A DNA stretch of 49,723 bases from Bacteroidota bacterium (GTDB lineage: Bacteria > Bacteroidota > Bacteroidia > 2-12-FULL-35-15), in assembly GCA_947479085.1 (NCBI GenBank), contig CANJYB010000030.1, positions 1 through 49,723 on the forward strand, read 5' to 3'. A program made the position numbers and the translations under genes. The notes under the pieces were generated by a model. The model ran no database searches. It was not told where the DNA came from and saw only the letters and a program-made list of their open reading frames with translations. This document shows positions 1 through 49,723 of this stretch, one piece after another (position 1 is the stretch's first letter; each line of letters opens with the position of its first letter).

Positions 1-270
1 AGTTTTTCCCCATCTTAGTTTTATCAAATACGATAGGCATTTCGCCTGTGTATCGTACTGTTTTGCTACATTTAGTATATTTGTTGACATTTTATTGATT
101 TTTAATATGTTATAAAGTTAGAAAATAATCTTAGGGATATGTGCGCAAACTATTATACATTTTTCAGATTGATATCCCCCTGGGCAATTGGGAATGACAG
201 ATTCTTGTTGATTAAGTAAGGGGCATAACACAATGATAATGAATCTTTAATAGGTGAGTTGTTAGGTGTT
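1..270. other. Left-edge intergenic stretch, no gene seen
   Basis: I see no convincing coding region or RNA gene here. The sequence is AT-rich and runs into the tandem array that starts near 271. Open frames that begin at 212 and 259 and cross the array are translations of repeat DNA on both strands, not genes. Confidence 0.5.
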
Positions 271-595
271 CGGTTAACACGGACCCGTTGTAGGTTAACA
301 CGCGCTCGTTGTAGGTTAACACGCGCCCGTTGTAGGTTAACACGCGCCCGTTGTAGGTTAACACGGACGCGTTGTAGGTTAACACGGACGAGTTGTACGT
401 TAACACGGACCCGTTGTAGGTTAACACGGACCCGTTGTAGGTTAACACGGACCCGTTGTAGGTTAACACGGACCCGTTGTAGGTTAACATGGACCCGTTG
501 TAGGTTAACACGCGCCCGTTGTAGGTTAACACGTGCCCGTTGTAGGCTAACACCTGCCCGTTGCAGGTTAACACGAACCCTTTGTAGGTTAACAA
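271..595. repeat. Tandem array A, 21-bp unit, about 15.5 copies
   Basis: A 21-bp unit is repeated head to tail. Each unit carries GTTAAC; the first is at 273, the next at 294 and the last at 588, so the phase is exact over the whole array (one copy has GCTAAC). The variable part of the unit is a short palindrome-like segment, ACGGACCCGT or ACGCGCCCGT. The period is a multiple of three, which keeps frames open on both strands and makes false repeat proteins. There are no spacers of CRISPR type. It is one of six arrays in the window with a 21-, 22- or 42-bp period. Confidence 0.95.
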
Positions 596-641
596 TGGTT
601 TTCGCTGCCTTTTCGTTATGTGGAGGACTAAAAACAGGGTG

Positions 642-669
642 GCGTCATTGCGAGGAACGAAGCAATCTC
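642..669. repeat. Dispersed REP-like palindromic element
   Basis: The motif CATTGCGAGGAACGAAGCAA has ATTGC and GCAAT arms around a purine-rich loop. From general knowledge, this kind of motif is scattered in the intergenic DNA of many bacterial genomes. Only one copy is visible here, just after array A, so its dispersed nature is recalled rather than shown by the window. Confidence 0.6.
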
Positions 670-773
670 TTGAAATACTGGTCAATAATTTGATTGCTTT
701 GGGTGAATCCTTTATTGTATTGTATTAATAATGGCGGTCATTTGAATTTTCAAAATACTCTTTTGACAATCTT

Positions 774-3700
774 TTATTTTTCATCAGAAGTTGAAATATT
801 ACTTTTATTCAATGCTGTTTGAATGGCCTTTACTTCCGCTCTTAATTCTTCTATGCTTTTGGTTTGGGCATTAATTTTATTATCCTGCTCTTCAATTATT
901 TTTTGTTGTTCTTTAATAGCTTGCACCAGTATTGGAGTTAACCCGATATAATTCATGGATTTGAAAGTAAACTGGTCCTCTTTATCTCCTTTAGGGCTTA
1001 TACCCTGTCCTACCAATTCAGGAAAAACATTTTCCACATCCTGCGCAATTAAGCCAATTTGTAAACTTTCCGGGAAATTCATTCGTTTGTATTGCTCGTC
1101 TTTTTTAAAAGTATAGGTTTTTGGTTCCAGTTTTAATACTTTATCCAATGCTCCGGTTAATGGTTGTATGTTTTCTTTAAATCGTTTGTCAGAAACATTG
1201 CTCCAGGTTCCTGTATAAGCCCCATTTCCGGAGCAGTATACACCATAAGTTGCTCCTCCCGAAGTTCCCATTACACCTGTTAGGCCTCCCGTAATTCCCA
1301 ATCCATAAACACCAATATATTTTCCAATCCCCTCGGTGCCGATACCATAATTAGTTGCAGTGTTACTGGTTTCTCCTTTTACACCCACCCCATCTGCTGA
1401 GCCCGTATATGTATTTTTAAAATACCCAACCTGATTTCCGCTTACATTAATAACATCGGTTACGTGCAGGGCGTAAAGAGGGGTAGTAAGACCAATACCC
1501 ACGTTAACCGCATAAGTGCCTGTTCCCCCAAGAACCATAGCATTACTTGCGCCAACAACAGCATTTGCGCCAATAGCACACGAATTAGAAAAATTTCCGG
1601 AGGCATCGGCATTAAATCCAAGAAAGGTATTGTTATTTCCACTATAAATACTTGCCCAGCCTGCCTGTGCGCCAATACAGGTATTTGTGGAGCCTGTGCT
1701 AAAGCTATACCCTGAATGGTCGCCCAAAAAGGTATTTAATCCACCAGTTATTATATTATATGCACCACTGTAAGAACCAATGATTGTATTATTGGTTCCA
1801 GTAGTATTTTGTGTTCCTGCAAAGGTTCCGATAAATGTATTATCCGTTCCAACAGTGTTTTTATATCCGGCAGAATATCCTCCAAAATAATTAAAACTCC
1901 CTGAACTGTTTTGATAACCAGCCCGATAACCAACAAATACATTTTCGGTACCAATTGTATTTTTATAACCTGCTTTAAGACCAACAAATGTATTTTGAAT
2001 GCCAGTCGAATTAGTATAACCTGCATTATTTCCCAGAAAAATATTATCAGTCCCTGTGGTATTAAAATATCCTGTACTGTCTCCCATAAAAAGATTATTA
2101 CTTCCTGAATTAGTTGTATATCCACTCACGTTACCAAAGAAGAGGTTATAATTTCCACTTGTATTACTAAATCCACTTTTGTTGCCGACAAATAGGTTGT
2201 TAATTCCTGTCTGGTTATTAAACCCGGCATAACTTCCCAACGCCACATTATTTATCTGGGTAGTATTGGGAGTGTTTCCATTTAGTGCATAATATCCTAC
2301 CGCCACATTATAGTTTCCTCCTTGATTTGAACCAAGGGCACCTAATCCAACTCCTGTATTTCCTTGTCCGGTGGTATTATTATTTAAAGCGATAAAACCA
2401 ACGGCTGTGTTTTCGATACCTGTATTAGTCAAAAGCGAGTTACTCCCTACAGCAGTATTCTTATTCCCGACAATATTTGCTTTTAAAGCCTGGTAACCGA
2501 TTGCAGTATTGCTGACCCCTGAAGTGTTAACCAACATGGCCTGATACCCCAAAGCGGTGTTGAATGTCCCTCCACCTGCATTTGTAACATTTAGTGTTTG
2601 ATACCCGAACCCTGTATTTGCATTTGCCGAATAATCAATATAGCCGGAAAGGTTATTATTTACTTTAAATGCTAAGGCACGGGCATCAGTAGTTCCTATA
2701 AAATTTGTACCCACCGTGGTACCTGCATTTCCGGTAATTGACCAGTTGTTACTGCTTGGACCTCCGCTTAAAGAAACCCATTCAGCTCCATCCCAATAAT
2801 AATGCCCGGGAGTAACAGCGTTCGGGCTTACCCCGGCAGAGGCTGTATTATATACCAATAAAGAGGTAAGGGGGGAAGTAACAGGACCTGCAACATTAGA
2901 AGCCGTGAGTGCAACTCTGGGAATTAATAAACCGGAGGAACTGCTGGTAATGTCTAATTTTGCACTCGCATCAGGAGCAGCAGTACCAATACCAACGTTA
3001 CCAGTATTGTTATTGTAAATAGAGGTTCCGGAAGCTGTCCATACACTGTTTATAGTTATTCCGGTTAAACTTAAACCGGTACCAACAGCAAAAAAGGAAG
3101 AAGGCGAAACCCATGAAGCATTACCCGTAGCGTTACCTTGCAAAACGTAACCAAGAGTTGCTCCGCTGGTCATTTGGAAATTTGTGGTTTTTGTACTTCC
3201 ATTTACATCCAATGTGGAAGCAGGAGCAATGGTTCCAATTCCCACATTTCCATTATTTAAAATTCGCATGCGCTCTGTCAAAACAGTACTTCCGTCAGGA
3301 ATATTAGAAAAAGCAATATCAGTAGGTAAATCACCAGCTCCTCCGGCAGCACCGCGTATAACAGCTATCTGTGCTTCTGCAGTAGTTTGGAGGTTATCTC
3401 CAAAATCTATCCGATTTAAAATGGTACCTGAAGTAGTTTGACTTGCCGTTTGGCGAAACATTGCTACAGCAGGGTTTCCTGCAGTGGTATTTCTTATTTC
3501 TAAGTCAGCGGTGGTTAAAGCTGTAGCAACTGAATTTATACCCACCTTACCTGCAAACATTCCCGCTAAATCGCCCGAAGCGCCATATACACCAAATGTA
3601 ACATTGCTTCCATTGTGATAACCTAAGTAACCTCTTGCGGGTGTATATGCACCATTCACAGCAAAACCCCCGGCACCATAATAAGTATTGGTAGTAGAGG

Positions 3701-4241
3701 CGGAAGTGATAGTTCCTGAAATAGCATTGGCTGCACTGGAGGAACTGTTTACTGATAATTTATCCGAGGGAGCATTGTTATTAATTCCAACATTTCCTCC
3801 GGAAGTAACTCTCATCGATTCTGAATTATTTGTTTTCACAATCCAATCGGCTGCATTTATACTACCTATCCATTCAGCAGGAGTGGCAGGCAATGTTCCT
3901 GTTAATGTATTTCCTGAAACAGCCCAACCGGAACTATTCGGGTTTAAATATACCCAGTTGGCGGTTGTGGTAAGACTGGTATTGTAATAAAAACCTTCTA
4001 TTCCATCCGTTTGATATACCACCAGTCCTTGTGCTACAGCAGGCAAAGGGCTCATAGCTGTTTTTTGAACCAAGGTTACCCTTGGTATTAACAAACCTAA
4101 TTTGGTTGCAAATGCCGAAACATCAACATCCAGCAATGCGGAAAGATTAGGTGTGGCGCCTGAATTGTTAATACCAACGTTTTGAGCTTTTAATTGAAAA
4201 GCTAAAAACAAAGCTATTAAGAGGAGTAAGAATTTCTTCAT
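774..4241 (-). CDS. Secreted tail-fibre-like adhesin with S74 intramolecular chaperone
   Basis: A 1155-residue protein that starts with a clear signal peptide (MKKFLLLLIALFLAFQLKAQ). The N-terminal half has repeated fibre-type segments of the form NVGIGTxAPxxxLD with nearby LLIPRV. Residues roughly 550-950 are a long series of GxxNTxxGxxAGxxN repeats, like the coiled beta-repeats of YadA-type adhesins and phage tail fibres. The C-terminus (SDKRFKENIQPL, GLIAQDVENVFPELV, then a coiled coil) is a peptidase S74 chaperone domain, known to drive trimerisation and usually to cleave itself off. A role as a trimeric surface fibre is inferred. No T9SS sorting domain is seen, so the export route after the Sec step is unclear. 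A minus-strand -7 element lies at 4342-4349. Confidence 0.85.
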   Translation of the reverse strand: MKKFLLLLIALFLAFQLKAQNVGINNSGATPNLSALLDVDVSAFATKLGLLIPRVTLVQKTAMSPLPAVAQGLVVYQTDGIEGFYYNTSLTTTANWVYLNPNSSGWAVSGNTLTGTLPATPAEWIGSINAADWIVKTNNSESMRVTSGGNVGINNNAPSDKLSVNSSSSAANAISGTITSASTTNTYYGAGGFAVNGAYTPARGYLGYHNGSNVTFGVYGASGDLAGMFAGKVGINSVATALTTADLEIRNTTAGNPAVAMFRQTASQTTSGTILNRIDFGDNLQTTAEAQIAVIRGAAGGAGDLPTDIAFSNIPDGSTVLTERMRILNNGNVGIGTIAPASTLDVNGSTKTTNFQMTSGATLGYVLQGNATGNASWVSPSSFFAVGTGLSLTGITINSVWTASGTSIYNNNTGNVGIGTAAPDASAKLDITSSSSGLLIPRVALTASNVAGPVTSPLTSLLVYNTASAGVSPNAVTPGHYYWDGAEWVSLSGGPSSNNWSITGNAGTTVGTNFIGTTDARALAFKVNNNLSGYIDYSANANTGFGYQTLNVTNAGGGTFNTALGYQAMLVNTSGVSNTAIGYQALKANIVGNKNTAVGSNSLLTNTGIENTAVGFIALNNNTTGQGNTGVGLGALGSNQGGNYNVAVGYYALNGNTPNTTQINNVALGSYAGFNNQTGINNLFVGNKSGFSNTSGNYNLFFGNVSGYTTNSGSNNLFMGDSTGYFNTTGTDNIFLGNNAGYTNSTGIQNTFVGLKAGYKNTIGTENVFVGYRAGYQNSSGSFNYFGGYSAGYKNTVGTDNTFIGTFAGTQNTTGTNNTIIGSYSGAYNIITGGLNTFLGDHSGYSFSTGSTNTCIGAQAGWASIYSGNNNTFLGFNADASGNFSNSCAIGANAVVGASNAMVLGGTGTYAVNVGIGLTTPLYALHVTDVINVSGNQVGYFKNTYTGSADGVGVKGETSNTATNYGIGTEGIGKYIGVYGLGITGGLTGVMGTSGGATYGVYCSGNGAYTGTWSNVSDKRFKENIQPLTGALDKVLKLEPKTYTFKKDEQYKRMNFPESLQIGLIAQDVENVFPELVGQGISPKGDKEDQFTFKSMNYIGLTPILVQAIKEQQKIIEEQDNKINAQTKSIEELRAEVKAIQTALNKSNISTSDEK

Positions 4242-4341
4242 TTTAATTTTTTTATAAAATTATACGTGGCGAACGATAATAGGTTTCATCTAAACTTATT
4301 AAGTTATTAACATTGAATAAATAACTTTGGACTAAGTAATA

Positions 4342-4349
4342 CAAAGCTA
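4342..4349 (-). promoter_or_regulatory. Bacteroidota -7 promoter element for the S74 adhesin
   Basis: On the minus strand this reads TAGCTTTG, matching TAnnTTTG. A TTTG lies only 15 bp further upstream, which is short for the -33 element. It would give a leader of about 95 nt before the start at 4241. Confidence 0.45.
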
Positions 4350-4408
4350 ATAAAATTATCAATTCAAAGCTTTTGTTACTTTTAAAAATTCAAAATGAAT
4401 GTATCTGC

Positions 4409-4439
4409 AAAAAAAAAGTCCCATATTGCTATGAGACTT
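4409..4439 (-). terminator. Intrinsic terminator after the YD-like repeat gene
   Basis: On the minus strand, AGTCTCATA pairs with TATGGGACT around a GCAA tetraloop (stem at 4416-4439), followed by a run of nine T (4409-4417 on the plus strand). It starts 26 bp downstream of the stop of the minus-strand gene that ends at 4465. Confidence 0.8.
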
Positions 4440-4464
4440 ATTTATTCTTGAAACTACTAAGATA

Positions 4465-6063
4465 CTATTGAATAATTATTTTTCTTGTTAAAATGGTTTT
4501 CCAATCTGCTGAACTGATGCGAATAAAATAAATACCATCCGATAAATTTCCCCTCTCAATAGTCGCTTGCTTTCCGGTAATCAAATCCTTTCTTACTTCT
4601 CTGCCAGTTACATCTGTTATTTGAATCATACCATTAATAAGTTCATCCTTTAAAACAATTATAGCGGACGATGAAAAAGGATTAGGTGAAACAAATAATT
4701 CATTATTTGTAATTGTATTGTTTAATAATCCTACAGTAAATGCAGGATGGTAATAGTTATAAGTAGAGTCTGAATTTAACCAGTTAGCCCCATCCCAAGA
4801 CTGGTTTACCAAACTAAGCTGGTTGTTGTACATATCATAACCCATAAAAGCCTGGGTGATATTTATCCAACCAAATCCATCCCACATTTGCGATATCTGG
4901 CTGGTTTGATTATTATTTGCATCGTAAGTATAAGCACCTTGGGAATCATTTACCAAAGTATTTCCGCTTCCTAACTGAAACAACCAGGTTAATTGATTAT
5001 TCGAAGCATCATAAGTGTAAGTATATGCATACACATAATCATAACTTGCTCCATTCCATGATTCAGATTGCTGACCGGTTAGGTTATTATTTGCATCAAA
5101 AGTATTGGTATCCAAAGAAACATTGTCCCAGAATATACCATTCCAACTTTGTATTTGCATCGTTAATGGATTATTGTTTACATCAAAAGTATATAAATAT
5201 TGAATCTGATTATCAAACCCAACACCGTTCCAAACCTGATCAACTTCGGATGTTTGATTGTTTGAAGCATCATAAGTAAAAACCATTTGAGAGTCATTGT
5301 CCCAACTGGAACCATTCCATAATTGTTTCAGGTTTGTTAATGTATTGAAGTTGCCATCATAGGTATAAGTGTATTGAATAGTATTATCCCATGATAACCC
5401 GTTCCAGGTTTGATCCACTTCAGTAGTTACATTATTATTGGCATCAATAGTATAAATGGCCTGAGAATCATTATCCCACAAAGTTCCGTTACCTATCTGG
5501 TAAGTCCAGCTGGTTTGGTTATTATTACCGTCATAAGTATAAGTATAATTGTATTGATTATCCCAGGCACTTCCGTTCCAGCTTTGGTAGCTTTGAGTTA
5601 AAATACGATTGGATGCATTATAAGTATTCGAACTCTGAGAGAAATTTTCCCACGCTGTTCCATTCCAATGCTGCGTAACCTGATTGATTAAATTATTATT
5701 TGCATCATAGGTATACATGTCCTGGTTTTGATTTTCCCATAAGGTGGTATCCATAAATTGCTGAACAGCCAACGTCTTATTAAGGTTAATATCATAGGTA
5801 TAAATCGTTTTAGTTGGTCGATACCAGATAAATGAAGTATCATTCCACACCCATGTATAGGTACTGTCCATTAAACCTGTAGTCAATGATTTAGATTGAT
5901 AGAAAGACGATTTTCGGGGCAAGAGCCTTTTCGAATGTTCTTTTTTATTCTCCTTGCCTAAAGAATGGTGAAAAGCCTGTAAAGGCTTTATAGGTTGGTG
6001 AGTTTGAGCTATGCCAACGCATATAAAACCCACAAATAAAGCGACTAGTAATTTTATTTTCAT
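4465..6063 (-). CDS. T9SS cargo with YD-like repeats
   Basis: A secreted protein of about 532 residues. I choose the ATG at 6063 because it gives a clean signal peptide (MKIKLLVALFVGFICVGIAQ) and because the -7 element at 6085-6092 puts the transcript start downstream of the alternative ATG at 6087. The middle is roughly eleven repeats of about 33 residues of the form WNGxxWDNxSQxxYTYDANNNxTS, resembling RHS/YD repeats without an RHS core. The last 75 residues (VSPNPFSSSAIIVL, GREV, LSDGIYFIRI, RKIIIQ) form a T9SS type A sorting domain. Surface attachment or release through T9SS follows from the family; a ligand cannot be named. Confidence 0.88.
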   Translation of the reverse strand: MKIKLLVALFVGFICVGIAQTHQPIKPLQAFHHSLGKENKKEHSKRLLPRKSSFYQSKSLTTGLMDSTYTWVWNDTSFIWYRPTKTIYTYDINLNKTLAVQQFMDTTLWENQNQDMYTYDANNNLINQVTQHWNGTAWENFSQSSNTYNASNRILTQSYQSWNGSAWDNQYNYTYTYDGNNNQTSWTYQIGNGTLWDNDSQAIYTIDANNNVTTEVDQTWNGLSWDNTIQYTYTYDGNFNTLTNLKQLWNGSSWDNDSQMVFTYDASNNQTSEVDQVWNGVGFDNQIQYLYTFDVNNNPLTMQIQSWNGIFWDNVSLDTNTFDANNNLTGQQSESWNGASYDYVYAYTYTYDASNNQLTWLFQLGSGNTLVNDSQGAYTYDANNNQTSQISQMWDGFGWINITQAFMGYDMYNNQLSLVNQSWDGANWLNSDSTYNYYHPAFTVGLLNNTITNNELFVSPNPFSSSAIIVLKDELINGMIQITDVTGREVRKDLITGKQATIERGNLSDGIYFIRISSADWKTILTRKIIIQ

Positions 6064-6084
6064 TTGATTTAACTTAGTTTGGAA

Positions 6085-6092
6085 CAAATATA
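6085..6092 (-). promoter_or_regulatory. -7 element upstream of the YD-like repeat gene
   Basis: It reads TATATTTG on the minus strand. With a transcript start about five bases after the final G, the leader would be about 17 nt before the ATG at 6063. It therefore decides the start codon of that gene. Confidence 0.55.
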
Positions 6093-6135
6093 GTTTAAAT
6101 TCTTTTTTGAACAGAAATTAGTTACACATAATTCT

Positions 6136-7218
6136 TTATACTCTCACACCCATCACCAGTATATCATCTATTTGTTCAATGTCATTGCGATATTCTGTGA
6201 TGAAATTATCCAAAGAAACACCTTGTTCCAACATAGGTTGTTTATGGATAGAAAGTAAAAGGTCCTTAAATCGTTTTCGTTTCAGTTTCTTTTGTTTCTC
6301 ATCCACTTCACCAAACTGATCAGAATATCCATCTGTAAAAAGGTAAATGGAGTCACCGCTATTTAACGTAAAAGTGTGATTGGTAAACGAATGGTAATTT
6401 TCATGCGTACCTATTGGCTGTTTATCACCCTTGGTTTCCAAAATCTCACCATTCACTATTCTCCATAATGGATTATTAGCTCCGGCCCATTCCAGTGTAT
6501 TTGTTTTTTTATTAAACGAACAAAGAGAAATATCCATCCCATCTCTTATCTCATCCTCACTCTTCGAAAAGTTCTCAATTACAATGGCCGCTGTTTTATC
6601 CAGAATTTTAGATGGTTTGGTTAATCCAAACTCTCTTACCGCACGATTCAATGCATTGTGACAAACCACGGAAACCATTGCACCTGGCACACCATGCCCG
6701 GTACAATCACAGGCAGCAAAAAGAATTAAATCTTCGTTTGCTTCCATCCAGTAAAAATCGCCTGCTACAATATCCTTGGGCTTATACACAATAAAAGAAT
6801 TGTTAAAACTTAAGCTAACGCTTTTGGGAGGAGGAAGTATTGCATTTTGAATACGCAAAGCATATTGAATAGACTTAGTAATTTCCTTGTTTTTGTTCTC
6901 TACCAGTTCTTTTTGTTTTATAATAACCTGATTATCCTTTTGCTTTCTTCTGAAACTCCTGAAGCTGACCACGGCAAGCAATATCATTAAGGCAAAACCA
7001 ACAAATAAAGAGTTACGTAAGTTATTTTGCTTTTGAATTTCCTGTTCCGCAAGCGCATCTTTTTTATTCTGTTCTATTTTTGCAATAGCATCCTTTTTTT
7101 GAAATTCAGAATTCATTTTCAACTCTGTAATTTTCTTAGCTGTTTCCGCACTATTGATAGTATCTAAAAGATTACGATATAATAATTCATTGTCGTACGC
7201 ATCTTTGTAATTACCCAT
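6136..7218 (-). CDS. 3' part of a TPR/SpoIIE (PP2C-type) phosphatase gene split by a frameshift
   Basis: This frame holds a membrane segment (NSLFVGFALMILLAVVSF), a short coiled coil and a complete SpoIIE-type PP2C phosphatase domain. The phosphatase motifs are intact: KPKDIVAGDFYW, CDCTGHGVPGAMVS, GMDISLCSF, LFTDGYSDQFGE and QIDDILVMGVRV. In related proteins a periplasmic TPR sensor precedes the membrane segment and the phosphatase acts in the cytosol in partner-switching signalling. Here the TPR part lies in another frame (7287 onwards). One missing A in the run at 7330-7336 explains the break. The ATG at 7218 is internal to the ancestral protein and may not be a real start. Confidence 0.75.
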   Translation of the reverse strand: MGNYKDAYDNELLYRNLLDTINSAETAKKITELKMNSEFQKKDAIAKIEQNKKDALAEQEIQKQNNLRNSLFVGFALMILLAVVSFRSFRRKQKDNQVIIKQKELVENKNKEITKSIQYALRIQNAILPPPKSVSLSFNNSFIVYKPKDIVAGDFYWMEANEDLILFAACDCTGHGVPGAMVSVVCHNALNRAVREFGLTKPSKILDKTAAIVIENFSKSEDEIRDGMDISLCSFNKKTNTLEWAGANNPLWRIVNGEILETKGDKQPIGTHENYHSFTNHTFTLNSGDSIYLFTDGYSDQFGEVDEKQKKLKRKRFKDLLLSIHKQPMLEQGVSLDNFITEYRNDIEQIDDILVMGVRV

Positions 7219-7286
7219 TTTAGCATTAAGTGTAGAAAGATTTCGATAGGCATCTTTTATTTTTTCAATATTTTTTATTTCTTTTC

Positions 7287-7811
7287 CTATCGCAATTGCT
7301 TTTTCGGAGTAATGAATGGCCTCCTTCCATTTTTTTCCTGCGAATAAATATCTGAAATATTCATGCCTGAATTTATTATCCCCTTTTTATCGCCCAGTTC
7401 TTCTTTAAGTCTTAACGAAGCCAAATAATTTTTTAAAGCATCTGCATTATTTCCCTGAGTTTGATGAATCCAGCCAATATTATTATACAACATGGCAAGC
7501 TGTTGCTTGTTATCCGACTTTTTAACTATAGCTAACGATGCACTATAATTATTTAATGCTTCAGAATATTCTTTTTTGTTTATATATATATTCCCGATAT
7601 TTTGGTAGGATTGTGAAATGATTGAAATATTATTAATTTCTTTTCCCAATTTTAAAGCCTTCTGATAATTTAACAAAGCTTCTTTTTTGTTACCCTGAGC
7701 CAAATATATACTTGCAATACTGGTGTAACAGTTTGCAATTATATATTTGTCTTTTATTTCTTCAGCAACAAATATATTAAAAACTAAGCTGGCGAAGTGT
7801 AAAAATTGCAT
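7287..7811 (-). pseudogene. 5' TPR part of the split TPR/SpoIIE phosphatase gene
   Basis: This frame encodes several TPR units (ANCYTSIASIYLAQGNKKEA, then SYQNIGNIYINKKEYSEA, LYNNIGWIHQTQGNNADA). The frame is open from 7946, but the segment 7812-7946 overlaps the plus-strand lipoprotein start and looks like a shadow; the first plausible ATG is at 7811. There is no convincing signal peptide, so the 5' end may also be lost. The frame ends at 7287 after a switch at the seven-base A run (7330-7336 on plus). With eight A, the sequence continues into a further TPR (KKWKEAIHYSEKAIAIGKEI) and joins the phosphatase part without a gap. Confidence 0.7.
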
Positions 7812-7868
7812 TTCGCTCAATTCTCTTAAACTCTCTTGTTGTGGAGGTGCCTTTCTCTCATTTTTTAT

Positions 7869-7876
7869 TACTTTTG
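7869..7876 (+). promoter_or_regulatory. -7 element directly before the TPR lipoprotein start
   Basis: TACTTTTG matches TAnnTTTG and ends five bases before the ATG at 7882. Using the offset seen at the SRP RNA gene, the transcript would start at or next to the ATG, so this mRNA would be leaderless. Confidence 0.5.
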
Positions 7877-7881
7877 CTTTT

Positions 7882-8904
7882 ATGGAAATAAAAAAACTTT
7901 TTATAACGGCTTCAATGGCTATTCTTATTTCTTTGGCTTCCTGCAATGTAGGTGGGGAAAAGAAAGAGACTCAAGTTACTGATACCACTTCAGTTAAAAC
8001 TCCTCAGGAATTAAAAGAACTAAACACCCTATTACTTGCAAACCCCGGAAATGCTGAACTTTTGAATAAAAGAGCCAAATATTATTTTAATAAAAACAAT
8101 TTTAATGATTGCCTTACCGATATTACTAATGCTATAAAAAGCGATTCTACTAAATCGGACTATTACCTCACATTATCCAACGTTTTGTTTGTCAATAATC
8201 AAACAGGTAAATCAAAAGAAGCACTTGAAAAAAGTATTAAGCTGGATGATAAAAATGTAGAAGCCATTCTTAAACTGGCGGAGTTATATTTATATGTCAA
8301 GAAAAATGATAAATCCATAGAGTACATTAATATGGCCCTTAAAATTGATAAGTACAATGCCAAGGCCTACTTTATGAAAGGAATGAATTTCAAACAAAAG
8401 CACGATACGGCCAAAGCAATTTCGAGTATGCAAACTGCCGTGGAACAAGACCAGCAATACTATAATGCCTATGTTCAGTTGGGACTTTTATGCGCAGCAA
8501 AACATAATCCGCTGGCTCCTCAATATTATAAAAACGCACTTCGTATAAACCCTAAAAGCACCGAAGCCTGGTATGATTTAGGTAAATATTATCAGGATGA
8601 AGGTGATTGGAACAATGCGCTGTCGTCTTATAATTCTTTATTAAGTATTGATCCTTCTTATAAATTTGCTCAATATAATATTGGCGTTGTTTATTTTACG
8701 GGGTTGAAAAAAAATTCTGACGCCATTGAACATTTTACCGAAGCAATTATTATCGACCCAAAATATGTAGCTGCTTATTATGCTCGTGGAGTAGTGTATA
8801 AAGAAATGAAAAATGCAAGAAAAGCTAAAGCTGATTTTGATGCCTGCATTGCTAATTCTCCTGATTATGAGCCCGCTTTGGAAATTTTGAAGGAAATGAA
8901 CTAA
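7882..8904 (+). CDS. TPR-repeat lipoprotein
   Basis: A 340-residue protein. I start it at the ATG at 7882, not at the upstream alternative at 7747, because this gives a lipoprotein signal (MEIKKLFITASMAILISLASC) with the lipid-modified cysteine at residue 21. The rest is about seven tetratricopeptide repeats (LNKRAKYYFNKNNFNDCLTD, IDKYNAKAYFMKGMNFKQKH, STEAWYDLGKYYQDEGDWNN and so on). Such proteins are scaffolds for other envelope proteins. It is far shorter than the T9SS TPR lipoprotein PorW/SprE, so I do not equate the two. It is divergent from the broken phosphatase gene. Confidence 0.85.
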   Translation: MEIKKLFITASMAILISLASCNVGGEKKETQVTDTTSVKTPQELKELNTLLLANPGNAELLNKRAKYYFNKNNFNDCLTDITNAIKSDSTKSDYYLTLSNVLFVNNQTGKSKEALEKSIKLDDKNVEAILKLAELYLYVKKNDKSIEYINMALKIDKYNAKAYFMKGMNFKQKHDTAKAISSMQTAVEQDQQYYNAYVQLGLLCAAKHNPLAPQYYKNALRINPKSTEAWYDLGKYYQDEGDWNNALSSYNSLLSIDPSYKFAQYNIGVVYFTGLKKNSDAIEHFTEAIIIDPKYVAAYYARGVVYKEMKNARKAKADFDACIANSPDYEPALEILKEMN

Positions 8905-8920
8905 CTTACCAAAGTATATA

Positions 8921-8997
8921 AAACTAAAAGGCCTCGCATTGCTGCGAAGCCTTGTAGTCAATAACCCAATCTAAACCTACTTTCAATAAATTTAGAT
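8921..8997 (-). ncRNA. Candidate small RNA with its own promoter and terminator
   Basis: On the minus strand a full promoter (9000-9028) is followed by a stem ATCTAAA/TTTAGAT, then a strong hairpin AAGGCTTCGCA/TGCGAGGCCTT with a GCAA tetraloop (8928-8953), then a T-rich tail. It could be read simply as a plus-strand terminator for the TPR lipoprotein, but the T tract lies on the minus-strand side. A second locus near 44.2 kb has the same plan and similar 5' stem sequence. I cannot assign it to a named RNA family. Confidence 0.55.
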
Positions 8998-8999
8998 TA

Positions 9000-9028
9000 C
9001 AAAGATAAACAACCTGTAGGTGACCAAA
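9000..9028 (-). promoter_or_regulatory. Minus-strand promoter of the candidate small RNA
   Basis: The -7 element TATCTTTG (9000-9007) and a -33 TTTG (9025-9028), both read on the minus strand, are separated by 17 bp, within the reported 17-23 bp range for flavobacterial promoters. There is no minus-strand ORF before 8905, so the promoter appears to serve an RNA. Confidence 0.6.
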
Positions 9029-9200
9029 AATACTTTGCGATATATATCATAAATGTTGCGATAAAAATTTGTCCGGTTGAATTAAAAGGCAATTTGTTTT
9101 ATGGATATTTACTATAATTCAACTTGTTAAGTATCGGATATTGGCAAATGACACTTGGGTAGTGAAGAAATAAAATTCAGAAATAACTTAACAATAAGGT

Positions 9201-12200
9201 TTATTGAATGATTATTTTACTTGCCACTGTTTTTTGGGTATTATAAACCTTGAGCAAATATATCCCCTTACTCAGATAATTGCCCGGAATAATAACCTTT
9301 TGCGCATTTCCTGAAACAGCTTGTTTTGTTTCAACTGTTTTGTTTCCCAGGGCATCATATATTTCAAAAGTTAATTCTTCATTGCCTGATTGAAGGGTAA
9401 TTTCCAGACCTTCTTCCTGTGAAGAAAAGTAAGTATTGGTAATTTCAAAATTACTATTGTTATTAATGTTTACCGACACCGCATAACTATATTTATATTT
9501 CCCGTCAAAATCGGTTTGCTTTAAACGATAATAAGAAACTCCATTTAATGGTGATGGATCCAACGAAGAATAACTTATAACTTCTGTACTGTTTCCTGCG
9601 CCTTGTTTTTTATGTATTGAAGCAAAATTAATGGCATCATCACTTCGTTCAATGGTAAAGTAATCGTTATTTGTTTCACTTGCAGTTGTCCAGTTTAAGT
9701 TAACAGCATTAATTCCGTTATAGGTAGCAGTAAAGTTTAACAATTCAACAGGCAACGGATTGGTGTTAGCATTAGTAGAAGCCAATGTAAACGGACCAAA
9801 AGAAGTTTCAATTCCCGCGGTTAGTATAGTTCCTGTAGTAGTATTTCCTGTAGTCCCTCCGTTTCCTTCGTCTCTCCACAATGCTCCGTCCCAGCGGGCT
9901 ACAGTTAAATCAGATAAAAAAGTAACCCCACCGCTATAAGTATCCCAGCTTAATTTTACAAACGCGTTTGCCGAACCGGCCCTGTTCAGTATCCAGTATT
10001 CAGCATCGCTAACATGGTTAATCGTTGGGTCGTGCAAACTATTGTCGTAAGTTGGATTTGGAGAAGCGTGAAAATATTCAGCAGTAAAAGTAGCATACCA
10101 GGTAAGAGCAGAATCTGCAATGGGACGGTATTCCAAATCTTTTCCAACCGGGAAAACAAATCCAGTATTACCAAATTTAGCTACCGGTCCGCATACAAAA
10201 CTTGAATTACTGGCTCCTGTTACTGAAGAATAAAGATTCATGGTTAACAAACCATTGGTACTTGCCGTGTAAACAAGGCCATTGGTTAAAGTAAGCAAGC
10301 TATCCACATATTCATTGGTTTGCAGAGTTACTCCACCAGATGTGTTATTTATTGTAAGTCGGTTAAAAGTAGTAAAAGCAGTACCCGTCATCAGTTGTGC
10401 AGCGTTACCATTAAAAGTAACTTTATTAGCATTCCAATTCGAAAAAGTTCCGCTGTTGTTCCAATCCCCGGTTAGTGCAATGTCGTAAGTATCATAAATG
10501 TCGAAAAAGTGAGTTGCATAATCGTAACTTGTATTCAGGGTAGAACCGGAACTGATTGTAATGCTGCCAAAAACGGTGAGATTATGATACAAAAGAACAT
10601 TTGGATTTAATCCTGAACTATTGTCAATTATAATTGACGGAAGCGTACATGAACTGTTAATAAAGAAGCCTGTAGAGGTAATATTGGTAGAACTTGCATC
10701 TCCAAACTGTATGGTTCCACCCGTTACGGTTCCGGTTGCATAATTATATAATTCAACTGCAGAAGCCTGGTTGCGAAATACCATTAAACCTCCTGACATA
10801 ATAAAATTATCTGTGGCACTTTCCAAATCAAGCCCCGAACGCAATGCGTTTCCAGAACCAATGGTTAATAAATTTAAAGTTCCTCCACTTTGATTATAAG
10901 TTACCCCGGTAGAAACGGTATTTGATCCATTTAAAGCCTGTAACCGGCCCGCCACATTCACTGTTCCTCCCTCCAAAATAAACGAAGAATTGTTTAAAAG
11001 CAATACAGAATTACCTAATGAATTTCCAATATTAAAAGTTCCTGAAGTAGTTCTTAAAAATCCGGAAACCGTGTACGAATAATTAAAAGGAGTAATGGTA
11101 ACATTAGGGTTATTCAGCCAGATGCCTGTAGATGCAGCCAAATTGGGGCCGGACGTGTTAAACAGCCGGTTGGTAAAAGTATAAGATCCCGAAAATCGTA
11201 TTGTTCCGTTCAGCAGTGTATAAGTTCCAGAACTATTCGTCAACAAATTATTGGTAGAACAGCTGAAATTAGTGGAACTGATGTCTAGCATATTTGCATT
11301 GGTAGCTCCCATATTTAACCCAATACTATAGAAATTAGTTGTACCTCCAGAACCTGTAACAGTTTGTCCCCCGTTTTTATTAAACACCACATCTACTCCC
11401 TTTGGAGAATTAAACATCTGAAAAGTACCGTTGTTGGTAATATTGCCAGCCTCCGTAAAAGTTACAAACGAAGTAGCATTTGCCTGAAGCACCCCACCAG
11501 GGTTAATAGTTAAATTCGGGCAGGATGCGTTTATATCAATAGTAACTGTATTTCCTGTTTGGATGGTTACCCCTGCTGCAGAACTGGTAGGAAAAGTACA
11601 GGCAGCAACCCAACCGGTACTTCCATTTGCCGAAACCTGCCAGATGGAAACATTACTCCAATTGCCGGTAGCAATCGATTGGTAAAAATAAGCCCCTGTT
11701 GAACAACCATCAATTACAATATTATCAATTGCAAAACTTGTTCTCGAACCAGCTCCTGATGAGTCAACTGCTGTCCAGCGAAGTTGCACAACTGCTTGGT
11801 TATCGCACGCTGCCGGCAATACAATGTTTCTTGATTGTAAATTTTCAGGAGTAGTTACTCCGGCAGTTGTCTGAACTGTTAAATCATTTCTGTAATCTAT
11901 TCCTGTTAAATTTGTAAAGTTACCAGAGGTACCAACCCGGTATTGCATGCTCATCTTATTTATTCTTGTTCCGGGATTACGAATAGCCATTACATCATAA
12001 TTAACTGTAACAAGAGTATAGGAAGTAGTATTAATAGCAAGACAGAGTGCAGGATCAAGCGACCCTGATTCCAAAAAACCAATGGCTCCGTTATAATTAT
12101 ATACAGCGCCAGCGTTAGTAGACGCAGAACCAGATGCCGTTAACGCCACATCTAATGTAGGTGGAGTTACTCTATAGTTAAAAGTTGCTGGGCTACCAGC

Positions 12201-12365
12201 CAGTTTCCACCCTTGCCATCCTGCAGGATAAGTGGTCGAAGCCCATGCCAGCCCTGCAAAATTTTGCGAATAAGGTAATGCTTGTGCTGCCGGATTGGTT
12301 TGGCCAAAACAGTTATTGATGAATAAAAATAAAATTAAACTTATATAAATGTGATTACATTTCAT
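9201..12365 (-). CDS. Large T9SS cargo, beta-helix-like
   Basis: A 1054-residue secreted protein with a signal peptide (MKCNHIYISLILFLFINNCFGQ). Residues about 30-220 look like a jelly-roll domain with an ordered start (LPYSQNFAGLAWASTTYPAGW). Residues about 260-760 are short Ser/Thr/Asn/Gly-rich beta repeats suggesting a beta-helix or beta-solenoid. Residues about 860-950 (PVELLNFTATYNGINAVNLN, IERSDD) are a module frequent just before T9SS tails. The C-terminus (LSKGIYLLKVYNTQKTVASK) is a type A sorting domain. No catalytic motif is visible, so an adhesive or structural role is more likely than an enzymatic one. It is divergent from the small T9SS cargo at 12830. Confidence 0.87.
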   Translation of the reverse strand: MKCNHIYISLILFLFINNCFGQTNPAAQALPYSQNFAGLAWASTTYPAGWQGWKLAGSPATFNYRVTPPTLDVALTASGSASTNAGAVYNYNGAIGFLESGSLDPALCLAINTTSYTLVTVNYDVMAIRNPGTRINKMSMQYRVGTSGNFTNLTGIDYRNDLTVQTTAGVTTPENLQSRNIVLPAACDNQAVVQLRWTAVDSSGAGSRTSFAIDNIVIDGCSTGAYFYQSIATGNWSNVSIWQVSANGSTGWVAACTFPTSSAAGVTIQTGNTVTIDINASCPNLTINPGGVLQANATSFVTFTEAGNITNNGTFQMFNSPKGVDVVFNKNGGQTVTGSGGTTNFYSIGLNMGATNANMLDISSTNFSCSTNNLLTNSSGTYTLLNGTIRFSGSYTFTNRLFNTSGPNLAASTGIWLNNPNVTITPFNYSYTVSGFLRTTSGTFNIGNSLGNSVLLLNNSSFILEGGTVNVAGRLQALNGSNTVSTGVTYNQSGGTLNLLTIGSGNALRSGLDLESATDNFIMSGGLMVFRNQASAVELYNYATGTVTGGTIQFGDASSTNITSTGFFINSSCTLPSIIIDNSSGLNPNVLLYHNLTVFGSITISSGSTLNTSYDYATHFFDIYDTYDIALTGDWNNSGTFSNWNANKVTFNGNAAQLMTGTAFTTFNRLTINNTSGGVTLQTNEYVDSLLTLTNGLVYTASTNGLLTMNLYSSVTGASNSSFVCGPVAKFGNTGFVFPVGKDLEYRPIADSALTWYATFTAEYFHASPNPTYDNSLHDPTINHVSDAEYWILNRAGSANAFVKLSWDTYSGGVTFLSDLTVARWDGALWRDEGNGGTTGNTTTGTILTAGIETSFGPFTLASTNANTNPLPVELLNFTATYNGINAVNLNWTTASETNNDYFTIERSDDAINFASIHKKQGAGNSTEVISYSSLDPSPLNGVSYYRLKQTDFDGKYKYSYAVSVNINNNSNFEITNTYFSSQEEGLEITLQSGNEELTFEIYDALGNKTVETKQAVSGNAQKVIIPGNYLSKGIYLLKVYNTQKTVASKIIIQ

Positions 12366-12595
12366 TCTTCGAAATCATAATACACAGCGGTTTAGTCCTT
12401 TTATAAATAGGGAGTATAGGGTGCTCACTGTTTGCTTTGTCAAAAATAATAATATTATTTAATATTATGATACAAAAATAGATGTAAAGAGCGAACAACG
12501 GGTTAAAGGAATATTAACAAATAAAAAAGTTTAGGTTTTAATTATGCATATTTAAAGGTTTGTTAAGTAAACCTGGTAAAAGGAAGGGCAAATCT
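12366..12595. other. Divergent intergenic region with minus-strand -7 candidates
   Basis: No gene. Two minus-strand TATTTTTG motifs lie at 12441-12448 and 12473-12480. Either could drive the large T9SS cargo that starts at 12365. The remainder is AT-rich and leads into array B. Confidence 0.45.
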
Positions 12596-12780
12596 ACAAT
12601 TAGCCGAAGCGAATATATAATTGGCGAGAGATTCCTTAAGGAATGGGGTAGGTTCCTCGCGGAAGGAGAGGTTTTCCTTACGGAAAGTGGGTAGTTTCCG
12701 TAAGCTTTTGCCACCAAATCAACAATTAGCCGAAGCGAACCTACAATTAGCCGAGTCGGGTAGTAGGTTTGCTCTTCCTT
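12596..12780. repeat. Degenerate tandem array B, 21-bp period
   Basis: ACAATTAGCCGA occurs at 12596, 12722 and 12743. These are 126 (6 x 21) and 21 bp apart, so a 21-bp phase is kept although the units between differ. In the middle, GGAA starts at 12640, 12661 and 12682, again 21 bp apart. The unit junctions form palindromes: ATTCCTTAAGGAAT, TTCCTCGCGGAA and TTTCCTTACGGAAA. The array runs up to, and contains the -33 region of, the promoter of the gene at 12830. Confidence 0.75.
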
Positions 12781-12802
12781 TCGGAAAAAAAATATAATTT
12801 TG
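12768..12802 (+). promoter_or_regulatory. Promoter of the small T9SS cargo
   Basis: A -33 TTTG (12768-12771) and the -7 element TAATTTTG (12795-12802) are separated by 23 bp, at the long end of the known range. The transcript would start near 12807, giving a leader of about 23 nt before the ATG at 12830. The -33 lies in the last unit of array B. Confidence 0.5.
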
Positions 12803-12829
12803 CATTACAATAACCAAAAATTAAATACC

Positions 12830-13498
12830 ATGAAAAAATTAGTACTACTTATTGCAGGCGTTTATTTTACTGCCAACACCTTTGCTCAGGTAACCATTCA
12901 AAGTTTCACCGTTTCACCTGCCAATCCTACTACAAATGATTATGTAAAAGTGTATGTGGATTTACAATTCAGTTCAGGCGGTTGCGGAGTCGATAATCAG
13001 GGCGATTTTACAAATGGTCTTTTTACAGATGCCTATGCCACACATTGTTTGGGCATGCTTACTTTCATTTGCAATTCAACCGATACATTTAATCTCGGTT
13101 ATCTTCAGGCAGGTTACCATACTTTTCGGTTAACATTAAATACCGGTCAGGGTGGTCCGGGATGCAGTGCAGGCATAGTGCCTGATGATGTTGATTCTAC
13201 TCATTTTACCGTATCTCTTGCCACAGGTGTTTCTTCAGCAGAGGCAAATTCTTCCCATACTGTTGTTTATCCCAACCCAGCCACCGATATGGTAATGCTT
13301 AAAATTAACCAGGCCGTAAATATTAAAAATGCCGAATTAAAAGTTACGGATAATAACGGAAGAACGATGAAAGTAATCGAAGGCATTCAATCAAATGAAT
13401 TAATATTTAAGCGCGAAGACCTTTCCAAAGGAATTTATTTCTATCAGTTAATTCAGGATAACAACCTTATTTCTTCCGGGAAATTTATTTTGGATTAA
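12830..13498 (+). CDS. Small T9SS cargo protein
   Basis: A 222-residue secreted protein. The ATG at 12830 is chosen because the signal peptide begins there (MKKLVLLIAGVYFTANTFAQ) and the promoter lies just upstream; the frame extends to 12800 only by a TTG. Residues about 25-135 form a single cysteine-containing beta domain (SSGGCGVDNQGDF, THCLGMLTFICN, GGPGCSAG) of a kind I do not recognise, perhaps Ig-like. Residues about 145-222 (VYPNPATDMVML, NNGRTMKVI, LSKGIYFYQL) are a T9SS type A sorting domain. A strong terminator follows the stop. Confidence 0.85.
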   Translation: MKKLVLLIAGVYFTANTFAQVTIQSFTVSPANPTTNDYVKVYVDLQFSSGGCGVDNQGDFTNGLFTDAYATHCLGMLTFICNSTDTFNLGYLQAGYHTFRLTLNTGQGGPGCSAGIVPDDVDSTHFTVSLATGVSSAEANSSHTVVYPNPATDMVMLKINQAVNIKNAELKVTDNNGRTMKVIEGIQSNELIFKREDLSKGIYFYQLIQDNNLISSGKFILD

Positions 13499-13503
13499 GA
13501 ACA

Positions 13504-13533
13504 AATAACCCTGGCCGGTTGGTCAGGGTTATT
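13504..13533 (+). terminator. Hairpin terminator after the small T9SS cargo
   Basis: AATAACCCTG pairs perfectly with CAGGGTTATT, with an inner CC/GG pair. It starts six bases after the stop codon. The T tract is weak (CTCTTCCTTT). Confidence 0.6.
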
Positions 13534-13576
13534 AACTCTTCCTTTAAATGGTATTAGCCATTACTTTCGAAGAGTT
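13534..13576. other. Second, nested inverted repeat upstream of the kinase gene
   Basis: Outer arms AACTCTTC and GAAGAGTT enclose an inner AATGG/CCATT pair. It follows the terminator directly and ends about 60 bp before the histidine kinase start. It may be a second terminator, a leader structure or an operator; the sequence does not decide. Confidence 0.4.
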
Positions 13577-13637
13577 GAAAATAATCTTTTCTCTACATTC
13601 AGAAATTTTGTATTATTGGTAAGATTAAAAACTGTTT

Positions 13638-15521
13638 ATGCTTAAAAAAGTTAGTGCGCTTTTTCTTTTCCTTTGTTTTTCTTTTCTTGCATTTTCTCAG
13701 GTCAATACTAATGTAAATAGTATTATTTCCGGTTTCTCCCCGGTTCCAGATTCGCTAAAGTCTTTTATCGACAGTTCATTAAAGGTATGTAACAATAAAC
13801 CTGATTCAATAAAAGCAAAATGTTTAATTGACGAAGGCTTTAAGTACAACGGGATAAATTATTTAAAGGCCGTTAACCTTGCGCAAAAAGGTTTTCTGCA
13901 GGCACAGAAATCCGGCAACAGTCCTCAAATGGGACGAGCAATGATGTTGCTTGGTTATGCTAATTTCTGGATCGGTAATTACGACAAGGCGCTTTCTTAT
14001 TATTCTTCCGCATTAAAAATTTTCCAGCAGATAAATGACCTCCCTGGTCAGGCATTGGCATTAAAAGAAACCGGAATTTTATACAGTAAAAATGGACGAA
14101 AAAAGGATGCAAAGGATTATTACATTGCCTCCATGAATATTTATCAGAAACTTAATGATGAAGGCGGAGTAGCCGATTTAAACTCTGAAATCGGGGGTGG
14201 TTATGAGTATGAGGGTAATTTAGAGGAGGCATTGAAATATTATTACAAGTCCTATTTTTTATATAAAAAACTAAATTCAGATTTAGGCTGTTCCTATTCA
14301 GCCGATTTTATAGCACAGGTCTATTCTCAATGGGGAAAGTACGATTCAGCGTTGTATTACGAACAGAAATCGCTTGATTGGAGAGTAAAGCTAAATGATA
14401 AACACGAAGTATCCATTGCTCAGAATAATATGGGAGAAATATTTTTTGCAAAAAAGGAGTATAAAACAGCCATGGACTTTTTTAAAAAAAGCATTGTATT
14501 GTCAAAGGAAATCGGGTTTGTCGATTTGCAACAATACAGTTATGATAATATGGCTAAATGTTATGTACAACTTGGAGATTATAAAAATGCTTTTCTCTTT
14601 CAGAATTTGCATACCAAACTAAAAGACAGTATTTTTAATGAATCCCGGTCCAAACAATTAATAGAATACCAAACCAAATACGAAACCGAGAAGAAAGACA
14701 ATCAGATAAGAAATTTGGAAACACAAAGTGCCATAAATAAACTTAAAGTAGAAGAGGAGGCACTTAAGGTGGAAAAAAGAAATTATATGTTGATTGCTTT
14801 AGTATTGTTGCTCTTGTCACTGTCAGCAGGCACCTATTTCTGGTACAGCCGAATCAAACTGAAAAATCAGCTGGCAAAAGAAAAGGCAATTAAAGAAACC
14901 GAAGAACATGAACGGATGAGAATTGCAAAAGACATACATGATGATTTGGGCTCAGGCTTATCAAAAATTAATTTTTTAAGCGAAATCATATATAGTAAAT
15001 CATCCCAGCTCCCCGAAATCCGCCACAGCAGCGAATCGGTAAAAGAAACCGCTAAAAAAATGATTGAAAATATGTGCGATTTAATATGGGCGCTAAACCC
15101 TGACAATACCACATTGCCCAACCTGGTTGCAAGAATGCGAGAGTACATTACCGATTACCTAGAGGATTTGCCAATCGAAGTACAGTACATTCTTCCCAAT
15201 CCTATTTCAGATTATCCTATCAATAAAGAATTTCATCGCGAATTATTTATGATAGTAAAAGAATGCATGAATAATATTTCCAAACATTCCAAAGCTTCCA
15301 AAGTCGTTTTTATTGTTAATATCACCGATACCCTGTTTACCATAGCAATAATGGATAATGGAATTGGTTTTGACGAGGAAACAGTTAAAAAAGGAAACGG
15401 TTTACGAAATATGAATAGCCGTATTACTGCTATTGGTGGTACATTTTCTTTAATAAGTGGAAACGAAAAAGGAACATCAGTCACTGTTGCTGTTCCATTG
15501 CAGAAATTAATTAAAAGCTAA
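13638..15521 (+). CDS. TPR sensor histidine kinase (HisKA_3 / NarX-LytS type)
   Basis: A 627-residue hybrid of sensor and kinase. It has a signal peptide (MLKKVSALFLFLCFSFLAFS), about six TPR units at residues 80-330 that would sit in the periplasm, a coiled segment, one membrane span (YMLIALVLLLLSLSAGTYFW, near residue 385), then HisKA_3 with the phospho-accepting His434 in IAKDIHDDLGSG, and a GHKL ATPase domain (DNGIGFDE, GNGLRNM). By family, TPR kinases sense an envelope ligand through protein contact and phosphorylate a NarL-type regulator. That regulator is encoded 72 bp downstream at 15594, so the pair is very likely cognate. Confidence 0.92.
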   Translation: MLKKVSALFLFLCFSFLAFSQVNTNVNSIISGFSPVPDSLKSFIDSSLKVCNNKPDSIKAKCLIDEGFKYNGINYLKAVNLAQKGFLQAQKSGNSPQMGRAMMLLGYANFWIGNYDKALSYYSSALKIFQQINDLPGQALALKETGILYSKNGRKKDAKDYYIASMNIYQKLNDEGGVADLNSEIGGGYEYEGNLEEALKYYYKSYFLYKKLNSDLGCSYSADFIAQVYSQWGKYDSALYYEQKSLDWRVKLNDKHEVSIAQNNMGEIFFAKKEYKTAMDFFKKSIVLSKEIGFVDLQQYSYDNMAKCYVQLGDYKNAFLFQNLHTKLKDSIFNESRSKQLIEYQTKYETEKKDNQIRNLETQSAINKLKVEEEALKVEKRNYMLIALVLLLLSLSAGTYFWYSRIKLKNQLAKEKAIKETEEHERMRIAKDIHDDLGSGLSKINFLSEIIYSKSSQLPEIRHSSESVKETAKKMIENMCDLIWALNPDNTTLPNLVARMREYITDYLEDLPIEVQYILPNPISDYPINKEFHRELFMIVKECMNNISKHSKASKVVFIVNITDTLFTIAIMDNGIGFDEETVKKGNGLRNMNSRITAIGGTFSLISGNEKGTSVTVAVPLQKLIKS

Positions 15522-15542
15522 TACTCATCCAAAATATCAAAT

Positions 15543-15558
15543 TACTACTTTAGTAGTA
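15543..15558. promoter_or_regulatory. 7-2-7 palindrome, likely operator of the NarL-type regulator
   Basis: TACTACTTTAGTAGTA is a perfect inverted repeat with 7-bp arms and a 2-bp centre, the geometry used by NarL-family dimers. It lies 22 bp before the -7 element of the regulator gene, in the place of the -33 element. The same 16 bp (plus five identical bases before it) recurs at 16249-16264 with the same 22-bp spacing. Binding by the regulator encoded here is inferred. Confidence 0.7.
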
Positions 15559-15580
15559 GACCCATTTTTGGAATCATTTT

Positions 15581-15588
15581 TATCTTTG
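15581..15588 (+). promoter_or_regulatory. -7 element of the response regulator gene
   Basis: TATCTTTG matches TAnnTTTG and ends five bases before the ATG at 15594, which implies a nearly leaderless transcript. No canonical -33 is seen; the palindrome at 15543-15558 occupies that position, as expected for an activated promoter. Confidence 0.6.
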
Positions 15589-15593
15589 TCCCG

Positions 15594-16220
15594 ATGGATA
15601 TAAAAGTAGGCATAGTTGAAGATGAAAACCAGATAAGAGAAAGTCTTATCATACTTATCAATGGTAGCGAAGGGTTTAGCTGCTTAAACGGGTACGAAAA
15701 TGCCGAAGACGCGATAAGGGAAATCCCTTCTCTTCACCTCGATGTTGTATTAATGGATATTCATCTTCCCGGCAAAAACGGCATTGAGTGCATTACTGAA
15801 CTCAAACCGGTTTGTCCCAACACTCAGTTTGTAATGTGTACTGCATTCGAAGATACCGAATCTGTTTTTAATGCTTTAAAAGCAGGAGCTTCCGGCTACC
15901 TTACCAAAACCACCCAACCTTCAAAAATACTGGATGCTATTGTAGATGTTAATAATGGAGGCTCTCCCATGAGCAGCAATATAGCCAGGAAAATTGTTTC
16001 CTCTTTTCAAAATGTAAACAAGCAAAATGCCGAACTTCAAAAACTATCCGAACGCGAAAAAGATATATTAGACCTCCTCTCAAAAGGCTTACGGTACAAA
16101 GAAATAGGAGATAAATTATTTCTAAGTACCGAAACTGTTAGAACACACATCCGCAACATTTACGAAAAACTTCAGGTAAATTCCCGTACCGAAGCGTTAA
16201 ATAAAGTATTCCCGAAATAG
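15594..16220 (+). CDS. NarL/FixJ-family response regulator
   Basis: A 208-residue regulator. The receiver domain (residues 1-125) has the acidic pair E9-D10, the phospho-acceptor D55 in VVLMDIHLPG, and the switch lysine in GYLTKTT. The C-terminal LuxR-type helix-turn-helix (LSEREKDILDLLSKG, YKEIGDKLFLSTETVRTHI) binds DNA. It follows the TPR kinase gene and should be its partner. A perfect 7-2-7 palindrome before this gene and an identical one before the next gene at 16332 suggest that it activates both, i.e. positive autoregulation plus at least one output gene. Confidence 0.93.
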   Translation: MDIKVGIVEDENQIRESLIILINGSEGFSCLNGYENAEDAIREIPSLHLDVVLMDIHLPGKNGIECITELKPVCPNTQFVMCTAFEDTESVFNALKAGASGYLTKTTQPSKILDAIVDVNNGGSPMSSNIARKIVSSFQNVNKQNAELQKLSEREKDILDLLSKGLRYKEIGDKLFLSTETVRTHIRNIYEKLQVNSRTEALNKVFPK

Positions 16221-16248
16221 ATTTCGTTTCATTTATTTTTTTTCAAAT

Positions 16249-16264
16249 TACTACTTTAGTAGTA
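16249..16264. promoter_or_regulatory. Second copy of the 7-2-7 palindrome operator
   Basis: TACTACTTTAGTAGTA is identical to 15543-15558, with the same five preceding bases and the same 22-bp distance to a TAnnTTTG element (16287-16294). The match of both sequence and spacing is hard to explain by chance and marks the secreted protein gene at 16332 as a likely target. Confidence 0.7.
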
Positions 16265-16286
16265 TAGTCATGTTATTTTCCAACTA

Positions 16287-16294
16287 TACTTTTG
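16287..16294 (+). promoter_or_regulatory. -7 element of the secreted protein gene at 16332
   Basis: TACTTTTG. With a transcript start about five bases downstream, the leader is about 33 nt. The palindrome takes the place of the -33 element. Confidence 0.6.
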
Positions 16295-16331
16295 TATCGT
16301 AATTTTTAAGTAAACTAATAAACAAAACAAA

Positions 16332-18020
16332 ATGAAAAAACTAATCTTATTATTGGCAATTGCCTTTACAGTTAACAACACTTTTTCGCAAACACCTGTG
16401 GTCGAAAAATTACAGGCGCTTTCAAAAAACGCGTCAAAAGGATATTTTTATGATGCAGTCCAAAATCCTGAAACTGGAGGTATCGAAGTAAGTTATAAAT
16501 TCAAAGGTAAATCCAAAGATGACAAAGGAACTTTTGAAACATACTATTTTGATAAGGATTTGAATTTTTCCAAACAGGAAGAAACCACTGTTTTAAAATC
16601 AGATATAGCTGATAAACCAGGTTATACTAAAAGCTATATATATGCCCGAGTTGGGGGGTGCACTTCATTTGACATATTGAGTACCACACTTAAACTTTCA
16701 AAACAAACCTTTGAGTACAAATGGAATTCGGATAAAAAGAATTTCACTCGGAAACGGACCGAAGATGTGGAAATAAAACCTAAAAACGATGATAAAAGAA
16801 CTTTTAGCGGATACGATGTTTTTAATGCTGGAGATTATGCCATGGTATTGGTTTCTTCCGAAACCAAGGGGGAAGATAAAAAAATGAGAAAAGATTTTAT
16901 CTTATTAAGAGTGGGTATCGATTTATCAATCAAAGAAATGCCATTGCCTTTAGATGCTTCCCAATTAGTATACTCTACAGTAATGGAAAATGGAAATTCA
17001 AATACTGATTCAGAAACTGATGATGATTGCGAACTCTGCAACAGTGATATGGTATTTGTTTTCGCCCCTACTTTTGATAAGAAAAACCCGACTGATTATA
17101 AAAAATACACCTACCTGAAAGTGGATAAAAATGGTGTGGTAAAGGAAAATGTAAAAATTGATGCTCCTGCAGCTAACTTAATTATTACCGGAGTGGCTCA
17201 AGCTAAAGACGGAGCCACCTATTTATTTGGTAGTTATAACAAAGAAGAAAAAACATTCGACCAACTGTATAAGGAATATTCACCCCTTCCAAACCCTTGC
17301 TACACCAATGGTGTAAACTACCGTATGGACACCTACGAACGTGCAACCGAAAAAATGGAAATGGATTTTGTAACGCTTATCAAAATGAATAATGGCAAAA
17401 CAGAATGGATTAAAAACACCTCGGTGGAAGACTTGGCAAAGGTGGTAAAAACTCCAGCCGGACAAAAGAAAGCTTCTGCATACACCGGCAAACGGTTGAA
17501 AATTCAATACTTTAATGTATTGCCAAACAATGATATTTTTATTTCTGGTCAGCTTGTGGGTTCTGAAATGATGGACAAAGCATATTGGAAAACGTATAAA
17601 GATGTTATTTGTTTACAATTTACCAGTAAGGGTGAAATAGTTGCTCAATATGGTGCTAAGCCTGAATCTATTGATGATAAGCAAAATATTATTTTCTCCA
17701 TTCCACAGTTTTTTTATCCCAATGCTGACGGATCAGTAGTGTATTGGAATTTATTGGAAACAAATGTGTTTAAAGGCTATGCCGATTTTTGGGATGCATA
17801 TAATGGCGATGCCACATTTTACAGAAACTTCCATCCTTCTATGATAAAAATTAATGCAGCCACCAAAGAGATAATGGATTATCAGGAAATTGGAAAAAGA
17901 AAATATTTACTCAACCAGCATTGCCCATTTATTTACAATGAAAAAGATGGAACCATTATATACATTGGCAGCGATAAGAAAAGTAATTTGTGGTTGGCTA
18001 AATATACAATGGGGAAATAA
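16332..18020 (+). CDS. Secreted protein of unknown function, likely target of the two-component system
   Basis: A 562-residue protein with a signal peptide (MKKLILLLAIAFTVNNTFSQ). I do not recognise the family. The sequence is a string of short beta strands with recurring blocks such as FETYYFDKDLNF, YTYLKVDKNGVVKE and FISGQLVGSEMMDK, which suggests a beta-propeller. There is no lipobox and no T9SS tail, so a periplasmic or outer-membrane-associated location is likely. The 7-2-7 palindrome and -7 element before it tie its expression to the upstream response regulator. It may be the output, or an accessory sensor, of the TPR kinase. Confidence 0.75.
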   Translation: MKKLILLLAIAFTVNNTFSQTPVVEKLQALSKNASKGYFYDAVQNPETGGIEVSYKFKGKSKDDKGTFETYYFDKDLNFSKQEETTVLKSDIADKPGYTKSYIYARVGGCTSFDILSTTLKLSKQTFEYKWNSDKKNFTRKRTEDVEIKPKNDDKRTFSGYDVFNAGDYAMVLVSSETKGEDKKMRKDFILLRVGIDLSIKEMPLPLDASQLVYSTVMENGNSNTDSETDDDCELCNSDMVFVFAPTFDKKNPTDYKKYTYLKVDKNGVVKENVKIDAPAANLIITGVAQAKDGATYLFGSYNKEEKTFDQLYKEYSPLPNPCYTNGVNYRMDTYERATEKMEMDFVTLIKMNNGKTEWIKNTSVEDLAKVVKTPAGQKKASAYTGKRLKIQYFNVLPNNDIFISGQLVGSEMMDKAYWKTYKDVICLQFTSKGEIVAQYGAKPESIDDKQNIIFSIPQFFYPNADGSVVYWNLLETNVFKGYADFWDAYNGDATFYRNFHPSMIKINAATKEIMDYQEIGKRKYLLNQHCPFIYNEKDGTIIYIGSDKKSNLWLAKYTMGK

Positions 18021-18065
18021 CAGGTAAGAATATAAAATAAAGAAATAAAAGTGGAAAATGAAAAA

Positions 18066-18285
18066 ACCGGGTTCCGGGTGTACAAACGGATTATCTGAGT
18101 GTGCAAACCGATCTTCGGTGTGTGTGTCCTACCTTCGGGGTGCGCAAACGGACCATCGGGGTGTGCAAACCGAACATGCGGGTGTGCAAACTGATCTTCG
18201 GGATGTGCAAACGGATGTTCGGGATGTGTACCTGACCTTCGGGGGGGGCAAACGGATGTTCGGGGTGAGCTTACGGAACATCGGT
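18066..18285. repeat. Tandem array C, 21-bp unit, about 10 copies
   Basis: Units resemble GTGCAAACGGATGTTCGGG plus two bases. The CAAAC core occurs at 18083, 18104, 18145, 18166, 18187, 18208 and 18249, mostly 21 bp apart with two one-base slips. Some units carry ACCGATCTTCGGT, a palindrome. An open frame over the array (18058-18354) is repeat translation. The array sits between the secreted protein gene and the orphan gene at 18371. Confidence 0.88.
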
Positions 18286-18370
18286 TTTATCAAATTACTA
18301 TTCGAACCTGGCGTTTTCAGGGCTTTTTTATATAATCCAGTATTAATATTTTAAAATCTTTATTAAAATT

Positions 18371-19060
18371 ATGAGTTACGTTAAACGAGGCGATGCAGAA
18401 TTCGCTGGACAATTAGAACTTTTTGCAGCACAGGTGGTTATTTACCAAACTTTGTTCGGGCTTACCGATGATGAGTTGGCAAGTGCACTGGCTGATGCAA
18501 AATTAACAAGATGGGCAATTTCTGTCCAGAACCAGATTCAGGCGTATAGCCCGAATATCACTGGGTTCAAAAATCTACTGCGTTATGGCAACGGCAGTGA
18601 AGTATTAACTACGGTACCTGTACCTCCGGTGTTTATTACACCTCCGGGGTTGGTGGCTGCTAAGGTGGAATATCGGTTCACTAAACTGGCAGACCGCATT
18701 AAGGCATCTCTGAGCTATACCGCTAATATCGGCAGAGAGATGGGGATAGAGGGCAGTCATTCGCCTTTTGTGCCTAATGACGGAACACCTGATTTGAAAG
18801 GTAAAAACGCGTTCGGAGGTCATCCTTTGTTGCATTTTACTATGTCGAAATACGAAGGAGCGCAAATTTGGAAAGACAGTGGCGATGGAAAAGGTTTTGT
18901 TCAACTTACCATCAGCAATCATCCTGATTTTCTGGATTTGAGTGCGCTTCCTGCTGCTGGTATGGCTGTAGAATGGAAGTACAAGGCTGTGTATATTTAC
19001 AAAGGTGCAGTGGTTGGAAACTGGAGTGCAGTTATTTCTGTTGCTGTTACAGGTGTGTAA
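18371..19060 (+). CDS. Hypothetical protein, 229 residues
   Basis: I do not recognise a named family. There is no signal peptide or membrane segment. Residues about 10-75 look helical (FAGQLELFAAQVVIYQTLFG, DDELASALADAKLTRW); residues about 100-229 look like beta structure, perhaps a fibronectin-type fold near the end (AAGMAVEWKYKAVYIYKGAV). Base use is richer in G+C than that of the neighbours. It follows array C and has a strong terminator of its own, so it is a single-gene unit. Without a signal peptide a cytosolic place is expected. Confidence 0.75.
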   Translation: MSYVKRGDAEFAGQLELFAAQVVIYQTLFGLTDDELASALADAKLTRWAISVQNQIQAYSPNITGFKNLLRYGNGSEVLTTVPVPPVFITPPGLVAAKVEYRFTKLADRIKASLSYTANIGREMGIEGSHSPFVPNDGTPDLKGKNAFGGHPLLHFTMSKYEGAQIWKDSGDGKGFVQLTISNHPDFLDLSALPAAGMAVEWKYKAVYIYKGAVVGNWSAVISVAVTGV

Positions 19061-19085
19061 AACCAAAAAATGAAAACGAAAAAAC

Positions 19086-19130
19086 CAATCCTGCTCTTGA
19101 AAATAACAGGATTGTTTTTTTGTTTTTTTT
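19086..19130 (+). terminator. Intrinsic terminator after the orphan gene
   Basis: CAATCCTG pairs with CAGGATTG across a 13-base loop, followed by TTTTTTTG and eight more T. It is a textbook rho-independent terminator 25 bp after the stop at 19060. Confidence 0.85.
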
Positions 19131-19217
19131 AGAATTAAAATTACTTTTTAAAAAAAAACAATAATCAATAAACAGATAAATAAAAAAGTAAAAACAATTA
19201 AAAACAAAAACAAAAAA

Positions 19218-19910
19218 ATGAAAATTAAAAATTTACTAATTGCAGGTTCGTTATTATTAATAACTACTGCTAAAATGAATGCTGCCGATTTATGCGTAGC
19301 AGAAAATGGAACAGGCGGATGTTATTCCACCATTACAGATGCAATAAATGCAGCAACCAATGGCGACCGCATTATTATTAACCCTAAAGCTGGAGGTGCA
19401 CCTTATGCCGAGAATCTTAGTGTTACCAAAACTTTGCAATTTCTTTGTAATGTGGAAGGTGGTCAATATGCTGTATCTGGCAATATTGTTATCACTCCTG
19501 CCATTGGTAGAACAATTACATTTATTGGAATGAATAATTTGGCGGGAAATGTTACTGCAACCGGATCAAGTCCTGTAGGTGCAAGATGCAAAGTAAGCAT
19601 TATGAACTGCAATTTTGCCAATGGATTTATTAACCTTGATTGGGATTATTTTGATGTGTCTGTCGTTTCGTGTGTGTTCAATGATGGTTGTATTCAATTC
19701 CGTTATGGTAAAGCAATAGGCAATGACATTACTACCATCAATAATTATTACGCCCCGGTTAGTTATTTCAGAACCAGCATTTATGTAGGAACTGATGTGG
19801 TGCCAACAAATGATAGTATTTGGATAGTTGGAAATAAAATAATGAATAACAACCCATCCTCTTATTTTAACAATGGAATTTTTGCTTCCTCCACAAGTCA
19901 ATTTTACTAA
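19218..19910 (+). CDS. 5' half of a secreted beta-helix protein gene with a premature stop
   Basis: A signal peptide (MKIKNLLIAGSLLLITTAKMNAAD) is followed by a right-handed beta-helix type sequence (AENGTGGCYSTITDAINAAT, GDRIIINP, then many VSIMNCNF-like rungs). The frame stops at TAA 19908-19910 in the middle of a rung. The same frame stays open after the stop to 20480 with matching beta-helix rungs, so this is one gene of about 420 codons interrupted by an in-frame stop. If the stop is real, the protein is truncated at 230 residues and loses its C-terminal domain. Confidence 0.72.
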   Translation: MKIKNLLIAGSLLLITTAKMNAADLCVAENGTGGCYSTITDAINAATNGDRIIINPKAGGAPYAENLSVTKTLQFLCNVEGGQYAVSGNIVITPAIGRTITFIGMNNLAGNVTATGSSPVGARCKVSIMNCNFANGFINLDWDYFDVSVVSCVFNDGCIQFRYGKAIGNDITTINNYYAPVSYFRTSIYVGTDVVPTNDSIWIVGNKIMNNNPSSYFNNGIFASSTSQFY

Positions 19911-19925
19911 ATTAATAACAATCAG

Positions 19926-20480
19926 GTGATAACAACCACCAATATCTACCTTTGGGGTATTTATATCAATTATTCAAAAAGTTCTTTGCTAGGACGAAAC
20001 AGTATTGTTAATAATACTATATCAGGAGCAACTGTAGCAAATTTTCACGGAATTGAACAACAAAGTACAGCAGTAAATTCTTACTTTGACATAATAAATA
20101 ATCTTTGTTTGGCACAAGCAGGTTCTGCCATCAGTTTGTATTCAGCTACTGTAGGCCAGGTAAGTTACAACTCGTTTAATAATCCTTTAACATTTAGCGG
20201 ATATACCGATGATGGAACAAATAACCAAAGCAGCAATACAACATTGGATGTGAATTACCGTCCAAATGGCGGAACAGATGCAATCAATGGAGGTTCGCCT
20301 GATGAGGCATACTATGACATTAACTTAACACGCAACGATGCCGGAGCATACGGAGGTTCATTCACATTAGATAATTTTCATCCGGTAACAGATGCTGCTC
20401 GTGTATATATGGTTCGTGCTCCTCGTAAAATTACTCTTGGAAGTACTCTTAATGTAAAAGGAGATGCTTTTGACAGATAG
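19926..20480 (+). pseudogene. 3' half of the split beta-helix protein gene
   Basis: It is in the same frame as the upstream half and separated from it by a single TAA. The only initiator is a GTG at 19926 without a ribosome binding site or signal peptide, so independent translation would leave the product in the cytosol. It contains further beta-helix rungs (NSIVNNTISGATVANFHGIE, IINNLCLAQAGSAISLY) and an end domain (ARVYMVRAPRKITLGSTLNV) that I associate with other Bacteroidota beta-helix proteins. No T9SS tail is present. A C-to-T change from CAA to TAA would be enough to cause the break. Confidence 0.7.
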
Positions 20481-20593
20481 TTATCTGTCAGGGAAAAAAT
20501 AAATTATTAAGGATGTTTTGTTTTATTACTGCAAAAGTAATCGCACATCATTAATTCAATTATTTCTAGTATCTAACTTTTAAATACATAAAG

Positions 20594-23185
20594 ATGAAAA
20601 AAATATTATTATTAACAATTGTGTTCCTTAGTTCCTGGCTTGCAGCGCATGCACAGGTTACTCAAGCGGAATACTTCATAGATACCGACCCGGGCCAGGG
20701 AAGCGCAACCGCTTTGATAGCCGAGGATGGTAACTTTGATAACATACTGGAAACAGCTATCCAAACCGGAATATCCGTTTCGGATGTCGGCTTTCATTCC
20801 ATTAATGTAAGAGTGAAAGACATTAACGGCAACTGGGGACCAGTTTTCAAAACCATTTTGCATGTTGAAAATTTGCTTTCTGTTCGGGCAATAAAAATTG
20901 CTCAAGCCGAAATGTTTATTGATACCGACCCCGGTCAGGGAAGTGGAATACCTATGGTAGCATTTGATGGCAATTTTTCGGATGCTCTGGAAAGTGTGTT
21001 GAATACTACAACAGGTGCTCCTTCTTTGGGATTACATAAAATATGTGTACGGGTAAAAGATATGGCTAACACATGGGGACCTGTGTTTACTACTGTTTTA
21101 AAAGTAGATAATCTTCTTACTTCACGAAACATAAAAGTAGCAGCTGCCGAATTGTTTTGGGATACAGACCCGGGACAAGGAAACGGTATCGCTATGTTGG
21201 CTTTTGATGGCAATTATACGGATGCCATTGAAAGTGCATTGAATAACACAGTTTCTACTCCTTCATTAGGTTTTCATAAATTAAATGTAAGGGTTAAAGA
21301 TTTTGCCAACACTTGGGGACCATTATTTACAACCGTTGTTCATATTGAAAATGTCTTTTCGTCTCGCGCTATAAAAATTGCAGCAGGTGAATTGTTTTGG
21401 GATACAGACCCGGGACAAGGCAGCGGTATAACAATGCTGGCATTTGATGGCAATTTTACTGATGCGCTAGAAAGTGCTTTGAACAATACCATTACCACAC
21501 CTGCCACAGGAATGCATAAATTAAATGTTCGTGTAAAAGATGTGGCAAACAATTGGGGACCTGTGTTTACAACCATTGTGGATGTTGAATTGCCATACAC
21601 ATTGCGCAACATAAAAATAACAGCTGGCGAAATGTTTTTTGATACTGACCCCGGTCAAGGCAGTGGTATTACCATGATTGCTTTTGATGGTAATTTTAAC
21701 AATGCAATTGAAACTATTTCGCAAGATTGGGCTTTTTTACCCAATCCTGGTTATCATACGTTGAATGTGCGTGCCAAAGATGTGGCAGGTGTATGGAGTC
21801 CGGTATTTACTACCGCTATCCATTTTCTTCCTTGTATCTCACAACCTGTTCCTACTGTTTCTTCAGCAGGAAATATAACAAACATCTGTCCTGGCGATAG
21901 TGTTTTATTAACTGCTTCGGGAGCTTATACTTCATATACTTGGTTCAGAGGTAGTACCCAAGTGGGTACAGGGCAAACCTATTATGCTAATGCAGCTGGT
22001 TTTTACCAGGTGTATGTAACAGATGGAAGTGGATGCCCCGGATATTCAACCTTTTTACAAATTACGGAAACACCTGTTATTGCTAATATTACTACCGGTG
22101 GTCCAACTACTTTCTGTCAGGGAGGTAGTGTAACATTGGATGCCGGAAGTGGATATGCTACTTATAACTGGTCAGGAGGTCAGTCTTCTCAAACCATTAA
22201 TGTTACTGCTTCAGGAGTATTTACAGTTACTGTTTCCAATGGAAGTTGTGCCGTAACATCTGCTCCTGTTTCAGTTACTGTAAATCCTATTCCTGCTGTT
22301 CCTGTCATTTCTGCAAGTGGTGCAACCAATTTTTGTATGGGTCAAAATGTAACGCTTACTTCATCTGCTGCCAATTCTTATTTCTGGAGCACAGGTGCTG
22401 TAACTCAGGGCATCACTGTTAATCAGACAGGAAATTACTCAGTAACTGCTTATAACTCGTTTAATTGTTCTGCTGTTTCATCTGTTACTACAGTTACTGT
22501 TGATGACCCGATTGCAAATATCTCTGCAAGTGGACCAACTACTTTTTGCCAGGGAGATTCAGTTATCCTTTCGGTAAATTCAAACAGCAGTTATGTATGG
22601 AGCAACACCCTGACCTCGCAAAGTATAAATGTAAATCAATCCGGGACCTATTCGGTTGTGATAACAGATGCATTAGGCTGTGCAGATTCTTCACAAATTA
22701 GTGTGACTGTAAACCCTAATCCGGCTACTCCGGTAATTACATTAAATGCAGGAGATTTGGTTTCATCATCACCTACAGGGAACCAGTGGTACCTCAATGG
22801 AAACCTCCTTCCAGGAGCCACTGGCCAAACCTATACGTTCACGCAAAATGGAATATATACTGTTGTGGTAACTAACGCAAATGGTTGTTCTGTTTCTTCC
22901 GCTTCGCTCAATATGACATCCATTGGAATTGAGATAATGCAGGGAGAGAATGGAATAAACATTTATCCTAATCCGTTTACTTCTCAAACCATAGTTTCTT
23001 TTACAGAAGAACAAAAGAACATTACTGTGAAAATTGCAGATGTGCTCGGAAAGGAAGTGCAAAGTTTTAACTTTTCTGGTAAAAGTCTGTTAATCGGTAG
23101 GGGAGGGCTTAATGCTGGAATTTATTTCATTCAGATTTACAGTGAAAACAAAAATGTAATCAATAGGAAAATAGTTATTCAATAA
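20594..23185 (+). CDS. T9SS cargo with five 80-residue repeats and Ig-like domains
   Basis: An 863-residue secreted protein with a signal peptide (MKKILLLTIVFLSSWLAAHAQ). Residues 24-423 are five repeats of exactly 80 residues, each with the signature AExFxDTDPGQGxG and a second block VRVKDxxNxWGPVFTT. Residues about 425-780 are about five Ig/PKD-like domains (GPTTFCQGxSVTL, then YxWSxG, then VNxSGxYxVxV). The C-terminus (IYPNPFTSQTIVSF, GKEVQSF, LNAGIYFIQI, RKIVIQ) is a T9SS type A sorting domain. This is the layout of a large adhesin. It may have a calcium-binding element in the DTDPG motif, but that is inference. A bidirectional terminator follows. Confidence 0.9.
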   Translation: MKKILLLTIVFLSSWLAAHAQVTQAEYFIDTDPGQGSATALIAEDGNFDNILETAIQTGISVSDVGFHSINVRVKDINGNWGPVFKTILHVENLLSVRAIKIAQAEMFIDTDPGQGSGIPMVAFDGNFSDALESVLNTTTGAPSLGLHKICVRVKDMANTWGPVFTTVLKVDNLLTSRNIKVAAAELFWDTDPGQGNGIAMLAFDGNYTDAIESALNNTVSTPSLGFHKLNVRVKDFANTWGPLFTTVVHIENVFSSRAIKIAAGELFWDTDPGQGSGITMLAFDGNFTDALESALNNTITTPATGMHKLNVRVKDVANNWGPVFTTIVDVELPYTLRNIKITAGEMFFDTDPGQGSGITMIAFDGNFNNAIETISQDWAFLPNPGYHTLNVRAKDVAGVWSPVFTTAIHFLPCISQPVPTVSSAGNITNICPGDSVLLTASGAYTSYTWFRGSTQVGTGQTYYANAAGFYQVYVTDGSGCPGYSTFLQITETPVIANITTGGPTTFCQGGSVTLDAGSGYATYNWSGGQSSQTINVTASGVFTVTVSNGSCAVTSAPVSVTVNPIPAVPVISASGATNFCMGQNVTLTSSAANSYFWSTGAVTQGITVNQTGNYSVTAYNSFNCSAVSSVTTVTVDDPIANISASGPTTFCQGDSVILSVNSNSSYVWSNTLTSQSINVNQSGTYSVVITDALGCADSSQISVTVNPNPATPVITLNAGDLVSSSPTGNQWYLNGNLLPGATGQTYTFTQNGIYTVVVTNANGCSVSSASLNMTSIGIEIMQGENGINIYPNPFTSQTIVSFTEEQKNITVKIADVLGKEVQSFNFSGKSLLIGRGGLNAGIYFIQIYSENKNVINRKIVIQ
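20663..21862 (+). repeat. Five tandem 240-bp coding repeats
   Basis: The DTDPG-coding segment recurs at 20681, 20921, 21161, 21401 and 21641, exactly 240 bp apart. No insertion or deletion has occurred between the copies, although base identity has drifted. This points to duplication of an 80-residue module under length constraint. Confidence 0.92.
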
Positions 23186-23205
23186 TAACGTTAACCTTAT
23201 TAAAT

Positions 23206-23239
23206 AAAGAATCCCCGAATTTATTCGGGGATTCTTTTT
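23206..23239. terminator. Bidirectional terminator between convergent genes
   Basis: A perfect 15-bp stem, AAAGAATCCCCGAAT with ATTCGGGGATTCTTT, and a two-base loop. T runs lie on the plus side, and A-rich sequence on the other side gives U-rich ends for the minus strand. It separates the T9SS cargo ending at 23185 from the minus-strand gene ending at 23245. Confidence 0.88.
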
Positions 23240-23244
23240 AGCTT

Positions 23245-24219
23245 TTAATAACCTGCAGTATCATCTATTTCCGAAATATCCATTTCATTAAGGTTTATTT
23301 TCTTTCTTCTCTCATTCAGATTTTCTTTATCTTCTATAGGATAATACTTCTCTTTATTGTCAATAATTTTATATTGCGTTCCATAAACCTGTGGTTGTTT
23401 TTTTGCAACTTTTATTTTGTCCACAAAAAAAACTACATCTCTCCATTCCAGCTCTCCCTTATTGGCGGCATCAATAATTAAGTTGTAATGCCTCGCCCGG
23501 TAACCTATATCCGAATAACTGATAATGGAAAAGGGAATAGAATTATCACTGCCAACTAATGCCTTTGATGGATAACCGTATTGAGAAATTATTTTATCCA
23601 GGTCATTCTGTATTTTTAAACCGTTTGCATTATTTAAAGAAACATAGTTTTTGTATTGTTCTGATTTTTTGCCGAAAATCTTCTCAGCCAGTTCCAGCGA
23701 ATCCGAATATTTATACACCTGTTTTTCCAACTTTTTCAGAACAGTTATAAGTGAATCATTATAGTTTTTATTTAATATTGTTTTATACTTTTTTTCTTTA
23801 ATTAATTTCCCGTTATCATACCATTCTTCTTTTGCAAGTTCCCCAAGGCTGTCGTATTGCAGCCATTTTCCATAGTAAAAATAATGAACCAGTTTTTCTG
23901 TAACCACCAGTTTTGATTTTCCCTTACTTTTTAGTTTTCCGTTTTCATGATATAATTTAGTAAATGAAGTGCGAAAAATATAACGGTCTTTTTTCATCAG
24001 GTTGCCTACCTCATTATAATACTTCCAGCACCCTCTCTGATATCCTTTCCTATACCTTCCTATATCGTTAATCTTAGTTTTAGCAGAATCATGATAGGTT
24101 ATCCAAAGGCCTTGCCGTTCTTTATGTTTATATTGATTTATTTTATGTTGTGAAAAAAGGGGAGGGGAGAAGAGAAGGAAAAAAAGAGGAGCGTAAATAA
24201 CTAAAATCGTCCGTTTCAT
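23245..24219 (-). CDS. Secreted MORN-like (YwqK-type) repeat protein with a DUF6624-like domain
   Basis: A 324-residue protein with a signal peptide (MKRTILVIYAPLFFLLFSPP). Residues about 25-145 have MORN/YwqK-type repeats (ERQGLWITYHDS, YQRGCWKYYNEVGNLMKK, KLYHENGKLKSKG, EEWYDNGKLIKEKKY). Residues about 185-300 (QNDLDKIISQYGYPSKALVG, HYNLIIDAANKGE, QVYGTQYKII) resemble the DUF6624 domain, whose function is not known. The name antitoxin is often attached to YwqK repeats in databases, but no toxin gene is next to it and the protein is exported. It may be an envelope protein with a scaffold function; that is inference. Confidence 0.78.
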   Translation of the reverse strand: MKRTILVIYAPLFFLLFSPPLFSQHKINQYKHKERQGLWITYHDSAKTKINDIGRYRKGYQRGCWKYYNEVGNLMKKDRYIFRTSFTKLYHENGKLKSKGKSKLVVTEKLVHYFYYGKWLQYDSLGELAKEEWYDNGKLIKEKKYKTILNKNYNDSLITVLKKLEKQVYKYSDSLELAEKIFGKKSEQYKNYVSLNNANGLKIQNDLDKIISQYGYPSKALVGSDNSIPFSIISYSDIGYRARHYNLIIDAANKGELEWRDVVFFVDKIKVAKKQPQVYGTQYKIIDNKEKYYPIEDKENLNERRKKINLNEMDISEIDDTAGY

Positions 24220-24404
24220 TTTATTCTTTAGTAATGGTTAATGAAAGAAGTAAACTGGATTTTTCATAATAGCCGAAGGCAAAAATCATAAAGCAATCTA
24301 TTGTTAATTAAATTATATGATAAAAATAGAAATCATTTTTTTATCATAAATAATCAGTGTCATCTGCTTTCCAATCTTTTTTCTTTAATTAGGAAAGAAG
24401 TCAA

Positions 24405-25025
24405 CTATATATATTGATCAAGTATCCCCAATCCTTGCCTGATAATTTCAAAATCTCCTTCCGTACAATCTACCACTGTGGAGGCTTCATTGTTACCATA
24501 ACCACCGGCAATAACTATATCCACCACGTCTCTGTATTTTTCATGTATCAGCTCAGGGTCGGTGGTGTATTCTATTATTTCATCATCATCATGCACCGAA
24601 GTACTCATTATGGGATTTCCAAGTTGCCTTACAATTTCAAGGCAGATGATATTATCAGGAATACGAATACCTACCGTTTTCTTTTTACTTTTAAATAATT
24701 TAGGAACATTATTATTCGCTTCCAGGATAAAGGTAAAGGGTCCGGGAAGAGCCTTTTTCATTACCTTATAGGTTACAGTATCTATTGGCTTTGTAAAATC
24801 AGCCAGGTGCGAAAGGTCAGAACAGATAAAAGAGAAGTTTGCCTTTTCAGGATTAATGCCTTTTATTTTACACACTCTTTCCACTGCTCTTTGTTTATTA
24901 ATATCACAGCCAATACCATATACCGTATCAGTAGGATATATTACAACACCCCCATCCCTAAGGCAGGTAACCACTTCAGCTATTTCTTCAAAGTTTGGTT
25001 TATCAGGGTTTATTCGTAGTAACAT
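24405..25025 (-). CDS. YciO/YrdC/Sua5-family protein (threonylcarbamoyl-AMP synthase fold)
   Basis: A 206-residue protein of the YrdC fold. Early motifs are GGVVIYPTDTVYGIGCD and KIKGINPEKANFSFI, then LPGPFTFILEAN, VGIRIPDN and IMSTSVHDDDEI. YrdC/Sua5 makes the threonylcarbamoyl adenylate used for tRNA t6A37. The KxK-PxKANFSF form and the STSVHDDD block are closer to the YciO branch, whose activity is much weaker, so a role in t6A is plausible but not certain. The gene follows the aldolase gene on the minus strand, with an inverted repeat in the 87-bp gap. Confidence 0.85.
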   Translation of the reverse strand: MLLRINPDKPNFEEIAEVVTCLRDGGVVIYPTDTVYGIGCDINKQRAVERVCKIKGINPEKANFSFICSDLSHLADFTKPIDTVTYKVMKKALPGPFTFILEANNNVPKLFKSKKKTVGIRIPDNIICLEIVRQLGNPIMSTSVHDDDEIIEYTTDPELIHEKYRDVVDIVIAGGYGNNEASTVVDCTEGDFEIIRQGLGILDQYI

Positions 25026-25057
25026 TTTTGAGAATTAAGTATTGAGTATGGAGATGC

Positions 25058-25101
25058 GAGTATTGGAATGTTTGAGAAAGGCGTCTCATATCCCAATACT
25101 C
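25058..25101. other. Inverted repeat between the aldolase and YciO genes
   Basis: GAGTATTGG and CCAATACTC (9 bp) enclose an inner TGAGA/TCTCA pair. There is no T tract. It could act as a weak terminator or mRNA processing structure after the aldolase gene. Confidence 0.45.
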
Positions 25102-25112
25102 ACCTCACAATA

Positions 25113-25760
25113 CTACTTTTTAGCATCCGCCAGAAACTGAGCCAAACCATTATCTGTTAACGGATGTTTCAGCAAAGCAAGTATGGCACTTAGCGGGCAG
25201 GTAGCCACATCAGCACCAATCAAGGCACAATCTACAATATGCATCGGGTGACGAACAGAAGCTGCTAATATTTGTGTTTCATAACCGTAGTTATCATAAA
25301 TAATTCGGATGTCTTCAATCAAACGCAAACCATCTGTCGACACATCATCCAAACGACCAATGAATGGAGAAACATAAGTTGCTCCGGCTTTTGCAGCAAG
25401 CAGAGCCTGTCCGGCAGAAAATACAAGGGTACAATTGGTACGTATTCCTTTATCAGTAAAATATTTTATTGCTTTAATACCATCTTTAATCATGGGTACT
25501 TTCACCACTATTTGTTTATGCAGTTTAGCCAATGCCTCTCCCTCTCTTACCATACCTTCAAAATCAGTGGCTATCACTTCAGCACTTACATCTCCTGTAA
25601 CAATATTACAGATATCCACATAGTGTTTCAGAATATTGGCATCTCCTTTTATTCCTTCCTTTGCCATCAGCGATGGGTTAGTGGTTACTCCGTCCAAAAC
25701 TCCAAGGTCCTGTGCTTCTTTAATTTGTTCAAGGTTGGCTGTATCAATAAAAAATTTCAT
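25113..25760 (-). CDS. fsa: Transaldolase-like fructose-6-phosphate aldolase (TalC/Fsa family)
   Basis: A 215-residue single-domain TIM barrel of the small transaldolase family. The motifs seen are [29 protein letters not shown], the Schiff-base lysine in [27 protein letters not shown] and [11 protein letters not shown]. The family either splits fructose 6-phosphate into dihydroxyacetone and glyceraldehyde 3-phosphate or works as a transaldolase in the pentose phosphate pathway. Sequence alone does not separate the two; in a genome without a long transaldolase this one would serve the pathway. It is a cytosolic enzyme. A -7 element lies at 25812-25819. Confidence 0.9.
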
Positions 25761-25811
25761 TTGTTTTAATTAGAATTTAATGGTTAGTATTTAATAATTA
25801 CGATTGAAGCA

Positions 25812-25819
25812 CAAAGTTA
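25812..25819 (-). promoter_or_regulatory. -7 element of the aldolase gene
   Basis: It reads TAACTTTG on the minus strand. The transcript would start near 25807 with a leader of about 47 nt. I see no good -33 at 17-23 bp. Confidence 0.45.
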
Positions 25820-25897
25820 GAAAATTACCTGTTGGATAGCCTGGAGAGTTATCAATTGTGGAAAACTAAGATAACTTTTTGATTCTCCGCAGCCCCC

Positions 25898-25967
25898 ATT
25901 CGTAAATTCGTAATGATTAGTTATCCGCACCCCACATTCGTAATTCGTGAAGATTCGTTATTCGTAG
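25898..25967. repeat. ATTCGT-rich low-complexity stretch
   Basis: ATTCGTA or ATTCGTGA words recur about six times (ATTCGTAAATTCGTAATG, CATTCGTAATTCGTGAAG, ATTCGTTATTCGTA). It lies just 3' of the SRP RNA gene. No gene is present. Confidence 0.6.
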
Positions 25968-25980
25968 GGGAATAAAAAAA

Positions 25981-26076
25981 GGGGCAAGCTACTTACATCG
26001 CACCGCTCAACCTGATACCTTTGCTTGCTTCCGCACCTGGAGGGTTGAAGGGAGCTGGTCGTATAAGACTTACCCC
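25981..26076 (-). ncRNA. ffs: Signal recognition particle RNA (small bacterial 4.5S type)
   Basis: The minus strand gives a 96-nt RNA whose ends pair (GGGGTAAG with CTTGCCCC). The apical part has the SRP domain IV signature, CCAGGTGCGGAAGCAAGC, with the GGAA tetraloop and the AGCA asymmetric loop that bind Ffh. The 3' side (GCGGTGCGATGTAAGTAGC) aligns with the matching part of E. coli 4.5S RNA. A run of seven T follows the 3' end and a TACTTTTG promoter element lies four bases before the 5' end. It works with Ffh and FtsY in co-translational targeting. Confidence 0.9.
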
Positions 26077-26080
26077 GGCA

Positions 26081-26088
26081 CAAAAGTA
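26081..26088 (-). promoter_or_regulatory. -7 element of the SRP RNA gene
   Basis: It reads TACTTTTG on the minus strand. Because the RNA 5' end is fixed by base pairing at 26076, this site calibrates the offset in this genome: the transcript starts five bases after the last G of TAnnTTTG. Confidence 0.7.
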
Positions 26089-26152
26089 GAAAGAAATTCG
26101 GAATTACATAAATTAAATTTCCAAATTAAGTATTATCCGCTCATCTAACCGC

Positions 26153-26503
26153 TTATAGCTTGAACCTCAAGCCTAAATTAATATCATAACTATAAGGATA
26201 TAATTTCAGTTCATCTGTTTTTGTATCCGCCCAAAAAGAACTTCCTGGGAGCAGATAATCAAGGCTGATACAAATCTGTGGAGCAACAAATAGTTTATCT
26301 TTTATATTAAAACGAAATCCTATTGAAACAGGCACACTCAAAAACTGGTACTTGTTCTGAATATTTTGTGCTGCTGTTCCTGCAGTATGGGTTGGTATTG
26401 TATCATATCCCAAAAATAATCCCCCTTGATAGATAGGTGTATAGGTAGTATCATTTTTCGAAGGAACCTGAGCAAAATAATATTTTTCACTTGTGTTATT
26501 TAG
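26153..26503 (-). pseudogene. C-terminal remnant of an outer-membrane beta-barrel protein
   Basis: The open frame (about 116 codons) has no ATG start and no signal peptide. Its sequence (YFAQVPSKNDTTYTPIYQGG, YQFLSVPVSIGFRFNIKDKL, YPYSYDINLGLRFKL) has alternating strands and ends in a terminal beta strand with F/L at the end, as in porin-like outer-membrane barrels. The first codon (26503) falls two bases before the first unit of tandem array D (26505), so the upstream part of the gene appears to be lost at the array border. The only in-frame initiator inside is a TTG at 26413. Confidence 0.65.
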
Positions 26504-26504
26504 T

Positions 26505-26812
26505 CAGGATGGCTCTGTTAATTATACAGGATGCCAGTTATGGGAGTGCAGGATGCCGGTTATGGGAGGACAGGATGCCGGTTATGTGAGTCAGGATACC
26601 GGTTATGGAAGTACAGGATGCCAGGTATGGGAGTACAGGATGCCGGTTATTGTAGTAGAGGATGCCAATTATGGGAGTATGGTATGCCAATTATGGGAGT
26701 ATGGTATGCCAATTATGGGAGTATGGTATGCTAATTATGGGAGTCAGGATACCAATTATGGGAGTATGGTATGCCGATTATGGGAGTATGGTATGCCGAT
26801 TATGGGCGGTTA
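26505..26812. repeat. Tandem array D, 22-bp unit, about 14 copies
   Basis: Units read AGGATGCCGGTTATGGGAGT plus two bases in the first half and GGTATGCCAATTATGGGAGT plus two bases in the second half. GCC recurs at 26664, 26686 and 26708 (22 bp), with a few 21-bp units. The two halves are two families of the unit that share the phase. Open frames across it are repeat translations. The array starts at the edge of the truncated barrel gene. Confidence 0.92.
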
Positions 26813-27020
26813 AAATGGGGGATAATGTGTGTTATTTTATTGTTTTTGAGTGTTTTAATTGTTTTTAGGGTGGGTTTGCAGGTATGAGGGAATGGGGAGG
26901 TGATATTCAGGATTTAAAGGGATTTTTTACCAAAGAGGAACATAGGAATATATAGAAAAATGCGGCCAGAGGCCGGTTAAACTGGACGTAGGGAGACCCT
27001 ACGCCAAACGGGGGGAATAG

Positions 27021-27262
27021 CGTGCTTATGTAGAAGTGATATATGCCAACTTTTTGGTATAGCCTGCTTTTGTAGAAGTAATATATGCCAACTTTTTGGT
27101 ATAGCCTGCTTTTGTAGAAGTGATATATGCCAACTTTTTGGTATAGCCTGCTTCTGTAGAAGTAATATATGCCAACTTTTTGGTATAGCCTGCTTTTGTA
27201 GAAGTGATATATGCCAACTTTTTGGTATAGCCCGCTTCTGTAGAAGTGATATATTCCGGCAT
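27021..27262. repeat. Tandem array E, 42-bp unit (2 x 21), about 5.7 copies
   Basis: GCCAACTTTTTGG recurs at 27045, 27087 and so on at 42-bp steps. The unit divides into two 21-bp halves, each with a palindrome: CTTCTGTAGAAG (sometimes CTTTTGTAGAAG) and TGCCAACTTTTTGGTA. The minus-strand frames over it are repeat translations. The arrangement looks like a higher-order repeat built from two 21-bp units. Confidence 0.92.
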
Positions 27263-27429
27263 TTCAAAATGGGAAAAATGGCTTTTTTTTGATGAAAAAC
27301 TCATTTTGAGGCGATTTAAGCTATTATTTTAAAAAGATAGTATTTTCCGGTTTTTATGTTAAAAGCAGGTTTTTGAGGCTTTTTTGGGAAAAGAAGGAAA
27401 AACTCAGGCAGGTTGACGTTTTTCTGATT

Positions 27430-27449
27430 TATACATATATATATGTATA
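27430..27449. repeat. Perfect 20-bp AT palindrome
   Basis: TATACATATATATATGTATA is self-complementary along its whole length. It may extrude as a cruciform or bind a protein; nothing else can be said. Confidence 0.7.
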
Positions 27450-27450
27450 T

Positions 27451-27553
27451 CCTTCGACAAGCTCAGGTACCAACCGGGGGCTATTGAGATTTGACACTTC
27501 GGCACTTCGGCTGCGCTCAGTGACCGAAGCTCAGTGACCGGAGTCGAGGGGAT
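27451..27553. repeat. Dispersed-repeat cluster with CTTCGACAAGCTCAG and GCTCAGTGACCG words
   Basis: The words CCTTCGACAAGCTCAGG, CTTCGGCTGCGCTCAGTG and CGAAGCTCAGTGACCGGAG follow one another. From general knowledge, similar words recur in intergenic regions of many Bacteroidota genomes. Short inverted matches (CACTTCGG/CCGAAGCTC) suggest folding. There is no coding potential. Confidence 0.55.
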
Positions 27554-27619
27554 TTGGTATTTTGTTTAAGGGCTTACTTCAAGTTTAATAAAAGCGATAC
27601 ATTAGCCCATTGCACCCGA

Positions 27620-27740
27620 CCCGCGTGAAGTATCCTTTTTTTTTGCTGGAAGGTTGGAAGGAGAGAAAACCTCCAAATCCGGAAAGGACCGGATTCGGAG
27701 GGAGGAGGTGATTAAAAAAAAGATACCGCGTGTGGGCGGG
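27620..27740. repeat. About 120-bp inverted-repeat element, MITE-like or structured RNA
   Basis: Outer segments CCCGC...GTATC and nine T (27620-27644) pair with eight A, GATAC...GCGGG (27714-27740). Inside is a strong hairpin at 27670-27701: CCTCC-A-AATCCGG with CCGGATT-C-GGAGG around AAAGGA. No frame is coding. It could be a non-autonomous mobile element or a structured RNA. It sits about 150 bp before the PorE-like gene. Confidence 0.5.
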
Positions 27741-27842
27741 AAGACAGGAAAGAACGAAGTGGTAATGTGCCTGCCAAAAAAATTAGCATGACAAACTTAT
27801 TACATCGTAATCGGTTGTATAACAAAAACATTGGTTAACAAA

Positions 27843-27850
27843 TAAATTTG
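27843..27850 (+). promoter_or_regulatory. -7 element of the PorE-like gene
   Basis: TAAATTTG. A TTG lies 25 bp upstream (27815-27817), longer than usual. The predicted leader is about 40 nt before the ATG at 27895. Confidence 0.4.
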
Positions 27851-27894
27851 CATTTAATGATAATAATACCGAACTTGCACTAAAATTAGAAGCC

Positions 27895-30093
27895 ATGAAA
27901 CGTTCTTGTCAACTACTTCCGCTCGTTATCTTACTGCTGTGTAACATCAGTTATGCTCAGATAAGAAGAACCTTATACCAGGCCGAAAACGCCATATACA
28001 TTGCCGATTTTCAGAAAGCCAAAGGCTATTATTTAAAAGCATTGGCCCGCAAACCGGATAGCTATAAAGCCAATTATGGCATGGCCATACTGCTTGCAGA
28101 TGATATTGAAGATTACGACCACAGTCTTCCTTACCTGCAAAAAGCACTGAGCGTAAACCCCGCAAAAGATACCGCTCCGGCTTTAATGTATGCCTTAGGC
28201 CGAAATTACCAATACCTCGGCAAGTTCGATTCGGCCATGTATTATTTCCAAAAGCTAAAACGTTTTGAAGATTTGGACGATGATTTATTTGAAAAAAAGA
28301 TTGACCAGAACATAGCCGATTGTAAGTACGCATTAAAAAACACAGCATTAGTTTCACCAAAAAAATTATATGTCGTTAATGCCGGACCTACCATCAACTC
28401 CGATATGCCGGAGTATGTACCCGTACTTACCGGCTCCGACCAGATGATATTTACCAGCAAGCGCAAAGACGATGACAAGGAAAAATTCAATCTGTACAAT
28501 GGTCAGTACTTTGAAGCCATGTACATTTCCGACCTTCACAATGGTCGTACCTCTGCACCTAAATTGTTTACCATTCCCAAATCTTATTTAATGTCCAAAC
28601 TCAGCAGCAGCGATGAATCTGTTATTTCCATGCTTCCTGATGGCAAACAAATGTTTTTATACAAAAATGGAAAGATATACGAAGGCAACCTTACCGCATC
28701 TGTAGAACACCCTAAAAAGCTGGACAAAATAATTAATTTTGATTATTACCAGAACCATGCGACTATCACCAAAGATGGTCAAACCCTTTATTTCACCAGC
28801 GAATCGTCAACTGGCACTGGAGGAAATGATATTTACAAATCAGTTAAAAAGCCCGATGGCAGCTGGGGTATGCGCGAAAACCTTGGCAAAGTAGTGAATA
28901 CCGTATTTGACGAAGAGTCTCCGTTCATAGCTGACGATGGAAAGATTTTATACTTCTCTTCCAAAGGACACGATGGTTACGGAGGTTTCGATATATTTAA
29001 AACAGTATATGAAAACGGAAAATGGAGCACACCCGAAAACCTTGGCTTACCAATTAACAGCACTGCCAATGATATCTTCTATGTAATGAATGCTTCCGGC
29101 AATGCAGGTTATTTCTCTTCAGCCAGGGCAGGCGGCAAAGGCGACCTCGATATTTATAAAATAAATTTTATGGATAAATACACCATGGATTGTAACAGTG
29201 TAGATGCTACCACCATGCGCATAGAAGCCTCACCCAAAGCTGGAGAAAGAAACAAATATAATCTCACCGCCATGATTCCGGACAATATGAAAGACAAAGT
29301 TATTTCTTTCAACTGGCTCATCAATGATTCTCTGGTATCGGAAAGCGCAAACAATGTTGAATTCAGTTTTAAATCCATCGGAGAGTATAAAGTAAAAGCT
29401 AAAATGATGGCCTGGTGCGATACTTGTCTTAATCCATACATTGCCTGTACGGAAAAGAATGTTTCCATATTAACAATGGAAAACATCAATACTGATATTG
29501 TGTCAGGTCTTAATTCATCTGTTAAAGAAAGAGATATTAACGCCCACATTGGCGAAGCAGAAGCCCTGAATAAACTCGATTTAAAATCAGGAGCTAATAA
29601 AACAAAAGATGCTGAAATGGTATCATCAGCTAAGGGCGGAAACAAAGCACAAGGCCTGAAACCGGATATGATAAAGTATTATGCTAATGAATTGAAAAAT
29701 GTACATGGTGAATTAACAAAGGAACAAACTGCAAAACTTGGTTTGGATGTATCACCTGTTTATTTCGATGTTAATCATATTGAAATAAAACAGGAAGGTA
29801 AAGGTCAGTTGGATTATCTTGTTTCAATGCTTGCTAACTTCCCTGACTTATCTGTTTCCATCACCGGTTACACCGATTCGAAAGGAACAAAAAAGAACAA
29901 CCAACTGCTTTCAGCAAGGAGGGCCAATGTAGTTAAGAAATACCTTGTTAATAAAGGTTGGGATAAAACCAAAGCCTATGCAAAAGGTAGAGGAGAACTC
30001 GACCTTGTAAACAAATGCGCTGACCATGTGGTATGTGATGAGTCGCAACACCAACAAAACAGGAGAGTGGAGATAAAGATTGTTAAAAGATAA
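27895..30093 (+). CDS. PorE-like OmpA-family envelope protein (TPR, beta-propeller, OmpA)
   Basis: A 732-residue protein with a signal peptide (MKRSCQLLPLVILLLCNISY). Residues about 22-150 are TPR repeats (FQKAKGYYLKALARKPDSYK); residues about 165-425 are PD40/WD40-like propeller blades (MIFTSKRKDDDKE, LYFTSESSTGTGGNDIY, LYFSSKGHDGYGGFDIF, GYFSSARAGGKGDLDIY); residues about 430-530 look PKD-like; the C-terminus (VYFDVNHIEIKQEG, GYTDSKGTKKNNQLLSARRA, NRRVEIKI) is an OmpA peptidoglycan-binding domain. This order matches PorE, a T9SS component that ties the machine to peptidoglycan. Bacteroidota carry several paralogues, so PorE function is inferred, though four T9SS cargos in this window make it sensible. 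Confidence 0.85.
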   Translation: MKRSCQLLPLVILLLCNISYAQIRRTLYQAENAIYIADFQKAKGYYLKALARKPDSYKANYGMAILLADDIEDYDHSLPYLQKALSVNPAKDTAPALMYALGRNYQYLGKFDSAMYYFQKLKRFEDLDDDLFEKKIDQNIADCKYALKNTALVSPKKLYVVNAGPTINSDMPEYVPVLTGSDQMIFTSKRKDDDKEKFNLYNGQYFEAMYISDLHNGRTSAPKLFTIPKSYLMSKLSSSDESVISMLPDGKQMFLYKNGKIYEGNLTASVEHPKKLDKIINFDYYQNHATITKDGQTLYFTSESSTGTGGNDIYKSVKKPDGSWGMRENLGKVVNTVFDEESPFIADDGKILYFSSKGHDGYGGFDIFKTVYENGKWSTPENLGLPINSTANDIFYVMNASGNAGYFSSARAGGKGDLDIYKINFMDKYTMDCNSVDATTMRIEASPKAGERNKYNLTAMIPDNMKDKVISFNWLINDSLVSESANNVEFSFKSIGEYKVKAKMMAWCDTCLNPYIACTEKNVSILTMENINTDIVSGLNSSVKERDINAHIGEAEALNKLDLKSGANKTKDAEMVSSAKGGNKAQGLKPDMIKYYANELKNVHGELTKEQTAKLGLDVSPVYFDVNHIEIKQEGKGQLDYLVSMLANFPDLSVSITGYTDSKGTKKNNQLLSARRANVVKKYLVNKGWDKTKAYAKGRGELDLVNKCADHVVCDESQHQQNRRVEIKIVKR

Positions 30094-30112
30094 TACAATT
30101 GCTTTTTGTTTT

Positions 30113-30120
30113 TATCTTTG
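30113..30120 (+). promoter_or_regulatory. -7 element just before the GtrB-type glycosyltransferase
   Basis: TATCTTTG ends six bases before the ATG at 30127, which implies a transcript with a one- to two-base leader. It supports the ATG at 30127 over the TTG at 30106, which would lie upstream of the transcript start. Confidence 0.55.
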
Positions 30121-30126
30121 CCACCC

Positions 30127-31077
30127 ATGAATATTTCGGTTGTCATTCCATTATTTAATGAGGAAGAATCTTTACCTGAGCTTTGCGAATGGATAGAGCG
30201 GGTTATGCTTGCCAATAATTTCACTTACGAAATTATTCTTGTGGATGATGGCTCTAAAGATGGCTCATGGAAGGTAATAGAACAATTATCCGCAAAAAAT
30301 AAAAATATCCGTGGTATTAAGTTCAGAAGAAATTATGGAAAGTCAGCCGCATTGAACGAAGGTTTTGCCATAACGCAGGGCGATGTGGTAATAACCATGG
30401 ATGCAGACTTGCAGGATTCTCCTGATGAAATTCCCGATTTATATAAAATGATTTTTGTAGATGGTCTTGATTTGGTTTCAGGTTGGAAACAAAAACGATA
30501 TGACCCCATTACTAAAACAATTCCTACCAAACTATTCAACTGGGCTACCCGAAAAGCCAGCGGAATAAATAATCTTCACGACTTTAATTGTGGATTAAAG
30601 GCATATAAAAGCGATGTGGTTAAAAACATTGAAGTATATGGTGAAATGCATCGTTACATTCCTGTAATAGCTAAGTGGGCCGGCTTTACAAAGATTGAAG
30701 AAAAAGTAGTACAGCACCAGGAGCGTAAATATGGGAAAACAAAGTTTGGTATCGAACGCTTTATCAATGGTTTCCTGGATCTTATGTCCATTACGTTTGT
30801 ATCTAAGTTTGGTAAGCGCCCCATGCACTTCTTTGGATTATGGGGTACACTCTCTTTTTTATTTGGAGGAATAGTATCTGTAATATTAATTTCAGAAAAG
30901 CTTTATAAGTCACATTATCTTATTCCTACCCGGGATGTTACCGATAAACCATTGTTCTATTTAGCACTTTTAGCTATGGTTATTGGCACCCAATTATTTC
31001 TTGCAGGTTTCCTGGGAGAGTTGATTTCACGCAATTCCAGCGATAGAAACCGCTATCAGATAGAGAAAAACCTTTAG
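30127..31077 (+). CDS. GtrB/DPM1-type family 2 glycosyltransferase
   Basis: A protein of about 316 residues. The GT-A domain has VVIPLFNEEESLPEL, ILVDDGSKDGSW, FRRNYGKSAALNEGF, the metal-binding MDADLQDSP and VSGWKQKR. Two C-terminal membrane spans follow (FGLWGTLSFLFGGIVSVILI and FYLALLAMVIGTQLFLAGFL). This is the plan of polyprenyl-phosphate glycosyltransferases (GtrB, DPM1), which move a sugar from a nucleotide to undecaprenyl phosphate at the inner membrane. It lies upstream of the exopolysaccharide-type operon but has its own promoter, so a shared job is possible and not proven. Confidence 0.88.
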   Translation: MNISVVIPLFNEEESLPELCEWIERVMLANNFTYEIILVDDGSKDGSWKVIEQLSAKNKNIRGIKFRRNYGKSAALNEGFAITQGDVVITMDADLQDSPDEIPDLYKMIFVDGLDLVSGWKQKRYDPITKTIPTKLFNWATRKASGINNLHDFNCGLKAYKSDVVKNIEVYGEMHRYIPVIAKWAGFTKIEEKVVQHQERKYGKTKFGIERFINGFLDLMSITFVSKFGKRPMHFFGLWGTLSFLFGGIVSVILISEKLYKSHYLIPTRDVTDKPLFYLALLAMVIGTQLFLAGFLGELISRNSSDRNRYQIEKNL

Positions 31078-31125
31078 GTTATTAACAATCAGCTATTAAC
31101 AAGTTCCCGAAATTTTATTAATAAC

Positions 31126-31158
31126 TTGACAATTTGATAGAAATTGTTAATATCTTTA
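31126..31158 (+). promoter_or_regulatory. Promoter of the exopolysaccharide-type operon
   Basis: A -33 TTG (31126-31128) and a near-consensus -7 TATCTTTA (31151-31158; the last base is A instead of G) with 22 bp between them. The transcript would start near 31163, giving a leader of about 40 nt before the ATG at 31203. Confidence 0.5.
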
Positions 31159-31202
31159 CGACCAAACTTTATATAACTGCGATAAACCTTACTCTACTAT
31201 TT

Positions 31203-33320
31203 ATGAAATACTTTGAAAAAGTATTATACACCACAAGTTTAATAACATCGTTATCGATGTATTCTTTTTCACAAATAAGGAATGATGGTAAGGACTCTTT
31301 GATTTCCTTTAAAATAAGTGAATTAAAAGCAGTATGGAATCTTGATAATGACATTTCAAGACAAGAGAATAAATACGAAAGTTATTCGAATATACCTAAA
31401 TTATTTAAAATAAGTTCCACAGACATAGTTTCAGACGATCAATACATAAAAAATGTAAATGATGCTAGGATAAAGTTATTGAAACAGGATGTAGGTTTGG
31501 AAGGAATTGCTAATTATTCTCAGAATTTTAATCCAGGATTTAATACGGACGATAATTTACTTTATCATTTCCGTTATCAGGTAGGGCTTGATTGGGACAT
31601 TCTTTCAGGAGGTTTAATTGAAAACCGCTATAAACAAAAAATACTAAAAAACGAAAATGCCATTATTGGTTTAACTCCTAAAACAAAAATAAATAATGGA
31701 GAGGATTACATAGCTATTTCGCACAAAATTATCTATTCATTCAATATTCATAAAATAAAAGTACTCGAAAAGCGTCAGCAGATTATCGATGATAAAATGT
31801 CTGTGGCAAATGAATTGTATTTATTAAAACATTTATCAAGGTTGAATTTGCTTGAAATAATGCAACAGCAAGTGGATGTTGGCAGCATGAACAGGATATA
31901 TAAAAGTTATAACGATGAATTGAAAATGAAAATGAATGTAGATTCATTACCAAAGGATATTTTGCCGGTATTTGATGTGGATTTCTCTCAGTTCCTTATA
32001 GCCGATTCTATTGGTTTGAAAACTAAAGGAAATGATACCATACTAAAATTGGAAACGGAAAATTTGAAACTTGCCCATAAGCCATTAAGTGATATTAAAT
32101 TGAATGCAAATTTACGTTTCAATTATTACGATTTGGTGAGTACCGATCTTTATAGCAGGAATTTCATGTCAGCTGGTTTGAGTCTTGCAGTTCCAATTCC
32201 ATTGCGAATAAAGGCAAACAAGAATTTGGTAGCTGCACAAACCAGACTTCTTCAGTTTGAGCAAAAAGAGGGGTCGAAAACAAAGCAAACTGACTTATTG
32301 AATTCATTTTATGAATTTAGATACAAACTAAAACAATACAGCAATTTTTATGAAAAGAGAAAAAAGTATGAAGAATTGATTCGTATCGAAAGAGTAAAGG
32401 AGAAATTTAACGATTTGGAATTTAACCCGCTAACTGCCCTTAATTTGCTTGACGAAATGCTTTCTGTTGATATTGAAATGCTGGACATTCAACAGCAAAT
32501 GTATTTACAATTATTAGATATCCATTCCAAAGCCCCTAGTGCGGATATTGAAATAATAATAAAGCCATACAAGATGGACACACTTTCAATGTCGCATGAA
32601 AAAATGAACAGAAGTATGTATGTTTGGTCAGAAGCACAAACAAAATATGGCTCCTCTTATGTTTCCGAATACTTGCGTTTGAATAAAATTTCGACCGCGA
32701 TTATTTCCTTGAAAAAAGATCAGTCTAACAGGACAGAAGCTTTAAGTTTGATAAATAAATTAAATTCAAAAGGAGTTAAAGTAGAATTATTAGTTGGGAG
32801 TAATAAACTGTTGACGGACAACAATCCAAATGCCTATTTTGATGAGTTGACAAAAGGGTTGGATTTAAAGGCTCTTTCTTCTTTACATTTGGATGTTGAA
32901 CCACATACAATGAGTGACTGGGAGACTAATAAAGACGAATACTTAAAAAAGTATCATGAACTCTTGAAAACAGCAAAAAGTTATTGTTCCCAAAAAGGAT
33001 TACAGTTAAGCGTTTCTATACCTGTATTTTATCCTGAAGAAACTTTGAAAGAAATATATGGACAAGCTGATAAAGTATACATAATGGCTTATGAGCATAA
33101 TGATGCAGATTATATTGTAAGAAAAGTTAAAGAGGAATTCGCTATAGATGCCGGTAAAACAATTGTAGCTTTAAGAGCAAAGGATTTTAAAAACAGAAAC
33201 GAATGTGAAAAGCTGATATCGGAACTAAGTCAACTTTTAAATACAACTAATTTTGCAATGCATGATTTGGAAACATTTGTGAAATTGGATGAAGAAAGTG
33301 TTAATCAAAATCAGAAATAA
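31203..33320 (+). CDS. TolC-like outer-membrane exporter fused to a glycoside-hydrolase-like domain
   Basis: A protein of about 705 residues. I choose the ATG at 31203 because a signal peptide starts there (MKYFEKVLYTTSLITSLSMY). Residues about 60-440 have the features of a TolC/OEP channel: long helices with a repeated half (VGLDWDILSGGLIENRYKQK and MSAGLSLAVPIPLRIKANKN). Residues about 465-700 look like a TIM-barrel related to GH18-type or GHL hydrolases: SSLHLDVEPHTMSDW with acidic residues after a beta strand, LSVSIPVFYPEE, DKVYIMAYEHND. The fusion is unusual. By analogy with hydrolase domains in PNAG and Pel systems, it could trim or clear polymer at the exit. The HlyD adaptor gene follows after 17 bp. 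Confidence 0.78.
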   Translation: MKYFEKVLYTTSLITSLSMYSFSQIRNDGKDSLISFKISELKAVWNLDNDISRQENKYESYSNIPKLFKISSTDIVSDDQYIKNVNDARIKLLKQDVGLEGIANYSQNFNPGFNTDDNLLYHFRYQVGLDWDILSGGLIENRYKQKILKNENAIIGLTPKTKINNGEDYIAISHKIIYSFNIHKIKVLEKRQQIIDDKMSVANELYLLKHLSRLNLLEIMQQQVDVGSMNRIYKSYNDELKMKMNVDSLPKDILPVFDVDFSQFLIADSIGLKTKGNDTILKLETENLKLAHKPLSDIKLNANLRFNYYDLVSTDLYSRNFMSAGLSLAVPIPLRIKANKNLVAAQTRLLQFEQKEGSKTKQTDLLNSFYEFRYKLKQYSNFYEKRKKYEELIRIERVKEKFNDLEFNPLTALNLLDEMLSVDIEMLDIQQQMYLQLLDIHSKAPSADIEIIIKPYKMDTLSMSHEKMNRSMYVWSEAQTKYGSSYVSEYLRLNKISTAIISLKKDQSNRTEALSLINKLNSKGVKVELLVGSNKLLTDNNPNAYFDELTKGLDLKALSSLHLDVEPHTMSDWETNKDEYLKKYHELLKTAKSYCSQKGLQLSVSIPVFYPEETLKEIYGQADKVYIMAYEHNDADYIVRKVKEEFAIDAGKTIVALRAKDFKNRNECEKLISELSQLLNTTNFAMHDLETFVKLDEESVNQNQK

Positions 33321-33337
33321 ACCAAAACCATAATATT

Positions 33338-34444
33338 TTGAAAAGTATAGATTTTAAAAGAAAAGGCTCGGCAATACGAGTAATGAACGAAGATACCAAG
33401 AAAGTAAAATACAATTGGGACAGAGTTGTCTATATTATATTTATAATTGGAGCTCTTGTTTTTTTAAGTTATTATGCAGTAAATAAGCTGTTTTATATAA
33501 AAGCGGATGGACAGGTTTTGTATGAAAATGTGATTATCCGTTTAACAGATGATTGCAGAGTATTATCATATCAGAAAAGAGAGGGTGATACAGTTCGGAA
33601 AGGAGATTCACTTTTTGTTTATACTCTTGATAAAGATGATTTGAATGGAGGAGGGGGAAATTATGGTGCATTAAAGGGAAATATAAATGATACCACTTAT
33701 CAGCAAGCACCGGATTGGAAAGAAAAAGAAAAATTCGCTCTTCAAAAGAAAGCTGCCACAAACGTTATAGAAATAAATTCCAATAAGGAAATTATTAAAA
33801 GTTATCAGGCTGAATTGCAAAGATTGGAAAACGAGGTTGTATTGGATGTGTTACCAAAAAGCAGACTTGAATTTGTTCAAAATGAGATATTAAGATTTCA
33901 AACTAATGTGGATAAACTGAACAGTGAAAATCAACAATATTATGCATTGATTTATCAGCTAAATCAAGCAGAGAAATTGAAACCGGCAATTAAAAGTACA
34001 AGGAATGGAGCTATTGGAGTTGGAGGAGGAAACGGAGGCGGAGGTGATGAAAATGACAGTACAAAGGTTTTCTATTCCCCGATTAATGGGACGATAACAA
34101 GAATTTACACACAACAATTTGAAGTAGCTTTAAAATCTGACCAAATAATGGCAATTCATAAAAATACACCAATGTATATAAAAGGATTTTTTGATCAGGA
34201 AGATATGAGTTACTTTAAAGAAGGAGATTTGGTAAATATTGAATTTCCTGATGGAACAAAAAGTAACGGTGTTATCAGAAGATTTTATTACGCTACTTAT
34301 TCATTACCAGATGAATTTCAAAAGCGTTATGAACCAACTACCAGAACGATAGCTGCGGATATCTATCCAGTTGAAGAATCAGAGTATAAACACTGGAAGT
34401 CTTTTTATAAATTAGGTGCAACCATAACAAAATATAAATATTAA
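33338..34444 (+). CDS. HlyD-type membrane fusion / periplasmic adaptor protein
   Basis: A 368-residue protein. Translation may begin at the TTG at 33338 or at the ATG at 33383; both leave the membrane span in place. The single span is VVYIIFIIGALVFLSYYAV. It is followed by the first half of a lipoyl-type domain (VIIRLTDDCRVLSYQKREGD), a coiled-coil hairpin (about residues 125-210), a glycine-rich link (GVGGGNGGGGDEND), the second lipoyl half (FYSPINGTITRIYTQQFEVA) and a beta barrel. HlyD/Alg44-like adaptors connect an inner-membrane exporter or synthase to a TolC-type channel. No ABC transporter is near, so the partner in the inner membrane is most likely the glycosyltransferase at 35903. Confidence 0.85.
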   Translation: MKSIDFKRKGSAIRVMNEDTKKVKYNWDRVVYIIFIIGALVFLSYYAVNKLFYIKADGQVLYENVIIRLTDDCRVLSYQKREGDTVRKGDSLFVYTLDKDDLNGGGGNYGALKGNINDTTYQQAPDWKEKEKFALQKKAATNVIEINSNKEIIKSYQAELQRLENEVVLDVLPKSRLEFVQNEILRFQTNVDKLNSENQQYYALIYQLNQAEKLKPAIKSTRNGAIGVGGGNGGGGDENDSTKVFYSPINGTITRIYTQQFEVALKSDQIMAIHKNTPMYIKGFFDQEDMSYFKEGDLVNIEFPDGTKSNGVIRRFYYATYSLPDEFQKRYEPTTRTIAADIYPVEESEYKHWKSFYKLGATITKYKY

Positions 34445-34469
34445 TAGTGATCATTAAACACTTACAATC

Positions 34470-35903
34470 ATGTCATTAAAAATTGTTCCTCAAAGCATAG
34501 AAATAAGAAATAATAAAATAGAATTTGATAATCTATTATTTTTTATTGTTGATAGTAACAGCAGTGTGAAAATTGAACCATTAATTGGTTATGACGCAAT
34601 AATTATTGATGCAAAAGATGCTGATTTTGCAAAGCTTATTTTGAAAAAAATACGTACCCATTACAACCCGGAATTTTATTTGAAACCCGTTTTTTTAATT
34701 AATTACAAAGAATCCAAGGATCCGATTCTGCATAATATGAATGATGGGTTAATACACTCTTATGATCAACTAAAAGACATAGCAGATATTGCTAAACAAA
34801 TATTTTTAAAGACTACTCAGTTAGATTACCAATTGGTTGCCACCTTTGAAGCACAAATGGTGAAAAAGGTTTTGAACTATATGTTTACCAGAGATTTAAA
34901 AACACTAAAACCTATTCCAGATTTGAATTCTGCAATTGGTTACACATATCCTGAAATTTCTGTAAATTTTGATTCTACGGAAGAAACACAAGTGTTGGAA
35001 ATACTAGAATGGGCTGAGAAAGAAGGAATAATATGGCCTGATTTTTATGAAAGAATTTATTTATGCAATCAATGTAATGGTGGTTTTTTAAGTTATAGAG
35101 AGGTGTGCCCGCATTGTAATTCTTCTAATTCAAGTGCCCAGGATCTGGTTCATCATTTTCCTTGCGCATACATTGGACCTCTTTCTGATTTCAGGAACAC
35201 AATAGACAACTCACTTACATGCCCGAAATGTAATAAAGCATTACGCCATATAGGAGTGGATTACGATAAACCTTCGATTATACATCATTGCAATAACTGT
35301 GATAAAAACTTCCAAGACTTTTTTGTGAAAGCAAAGTGCATTTCATGCACTCAGGATGTGGAAGTTCAATATCTGATACCAAAATCAATTAACATTTATA
35401 AACTTACCAAAAGAGGTAGAACGGCAGCAGGAAATGGATTCCTTTCAAGCGGAAAAGAAGTGGAAGATATTTTCGGAGCTATCAGTATGCCTGTTTTCAA
35501 AACATTGCTTCACTATGAAATTGAAAGGATAAAAGAAAACCCTGAACAAAAATCATGTATTGCAATTATTAACACTGAAAACATTCTTGAATTATATAAG
35601 AAGATAGGAAAGAAGGCAGAAAAATCTGTTTTAGAAACCATTGTTAACCTGATTCGTGAAAATATTAAGCCAACGGACTTCATAGCTTTTGAGAATTCAT
35701 CAACATTATATCTTGGTATTATTAATAGTGAAGCTTTGCAGGCTGAAACAGATTTAGCAAATTTAAAAACACTTATAGAAAAGCTAATCAAAAACAATTT
35801 TAATGATTTTGATGTGAAAATAAATTTCAAAGTGAAATTATTGCAACCATTCAATAAATCAGAATTTCAACTTGACGAACTAACAAAAGAGCTATTTGAT
35901 TAA
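34470..35903 (+). CDS. Cytosolic regulator: degenerate receiver, TackOD1 zinc ribbons, degenerate GGDEF
   Basis: A 477-residue soluble protein. Residues about 20-115 look like a worn receiver domain (LLFFIVDSNS, AIIIDAKDAD, KPVFLINYKES). Residues about 125-310 match the TackOD1 output domain: VLNYMFTRDLKTLKPIPDLN, GYTYPEISVNFDS, then zinc-ribbon pairs CNQC, CPHC, HHFPC, CPKC, CNNC and CISC, with HIGVDYDKP between. Residues about 335-470 have the outline of a GGDEF domain but lack the GG[DE]EF active loop (FENSSTLYLGI is in its place), so cyclase activity is not expected. Bacterial degenerate GGDEF proteins such as PelD switch on polysaccharide synthesis by binding a ligand. The stop codon overlaps the next start (TAATG), so it is coupled to the glycosyltransferase. 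Confidence 0.78.
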   Translation: MSLKIVPQSIEIRNNKIEFDNLLFFIVDSNSSVKIEPLIGYDAIIIDAKDADFAKLILKKIRTHYNPEFYLKPVFLINYKESKDPILHNMNDGLIHSYDQLKDIADIAKQIFLKTTQLDYQLVATFEAQMVKKVLNYMFTRDLKTLKPIPDLNSAIGYTYPEISVNFDSTEETQVLEILEWAEKEGIIWPDFYERIYLCNQCNGGFLSYREVCPHCNSSNSSAQDLVHHFPCAYIGPLSDFRNTIDNSLTCPKCNKALRHIGVDYDKPSIIHHCNNCDKNFQDFFVKAKCISCTQDVEVQYLIPKSINIYKLTKRGRTAAGNGFLSSGKEVEDIFGAISMPVFKTLLHYEIERIKENPEQKSCIAIINTENILELYKKIGKKAEKSVLETIVNLIRENIKPTDFIAFENSSTLYLGIINSEALQAETDLANLKTLIEKLIKNNFNDFDVKINFKVKLLQPFNKSEFQLDELTKELFD

Positions 35904-37210
35904 TGCGTTTTCTTGACGAATTTATTAATTACATGTCATCGGTAGATGCAGCGAAGCTCTTCCGAATGTTTTGGTTTTTTTTTATTTTCGAATTTTTCCG
36001 TTTTTTCCTTGTTGAAATATCAACCATTATTTTCTGGAAGTTTGATAGTATTTTCAGAAAAAAGGGTATTGCAGATGCCCGCCTATCTCTTATTAAAAAT
36101 CAACCGCTTGTTTCTATTATAGTACCGGGAAGGAATGAAGGAAAGCATATTTTTAAACTCGTAAATTCCCTTAAAGAGCAAACTTATCAGAACTTCGAAT
36201 TAATAGTTATTGATGATGGCTCAGATGATGATACTGCGGTTATTTGCCGCAATCTTGAGCATAGAGGAATGATAAACGCCTTTTATAGAAATGACGTAAG
36301 GGGAGGAAAAGCTTCAGCGGCAAACCTCGGATTACGGTTTGCACGAGGAGAATATATTATTCATTTTGATGCAGATTGTTCTTATGATAGAGATGCAATA
36401 GAAAATATCCTTGTTCCATTTTTTTATAACCCCAAAATAGGGGCAGTAGGAGGGAATGTTCAAGTTCGTAATTATAAAGAAAGTTTATGTGCCACGCTTC
36501 AGGCTCTTGAATACTATGACACTATTTCAATTGGTCGTATTACCACAAGTGAATTGGGTATTTATCGTGTAATTTCAGGAGCTTTTGGTGCTTTCAAAAG
36601 AGAAGCTTTGGATAGATTAGGAGGCTGGGACATTGGACCAGGTCTTGATGGAGATATTACTGTAAAGATACGTAAACTTGGTTACATTATTCATTTCGAA
36701 CCAACGGCAGTTTGCCAAACAAGTGTTCCGGTTACTTTTGATCGCCTAATAAAACAACGTTTGCGTTGGGATAAATCGCTTATCCGTTTTCGGCTTCGTA
36801 AGCATAGAGATGTGTTTTTTCCTAACGATTCTTTTAAGTTTTCAAATTTTATTTCTTTTGTTGAAAATGTGACTTATAATTTGATCTTAAATGTAAAATG
36901 GTATTTTTATTTGTTTGATATGGTATTCAATTTCACTTCTCAATTGGTATTTATTATTCCGATGAATATAGTATTGTACACCGTAAATAATTTTATGAAA
37001 TTCCTTGTGTTTTCTCCATTTCGAGATAGGAAAAATGAAGGGATTACATATTTCCTTATATATATACCTTTAATGGTATTCTATTTTGGTTACTTCTTAA
37101 GGATTGTAAGGACTGTTGCTTACGTTCAGGAATTGTTCTTTAAAGCATCATATAAGGACAGCTGGAATCCTGCAAAATCTTCACGTCAGGCGAAAGCATT
37201 AAAACTGTAA
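35903..37210 (+). CDS. Processive family 2 glycosyltransferase (exopolysaccharide synthase type)
   Basis: A 435-residue integral membrane enzyme. An N-terminal span (LFRMFWFFFIFEFFRFFLVE) precedes a GT-A domain with VSIIVPGRNEGKHIF, IVIDDGSDDD, IIHFDADCSYD, GLDGDITVKIRKLG and the QRLRW motif (IKQRLRWDKSLI). The D, D, D, QxxRW set marks processive synthases such as PgaC, Alg8, hyaluronan and cellulose synthases. At least three C-terminal spans follow (WYFYLFDMVFNFTSQLVFII, YFLIYIPLMVFYFGYFLRIV). The gene starts inside the stop of the TackOD1 gene. It should make the polymer and carry it across the inner membrane. The sugar cannot be told from the sequence. Confidence 0.88.
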   Translation: MRFLDEFINYMSSVDAAKLFRMFWFFFIFEFFRFFLVEISTIIFWKFDSIFRKKGIADARLSLIKNQPLVSIIVPGRNEGKHIFKLVNSLKEQTYQNFELIVIDDGSDDDTAVICRNLEHRGMINAFYRNDVRGGKASAANLGLRFARGEYIIHFDADCSYDRDAIENILVPFFYNPKIGAVGGNVQVRNYKESLCATLQALEYYDTISIGRITTSELGIYRVISGAFGAFKREALDRLGGWDIGPGLDGDITVKIRKLGYIIHFEPTAVCQTSVPVTFDRLIKQRLRWDKSLIRFRLRKHRDVFFPNDSFKFSNFISFVENVTYNLILNVKWYFYLFDMVFNFTSQLVFIIPMNIVLYTVNNFMKFLVFSPFRDRKNEGITYFLIYIPLMVFYFGYFLRIVRTVAYVQELFFKASYKDSWNPAKSSRQAKALKL

Positions 37211-37215
37211 TAAAT

Positions 37216-37929
37216 TTATTTTCCTAAGATAAAAATGGCAGGTCTTTTAGCAATGTCTGGAATGTTTTTTTTCCATGCTGCAATACTTTTTGTTTTAATA
37301 TATTCAGAAGGAAGAGTCAAATCACATGCAATACAAAGTAAAGTATTCGAATCGCAGGAAGAAAGGACATCCTCTATTAAATGCATGTTTCTATAAGGTG
37401 TTTCAATAAATAATTGGGTTTGATTTTTTTGATTTACTAACCGTTCCAATTCTTTAATTTTAGAAATCCTTTCTCCCCTTTCTTTTGGAAGGTAACCATT
37501 AAAGGTGAAATTCTGTCCATTCATTCCGCTGCTCATTAATGCCAATAAAATGGAAGAAGGTCCTACCAAAGGAATAACCTGTATATTTTTTTTGTGGGCT
37601 AATCTCACAATACTTTCTCCAGGATCAGCAATGGCAGGGCAACCTGCCTCAGAAATCAATCCAATGTTTTTTCCCGACTCTATTGCGTCTAAGTAGTTAA
37701 GAATCGTTTTCCCATCTGTATGATGGTTTAATGGATGCAGAATAATATCATTTAGTGATTTTTTAATCCCAATTTTTTTTAGGTAGTGTCTGGCCGTCTT
37801 TTCGTTTTCTACAATATATTCATCAATTAAATTTATCAATTCATTTATTTTCATCGGAATAACATCAGCTACTTCTCCTGTGTCTCCTAGTGTTGTAGGG
37901 ATTAGATATAATTTTCCTTTTTCTGTCAT
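37216..37929 (-). CDS. RsmI-like SAM-dependent methyltransferase (tetrapyrrole methylase fold)
   Basis: A 237-residue protein of the tetrapyrrole methylase fold (GKLYLIPTTLGDTGE, IGLISEAGCPAIADPGESIV, IPLVGPSSILLALMSSG, FNGYLPKERGER, FIETPYRN). RsmI methylates the 2'-O of C1402 in 16S rRNA. Bacteroidota often have this second, shorter RsmI-like protein next to dnaA or the phosphatase gene; its exact substrate is not settled. It is one base downstream of the phosphatase gene, so the two are co-transcribed. Confidence 0.85.
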   Translation of the reverse strand: MTEKGKLYLIPTTLGDTGEVADVIPMKINELINLIDEYIVENEKTARHYLKKIGIKKSLNDIILHPLNHHTDGKTILNYLDAIESGKNIGLISEAGCPAIADPGESIVRLAHKKNIQVIPLVGPSSILLALMSSGMNGQNFTFNGYLPKERGERISKIKELERLVNQKNQTQLFIETPYRNMHLIEDVLSSCDSNTLLCIACDLTLPSEYIKTKSIAAWKKNIPDIAKRPAIFILGK

Positions 37930-37930
37930 G

Positions 37931-38395
37931 CTATTTTTTAATCAAAGAATTTACTATCACTTCACAGGCATTATTAAGAATGGTAAATACGTTTTCAAAA
38001 CCATCTTCTCCTCCAAAGTAAGGATCAGGAACTGACATATTAGCATTAGGGTAAACTCTATTCAAAATTAATTCCACCTTTTTCTTATCATTCTCATTTC
38101 TGGCAAGTGATATAACATCGGAATAATTGGATGCATCCATTACCATAATAACATCAAACGAATCAAAATCTTTTACTGTAAATTGTCTTGCCTTTAATTT
38201 TGATAAATCAATTTTATGATTTCTTGCATTTCTGATGGTTCTTATATCCGGACATTCTCCAATATGATAATTGGACGTCCCTGCAGAGTCAACTTCTATC
38301 TCCAGGTTTAATTGTTCAGCTTTAGTTCTCAAAATACCTTCAGCAAGTGGAGACCTGCAAATGTTTCCAAGGCAAACCATTAAAATTTTTGTCAT
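37931..38395 (-). CDS. Low-molecular-weight protein tyrosine phosphatase
   Basis: A 154-residue cytosolic enzyme. The P-loop is CLGNICRSP with the nucleophile Cys8 and Arg14. The general-acid segment is SVPDPYFGGEDGF, with the aspartate before PYFGG. The length is normal. LMW-PTPs remove phosphate from tyrosine in proteins, often BY-kinases that control polysaccharide export. The neighbouring exopolysaccharide-type operon is convergent with this gene, so that link is only suggestive; the dnaA neighbourhood is the more usual context. Confidence 0.93.
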   Translation of the reverse strand: MTKILMVCLGNICRSPLAEGILRTKAEQLNLEIEVDSAGTSNYHIGECPDIRTIRNARNHKIDLSKLKARQFTVKDFDSFDVIMVMDASNYSDVISLARNENDKKKVELILNRVYPNANMSVPDPYFGGEDGFENVFTILNNACEVIVNSLIKK

Positions 38396-38412
38396 ACTAT
38401 TTTACTTAAAAC

Positions 38413-38447
38413 AAAAATAGGAACCAGATTTGCTGATTCCTATTTTT
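38413..38447 (-). terminator. Intrinsic terminator of dnaA
   Basis: AAAAATAGGAA pairs perfectly with TTCCTATTTTT across a 13-base loop. On the minus strand it is followed by TTTTTGTTTT. It lies in the 71-bp gap between dnaA and the phosphatase gene. Confidence 0.75.
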
Positions 38448-38466
38448 TCTTTTTCAATTTTTTATT

Positions 38467-39900
38467 TTATTGAATGGTTATTTTTTTATTTAATTCGTCA
38501 ATGTAATTTTTAAAACGCTTGTCGGTATCCATCAGGTTATTAACCGTTCTGCACGCGTGAAGCACAGTTGCATGGTCTTTTCCGCCACAGTGCAAACCAA
38601 TTGTAGCCAAAGAAGATTTTGTCATGCTTTTAGCAAAATACATGGCAATCTGACGAGCCTGAACCACTTCGCGTTTGCGAGTTTTTGACTTTAATAATTC
38701 AAGAGGCAATTCAAAATAATCGCAAACCACTTTTTGAATATAATCAATGGAAACTTCGCGAGCAGTGTTTTTAACAAACTTATCAATCATTTGTTTTGCC
38801 AACTCAAGATTGATTGCTTTTTTATTCATTGACGATTGAGCAAGCAATGAAATCAAAGCCCCTTCCAATTCTCTTACATTGGTTGTTATACTATAAGCTA
38901 AATATTCAACTACGTCTCTTGGTAAATCAATTCCATCTGCATAAACTTTTTTCTCTAAGATTGCAATACGGGTTTCAAGGCTAGGAGTTTGTAAATCTGC
39001 AGCCAATCCCCATTTAAAACGGGAAAGCAAGCGTTGTTCAAAGCCCTGAAGCTCAACAGGTGCTTTATCGGCAGTTAAAATTAATTGTTTGCCAGACTGG
39101 TGAAGGTGATTAAAAATATGAAAGAATACATCCTGTGTTTTTTCTTTTCCGGCAAAGTATTGAACATCATCAATAATTAATACATCAATCATTTGATAAA
39201 AGTGTACAAAATCATTTTGATTATTGTTTCTAACCGAATCGATGTATTGCTGGGTAAATTTTTCAGAAGAAACATAAAGAACTGTTTTTCCGGGAAATTC
39301 ATTTTTAATTTGAATACCAATAGCATGGGATAAATGAGTTTTTCCTAAACCAACTCCTCCATATATTAATAATGGATTAAAAGAGGTGCCACCGGGATTT
39401 TTTGATACAGCAAACCCTGCAGAACGAGCCAAACGATTGCAATCTCCTTCAATCAAATTATCAAAGGAATAATTAGCGTTTAGTTGTGATTCTACATTTA
39501 CCTTTTTTAATCCCGGAATAATAAAGGGATTGCGTATACTGTTTTGATTTAAATCAATCGGCATATTTACCGATGGATTTTTCAGTTCTTTCTTATTGGT
39601 AGTTGGAATTTTTACAGTATAAGGTTTCGAAGTATTATTGAAATTATTTTCCATAATAATACTGTATTCCAAACGCCCTTCTGTGCCTAACTCCTTTTTT
39701 ATTGTTTTTTTGAGTAAAGTAATGTAATGTTCTTCTAACCATTCGTAAAAAAACTGACTGGGAACCTGTATGGTTAATACACTACTGCTTAATTTTATTG
39801 GTTTTATGGGTTCAAACCATGTTTTATAACTTTGTGTACTTACGTTGTCCTTTATTATGTCTAGACAACTCTGCCATATTTTTGTAAATGTTTTCTCCAT
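38467..39900 (-). CDS. dnaA: Chromosomal replication initiator DnaA
   Basis: A 477-residue protein of normal length. Domain I (WQSCLDIIKDNVSTQSYKTW) mediates helicase loading and self-contact. Domain III is an AAA+ ATPase with LIYGGVGLGKTHLSHAIG (Walker A), VLIIDDVQYFAGKEKTQ (Walker B) and the sensor region (LLSRFKWGLAADLQ). Domain IV has the DNA-binding signature CGGKDHATVLHACRTV. It recognises DnaA boxes and opens oriC. The upstream 464 bp show no canonical box, so the origin does not seem to be next to this gene. Confidence 0.97.
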   Translation of the reverse strand: MEKTFTKIWQSCLDIIKDNVSTQSYKTWFEPIKPIKLSSSVLTIQVPSQFFYEWLEEHYITLLKKTIKKELGTEGRLEYSIIMENNFNNTSKPYTVKIPTTNKKELKNPSVNMPIDLNQNSIRNPFIIPGLKKVNVESQLNANYSFDNLIEGDCNRLARSAGFAVSKNPGGTSFNPLLIYGGVGLGKTHLSHAIGIQIKNEFPGKTVLYVSSEKFTQQYIDSVRNNNQNDFVHFYQMIDVLIIDDVQYFAGKEKTQDVFFHIFNHLHQSGKQLILTADKAPVELQGFEQRLLSRFKWGLAADLQTPSLETRIAILEKKVYADGIDLPRDVVEYLAYSITTNVRELEGALISLLAQSSMNKKAINLELAKQMIDKFVKNTAREVSIDYIQKVVCDYFELPLELLKSKTRKREVVQARQIAMYFAKSMTKSSLATIGLHCGGKDHATVLHACRTVNNLMDTDKRFKNYIDELNKKITIQ

Positions 39901-40364
39901 TCTGTCTGTTCGAGTGTAATATGTGTGAAACTTATGTTTTTATCTCTTTAATGTCGTGTAAATGCTCTGTTTTTAGCTATTGCGGTGTAAATATATGCAA
40001 CTTTATTTATCTTGAGTTAATTTTTTAAAAATATTTTTTCAAAAAAAATCAATTAGCTATTGCCTATTTGAAATATTTTTTTTGGGATGTCACAAAAATG
40101 ATTTATTTATTTATTTATTTTATTAACACCTGTTTGTTAATTTCGTTTTGCCTCCTAATGTAATTATTTTATTGATGTTTTAAAGAATATGTTTTTTTAA
40201 TTGTGTTATTTAGAAGAAAGTATTGATTTTTTAATTGGGTACAATTATAAGTATTAAAATGAGATTTGATTAATTTTTTTTTAAAAATATTTTTAATTTA
40301 TTTTCGCTTGGAAAGAAATAAAATTGTATTTTATCAACATTCGGAAAATTCAAATTTTTTAAAA
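39901..40364. other. AT-rich divergent intergenic region upstream of dnaA
   Basis: No gene. I looked for TTATCCACA and its complement on both strands and found none. The stretch is very AT-rich, with a (TTTA)n run near 40100-40130. It must hold the promoters of dnaA and the thioesterase gene, but I see no clear TAnnTTTG on either strand. Confidence 0.5.
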
Positions 40365-40769
40365 ATGTATATATCAGAAACTACCTTACGTGTGCGTTAT
40401 GCAGAAACGGATAAAATGGGCTATGTGTATTATGGAAATTACACACAATATTATGAAGTAGGTCGGGTGGAAGCCTTGAGGTCTTTGGGAACGAGCTACA
40501 AAGAAATGGAGGACAATGGGATTATGTTACCTGTACATACCTGTTCTATTAAGTATATTAAACCCGCAGCTTACGATGATTTGTTAGTAATTAAAACTAT
40601 TATTAAAGAGTTGCCCACTGTTAGAATTTCTTTTGATTATGAAATTTATAACCAGAAAAATGAATTGATTAATACAGCAAGTACTACTTTAGTGTTTATT
40701 AAAATAGCAACTAATCGACCTTGCGCAGCACCCGAAGGATTTATGGAAAAGATAAAAAAGTTTTTTTAG
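40365..40769 (+). CDS. YbgC/FcbC-family acyl-CoA thioesterase
   Basis: A 134-residue hotdog-fold protein. I choose the ATG at 40365, because the 33 codons upstream in the frame are unlike the family. Motifs: RVRYAETDKMGYVYYGNYTQ with the catalytic aspartate (AETDKMG, where the family has DTDxxG), then YEVGRVEALRSLG and YDDLLVIKTIIKEL. Such enzymes hydrolyse acyl-CoA esters; the natural substrate is usually unknown. It is convergent with the lolD-type gene, eight bases away. Confidence 0.88.
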   Translation: MYISETTLRVRYAETDKMGYVYYGNYTQYYEVGRVEALRSLGTSYKEMEDNGIMLPVHTCSIKYIKPAAYDDLLVIKTIIKELPTVRISFDYEIYNQKNELINTASTTLVFIKIATNRPCAAPEGFMEKIKKFF

Positions 40770-40776
40770 TTATTAT

Positions 40777-41427
40777 TTAGATAATATTCCCATCCCGCAT
40801 TATTAATTTCCTGTCGGCCATATTTGCGAGTTCTTCATTATGAGTAACAATAATAAATGTTTGATTGAATTTTTCCCGTAGGGTAAAAAATAATTGATGT
40901 AGTTCTTTGGCTGTATTAGAATCAAGATTTCCTGACGGTTCATCGGCCAATATAACCGAGGGGTTATTTATTAACGCCCTTGCTACAGCAACTCTTTGCT
41001 GTTCTCCACCTGATAGTTCGGAAGGTTTATGTTGCATTCTTTGTGAAAGACCAAGAAACTCCAATAGTTCTGTTGCTTTTTTTTCAGCTTCTCCTTTTGA
41101 GGTACCTGCAATAAAAGCTGGGAAGCAAACATTTTCCAAAGCTGTAAATTCAGGAAGAAGGTGATGAAATTGGAAGACAAATCCAATATTTTTATTTCTG
41201 AACTTAGCCAGTTTTTTATCGCTGAGTGAAGAAGTATTGACAGCATTCATTTCCATTGTGCCATTATCAGCTTTGTCAAGTGTGCCGAGGATATGTAATA
41301 GAGTAGTTTTCCCTGCTCCTGAAGCACCAACAATAGAAATGATTTCACCTTTGTTAATGGTTAATGAAACTCCTTTTAATACATTTAATGTTCCATAGGA
41401 TTTATATATGTTGTTAGCTTTTATCAT
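40777..41427 (-). CDS. lolD: LolD/MacB-type ABC transporter ATPase
   Basis: A 216-residue ATPase. Walker A is GASGAGKTT (residues 34-42), the signature is [15 protein letters not shown], Walker B is [12 protein letters not shown], and the switch histidine is in IIVTHNEE. The [17 protein letters not shown] segment is typical of the LolD/FtsE/MacB group. In Bacteroidota a lone lolD-like ATPase is usual, and it works with LolC/E-type permeases to release lipoproteins from the inner membrane. It starts eight bases after the DUF5916 gene, so they share a transcript. Confidence 0.88.
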
Positions 41428-41435
41428 TTGAAAAT

Positions 41436-43910
41436 TTATTGCGCGTTTTTCTTTTTCTTTTTAGCAAGATAAAGGTAATCGAAATAGTATAATAATTTTA
41501 AAGAAACGGTATTTAGTTGTTTTGATTGTATGGTATTTCTAAAGTTTTCTGAATAACTGTTGATTACCTGGTCACCTTCATTATATATTGAGTTTTTCCA
41601 AACAAGGTTCATGGAACTTCCTGGTGCAAATTGCCATTGAAATACCATATCAATATTAAAAGCATTGAAATTAAAATCATGATTAGTATTGTAACTGATG
41701 TTATCAATTAAATGCCCGTCTTCAGTTAAGTCATAAAAACTTCTGTAATCTCCCCTTGCCCAATAATGCCTGCCACGCAAACTTAGTGATAAATTATTTC
41801 TGAATAAATAACGGATGGCTAAGCTATTAGTAAGATTGGTAAGATACCTCACTCCGAAAATAATTGTGCCGTATTCATCCTTATTCACAAAACCTCTGTC
41901 TCCATTGTCTTTTGAAAGATTACTTGAAAGATCAACAGATAATTTATCACTTACTCTAATAGAGGGACTTAAGGTAACGCCATAAAATGGGTTATATCCA
42001 ATAGTAGGAGAAATAAGTGTTGTGGTTCCATAATAAAATCGGAAGGAAGCACTAAGTTTTTTCCTAGTATCGCTGTTAAATCCTATAAAACCACGGTAGG
42101 CGGGCGGGCGAACAAAAATTCTACCTTCAGTTCTTGACTCGTAATAATCAATTCTGTCAGCGGGTTCCAGTTCCGCTCCCATATAAATATTGTCAAGGGA
42201 TTTTAATGTGGCACTGATTAATGGGTTTATATTTATATTATTTACCCTGTGTGTGGTAAGGTTTTCATTTTCTCCAAATGATAACGAAGCATAAGCATTT
42301 AAAATTCTGCCCCAAGGTTCAAAGCGATGAACAGTTATGTCAAAACCATTTGCGGCATAATTGGTTTCACGGGTTATTCCCATGTCATTATTATCATAAG
42401 TTTTATTTACCGCTTCGCGAAAAACATCGAACTGAAATTTCCCTGTTATTTTTCCCATGCCCAAATCATAGCGATATCCATATACATCGGAATATTGATT
42501 TTGAATGGTATCGGTTTTCGAAAATATATTTGTTAAGGCTCCGTTTGCAAATACATTGTATGTGCTTTTTTTATTATTCAAACTTATTCCGGCTCCGGTA
42601 ACATTGGAGTTGTTGTAATCATGTTTTCGGTTCACATTGGTATTTATTAAATAAATATCAGAACCATGTTTCAATTGCTGGTCGAGCACAATGATATTAT
42701 AATTAGAAAAAGGCTCAGTTAATATTTTAGATTCGTTTCCTAAACTATCCCTGACAGTTGCATAAGTATTATCCATAACCGCATTTAAAACACCAATTCC
42801 CAACCCATTGGTAGTTCTTCCTGAAAGTTTGGTGGCGTTCAGTAATTTTGCCTGGTCAGGATTTTTTATGACTACTTTGTTTTTACTAGTGTCTGAATAT
42901 ACATTGTAATACTCAGTTGGCTGGCGGCCTATTCTTCTCGAATAAAACAAATCTCCTTTTTGAAATAAATCAGTGCTTTCCTGGAAAAAAGGCCGCTGTT
43001 CACCGTATGTTACTTCAAACGCTGAAAGATTTTTCACCACGTTATCACTCTGCACCTGGGAAAAATCAGGGAGTAAAGTAGCATCAACAGTAAAGCTCTC
43101 ATTTATTCCATATTTCAAATCCAAGCCTCCTGTTAAGTGTGAAGAGTAATTGGATTCTCCAGGTATATTGGCCGGATAATGAGAAGTAGAAAAAGTAATA
43201 TAAGGTGTAATGGATAATCGAACCGGCTCTTTTATTCCGGTTAATCCATTCAAAAAACCCCAGAATTTTATTGCATTCGTTTCTCCCCTCGGTACAAGCC
43301 CCCATTGATCAAACTCTCCGGTTCGTGCCACGTTTCGCGTAATTTGGAATCCCCATAATTGTTTTTCCATATTAGGAAAACGCAATGCAGAATACGGAAT
43401 TTTTATTTCCACGCTCCAGCCCTTATCATGTATTTTTACTGCCGATTCCCATACAGCATTGTACAGTTCGTCCGAAAACCTTGAATCGAGCTGAACACCC
43501 GAAGCTGTTACTGTAAAATCAAAAGCATCCTGTTCTTTATTATAGGTATCAAATACAATTCTGAAATTATCTGCATTCAGGTTGTCATCCCGGTTTCCTA
43601 ACTGGCGTGCTATACTATCCGGGGCACTGTCGTATAACATAGCTCCTATATATATAGCAGTATTATCATATACCATCTTCACTTCGGTTTTATTAGCTGC
43701 TGGTTTATCATAGTAGGGGTAGCATTGCGTTAAGTCGCAAATGGTGATTACATTCTGCCATACTTCATCGTCCAGGATACCATCTATCTTTGGAGATTTT
43801 GTTGCACGTTCAATGGTGTATCCTTTTCTTACCAGCATGGTGTCTCCCTGGGCAGCGAGCCAGTTACTTGCCAGTAAAAAATACACCATTAAAAGTAATA
43901 CCTTTTTCAT
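41436..43910 (-). CDS. DUF5916 outer-membrane protein with CBM9-like domain
   Basis: An 824-residue protein with a signal peptide ([20 protein letters not shown]). Residues about 30-215 are a CBM9-like domain ([52 protein letters not shown]). The remainder (residues about 230-820) is DUF5916, with many amphipathic strands ([38 protein letters not shown]) consistent with a large beta barrel. Function in the family is not settled; sugar or peptide binding at the cell surface is often suggested. It forms an operon with the lolD-type gene. Confidence 0.85.
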
Positions 43911-44166
43911 AAGGTGTAAATATATCGGAAATTCGAATTGGGAAAATAGAAAATTAAATAAATGGAAAAGAGCAAGGATTAATGGCGAAAGAAGGAGAAG
44001 AATGGAAATTTTGATAAATCAACTGTTCTATTAGAAGAATTATACAAAACAAAAATTTTAGAGTGTTTTTATATTCTTTCGCTTTATTCTTTGTATAAAA
44101 GAAAGGTAAATAAGAATTGTGAAAATTGTTTGGTTTTCTCATTAGATATAAATGAAAAGTTCACAA
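43911..44166. other. Intergenic region upstream of the DUF5916 gene
   Basis: No gene seen. It contains the promoter region of the DUF5916 gene, but I find no TAnnTTTG on the minus strand. Purine-rich plus-strand sequence at 43975-44005 has no clear structure. Confidence 0.4.
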
Positions 44167-44290
44167 AGTAAAAAGCCCCGTTTTGAATAAACAAAACGAG
44201 ACTTTTTTACTAACCCAAAAAAGAAACCCTGCACTCCTACAGGGTTTCAACACTTCATGAAAACAACTAAATCACTTTCGAAATTTAGTG
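44167..44290 (-). ncRNA. Candidate small RNA, related to the one at 8.9 kb
   Basis: On the minus strand TACTTTTG (44294-44301) is followed by a stem ATCACT/AGTGAT (with CTAAATTT and GAAAGT in the loop region), a perfect hairpin GAAACCCTG/CAGGGTTTC (44223-44248) followed by CTTTTTT, and a last hairpin at 44167-44211 (AGTAAAAAAG, CGTTTTG, CAAAACG, CTTTTTACT) followed by T's. The 5' segment shares CTAAATTT, GAAAGT and TTTAG in the same order with the candidate at 8921-8997. No ORF fits. It lies between the LOG gene (which ends at 44418) and DUF5916, so part of it could serve as the LOG terminator. Confidence 0.55.
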
Positions 44291-44293
44291 ATA

Positions 44294-44301
44294 CAAAAGT
44301 A
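44294..44301 (-). promoter_or_regulatory. -7 element of the second candidate small RNA
   Basis: It reads TACTTTTG on the minus strand; the transcript would start near 44289. The best TTG upstream is 15 bp away, a little short. Confidence comes mainly from the structured sequence that follows. Confidence 0.4.
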
Positions 44302-44417
44302 TAATATATTTTAATACAATTTAAATAAATTAGACTTATAGATATTTTGGTTCGATAAATTGTTATTATTAATACCTTAAGTTTAAGTTACGAGAATGGA
44401 AACATAAAATGTCAAGT

Positions 44418-45134
44418 CTAGAAATTCGGTTTCAACAAATATTTTGAATAGAATTCATTAATTATTTCAATAGCTTCATCAGCAGTATCCACAATTTTAA
44501 ACAGGTTCAGATCTATTTCGCTTATGTTATGTTCTTCTTCCAGCATTGTGTTTTTTACCCATGCCATCAGTCCCTCCCAGTATTTTTTTCCAACCAGTAT
44601 GATTGGGAAGTGCGCTACTTTATTGGTTTGTATTAATGTAATTGCCTCAAATAATTCATCTAAAGTTCCGAAACCTCCGGGCATTGCGATAAAGCCTTGA
44701 GAGTATTTAAGGAAAATGGTTTTGCGGACAAAGAAGTAATCAAAATTGATGTTTTTATCACTATCGACAAATGAATTGGAACTTTGCTCGAATGGTAATG
44801 TGATATTTAATCCCACAGATTTACCTCCGCCTGCCTTTGCTCCTTTGTTCGCAGCTTCCATAATACCAGGGCCACCTCCTGTAATCACTCCATATCCTTC
44901 ACGGGTAAGTTTAAAAGAAATCTCTTCAGCCAGTTTATAATACTTGTTATTCATTTTTGTCCTGGCAGAGCCAAACACAGAAACGCAAGGGCCAATGCGG
45001 CTCATCTTTTCGAAGCCTTCCACAAATTCGCTCATTATTTTAAATATCTGCCATGAATCGGATGCCTTGATGTCGTTCCAATCTTTTGCTTCAAATACTT
45101 TCCTGATTTTATCTTCTTCTTCTTGATTTGTCAT
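44418..45134 (-). CDS. LOG-family protein (nucleoside 5'-monophosphate phosphoribohydrolase type)
   Basis: A 238-residue protein of the LOG/TIGR00730 family. The nucleotide-binding motifs are VSVFGSARTKMNNKYYKLAE, GVITGGGPGIMEAANKGAKA and AMPGGFGTLDELFEAI. Members remove ribose 5-phosphate from AMP or cytokinin nucleotides; in bacteria they probably act in nucleotide salvage. The PGGxGTxxE motif is complete. It follows uvrA by 60 bp on the same strand and may be read from the uvrA promoter. Confidence 0.9.
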   Translation of the reverse strand: MTNQEEEDKIRKVFEAKDWNDIKASDSWQIFKIMSEFVEGFEKMSRIGPCVSVFGSARTKMNNKYYKLAEEISFKLTREGYGVITGGGPGIMEAANKGAKAGGGKSVGLNITLPFEQSSNSFVDSDKNINFDYFFVRKTIFLKYSQGFIAMPGGFGTLDELFEAITLIQTNKVAHFPIILVGKKYWEGLMAWVKNTMLEEEHNISEIDLNLFKIVDTADEAIEIINEFYSKYLLKPNF

Positions 45135-45194
45135 ACTATTTTTATTTTATGAATTGCTTACTATGGGTGTTTGATTTGTTTTTTTATTCTTTTG

Positions 45195-48083
45195 CTATTT
45201 TAGTTCTTCTTTTAAAAACTTTGCAGTATAAGATATTTTATTTTTTATAATTTCTTCGGGTGTACCTTCGCAAAGAATTGTTCCTCCTCCGTTTCCTCCT
45301 TCCAATCCTAAATCGATAATATGATCGGCCACCTTAATAATATCCATATTATGCTCAATAACCAAAACGGTATTGCCGCTATCTACCAGTTTATTTAATA
45401 CTTCCAACAGTATTCGAATATCCTCGAAATGTAAACCGGTTGTTGGTTCATCCAAAATGTAAAACGTATTTCCGGTATCTTTTTTAGATAATTCAGTTGC
45501 TAGTTTTACCCGTTGTGCTTCACCTCCAGATAATGTGGTGCTTTGCTGACCAAGTGTAATATATCCCAAACCTACTTCATGCAACGCTTTTATCTTTAAA
45601 AGAATTGATGGAATATTTGCAAAAAATTCTACAGCTACATCAATAGTCATATTTAACACATCAGATATAGACTTTCCTTTATAGCGAATTTCCAATGTCT
45701 CTTTATTATAACGCTTGCCGTTGCATGTTTCGCAATTTACATACACATCAGGTAAAAAATTCATTTCAATGGTTCTTAAACCGGCACCTAAGCAGGTATT
45801 GCAACGACCTCCTGCTACATTGAACGAAAATCTCCCTGGTTTATATCCCCTTATTTTGGCTTCAGGCACCATTGCAAATAAATTTCGTATATCAGCAAAT
45901 ACATTGGTATAGGTTGCCGGGTTGCTCCTTGGCGTGCGCCCTATGGGTGATTGATCTATTTCAATTACCTTGTCAATTAAAGATAAACCTGATACCGACT
46001 TATATGGCATCGCTTTTTTCTCCGAACGGTAAAAGTGTTTGTTCAGAATAGGATAAAGGGTTTCATTAATCAGTGTGGATTTACCACTTCCGGAAACTCC
46101 GGTAACACAAATGAATTTTCCTAATGGGAATTTTACAGTTACCTCTTTCAGATTATTTCCTGAAGCACCATTAATAACTAATGTTCCCGCATTTCCTTTT
46201 CTTCTTTGCGAAGGAACTGGAATACCTTTTATTCCATTTATATAATCCGAAGTAAGGGTATGAAATTTTAATATTTGTTTTGGAGTTCCTTCTGCAATTA
46301 TTTTTCCCCCATGCACTCCGGCAGCAGGGCCAATATCTATAACATGGTCGGCAGCAAGAATCATTTCCTTATCATGTTCAACCACAATGACAGAATTACC
46401 TATATCCCTCAGGTTTTTCAGCGCATTGATTAATCTTACATTATCGCGCTGATGAAGCCCAATGCTGGGTTCATCAAGAATATACAGTACACCAACCAAT
46501 TGAGAACCTATCTGGGTAGCTAATCTTATCCGTTGAGCTTCCCCACCAGAAAGGCTTTTGGAAGGGCGATTAAGATTAAGATAGTTTAAACCTACATCCA
46601 ATAAAAATTGCAAACGTGTTCTTATTTCCTTTAAAACTTCTTTTGCAATAATATTCTGTTTTGTATCCATCCGGTTTTCCACATCCCTGAACCAATCAAA
46701 CAGTTCTGAAATACCCATGGTGGCGAGTTCAGAAATGTTTTTTTTATCAATCATAAAAAACAGGCTTTCCTTTTTCAGTCGTTTGCCTTCACATTTAGGG
46801 CATACTATTTTATTCATAAAACCTTGAACCCATTTCTCCATGGTAGGCGAACTGTTTTCATCGTTTTGTTTAATGATATGATTGGCTATTCCTTCAAATG
46901 CTATGCTATAACTCGATGCAGAAGTGTCATTAAACTGCCTTATTTTAAAAACCTCATCCGAACCAAATAAAATGATATTCATGGCATCCTCCGGAATTTC
47001 TTCAATCGGAGTATCTAAAGTGAAACCGTATTTATTTCCTATTGCCTCCAGTTGTTTAAATATCCATGTGCTTTTGGCATCCCCCAACGGTGCTATTCCG
47101 CCTTTATTAATGGTAGTTCTTTTATTCGGAATTATTTTATCTATATCTATTTCAGAAACCTGCCCGAGCCCGTTACAACGTGGACAAGCACCATAAGGGG
47201 AATTGAATGAAAATAAATTTGGTTGAGGTTCGTCATAAGAGATGCCTGTACTTGGACACATTAAGTGGCGGCTGAAATAACTCACCTTTCCGTATTCATC
47301 ATCAAAGTCACCGGCCTCAAAAGGTTGAACCATAATGATTCCCTTCCCCTGTTTCATTGCCAGTTGCATAGATTCATTAATGCGCTGCCTTGCATCAACA
47401 TTTACTTCCAGTCTGTCTATTACTATTTCTATATCGTGAACTTTATACCTGTCTAACTGAAAATGTTTGGAAAGTTCCATTACTTCTCCATCCACGCGTA
47501 CTCTTGTATATCCCCATTTCCTTATCTGTTCGAATAATTCACGGTAATGCCCCTTTCTACCTTTTACCACCGGTGCAAGCAGAATAATTTTTTTATCTGT
47601 GTAACGTTCCAGGAGAAGATTAATAATCTGGTCATCAGAATAGCGAACCATTTTTTCGCCTGTATTATAGGAATACGCATCGGATGCGCGGGCAAAAAGC
47701 AAACGAAGAAAGTCGTAAATCTCGGTTATAGTCCCAACAGTTGAGCGGGGATTTTTATTTACCGTTTTTTGTTCAATTGAAATTACAGGACTTAACCCCG
47801 TTATTTTATCCACATCTGGGCGTTCCATGTTTCCAAGAAACTGACGGGCGTAAGCAGAAAAACTTTCAATGTATCTTCTTTGTCCTTCAGCATATATGGT
47901 GTCGAATGCCAGAGAGGATTTTCCGCTACCGCTCAAACCGGTAATAACAACCAGTTTGTTTCGGGGTATCACCACATCAATGTTTTTAAGATTGTGAACC
48001 CGCGCCCCAATTACTTCCAGAAAATCTATTTCACTAACTGTTTGGGTGCTCACTTCTTTTTTGTTTTTTGTTTTTTCTGCCAT
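45195..48083 (-). CDS. uvrA: Excinuclease ABC subunit A
   Basis: A 962-residue protein of normal length. It has two ABC modules: the first with [20 protein letters not shown] (Walker A) and [19 protein letters not shown] with [14 protein letters not shown]; the second with [20 protein letters not shown] and [16 protein letters not shown] with [14 protein letters not shown]. Zinc-binding modules show as CPRCNGLG with CPKCEGKR, and CNTCLGAG with CETCNGKR. It senses bulky DNA lesions with UvrB in nucleotide excision repair in the cytosol. The promoter at 48127-48158 is close to consensus. Confidence 0.97.
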
Positions 48084-48126
48084 TAATTAGATGATTTGAA
48101 GCAATACCCCATTTTTTTTAGGGGGG

Positions 48127-48158
48127 CAAAGATAAGCAACAAAGAGACGTAGAACAAA
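48127..48158 (-). promoter_or_regulatory. Promoter of uvrA
   Basis: On the minus strand the -7 is TATCTTTG (48127-48134) and the -33 is TTTG (48155-48158), with a 20-bp spacer. The leader of about 39 nt contains CCCC...GGGG, which can form a small hairpin over a run of A. Confidence 0.65.
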
Positions 48159-48279
48159 AAAGGTAATATATAAATGTGGGGCCTGCAAGGATGGGATTAA
48201 AAGAAGTTAAAAAGCATGTTGCCTGAATTGGTATTTGGATTTCAAAGTAGGATGCATCGAATCAAAATACAGATTCCTT

Positions 48280-48565
48280 CTCCCACAGAGAGGGAACGAC
48301 CTCCCACTGAGTGGTCACAACCTCCCACTGAGTGGTCACAACCTCCCACTGAGTGGTCGCAACCTCCCACTGAGTGGTCGCAACCTCCCACTGAGTGGTC
48401 GCAACCTCCCACTGAGTGGTCGCAACCTCCCACTGAGTGGTCACAACCTCCCACTGAGTGGTCGCAACCTCCCACTGAGTGGTCGCAACCTCCCACTGAG
48501 TGGTCGCAACCTCCCACTGAGTGGTCACAACCTCCCACAGTGTGGGAACGACCTCCCACACACTC
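48280..48565. repeat. Tandem array F, 21-bp unit with covarying palindrome, about 14 copies
   Basis: CTCCCAC recurs every 21 bp from 48280 to 48553. Most units carry CCACTGAGTGG (5-bp arms and one central base). The next-to-last unit carries CCCACAGTGTGGG instead, in which both arms have changed together so that pairing is kept and extended. All frames over the array on both strands are open, which gives several false repeat proteins. It lies in the region between uvrA and the small secreted protein gene at 49049. Confidence 0.95.
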
Positions 48566-49048
48566 ATTGGTCTTGCAAACGTGACTTAATTTAAAGCCCA
48601 TTGTTGATATTTGGTGTAAAATGGAACTAAGCACTAAACAAGGGGTGCTTTAATAAAATAAAGGTTAGGATTAAAGAAAACGGAAAAGGGCCTTGTTTTG
48701 ATCAGAAATCAGGCTGTTTTTCTATAATGGAATGGTCATCTCTCTAAAACATTGAGCAAAGCATCTTTAATTATAAGACTACCTACTCAAAGATGAACAA
48801 GATTTTTAGTAAAGCAGGAAAAAGCTTTCCCTCAAAAGTAAGTCGGTTTTATGCTTTTCAAAAAATGGTCTTTTGCAATAAATCGCTATAACAAGGTATA
48901 GTATTGGTTCGTTTAATGTTAAATTGGTTACGATAAACTTAAAAGATATGAACAGTTTTTGAAAAAAGTAATGAAGTAATTGCATTAAAATAAATTTTTG
49001 TCTTATTTCGAAAAATATTTTAAAACTAACTTATTAATCAAAAAAACT
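48566..49048. other. Intergenic region, no gene seen
   Basis: AT-rich and without a convincing ORF or RNA structure. The promoter of the gene at 49049 must be in its right end; TAAATTTTTG at 48991-49000 is two bases off the TAnnTTTG form. Confidence 0.4.
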
Positions 49049-49363
49049 ATGAAAAAGAAAACATTACACATCGCAGCAGTTGCAGCAACATTCTTTGCAA
49101 CATCATTATCAGTATCAGCTCAGGACAGCCGTCCTTCCTCACCTCCCGCTTTGGCCGGAAACAATGCTCGGAAAGTAACAGTAGTTGCTAAAGAAACAAA
49201 ATCTAACCCTTTATCCATTGGGGGAAGAACCTATGCAAACCAGGCAGACTTCAATAAAGTGTCAGCCTTGATTAACCAAAAAGTAAAAAGCGGACTGGCA
49301 CCTGCTGTGGTAACTGATAAGGAATTAAGCAACATGAACATTGTTCCTGTTTCAAACAAATAA
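49049..49363 (+). CDS. Small secreted protein of unknown function
   Basis: A 104-residue protein. I start at the ATG at 49049 because the signal peptide begins there (MKKKTLHIAAVAATFFATSL, cleaved near SVSAQ). The mature part is about 80 residues, with a Ser/Pro-rich start and the segment IGGRTYANQADFNKVSALIN. I do not recognise the family, and there is no lipobox or T9SS tail. Only 22 bp separate it from the next secreted protein gene, so the two are probably read together. Confidence 0.7.
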   Translation: MKKKTLHIAAVAATFFATSLSVSAQDSRPSSPPALAGNNARKVTVVAKETKSNPLSIGGRTYANQADFNKVSALINQKVKSGLAPAVVTDKELSNMNIVPVSNK

Positions 49364-49385
49364 TTAAACTAAAAAACAAAAAATT

Positions 49386-49723
49386 ATGAAAAAAATAATC
49401 AGTTTAATAACATTAACGATGTTATTTTTCGTTCACCTCAGTCATTCTCAAAATACTGGTTGTAATGCCGGAAACGAATTACCAATATTTAGTAATATTA
49501 GTAACCACGGAGCCAATTATATATTAGGAACAAAATACACGTTAGCATCAGCAGGAACATTAACCGGTTTATCAATGAACGGAGTAGGAGGTTCAGGATC
49601 GAACGTACAGATGGCATTGTATGCAGATAACGGAGGAGTACCGGGAGCATTGTTGGTAACCTCAGCAGCAGGAGCAGTAACAGCAGGTACAGTAACATTA
49701 GCAGTAACCCCTATGGCTCTTGC
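49386..49723 (+). CDS. Secreted protein, 3' end beyond the window
   Basis: The ATG at 49386 opens a frame to the window end (112 codons). It begins with a signal peptide (MKKIISLITLTMLFFVHLSH, then SQN). The mature part (GTKYTLASAGTLTGLSMNGV, NVQMALYADNGGVPGALLVT) reads as a beta-sandwich-like domain of the kind found at the start of large T9SS cargos. The real length and any sorting domain cannot be seen. Confidence 0.75.
   Translation, partial: MKKIISLITLTMLFFVHLSHSQNTGCNAGNELPIFSNISNHGANYILGTKYTLASAGTLTGLSMNGVGGSGSNVQMALYADNGGVPGALLVTSAAGAVTAGTVTLAVTPMAL

Follow-up and report, generated by a model that had tools for sequence, protein, structure and literature searches.

TolC-type channels combined with HlyD-type adaptors normally need an energised pump. 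Parts of the locus described here recur in known polysaccharide systems: PelD of the Pel system is a degenerate GGDEF regulator, and Alg44 of the alginate system is an HlyD-like periplasmic part; neither Pel nor alginate is known to have a TackOD1 protein or a TolC-hydrolase fusion. Cellulose secretion through XcsA-XcsB-TolC in cyanobacteria was reportedly set out by Maeda in 2018.

Three described systems come close. The cyanobacterial Xcs route is a proposed pump-free path for cellulose that combines a GT2, an HlyD-like and a TolC-like protein with an associated hydrolase; it is presented there as lacking experimental validation, and its genes do not lie in one operon, being scattered in T. 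vulcanus (PMC12430437). In rhizobia, the GT2 and HlyD-domain pair BgsBA, encoded in one operon, makes a mixed-linkage beta-glucan under c-di-GMP control; the C-terminus of BgsA binds c-di-GMP, and the operon as described there is without TackOD1, channel or hydrolase (PMC9495663). Shewanella oneidensis needs mxdABCD for matrix build-up (PMC3691769, PMC7666153, PMC11395469). Its first gene encodes MxdA, a c-di-GMP effector that binds CheY3; MxdB is a type II glycosyl transferase of the membrane, MxdC resembles an efflux pump and MxdD has no assigned function. Mutants that lack mxdA or mxdB no longer aggregate or build up a biofilm (PMC3691769, PMC7666153). The one open-access paper found to mention TackOD1 calls its function in bacteria obscure (PMC5847659).

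Four adjacent genes form a conserved unit in Bacteroidota

Within a 49,723-nucleotide stretch of Bacteroidota DNA (the window), an earlier note had singled out four tightly spaced genes, for a TolC-like channel (OEP), an HlyD adaptor, a TackOD1 protein and a glycosyltransferase (GT2), as a possibly new type of exopolysaccharide secretion machine. Their coordinates were confirmed from the open reading frames (Table 1), as were the 17- and 25-base gaps and the one-base overlap that follows, and all four domain calls lie above their Pfam cut-offs: 26.9 bits for OEP (cut-off 22), 25.7 for HlyD_3 (22.2), 175.9 for TackOD1 (PF18551, residues 128-312; gathering cut-off 32) and 101.3 for Glycos_transf_2 (23.3).

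Table 1. Positions of the operon and of neighbouring features in the window.
Feature	Position	Strand	Details
TPR-PD40-OmpA outer-membrane protein, PorE/CHU_0125-like	27895..30093	+	Upstream; Pfam and NCBIfam
Second GT2, ArnC/PgfS-like	30106..31077	+	NCBIfam PRK10714, 176.3 bits, below cut-off 529
Operon	31203-37210	+	Order OEP-HlyD-TackOD1-GT2
OEP-hydrolase gene	31203..33320	+	ORF 31134-33320, ATG at 31203; 705-aa protein: signal peptide, TolC/OEP fold at about residues 60-450, C-terminal TIM-barrel GH18/GH153-like domain at 466-702
HLDVEPH codons, conserved active-site-like motif	32890..32908	+	D587/E589 in 728-aa ORF numbering = D564/E566 in the 705-aa protein
HlyD gene	33338..34444	+	TTG start
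TackOD1 gene	34470..35903	+	Predicted cytosolic; receiver-like domain, TackOD1 (zinc-ribbon cysteines), degenerate GGDEF
PgaC/IcaA-like GT2 gene	35903..37210	+	

The four-gene set is a conserved unit beyond chance. Among 80 GTDB loci (the best 80 of 321 relatives, anchored on TackOD1 and covering TackOD1-bearing systems only), the four genes lie together in 71, the remaining nine ending at a contig edge; median gaps are 1, 2 and -1 bases, and 71 of the 80 have the HlyD gene next to the TolC-like one. A second set of loci gave the four genes together in 18 of 20 regions, the other two being cut by a contig end; six to seven genomes of this set are also among the 80 loci and seven locus groups across the two sets have the same TackOD1 stretch, so that the 100 loci are not 100 genomes. 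The view of the genes as one evolutionary unit is upheld. Linkage of the GT2 to the other genes, on which the earlier note had staked its reading beforehand, was found without exception: of 395 Bacteroidota genomes, the 12 with TackOD1 (over its cut-off) are also the 12 with this GT2 family (E <= 1e-60), a comparison that tests for the TackOD1-free systems on which the 80-locus set is silent, and from whose 12 genomes seven further ones with partial, sub-cut-off TackOD1 matches are excluded. Isolates of Crocinitomix and Brumimicrobium are among the relatives.

Two upstream genes, the OmpA/PD40 gene and the second GT2, were rejected as members of the unit. Neighbour clustering places the second GT2 upstream in nine of the 80 loci (best 80 of 321 relatives); it is a lineage-specific neighbour, perhaps co-transcribed, and the OmpA/PD40 gene is probably outside the operon core. 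Promoter-like sites were not enriched (40 observed against 35.3 +/- 5.6 in shuffles).

The channel protein carries a predicted hydrolase-like domain

The AlphaFold2 model of the OEP-hydrolase protein (pLDDT 86.5) resembles TolC (7ng9; Foldseek E 3.2e-11; VIA Z 17.9 over 373 residues), and in VIA its hydrolase-like domain matches those of GH18 and PgaB at Z 17.6-19.4, the two families being tied among the 50 entries listed. The earlier calls of a glycoside-hydrolase-like domain in this protein and of a degenerate GGDEF domain in the TackOD1 protein find no Pfam match in these two window proteins; they draw on the predicted folds together with, respectively, a GH18 match in one homologue (L041) that falls below threshold (24.8 bits, cut-off 29.6) and profile matches to solved GGDEF domains.

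Of 82 aligned OEP rows, 80 keep the Asp and 80 the Glu of the HLDVEPH motif; both residues are missing from L040 and L048, two OEPs that have no hydrolase-like domain. Five OEPs have no such domain (L040, L042, L043, L044 and L048), and hydrolysis is therefore not essential to the secretion plan. HxDxE is retained in the domain; in the GH18-type motif (DxxDxDxE), the leading Asp positions are not kept. A PDB sequence search with the OEP profile gave one weak match only, to a GH97-titled chain (E 5e-4), in the hydrolase region.

Trimming of the polymer at the exit of the channel, as suggested earlier, is not borne out. The N-terminus of TolC proteins lies on the periplasmic side, and because the four barrel strands of the model are arranged as two hairpins, the hydrolase-like domain is predicted to lie on that same side, in the periplasm; a hydrolase at the exit was rejected on this modelled topology. 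The HlyD/EmrA-type adaptor has a single N-terminal hydrophobic segment (residues 26-52, by hydropathy), and a PDB sequence search with it gave no match.

A predicted processive synthase and its candidate polymer

QRLRW together with an affinity to PgaC/IcaA is a mark of processive synthases. In the GT2, DxD (D156, D158) and QxxRW (Q285, R286, R288, W289; QRLRW in the window) are present in 93 of 93 aligned rows, and the closest NCBIfam model is PgaC/IcaA, at 182.8 bits, far below the cut-off of 422.3. Hydrophobic segments lie at both ends of the window protein, with few clear membrane segments by hydropathy. The TackOD1-linked GT2s fall on one side of a branch of the GT2 tree, with PgaC, IcaA and others opposite as separate clades (support 90/84), and membership in the PNAG (Pga/Ica) systems was rejected on this position and on the score. 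Membership in the cellulose (Bcs/Xcs) systems was set aside, the CelA model scoring the window GT2 at 33 bits against 699; PilZ is absent among its Pfam families, whereas Xcs has a cellulose synthase with PilZ, a separate endoglucanase and no TackOD1.

The earlier statement that PNAG systems share only single parts of this plan understated the likeness, since the GT2, the hydrolase fold (tied with the GH153 domain of PgaB) and an associated deacetylase all speak for a polymer resembling PNAG. In PgaABCD/IcaADBC, however, PgaA is a TPR porin, there is no HlyD, and the lipoprotein PgaB unites hydrolase and deacetylase in one, whereas the window has a TolC-like channel and no PgaD. The deacetylase-like protein is T9SS-secreted and unlinked in the window's own genome; it occurs in 10 of 13 relatives that have TackOD1 and in 0 of 46 that do not (Fisher 4.6e-9, ignoring kinship), leaving three TackOD1-positive relatives without it, and lies within two genes of the operon in 10 of the 80 loci (best 80 of 321 relatives). 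Deacetylase Pfam scores are 24.0, 21.6 and 17.8 bits against a cut-off of 23.1, with the own-genome copy at 17.8. Because a PgaC-like GT2, a GH fold and a co-occurring T9SS deacetylase come together, a hexosamine polymer of PNAG/GlcNAc type is the favoured and likely candidate product. A TviB-like sugar-acid dehydrogenase (below cut-off) in L040 and L042 suggests that the polymer varies between lineages.

CotH-LTD T9SS proteins lie within two genes in 17 of the 80 loci (best 80 of 321 relatives) and occur in 5 of 13 TackOD1-positive against 0 of 46 negative relatives (statistics ignoring kinship), as might be expected if the GT2 decorated a lipid or T9SS-secreted CotH/LTD or deacetylase proteins and no polymer were exported. 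We regard such a role as very improbable: CotH is missing from most loci, the QRLRW motif and the PgaC/IcaA affinity point to a processive synthase, and a hydrolase fused to the channel would have little purpose if no chain passed through it.

A putative receiver-linked TackOD1 regulator

Invariant in 51 TackOD1 rows are C199, C202, C213, C216, C232, C251, C254, C274, C277, C290, C293 and H228/H229, in keeping with the CxxC/HxxC zinc ribbon of the family. The protein's model (pLDDT 87.9) contains the GGDEF fold, its profile matches solved receiver as well as GGDEF domains, and receiver domains are also fused to TackOD1 in homologues. GG[DE]EF occurs in 0 of 99 Bacteroidota rows. The RxxD I-site is broken in the window protein (K400...D403); its Arg and Asp occur together in 31 of the 99 Bacteroidota rows, and a contiguous RDTD stands at this position in all four gammaproteobacterial TackOD1 rows. 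The allosteric control proposed earlier for this protein is a prediction, and c-di-GMP sensing by the window protein was set aside as unproven, the I-site arginine being absent; binding through other residues is possible.

Distribution in Pseudomonadota and the missing pump

Outside Bacteroidota, TackOD1-GT2-HlyD was found in 14 of 15 matched bacterial plasmid records, the fifteenth being cut by the record end; none of the matched plasmid records listed was from Shewanella. On Pseudomonadota plasmids these genes travel together, and Plesiomonas, Photobacterium and Aeromonas have them in the order TackOD1-GT2-HlyD. Aeromonas caviae pKAM329_3 has all four (TackOD1-GT2-TolC-HlyD), its TolC of 694 aa including the hydrolase-like domain, and in Methylocystis iwaonis this domain is a separate gene between HlyD and TolC. 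Twelve of the 15 Pseudomonadota loci gave no match in the stretch to the OEP profile, which could miss an ordinary TolC; the TolC channel is not an obligate neighbour in Pseudomonadota. Near the haloarchaeal plasmid TackOD1, three of three regions viewed had no annotated GT2 or HlyD.

The window operon shares an HlyD/EmrA-type adaptor and a TolC fold with AcrAB, EmrAB and type I tripartite pumps, which, unlike it, have an ABC, RND or MFS component. That such a component is missing, a point on which the earlier note had also rested its case, was borne out over the regions covered: none is in the operon, and none recurs within four genes of the 100 loci (crude motif and hydropathy test). Proteins with an ABC-type motif were found in that range at 5 of 100 loci, and ORFs with at least eight predicted membrane segments, of mixed kinds, at 14 of 100. 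Given the usual dependence of TolC and HlyD on a pump, the two could instead serve an unlinked pump for another cargo, with the GT2-TackOD1 glycan leaving separately and the operon reflecting co-regulation only; a 990-aa upstream ORF at L091, with eight predicted segments and possibly RND-like (the only such locus of the 100), and a divergent MFS-OEP-HlyD pump operon adjoining the Methylocystis module would suit this arrangement. It is nonetheless unlikely, as pumps do not recur, HlyD and OEP each match only themselves in their own genome (E <= 1e-3), and HlyD accompanies the GT2 across two phyla where TolC does not always, a sign that adaptor and synthase belong together.

We consider it probable that the operon specifies a synthase-dependent exopolysaccharide machine whose GT2 stands in for the ABC, RND or MFS pump of other TolC/HlyD assemblies. 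The GT2 would polymerise nucleotide-sugar units in the cytosol and, as expected from its family, carry the chain across the membrane by a channel of its own; the inner-membrane-anchored HlyD would enclose the chain and dock on a TolC-like trimer opening through the outer membrane. The GH18/GH153-like domain at the periplasmic end of the TolC-like channel, with its conserved DxE pair, may cut or release stray or jammed chains; the cytosolic REC-TackOD1-GGDEF-like protein may switch the synthase on and off through receiver phosphorylation and/or nucleotide binding; and the T9SS-secreted deacetylase, whose gene lies at another place in the genome, may process the polymer outside. This predicted mechanism draws on conservation, co-occurrence, domains and predicted folds.

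Relation to mxdABCD

The regulator-GT2-adaptor order of mxdABCD is that of the gammaproteobacterial TackOD1 loci (Plesiomonas, Photobacterium, Aeromonas), whereas the window has OEP-HlyD-TackOD1-GT2. The four gammaproteobacterial rows keep RDTD at the I-site position, receiver-TackOD1 fusions would fit the contact between CheY3 and MxdA, and the published descriptions of MxdA, MxdB and MxdC fit as well (PMC3691769, PMC7666153). We accordingly lean towards the operon being a Bacteroidota form of mxdABCD, with MxdA as the TackOD1 protein, MxdB as the GT2, MxdC as HlyD and a channel added. The likeness is one of gene order and published description; those accounts describe no TolC-hydrolase gene in Shewanella, and for MxdD no counterpart is described here. 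The equation concerns naming and novelty, not mechanism. The claim to a possibly new type is narrowed as well: the GT2/HlyD/TolC plan has precedents in Xcs, BgsBA and probably mxdABCD, and what holds is the pump-free operon with its linked GT2. The open-access literature, covered by titles and abstract starts, gave no description of the four-gene operon.

We incline, if only slightly, to seeing the operon as the full form of a distinct class in Bacteroidota and Pseudomonadota, in which the synthase replaces the pump of TolC/HlyD, the hydrolase is periplasmic and channel-borne, TackOD1 is a dedicated receiver-linked switch and Mxd is a reduced member. If so, this membership would account for the binding of MxdA to CheY as well as to c-di-GMP, and the orphan biofilm operon of Shewanella would join a family that spans phyla and offers candidates for channel and hydrolase. 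TackOD1 would gain a testable role where its function has been called obscure (PMC5847659), and polysaccharide export by pump-free TolC/HlyD would gain operon-level support, the cyanobacterial version being described as experimentally unvalidated and without an operon (PMC12430437). Environmental Bacteroidota, Crocinitomix and Brumimicrobium among them, are predicted to have a hexosamine-type matrix polymer, and the conserved set in very different bacteria would point to a little-explored way in which bacteria build a slime coat. The class so drawn includes carriage on a mobilizable plasmid in Aeromonas.

A conserved four-gene set in Bacteroidota

The channel, adaptor, TackOD1 and GT2 genes (table) are packed as tightly as the earlier note had described, with 17 and 25 bases between the first three open reading frames and one shared base between the last two, all on the same strand, and the TolC-like, HlyD, TackOD1 and GT2 identities proposed from the sequence were borne out by scores above the cut-offs of the respective Pfam models. 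Upstream lie genes for a TPR-PD40-OmpA protein and an ArnC-like GT2 (Pfam/NCBIfam), and downstream, on the opposite strand, are ORFs of 237 and 154 aa followed by a putative dnaA-like gene. The window also contains intergenic tandem repeats at 26525-26806 (22-base units, 12.9 copies) and 27017-27254 (42-base units, 5.7 copies, 94% matches).

Genes of the putative export set in the window
Gene	Position	Strand	Pfam model matched above cut-off
OEP channel (705-residue protein)	31203-33320	+	OEP
HlyD adaptor	33338-34444	+	HlyD_3
TackOD1	34470-35903	+	TackOD1
GT2	35903-37210	+	Glycos_transf_2

TackOD1 is rare: 13 of 59 relatives and 12 of 395 genomes sampled from the phylum score above the cut-off (7 more had partial matches under it), and the 12 of 395 genomes encoding the GT2 (E ≤ 1e-60) are the very same ones. 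Among the best 80 of 321 GTDB stretches encoding a TackOD1 relative, 71 hold the complete set, with median intergenic spacings across the 80 of 1, 2 and -1 bases, and in all nine incomplete loci a contig end falls inside or adjoins the set; of 20 additional regions, several of them from genomes common to both samples, 18 have the whole set and the other 2 are truncated by a contig end. Isolates that carry the set include Crocinitomix catalasitica ATCC 23190 and Brumimicrobium glaciale. The linkage of the GT2 to the other three genes thus extends well beyond the window. The flanks are variable: By neighbour clustering, even the commonest neighbour family occurs at 18 of these loci at most.

Proposed export without a dedicated pump

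The earlier note had held that no pump gene accompanies TolC and HlyD, and a crude test of 640 neighbours within four genes of the set in 100 loci agrees: An ABC-motif protein occurred within this distance in 5 loci and an ORF predicted to have 8 or more membrane segments, of mixed kinds, in 14, and none recurred in the manner of a partner. No second HlyD or OEP match was present in the window's own genome at E ≤ 1e-3. The best reading, each step of it inferred, is that the set would export a polysaccharide of hexosamine type through a tripartite assembly that needs no pump, in which the GT2 would drive export, the channel would carry a periplasmic hydrolase, and the receiver/TackOD1 protein would act as a switch.

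Shewanella MxdA has a degenerate GGDEF domain. The mxdABCD exopolysaccharide operon of Shewanella is described as involving a c-di-GMP effector that binds CheY3, and its gene order matches that of the gammaproteobacterial TackOD1 sets, which makes it a possible relative (PMC3691769, PMC7666153); an export plan of XcsA, HlyD-like XcsB and TolC has already been proposed for cyanobacterial cellulose (PMC12430437), and in rhizobia a GT2 works with BgsB, a protein that has an HlyD domain (PMC9495663). Because these systems share parts of its plan, the set is not wholly new.

The channel carries a hydrolase-like domain

A model of the 705-residue channel, built from 52 sequences (mean pLDDT 86.5, pTM 0.60), matched TolC-type channels best in Foldseek (7ng9, E 3.2e-11), with chitinases lower in the list. 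By VIA-align, residues 66-450 superimpose on TolC (Z 17.9, rmsd 5.1, 373 aligned), and for residues 466-702 GH18 chitinases (4s3j: Z 19.4, rmsd 3.3, 223 aligned) and the GH153 domain of PgaB (4p7o: Z 18.9, rmsd 3.4, 229 aligned) were tied. Because the non-catalytic chitinase-like protein 1jnd is also among the top matches, the fold alone is no proof of hydrolase activity. In the aligned rows, D and E of the HLDVEPH motif (D587 and E589) are kept in 80 of 82, the two exceptions being channels that lack the domain, and the earlier GH18-motif positions are not kept.

The four barrel strands of the modelled channel form two hairpins, so the N- and C-terminal ends of the protein share one side, which in TolC is the periplasm. 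This predicted topology would place the fused domain on the side of the N-terminus and speaks against the earlier suggestion that the hydrolase trims the polymer at the exit.

A putative regulator with a degenerate GGDEF domain

When 18 TackOD1 proteins were combined into a profile, its first part matched receiver domains of known structure and its last part GGDEF domains of known structure, and the model of the window protein (pLDDT 87.9) matched GGDEF folds in Foldseek. The string GG[DE]EF occurs in none of 99 Bacteroidota and 14 Pseudomonadota rows, in keeping with the degenerate GGDEF recognised earlier. Both R and D of the I-site (the RxxD c-di-GMP site) are kept in 31 of the 99 Bacteroidota rows, the window protein, with K400, not being among them; the site reads RDTD in all four gammaproteobacterial rows, and in two Methylocystis rows R and D align only with extra residues in between. 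At six loci (L041, L045-L047, L049, L050), the TackOD1 protein begins with a canonical-looking receiver, and an ORF of its own, 106-119 aa long, is similar to the receiver-like N-terminus of the window protein.

The GT2, its predicted polymer and possible accessory enzymes

The nearest NCBIfam model to the GT2 is PgaC/IcaA, at 182.8 bits far under the cut-off of 422.3, and the CelA model gave 33 bits. In a tree of 17 Bacteroidota and 10 Pseudomonadota TackOD1-linked GT2s with 7 others, the 27 linked sequences form one side of a branch (support 90/84, not starred), and the Bacteroidota clade has support of 99/99. Among the plasmid GT2s listed, TackOD1-linked ones had the lowest E values (6e-67 to 3e-37), the others reaching 3e-34 or weaker.

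In 10 of the 80 loci, a T9SS-tailed relative of polysaccharide deacetylases is encoded no more than two genes away from the set; for a CotH-LTD T9SS protein the count is 17. The deacetylase family (E ≤ 1e-60) was found in 10 of 13 TackOD1-positive relatives and in 0 of 46 negative ones; for the CotH family (E ≤ 1e-120), the figures were 5 of 13 and 0 of 46. The Fisher values of these associations are inflated by kinship, but the positive genomes belong to the window's genus and to two further families, and within the genus both genes are on other contigs than the set. The window's own genome encodes one protein of each kind, with 2.6 kb between the two genes, on a separate contig. With 10 further CotH matches there, the presence of CotH by itself says little. 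The name deacetylase is tentative, since Pfam scores lie near or under the cut-off of 23.1: two relatives reach 24.0 and 21.6 bits, the window's genome 17.8. In one locus (L115:1082-3682), a T9SS/PKD protein, related by BLAST to the deacetylase-like proteins, is encoded between HlyD and TackOD1.

Four loci (L040, L042-L044) have a gene of 455-457 aa between HlyD and TackOD1; the two scanned (L040, L042) encode nucleotide-sugar dehydrogenases with TviB, a UDP-GlcNAc 6-dehydrogenase, as the nearest model (453 and 463 bits, under the cut-off of 592). The hydrolase-like domain is missing from the channels of these four loci and from that of L048, and the combination in the dehydrogenase-bearing loci hints at a different, acidic polymer. 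One contig of one genome (G258) carries two differing versions about 15 kb apart, L040 with the sugar-acid dehydrogenase and domain-less channel and L041 with a hydrolase-bearing channel and receiver-TackOD1 protein. In L105 and L126, the channel gene is broken into two ORFs, perhaps through sequence error or decay.

Plasmid-borne relatives in other phyla

Searches of plasmids by tblastn returned 22 records with the window protein and 20 with a Plesiomonas TackOD1 protein, the latter being 15 bacterial records, all from Pseudomonadota, and 5 haloarchaeal ones. Of the 15 bacterial records, 14 show TackOD1, GT2 and HlyD in a row, as identified by annotation, Pfam or profile; they comprise 15 loci, since Photobacterium has two. 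In the remaining record, the neighbours of TackOD1 fall across the record end. Some adaptors annotated as "hypothetical protein" are nevertheless HlyD by Pfam, and HlyD support for the Methylocystis adaptor came only from the window-family profile (31.5 and 32.9 bits). No GT2 or HlyD neighbour was found in any of the three haloarchaeal stretches viewed, where the role of TackOD1 may differ from the bacterial one.

In Methylocystis iwaonis, TackOD1-GT2-HlyD is followed by a 314-aa ORF that matches the hydrolase-like domain (Bacteroidota-only profile, E 1.2e-6) and by a TolC. The Aeromonas caviae plasmid pKAM329_3 has the order TackOD1-GT2-TolC-HlyD, and its 694-aa TolC bears the hydrolase-like domain (E 1.6e-5, same profile; the 88 bits of a second profile are not independent, that profile including this TolC). 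The channel and hydrolase-like parts therefore exist both fused and apart. The remaining 12 Pseudomonadota plasmid loci gave no OEP-profile match. In M. iwaonis (L154, L163), a divergent MFS-OEP-HlyD operon adjoins the TackOD1-GT2-HlyD-hydrolase-TolC row.

The complete set is carried by pKAM329_3, a mobilizable plasmid of only 29 kb, and can therefore pass from one strain to another. Another record, pKAM345_3, agrees with it in size and in its TackOD1 gene.
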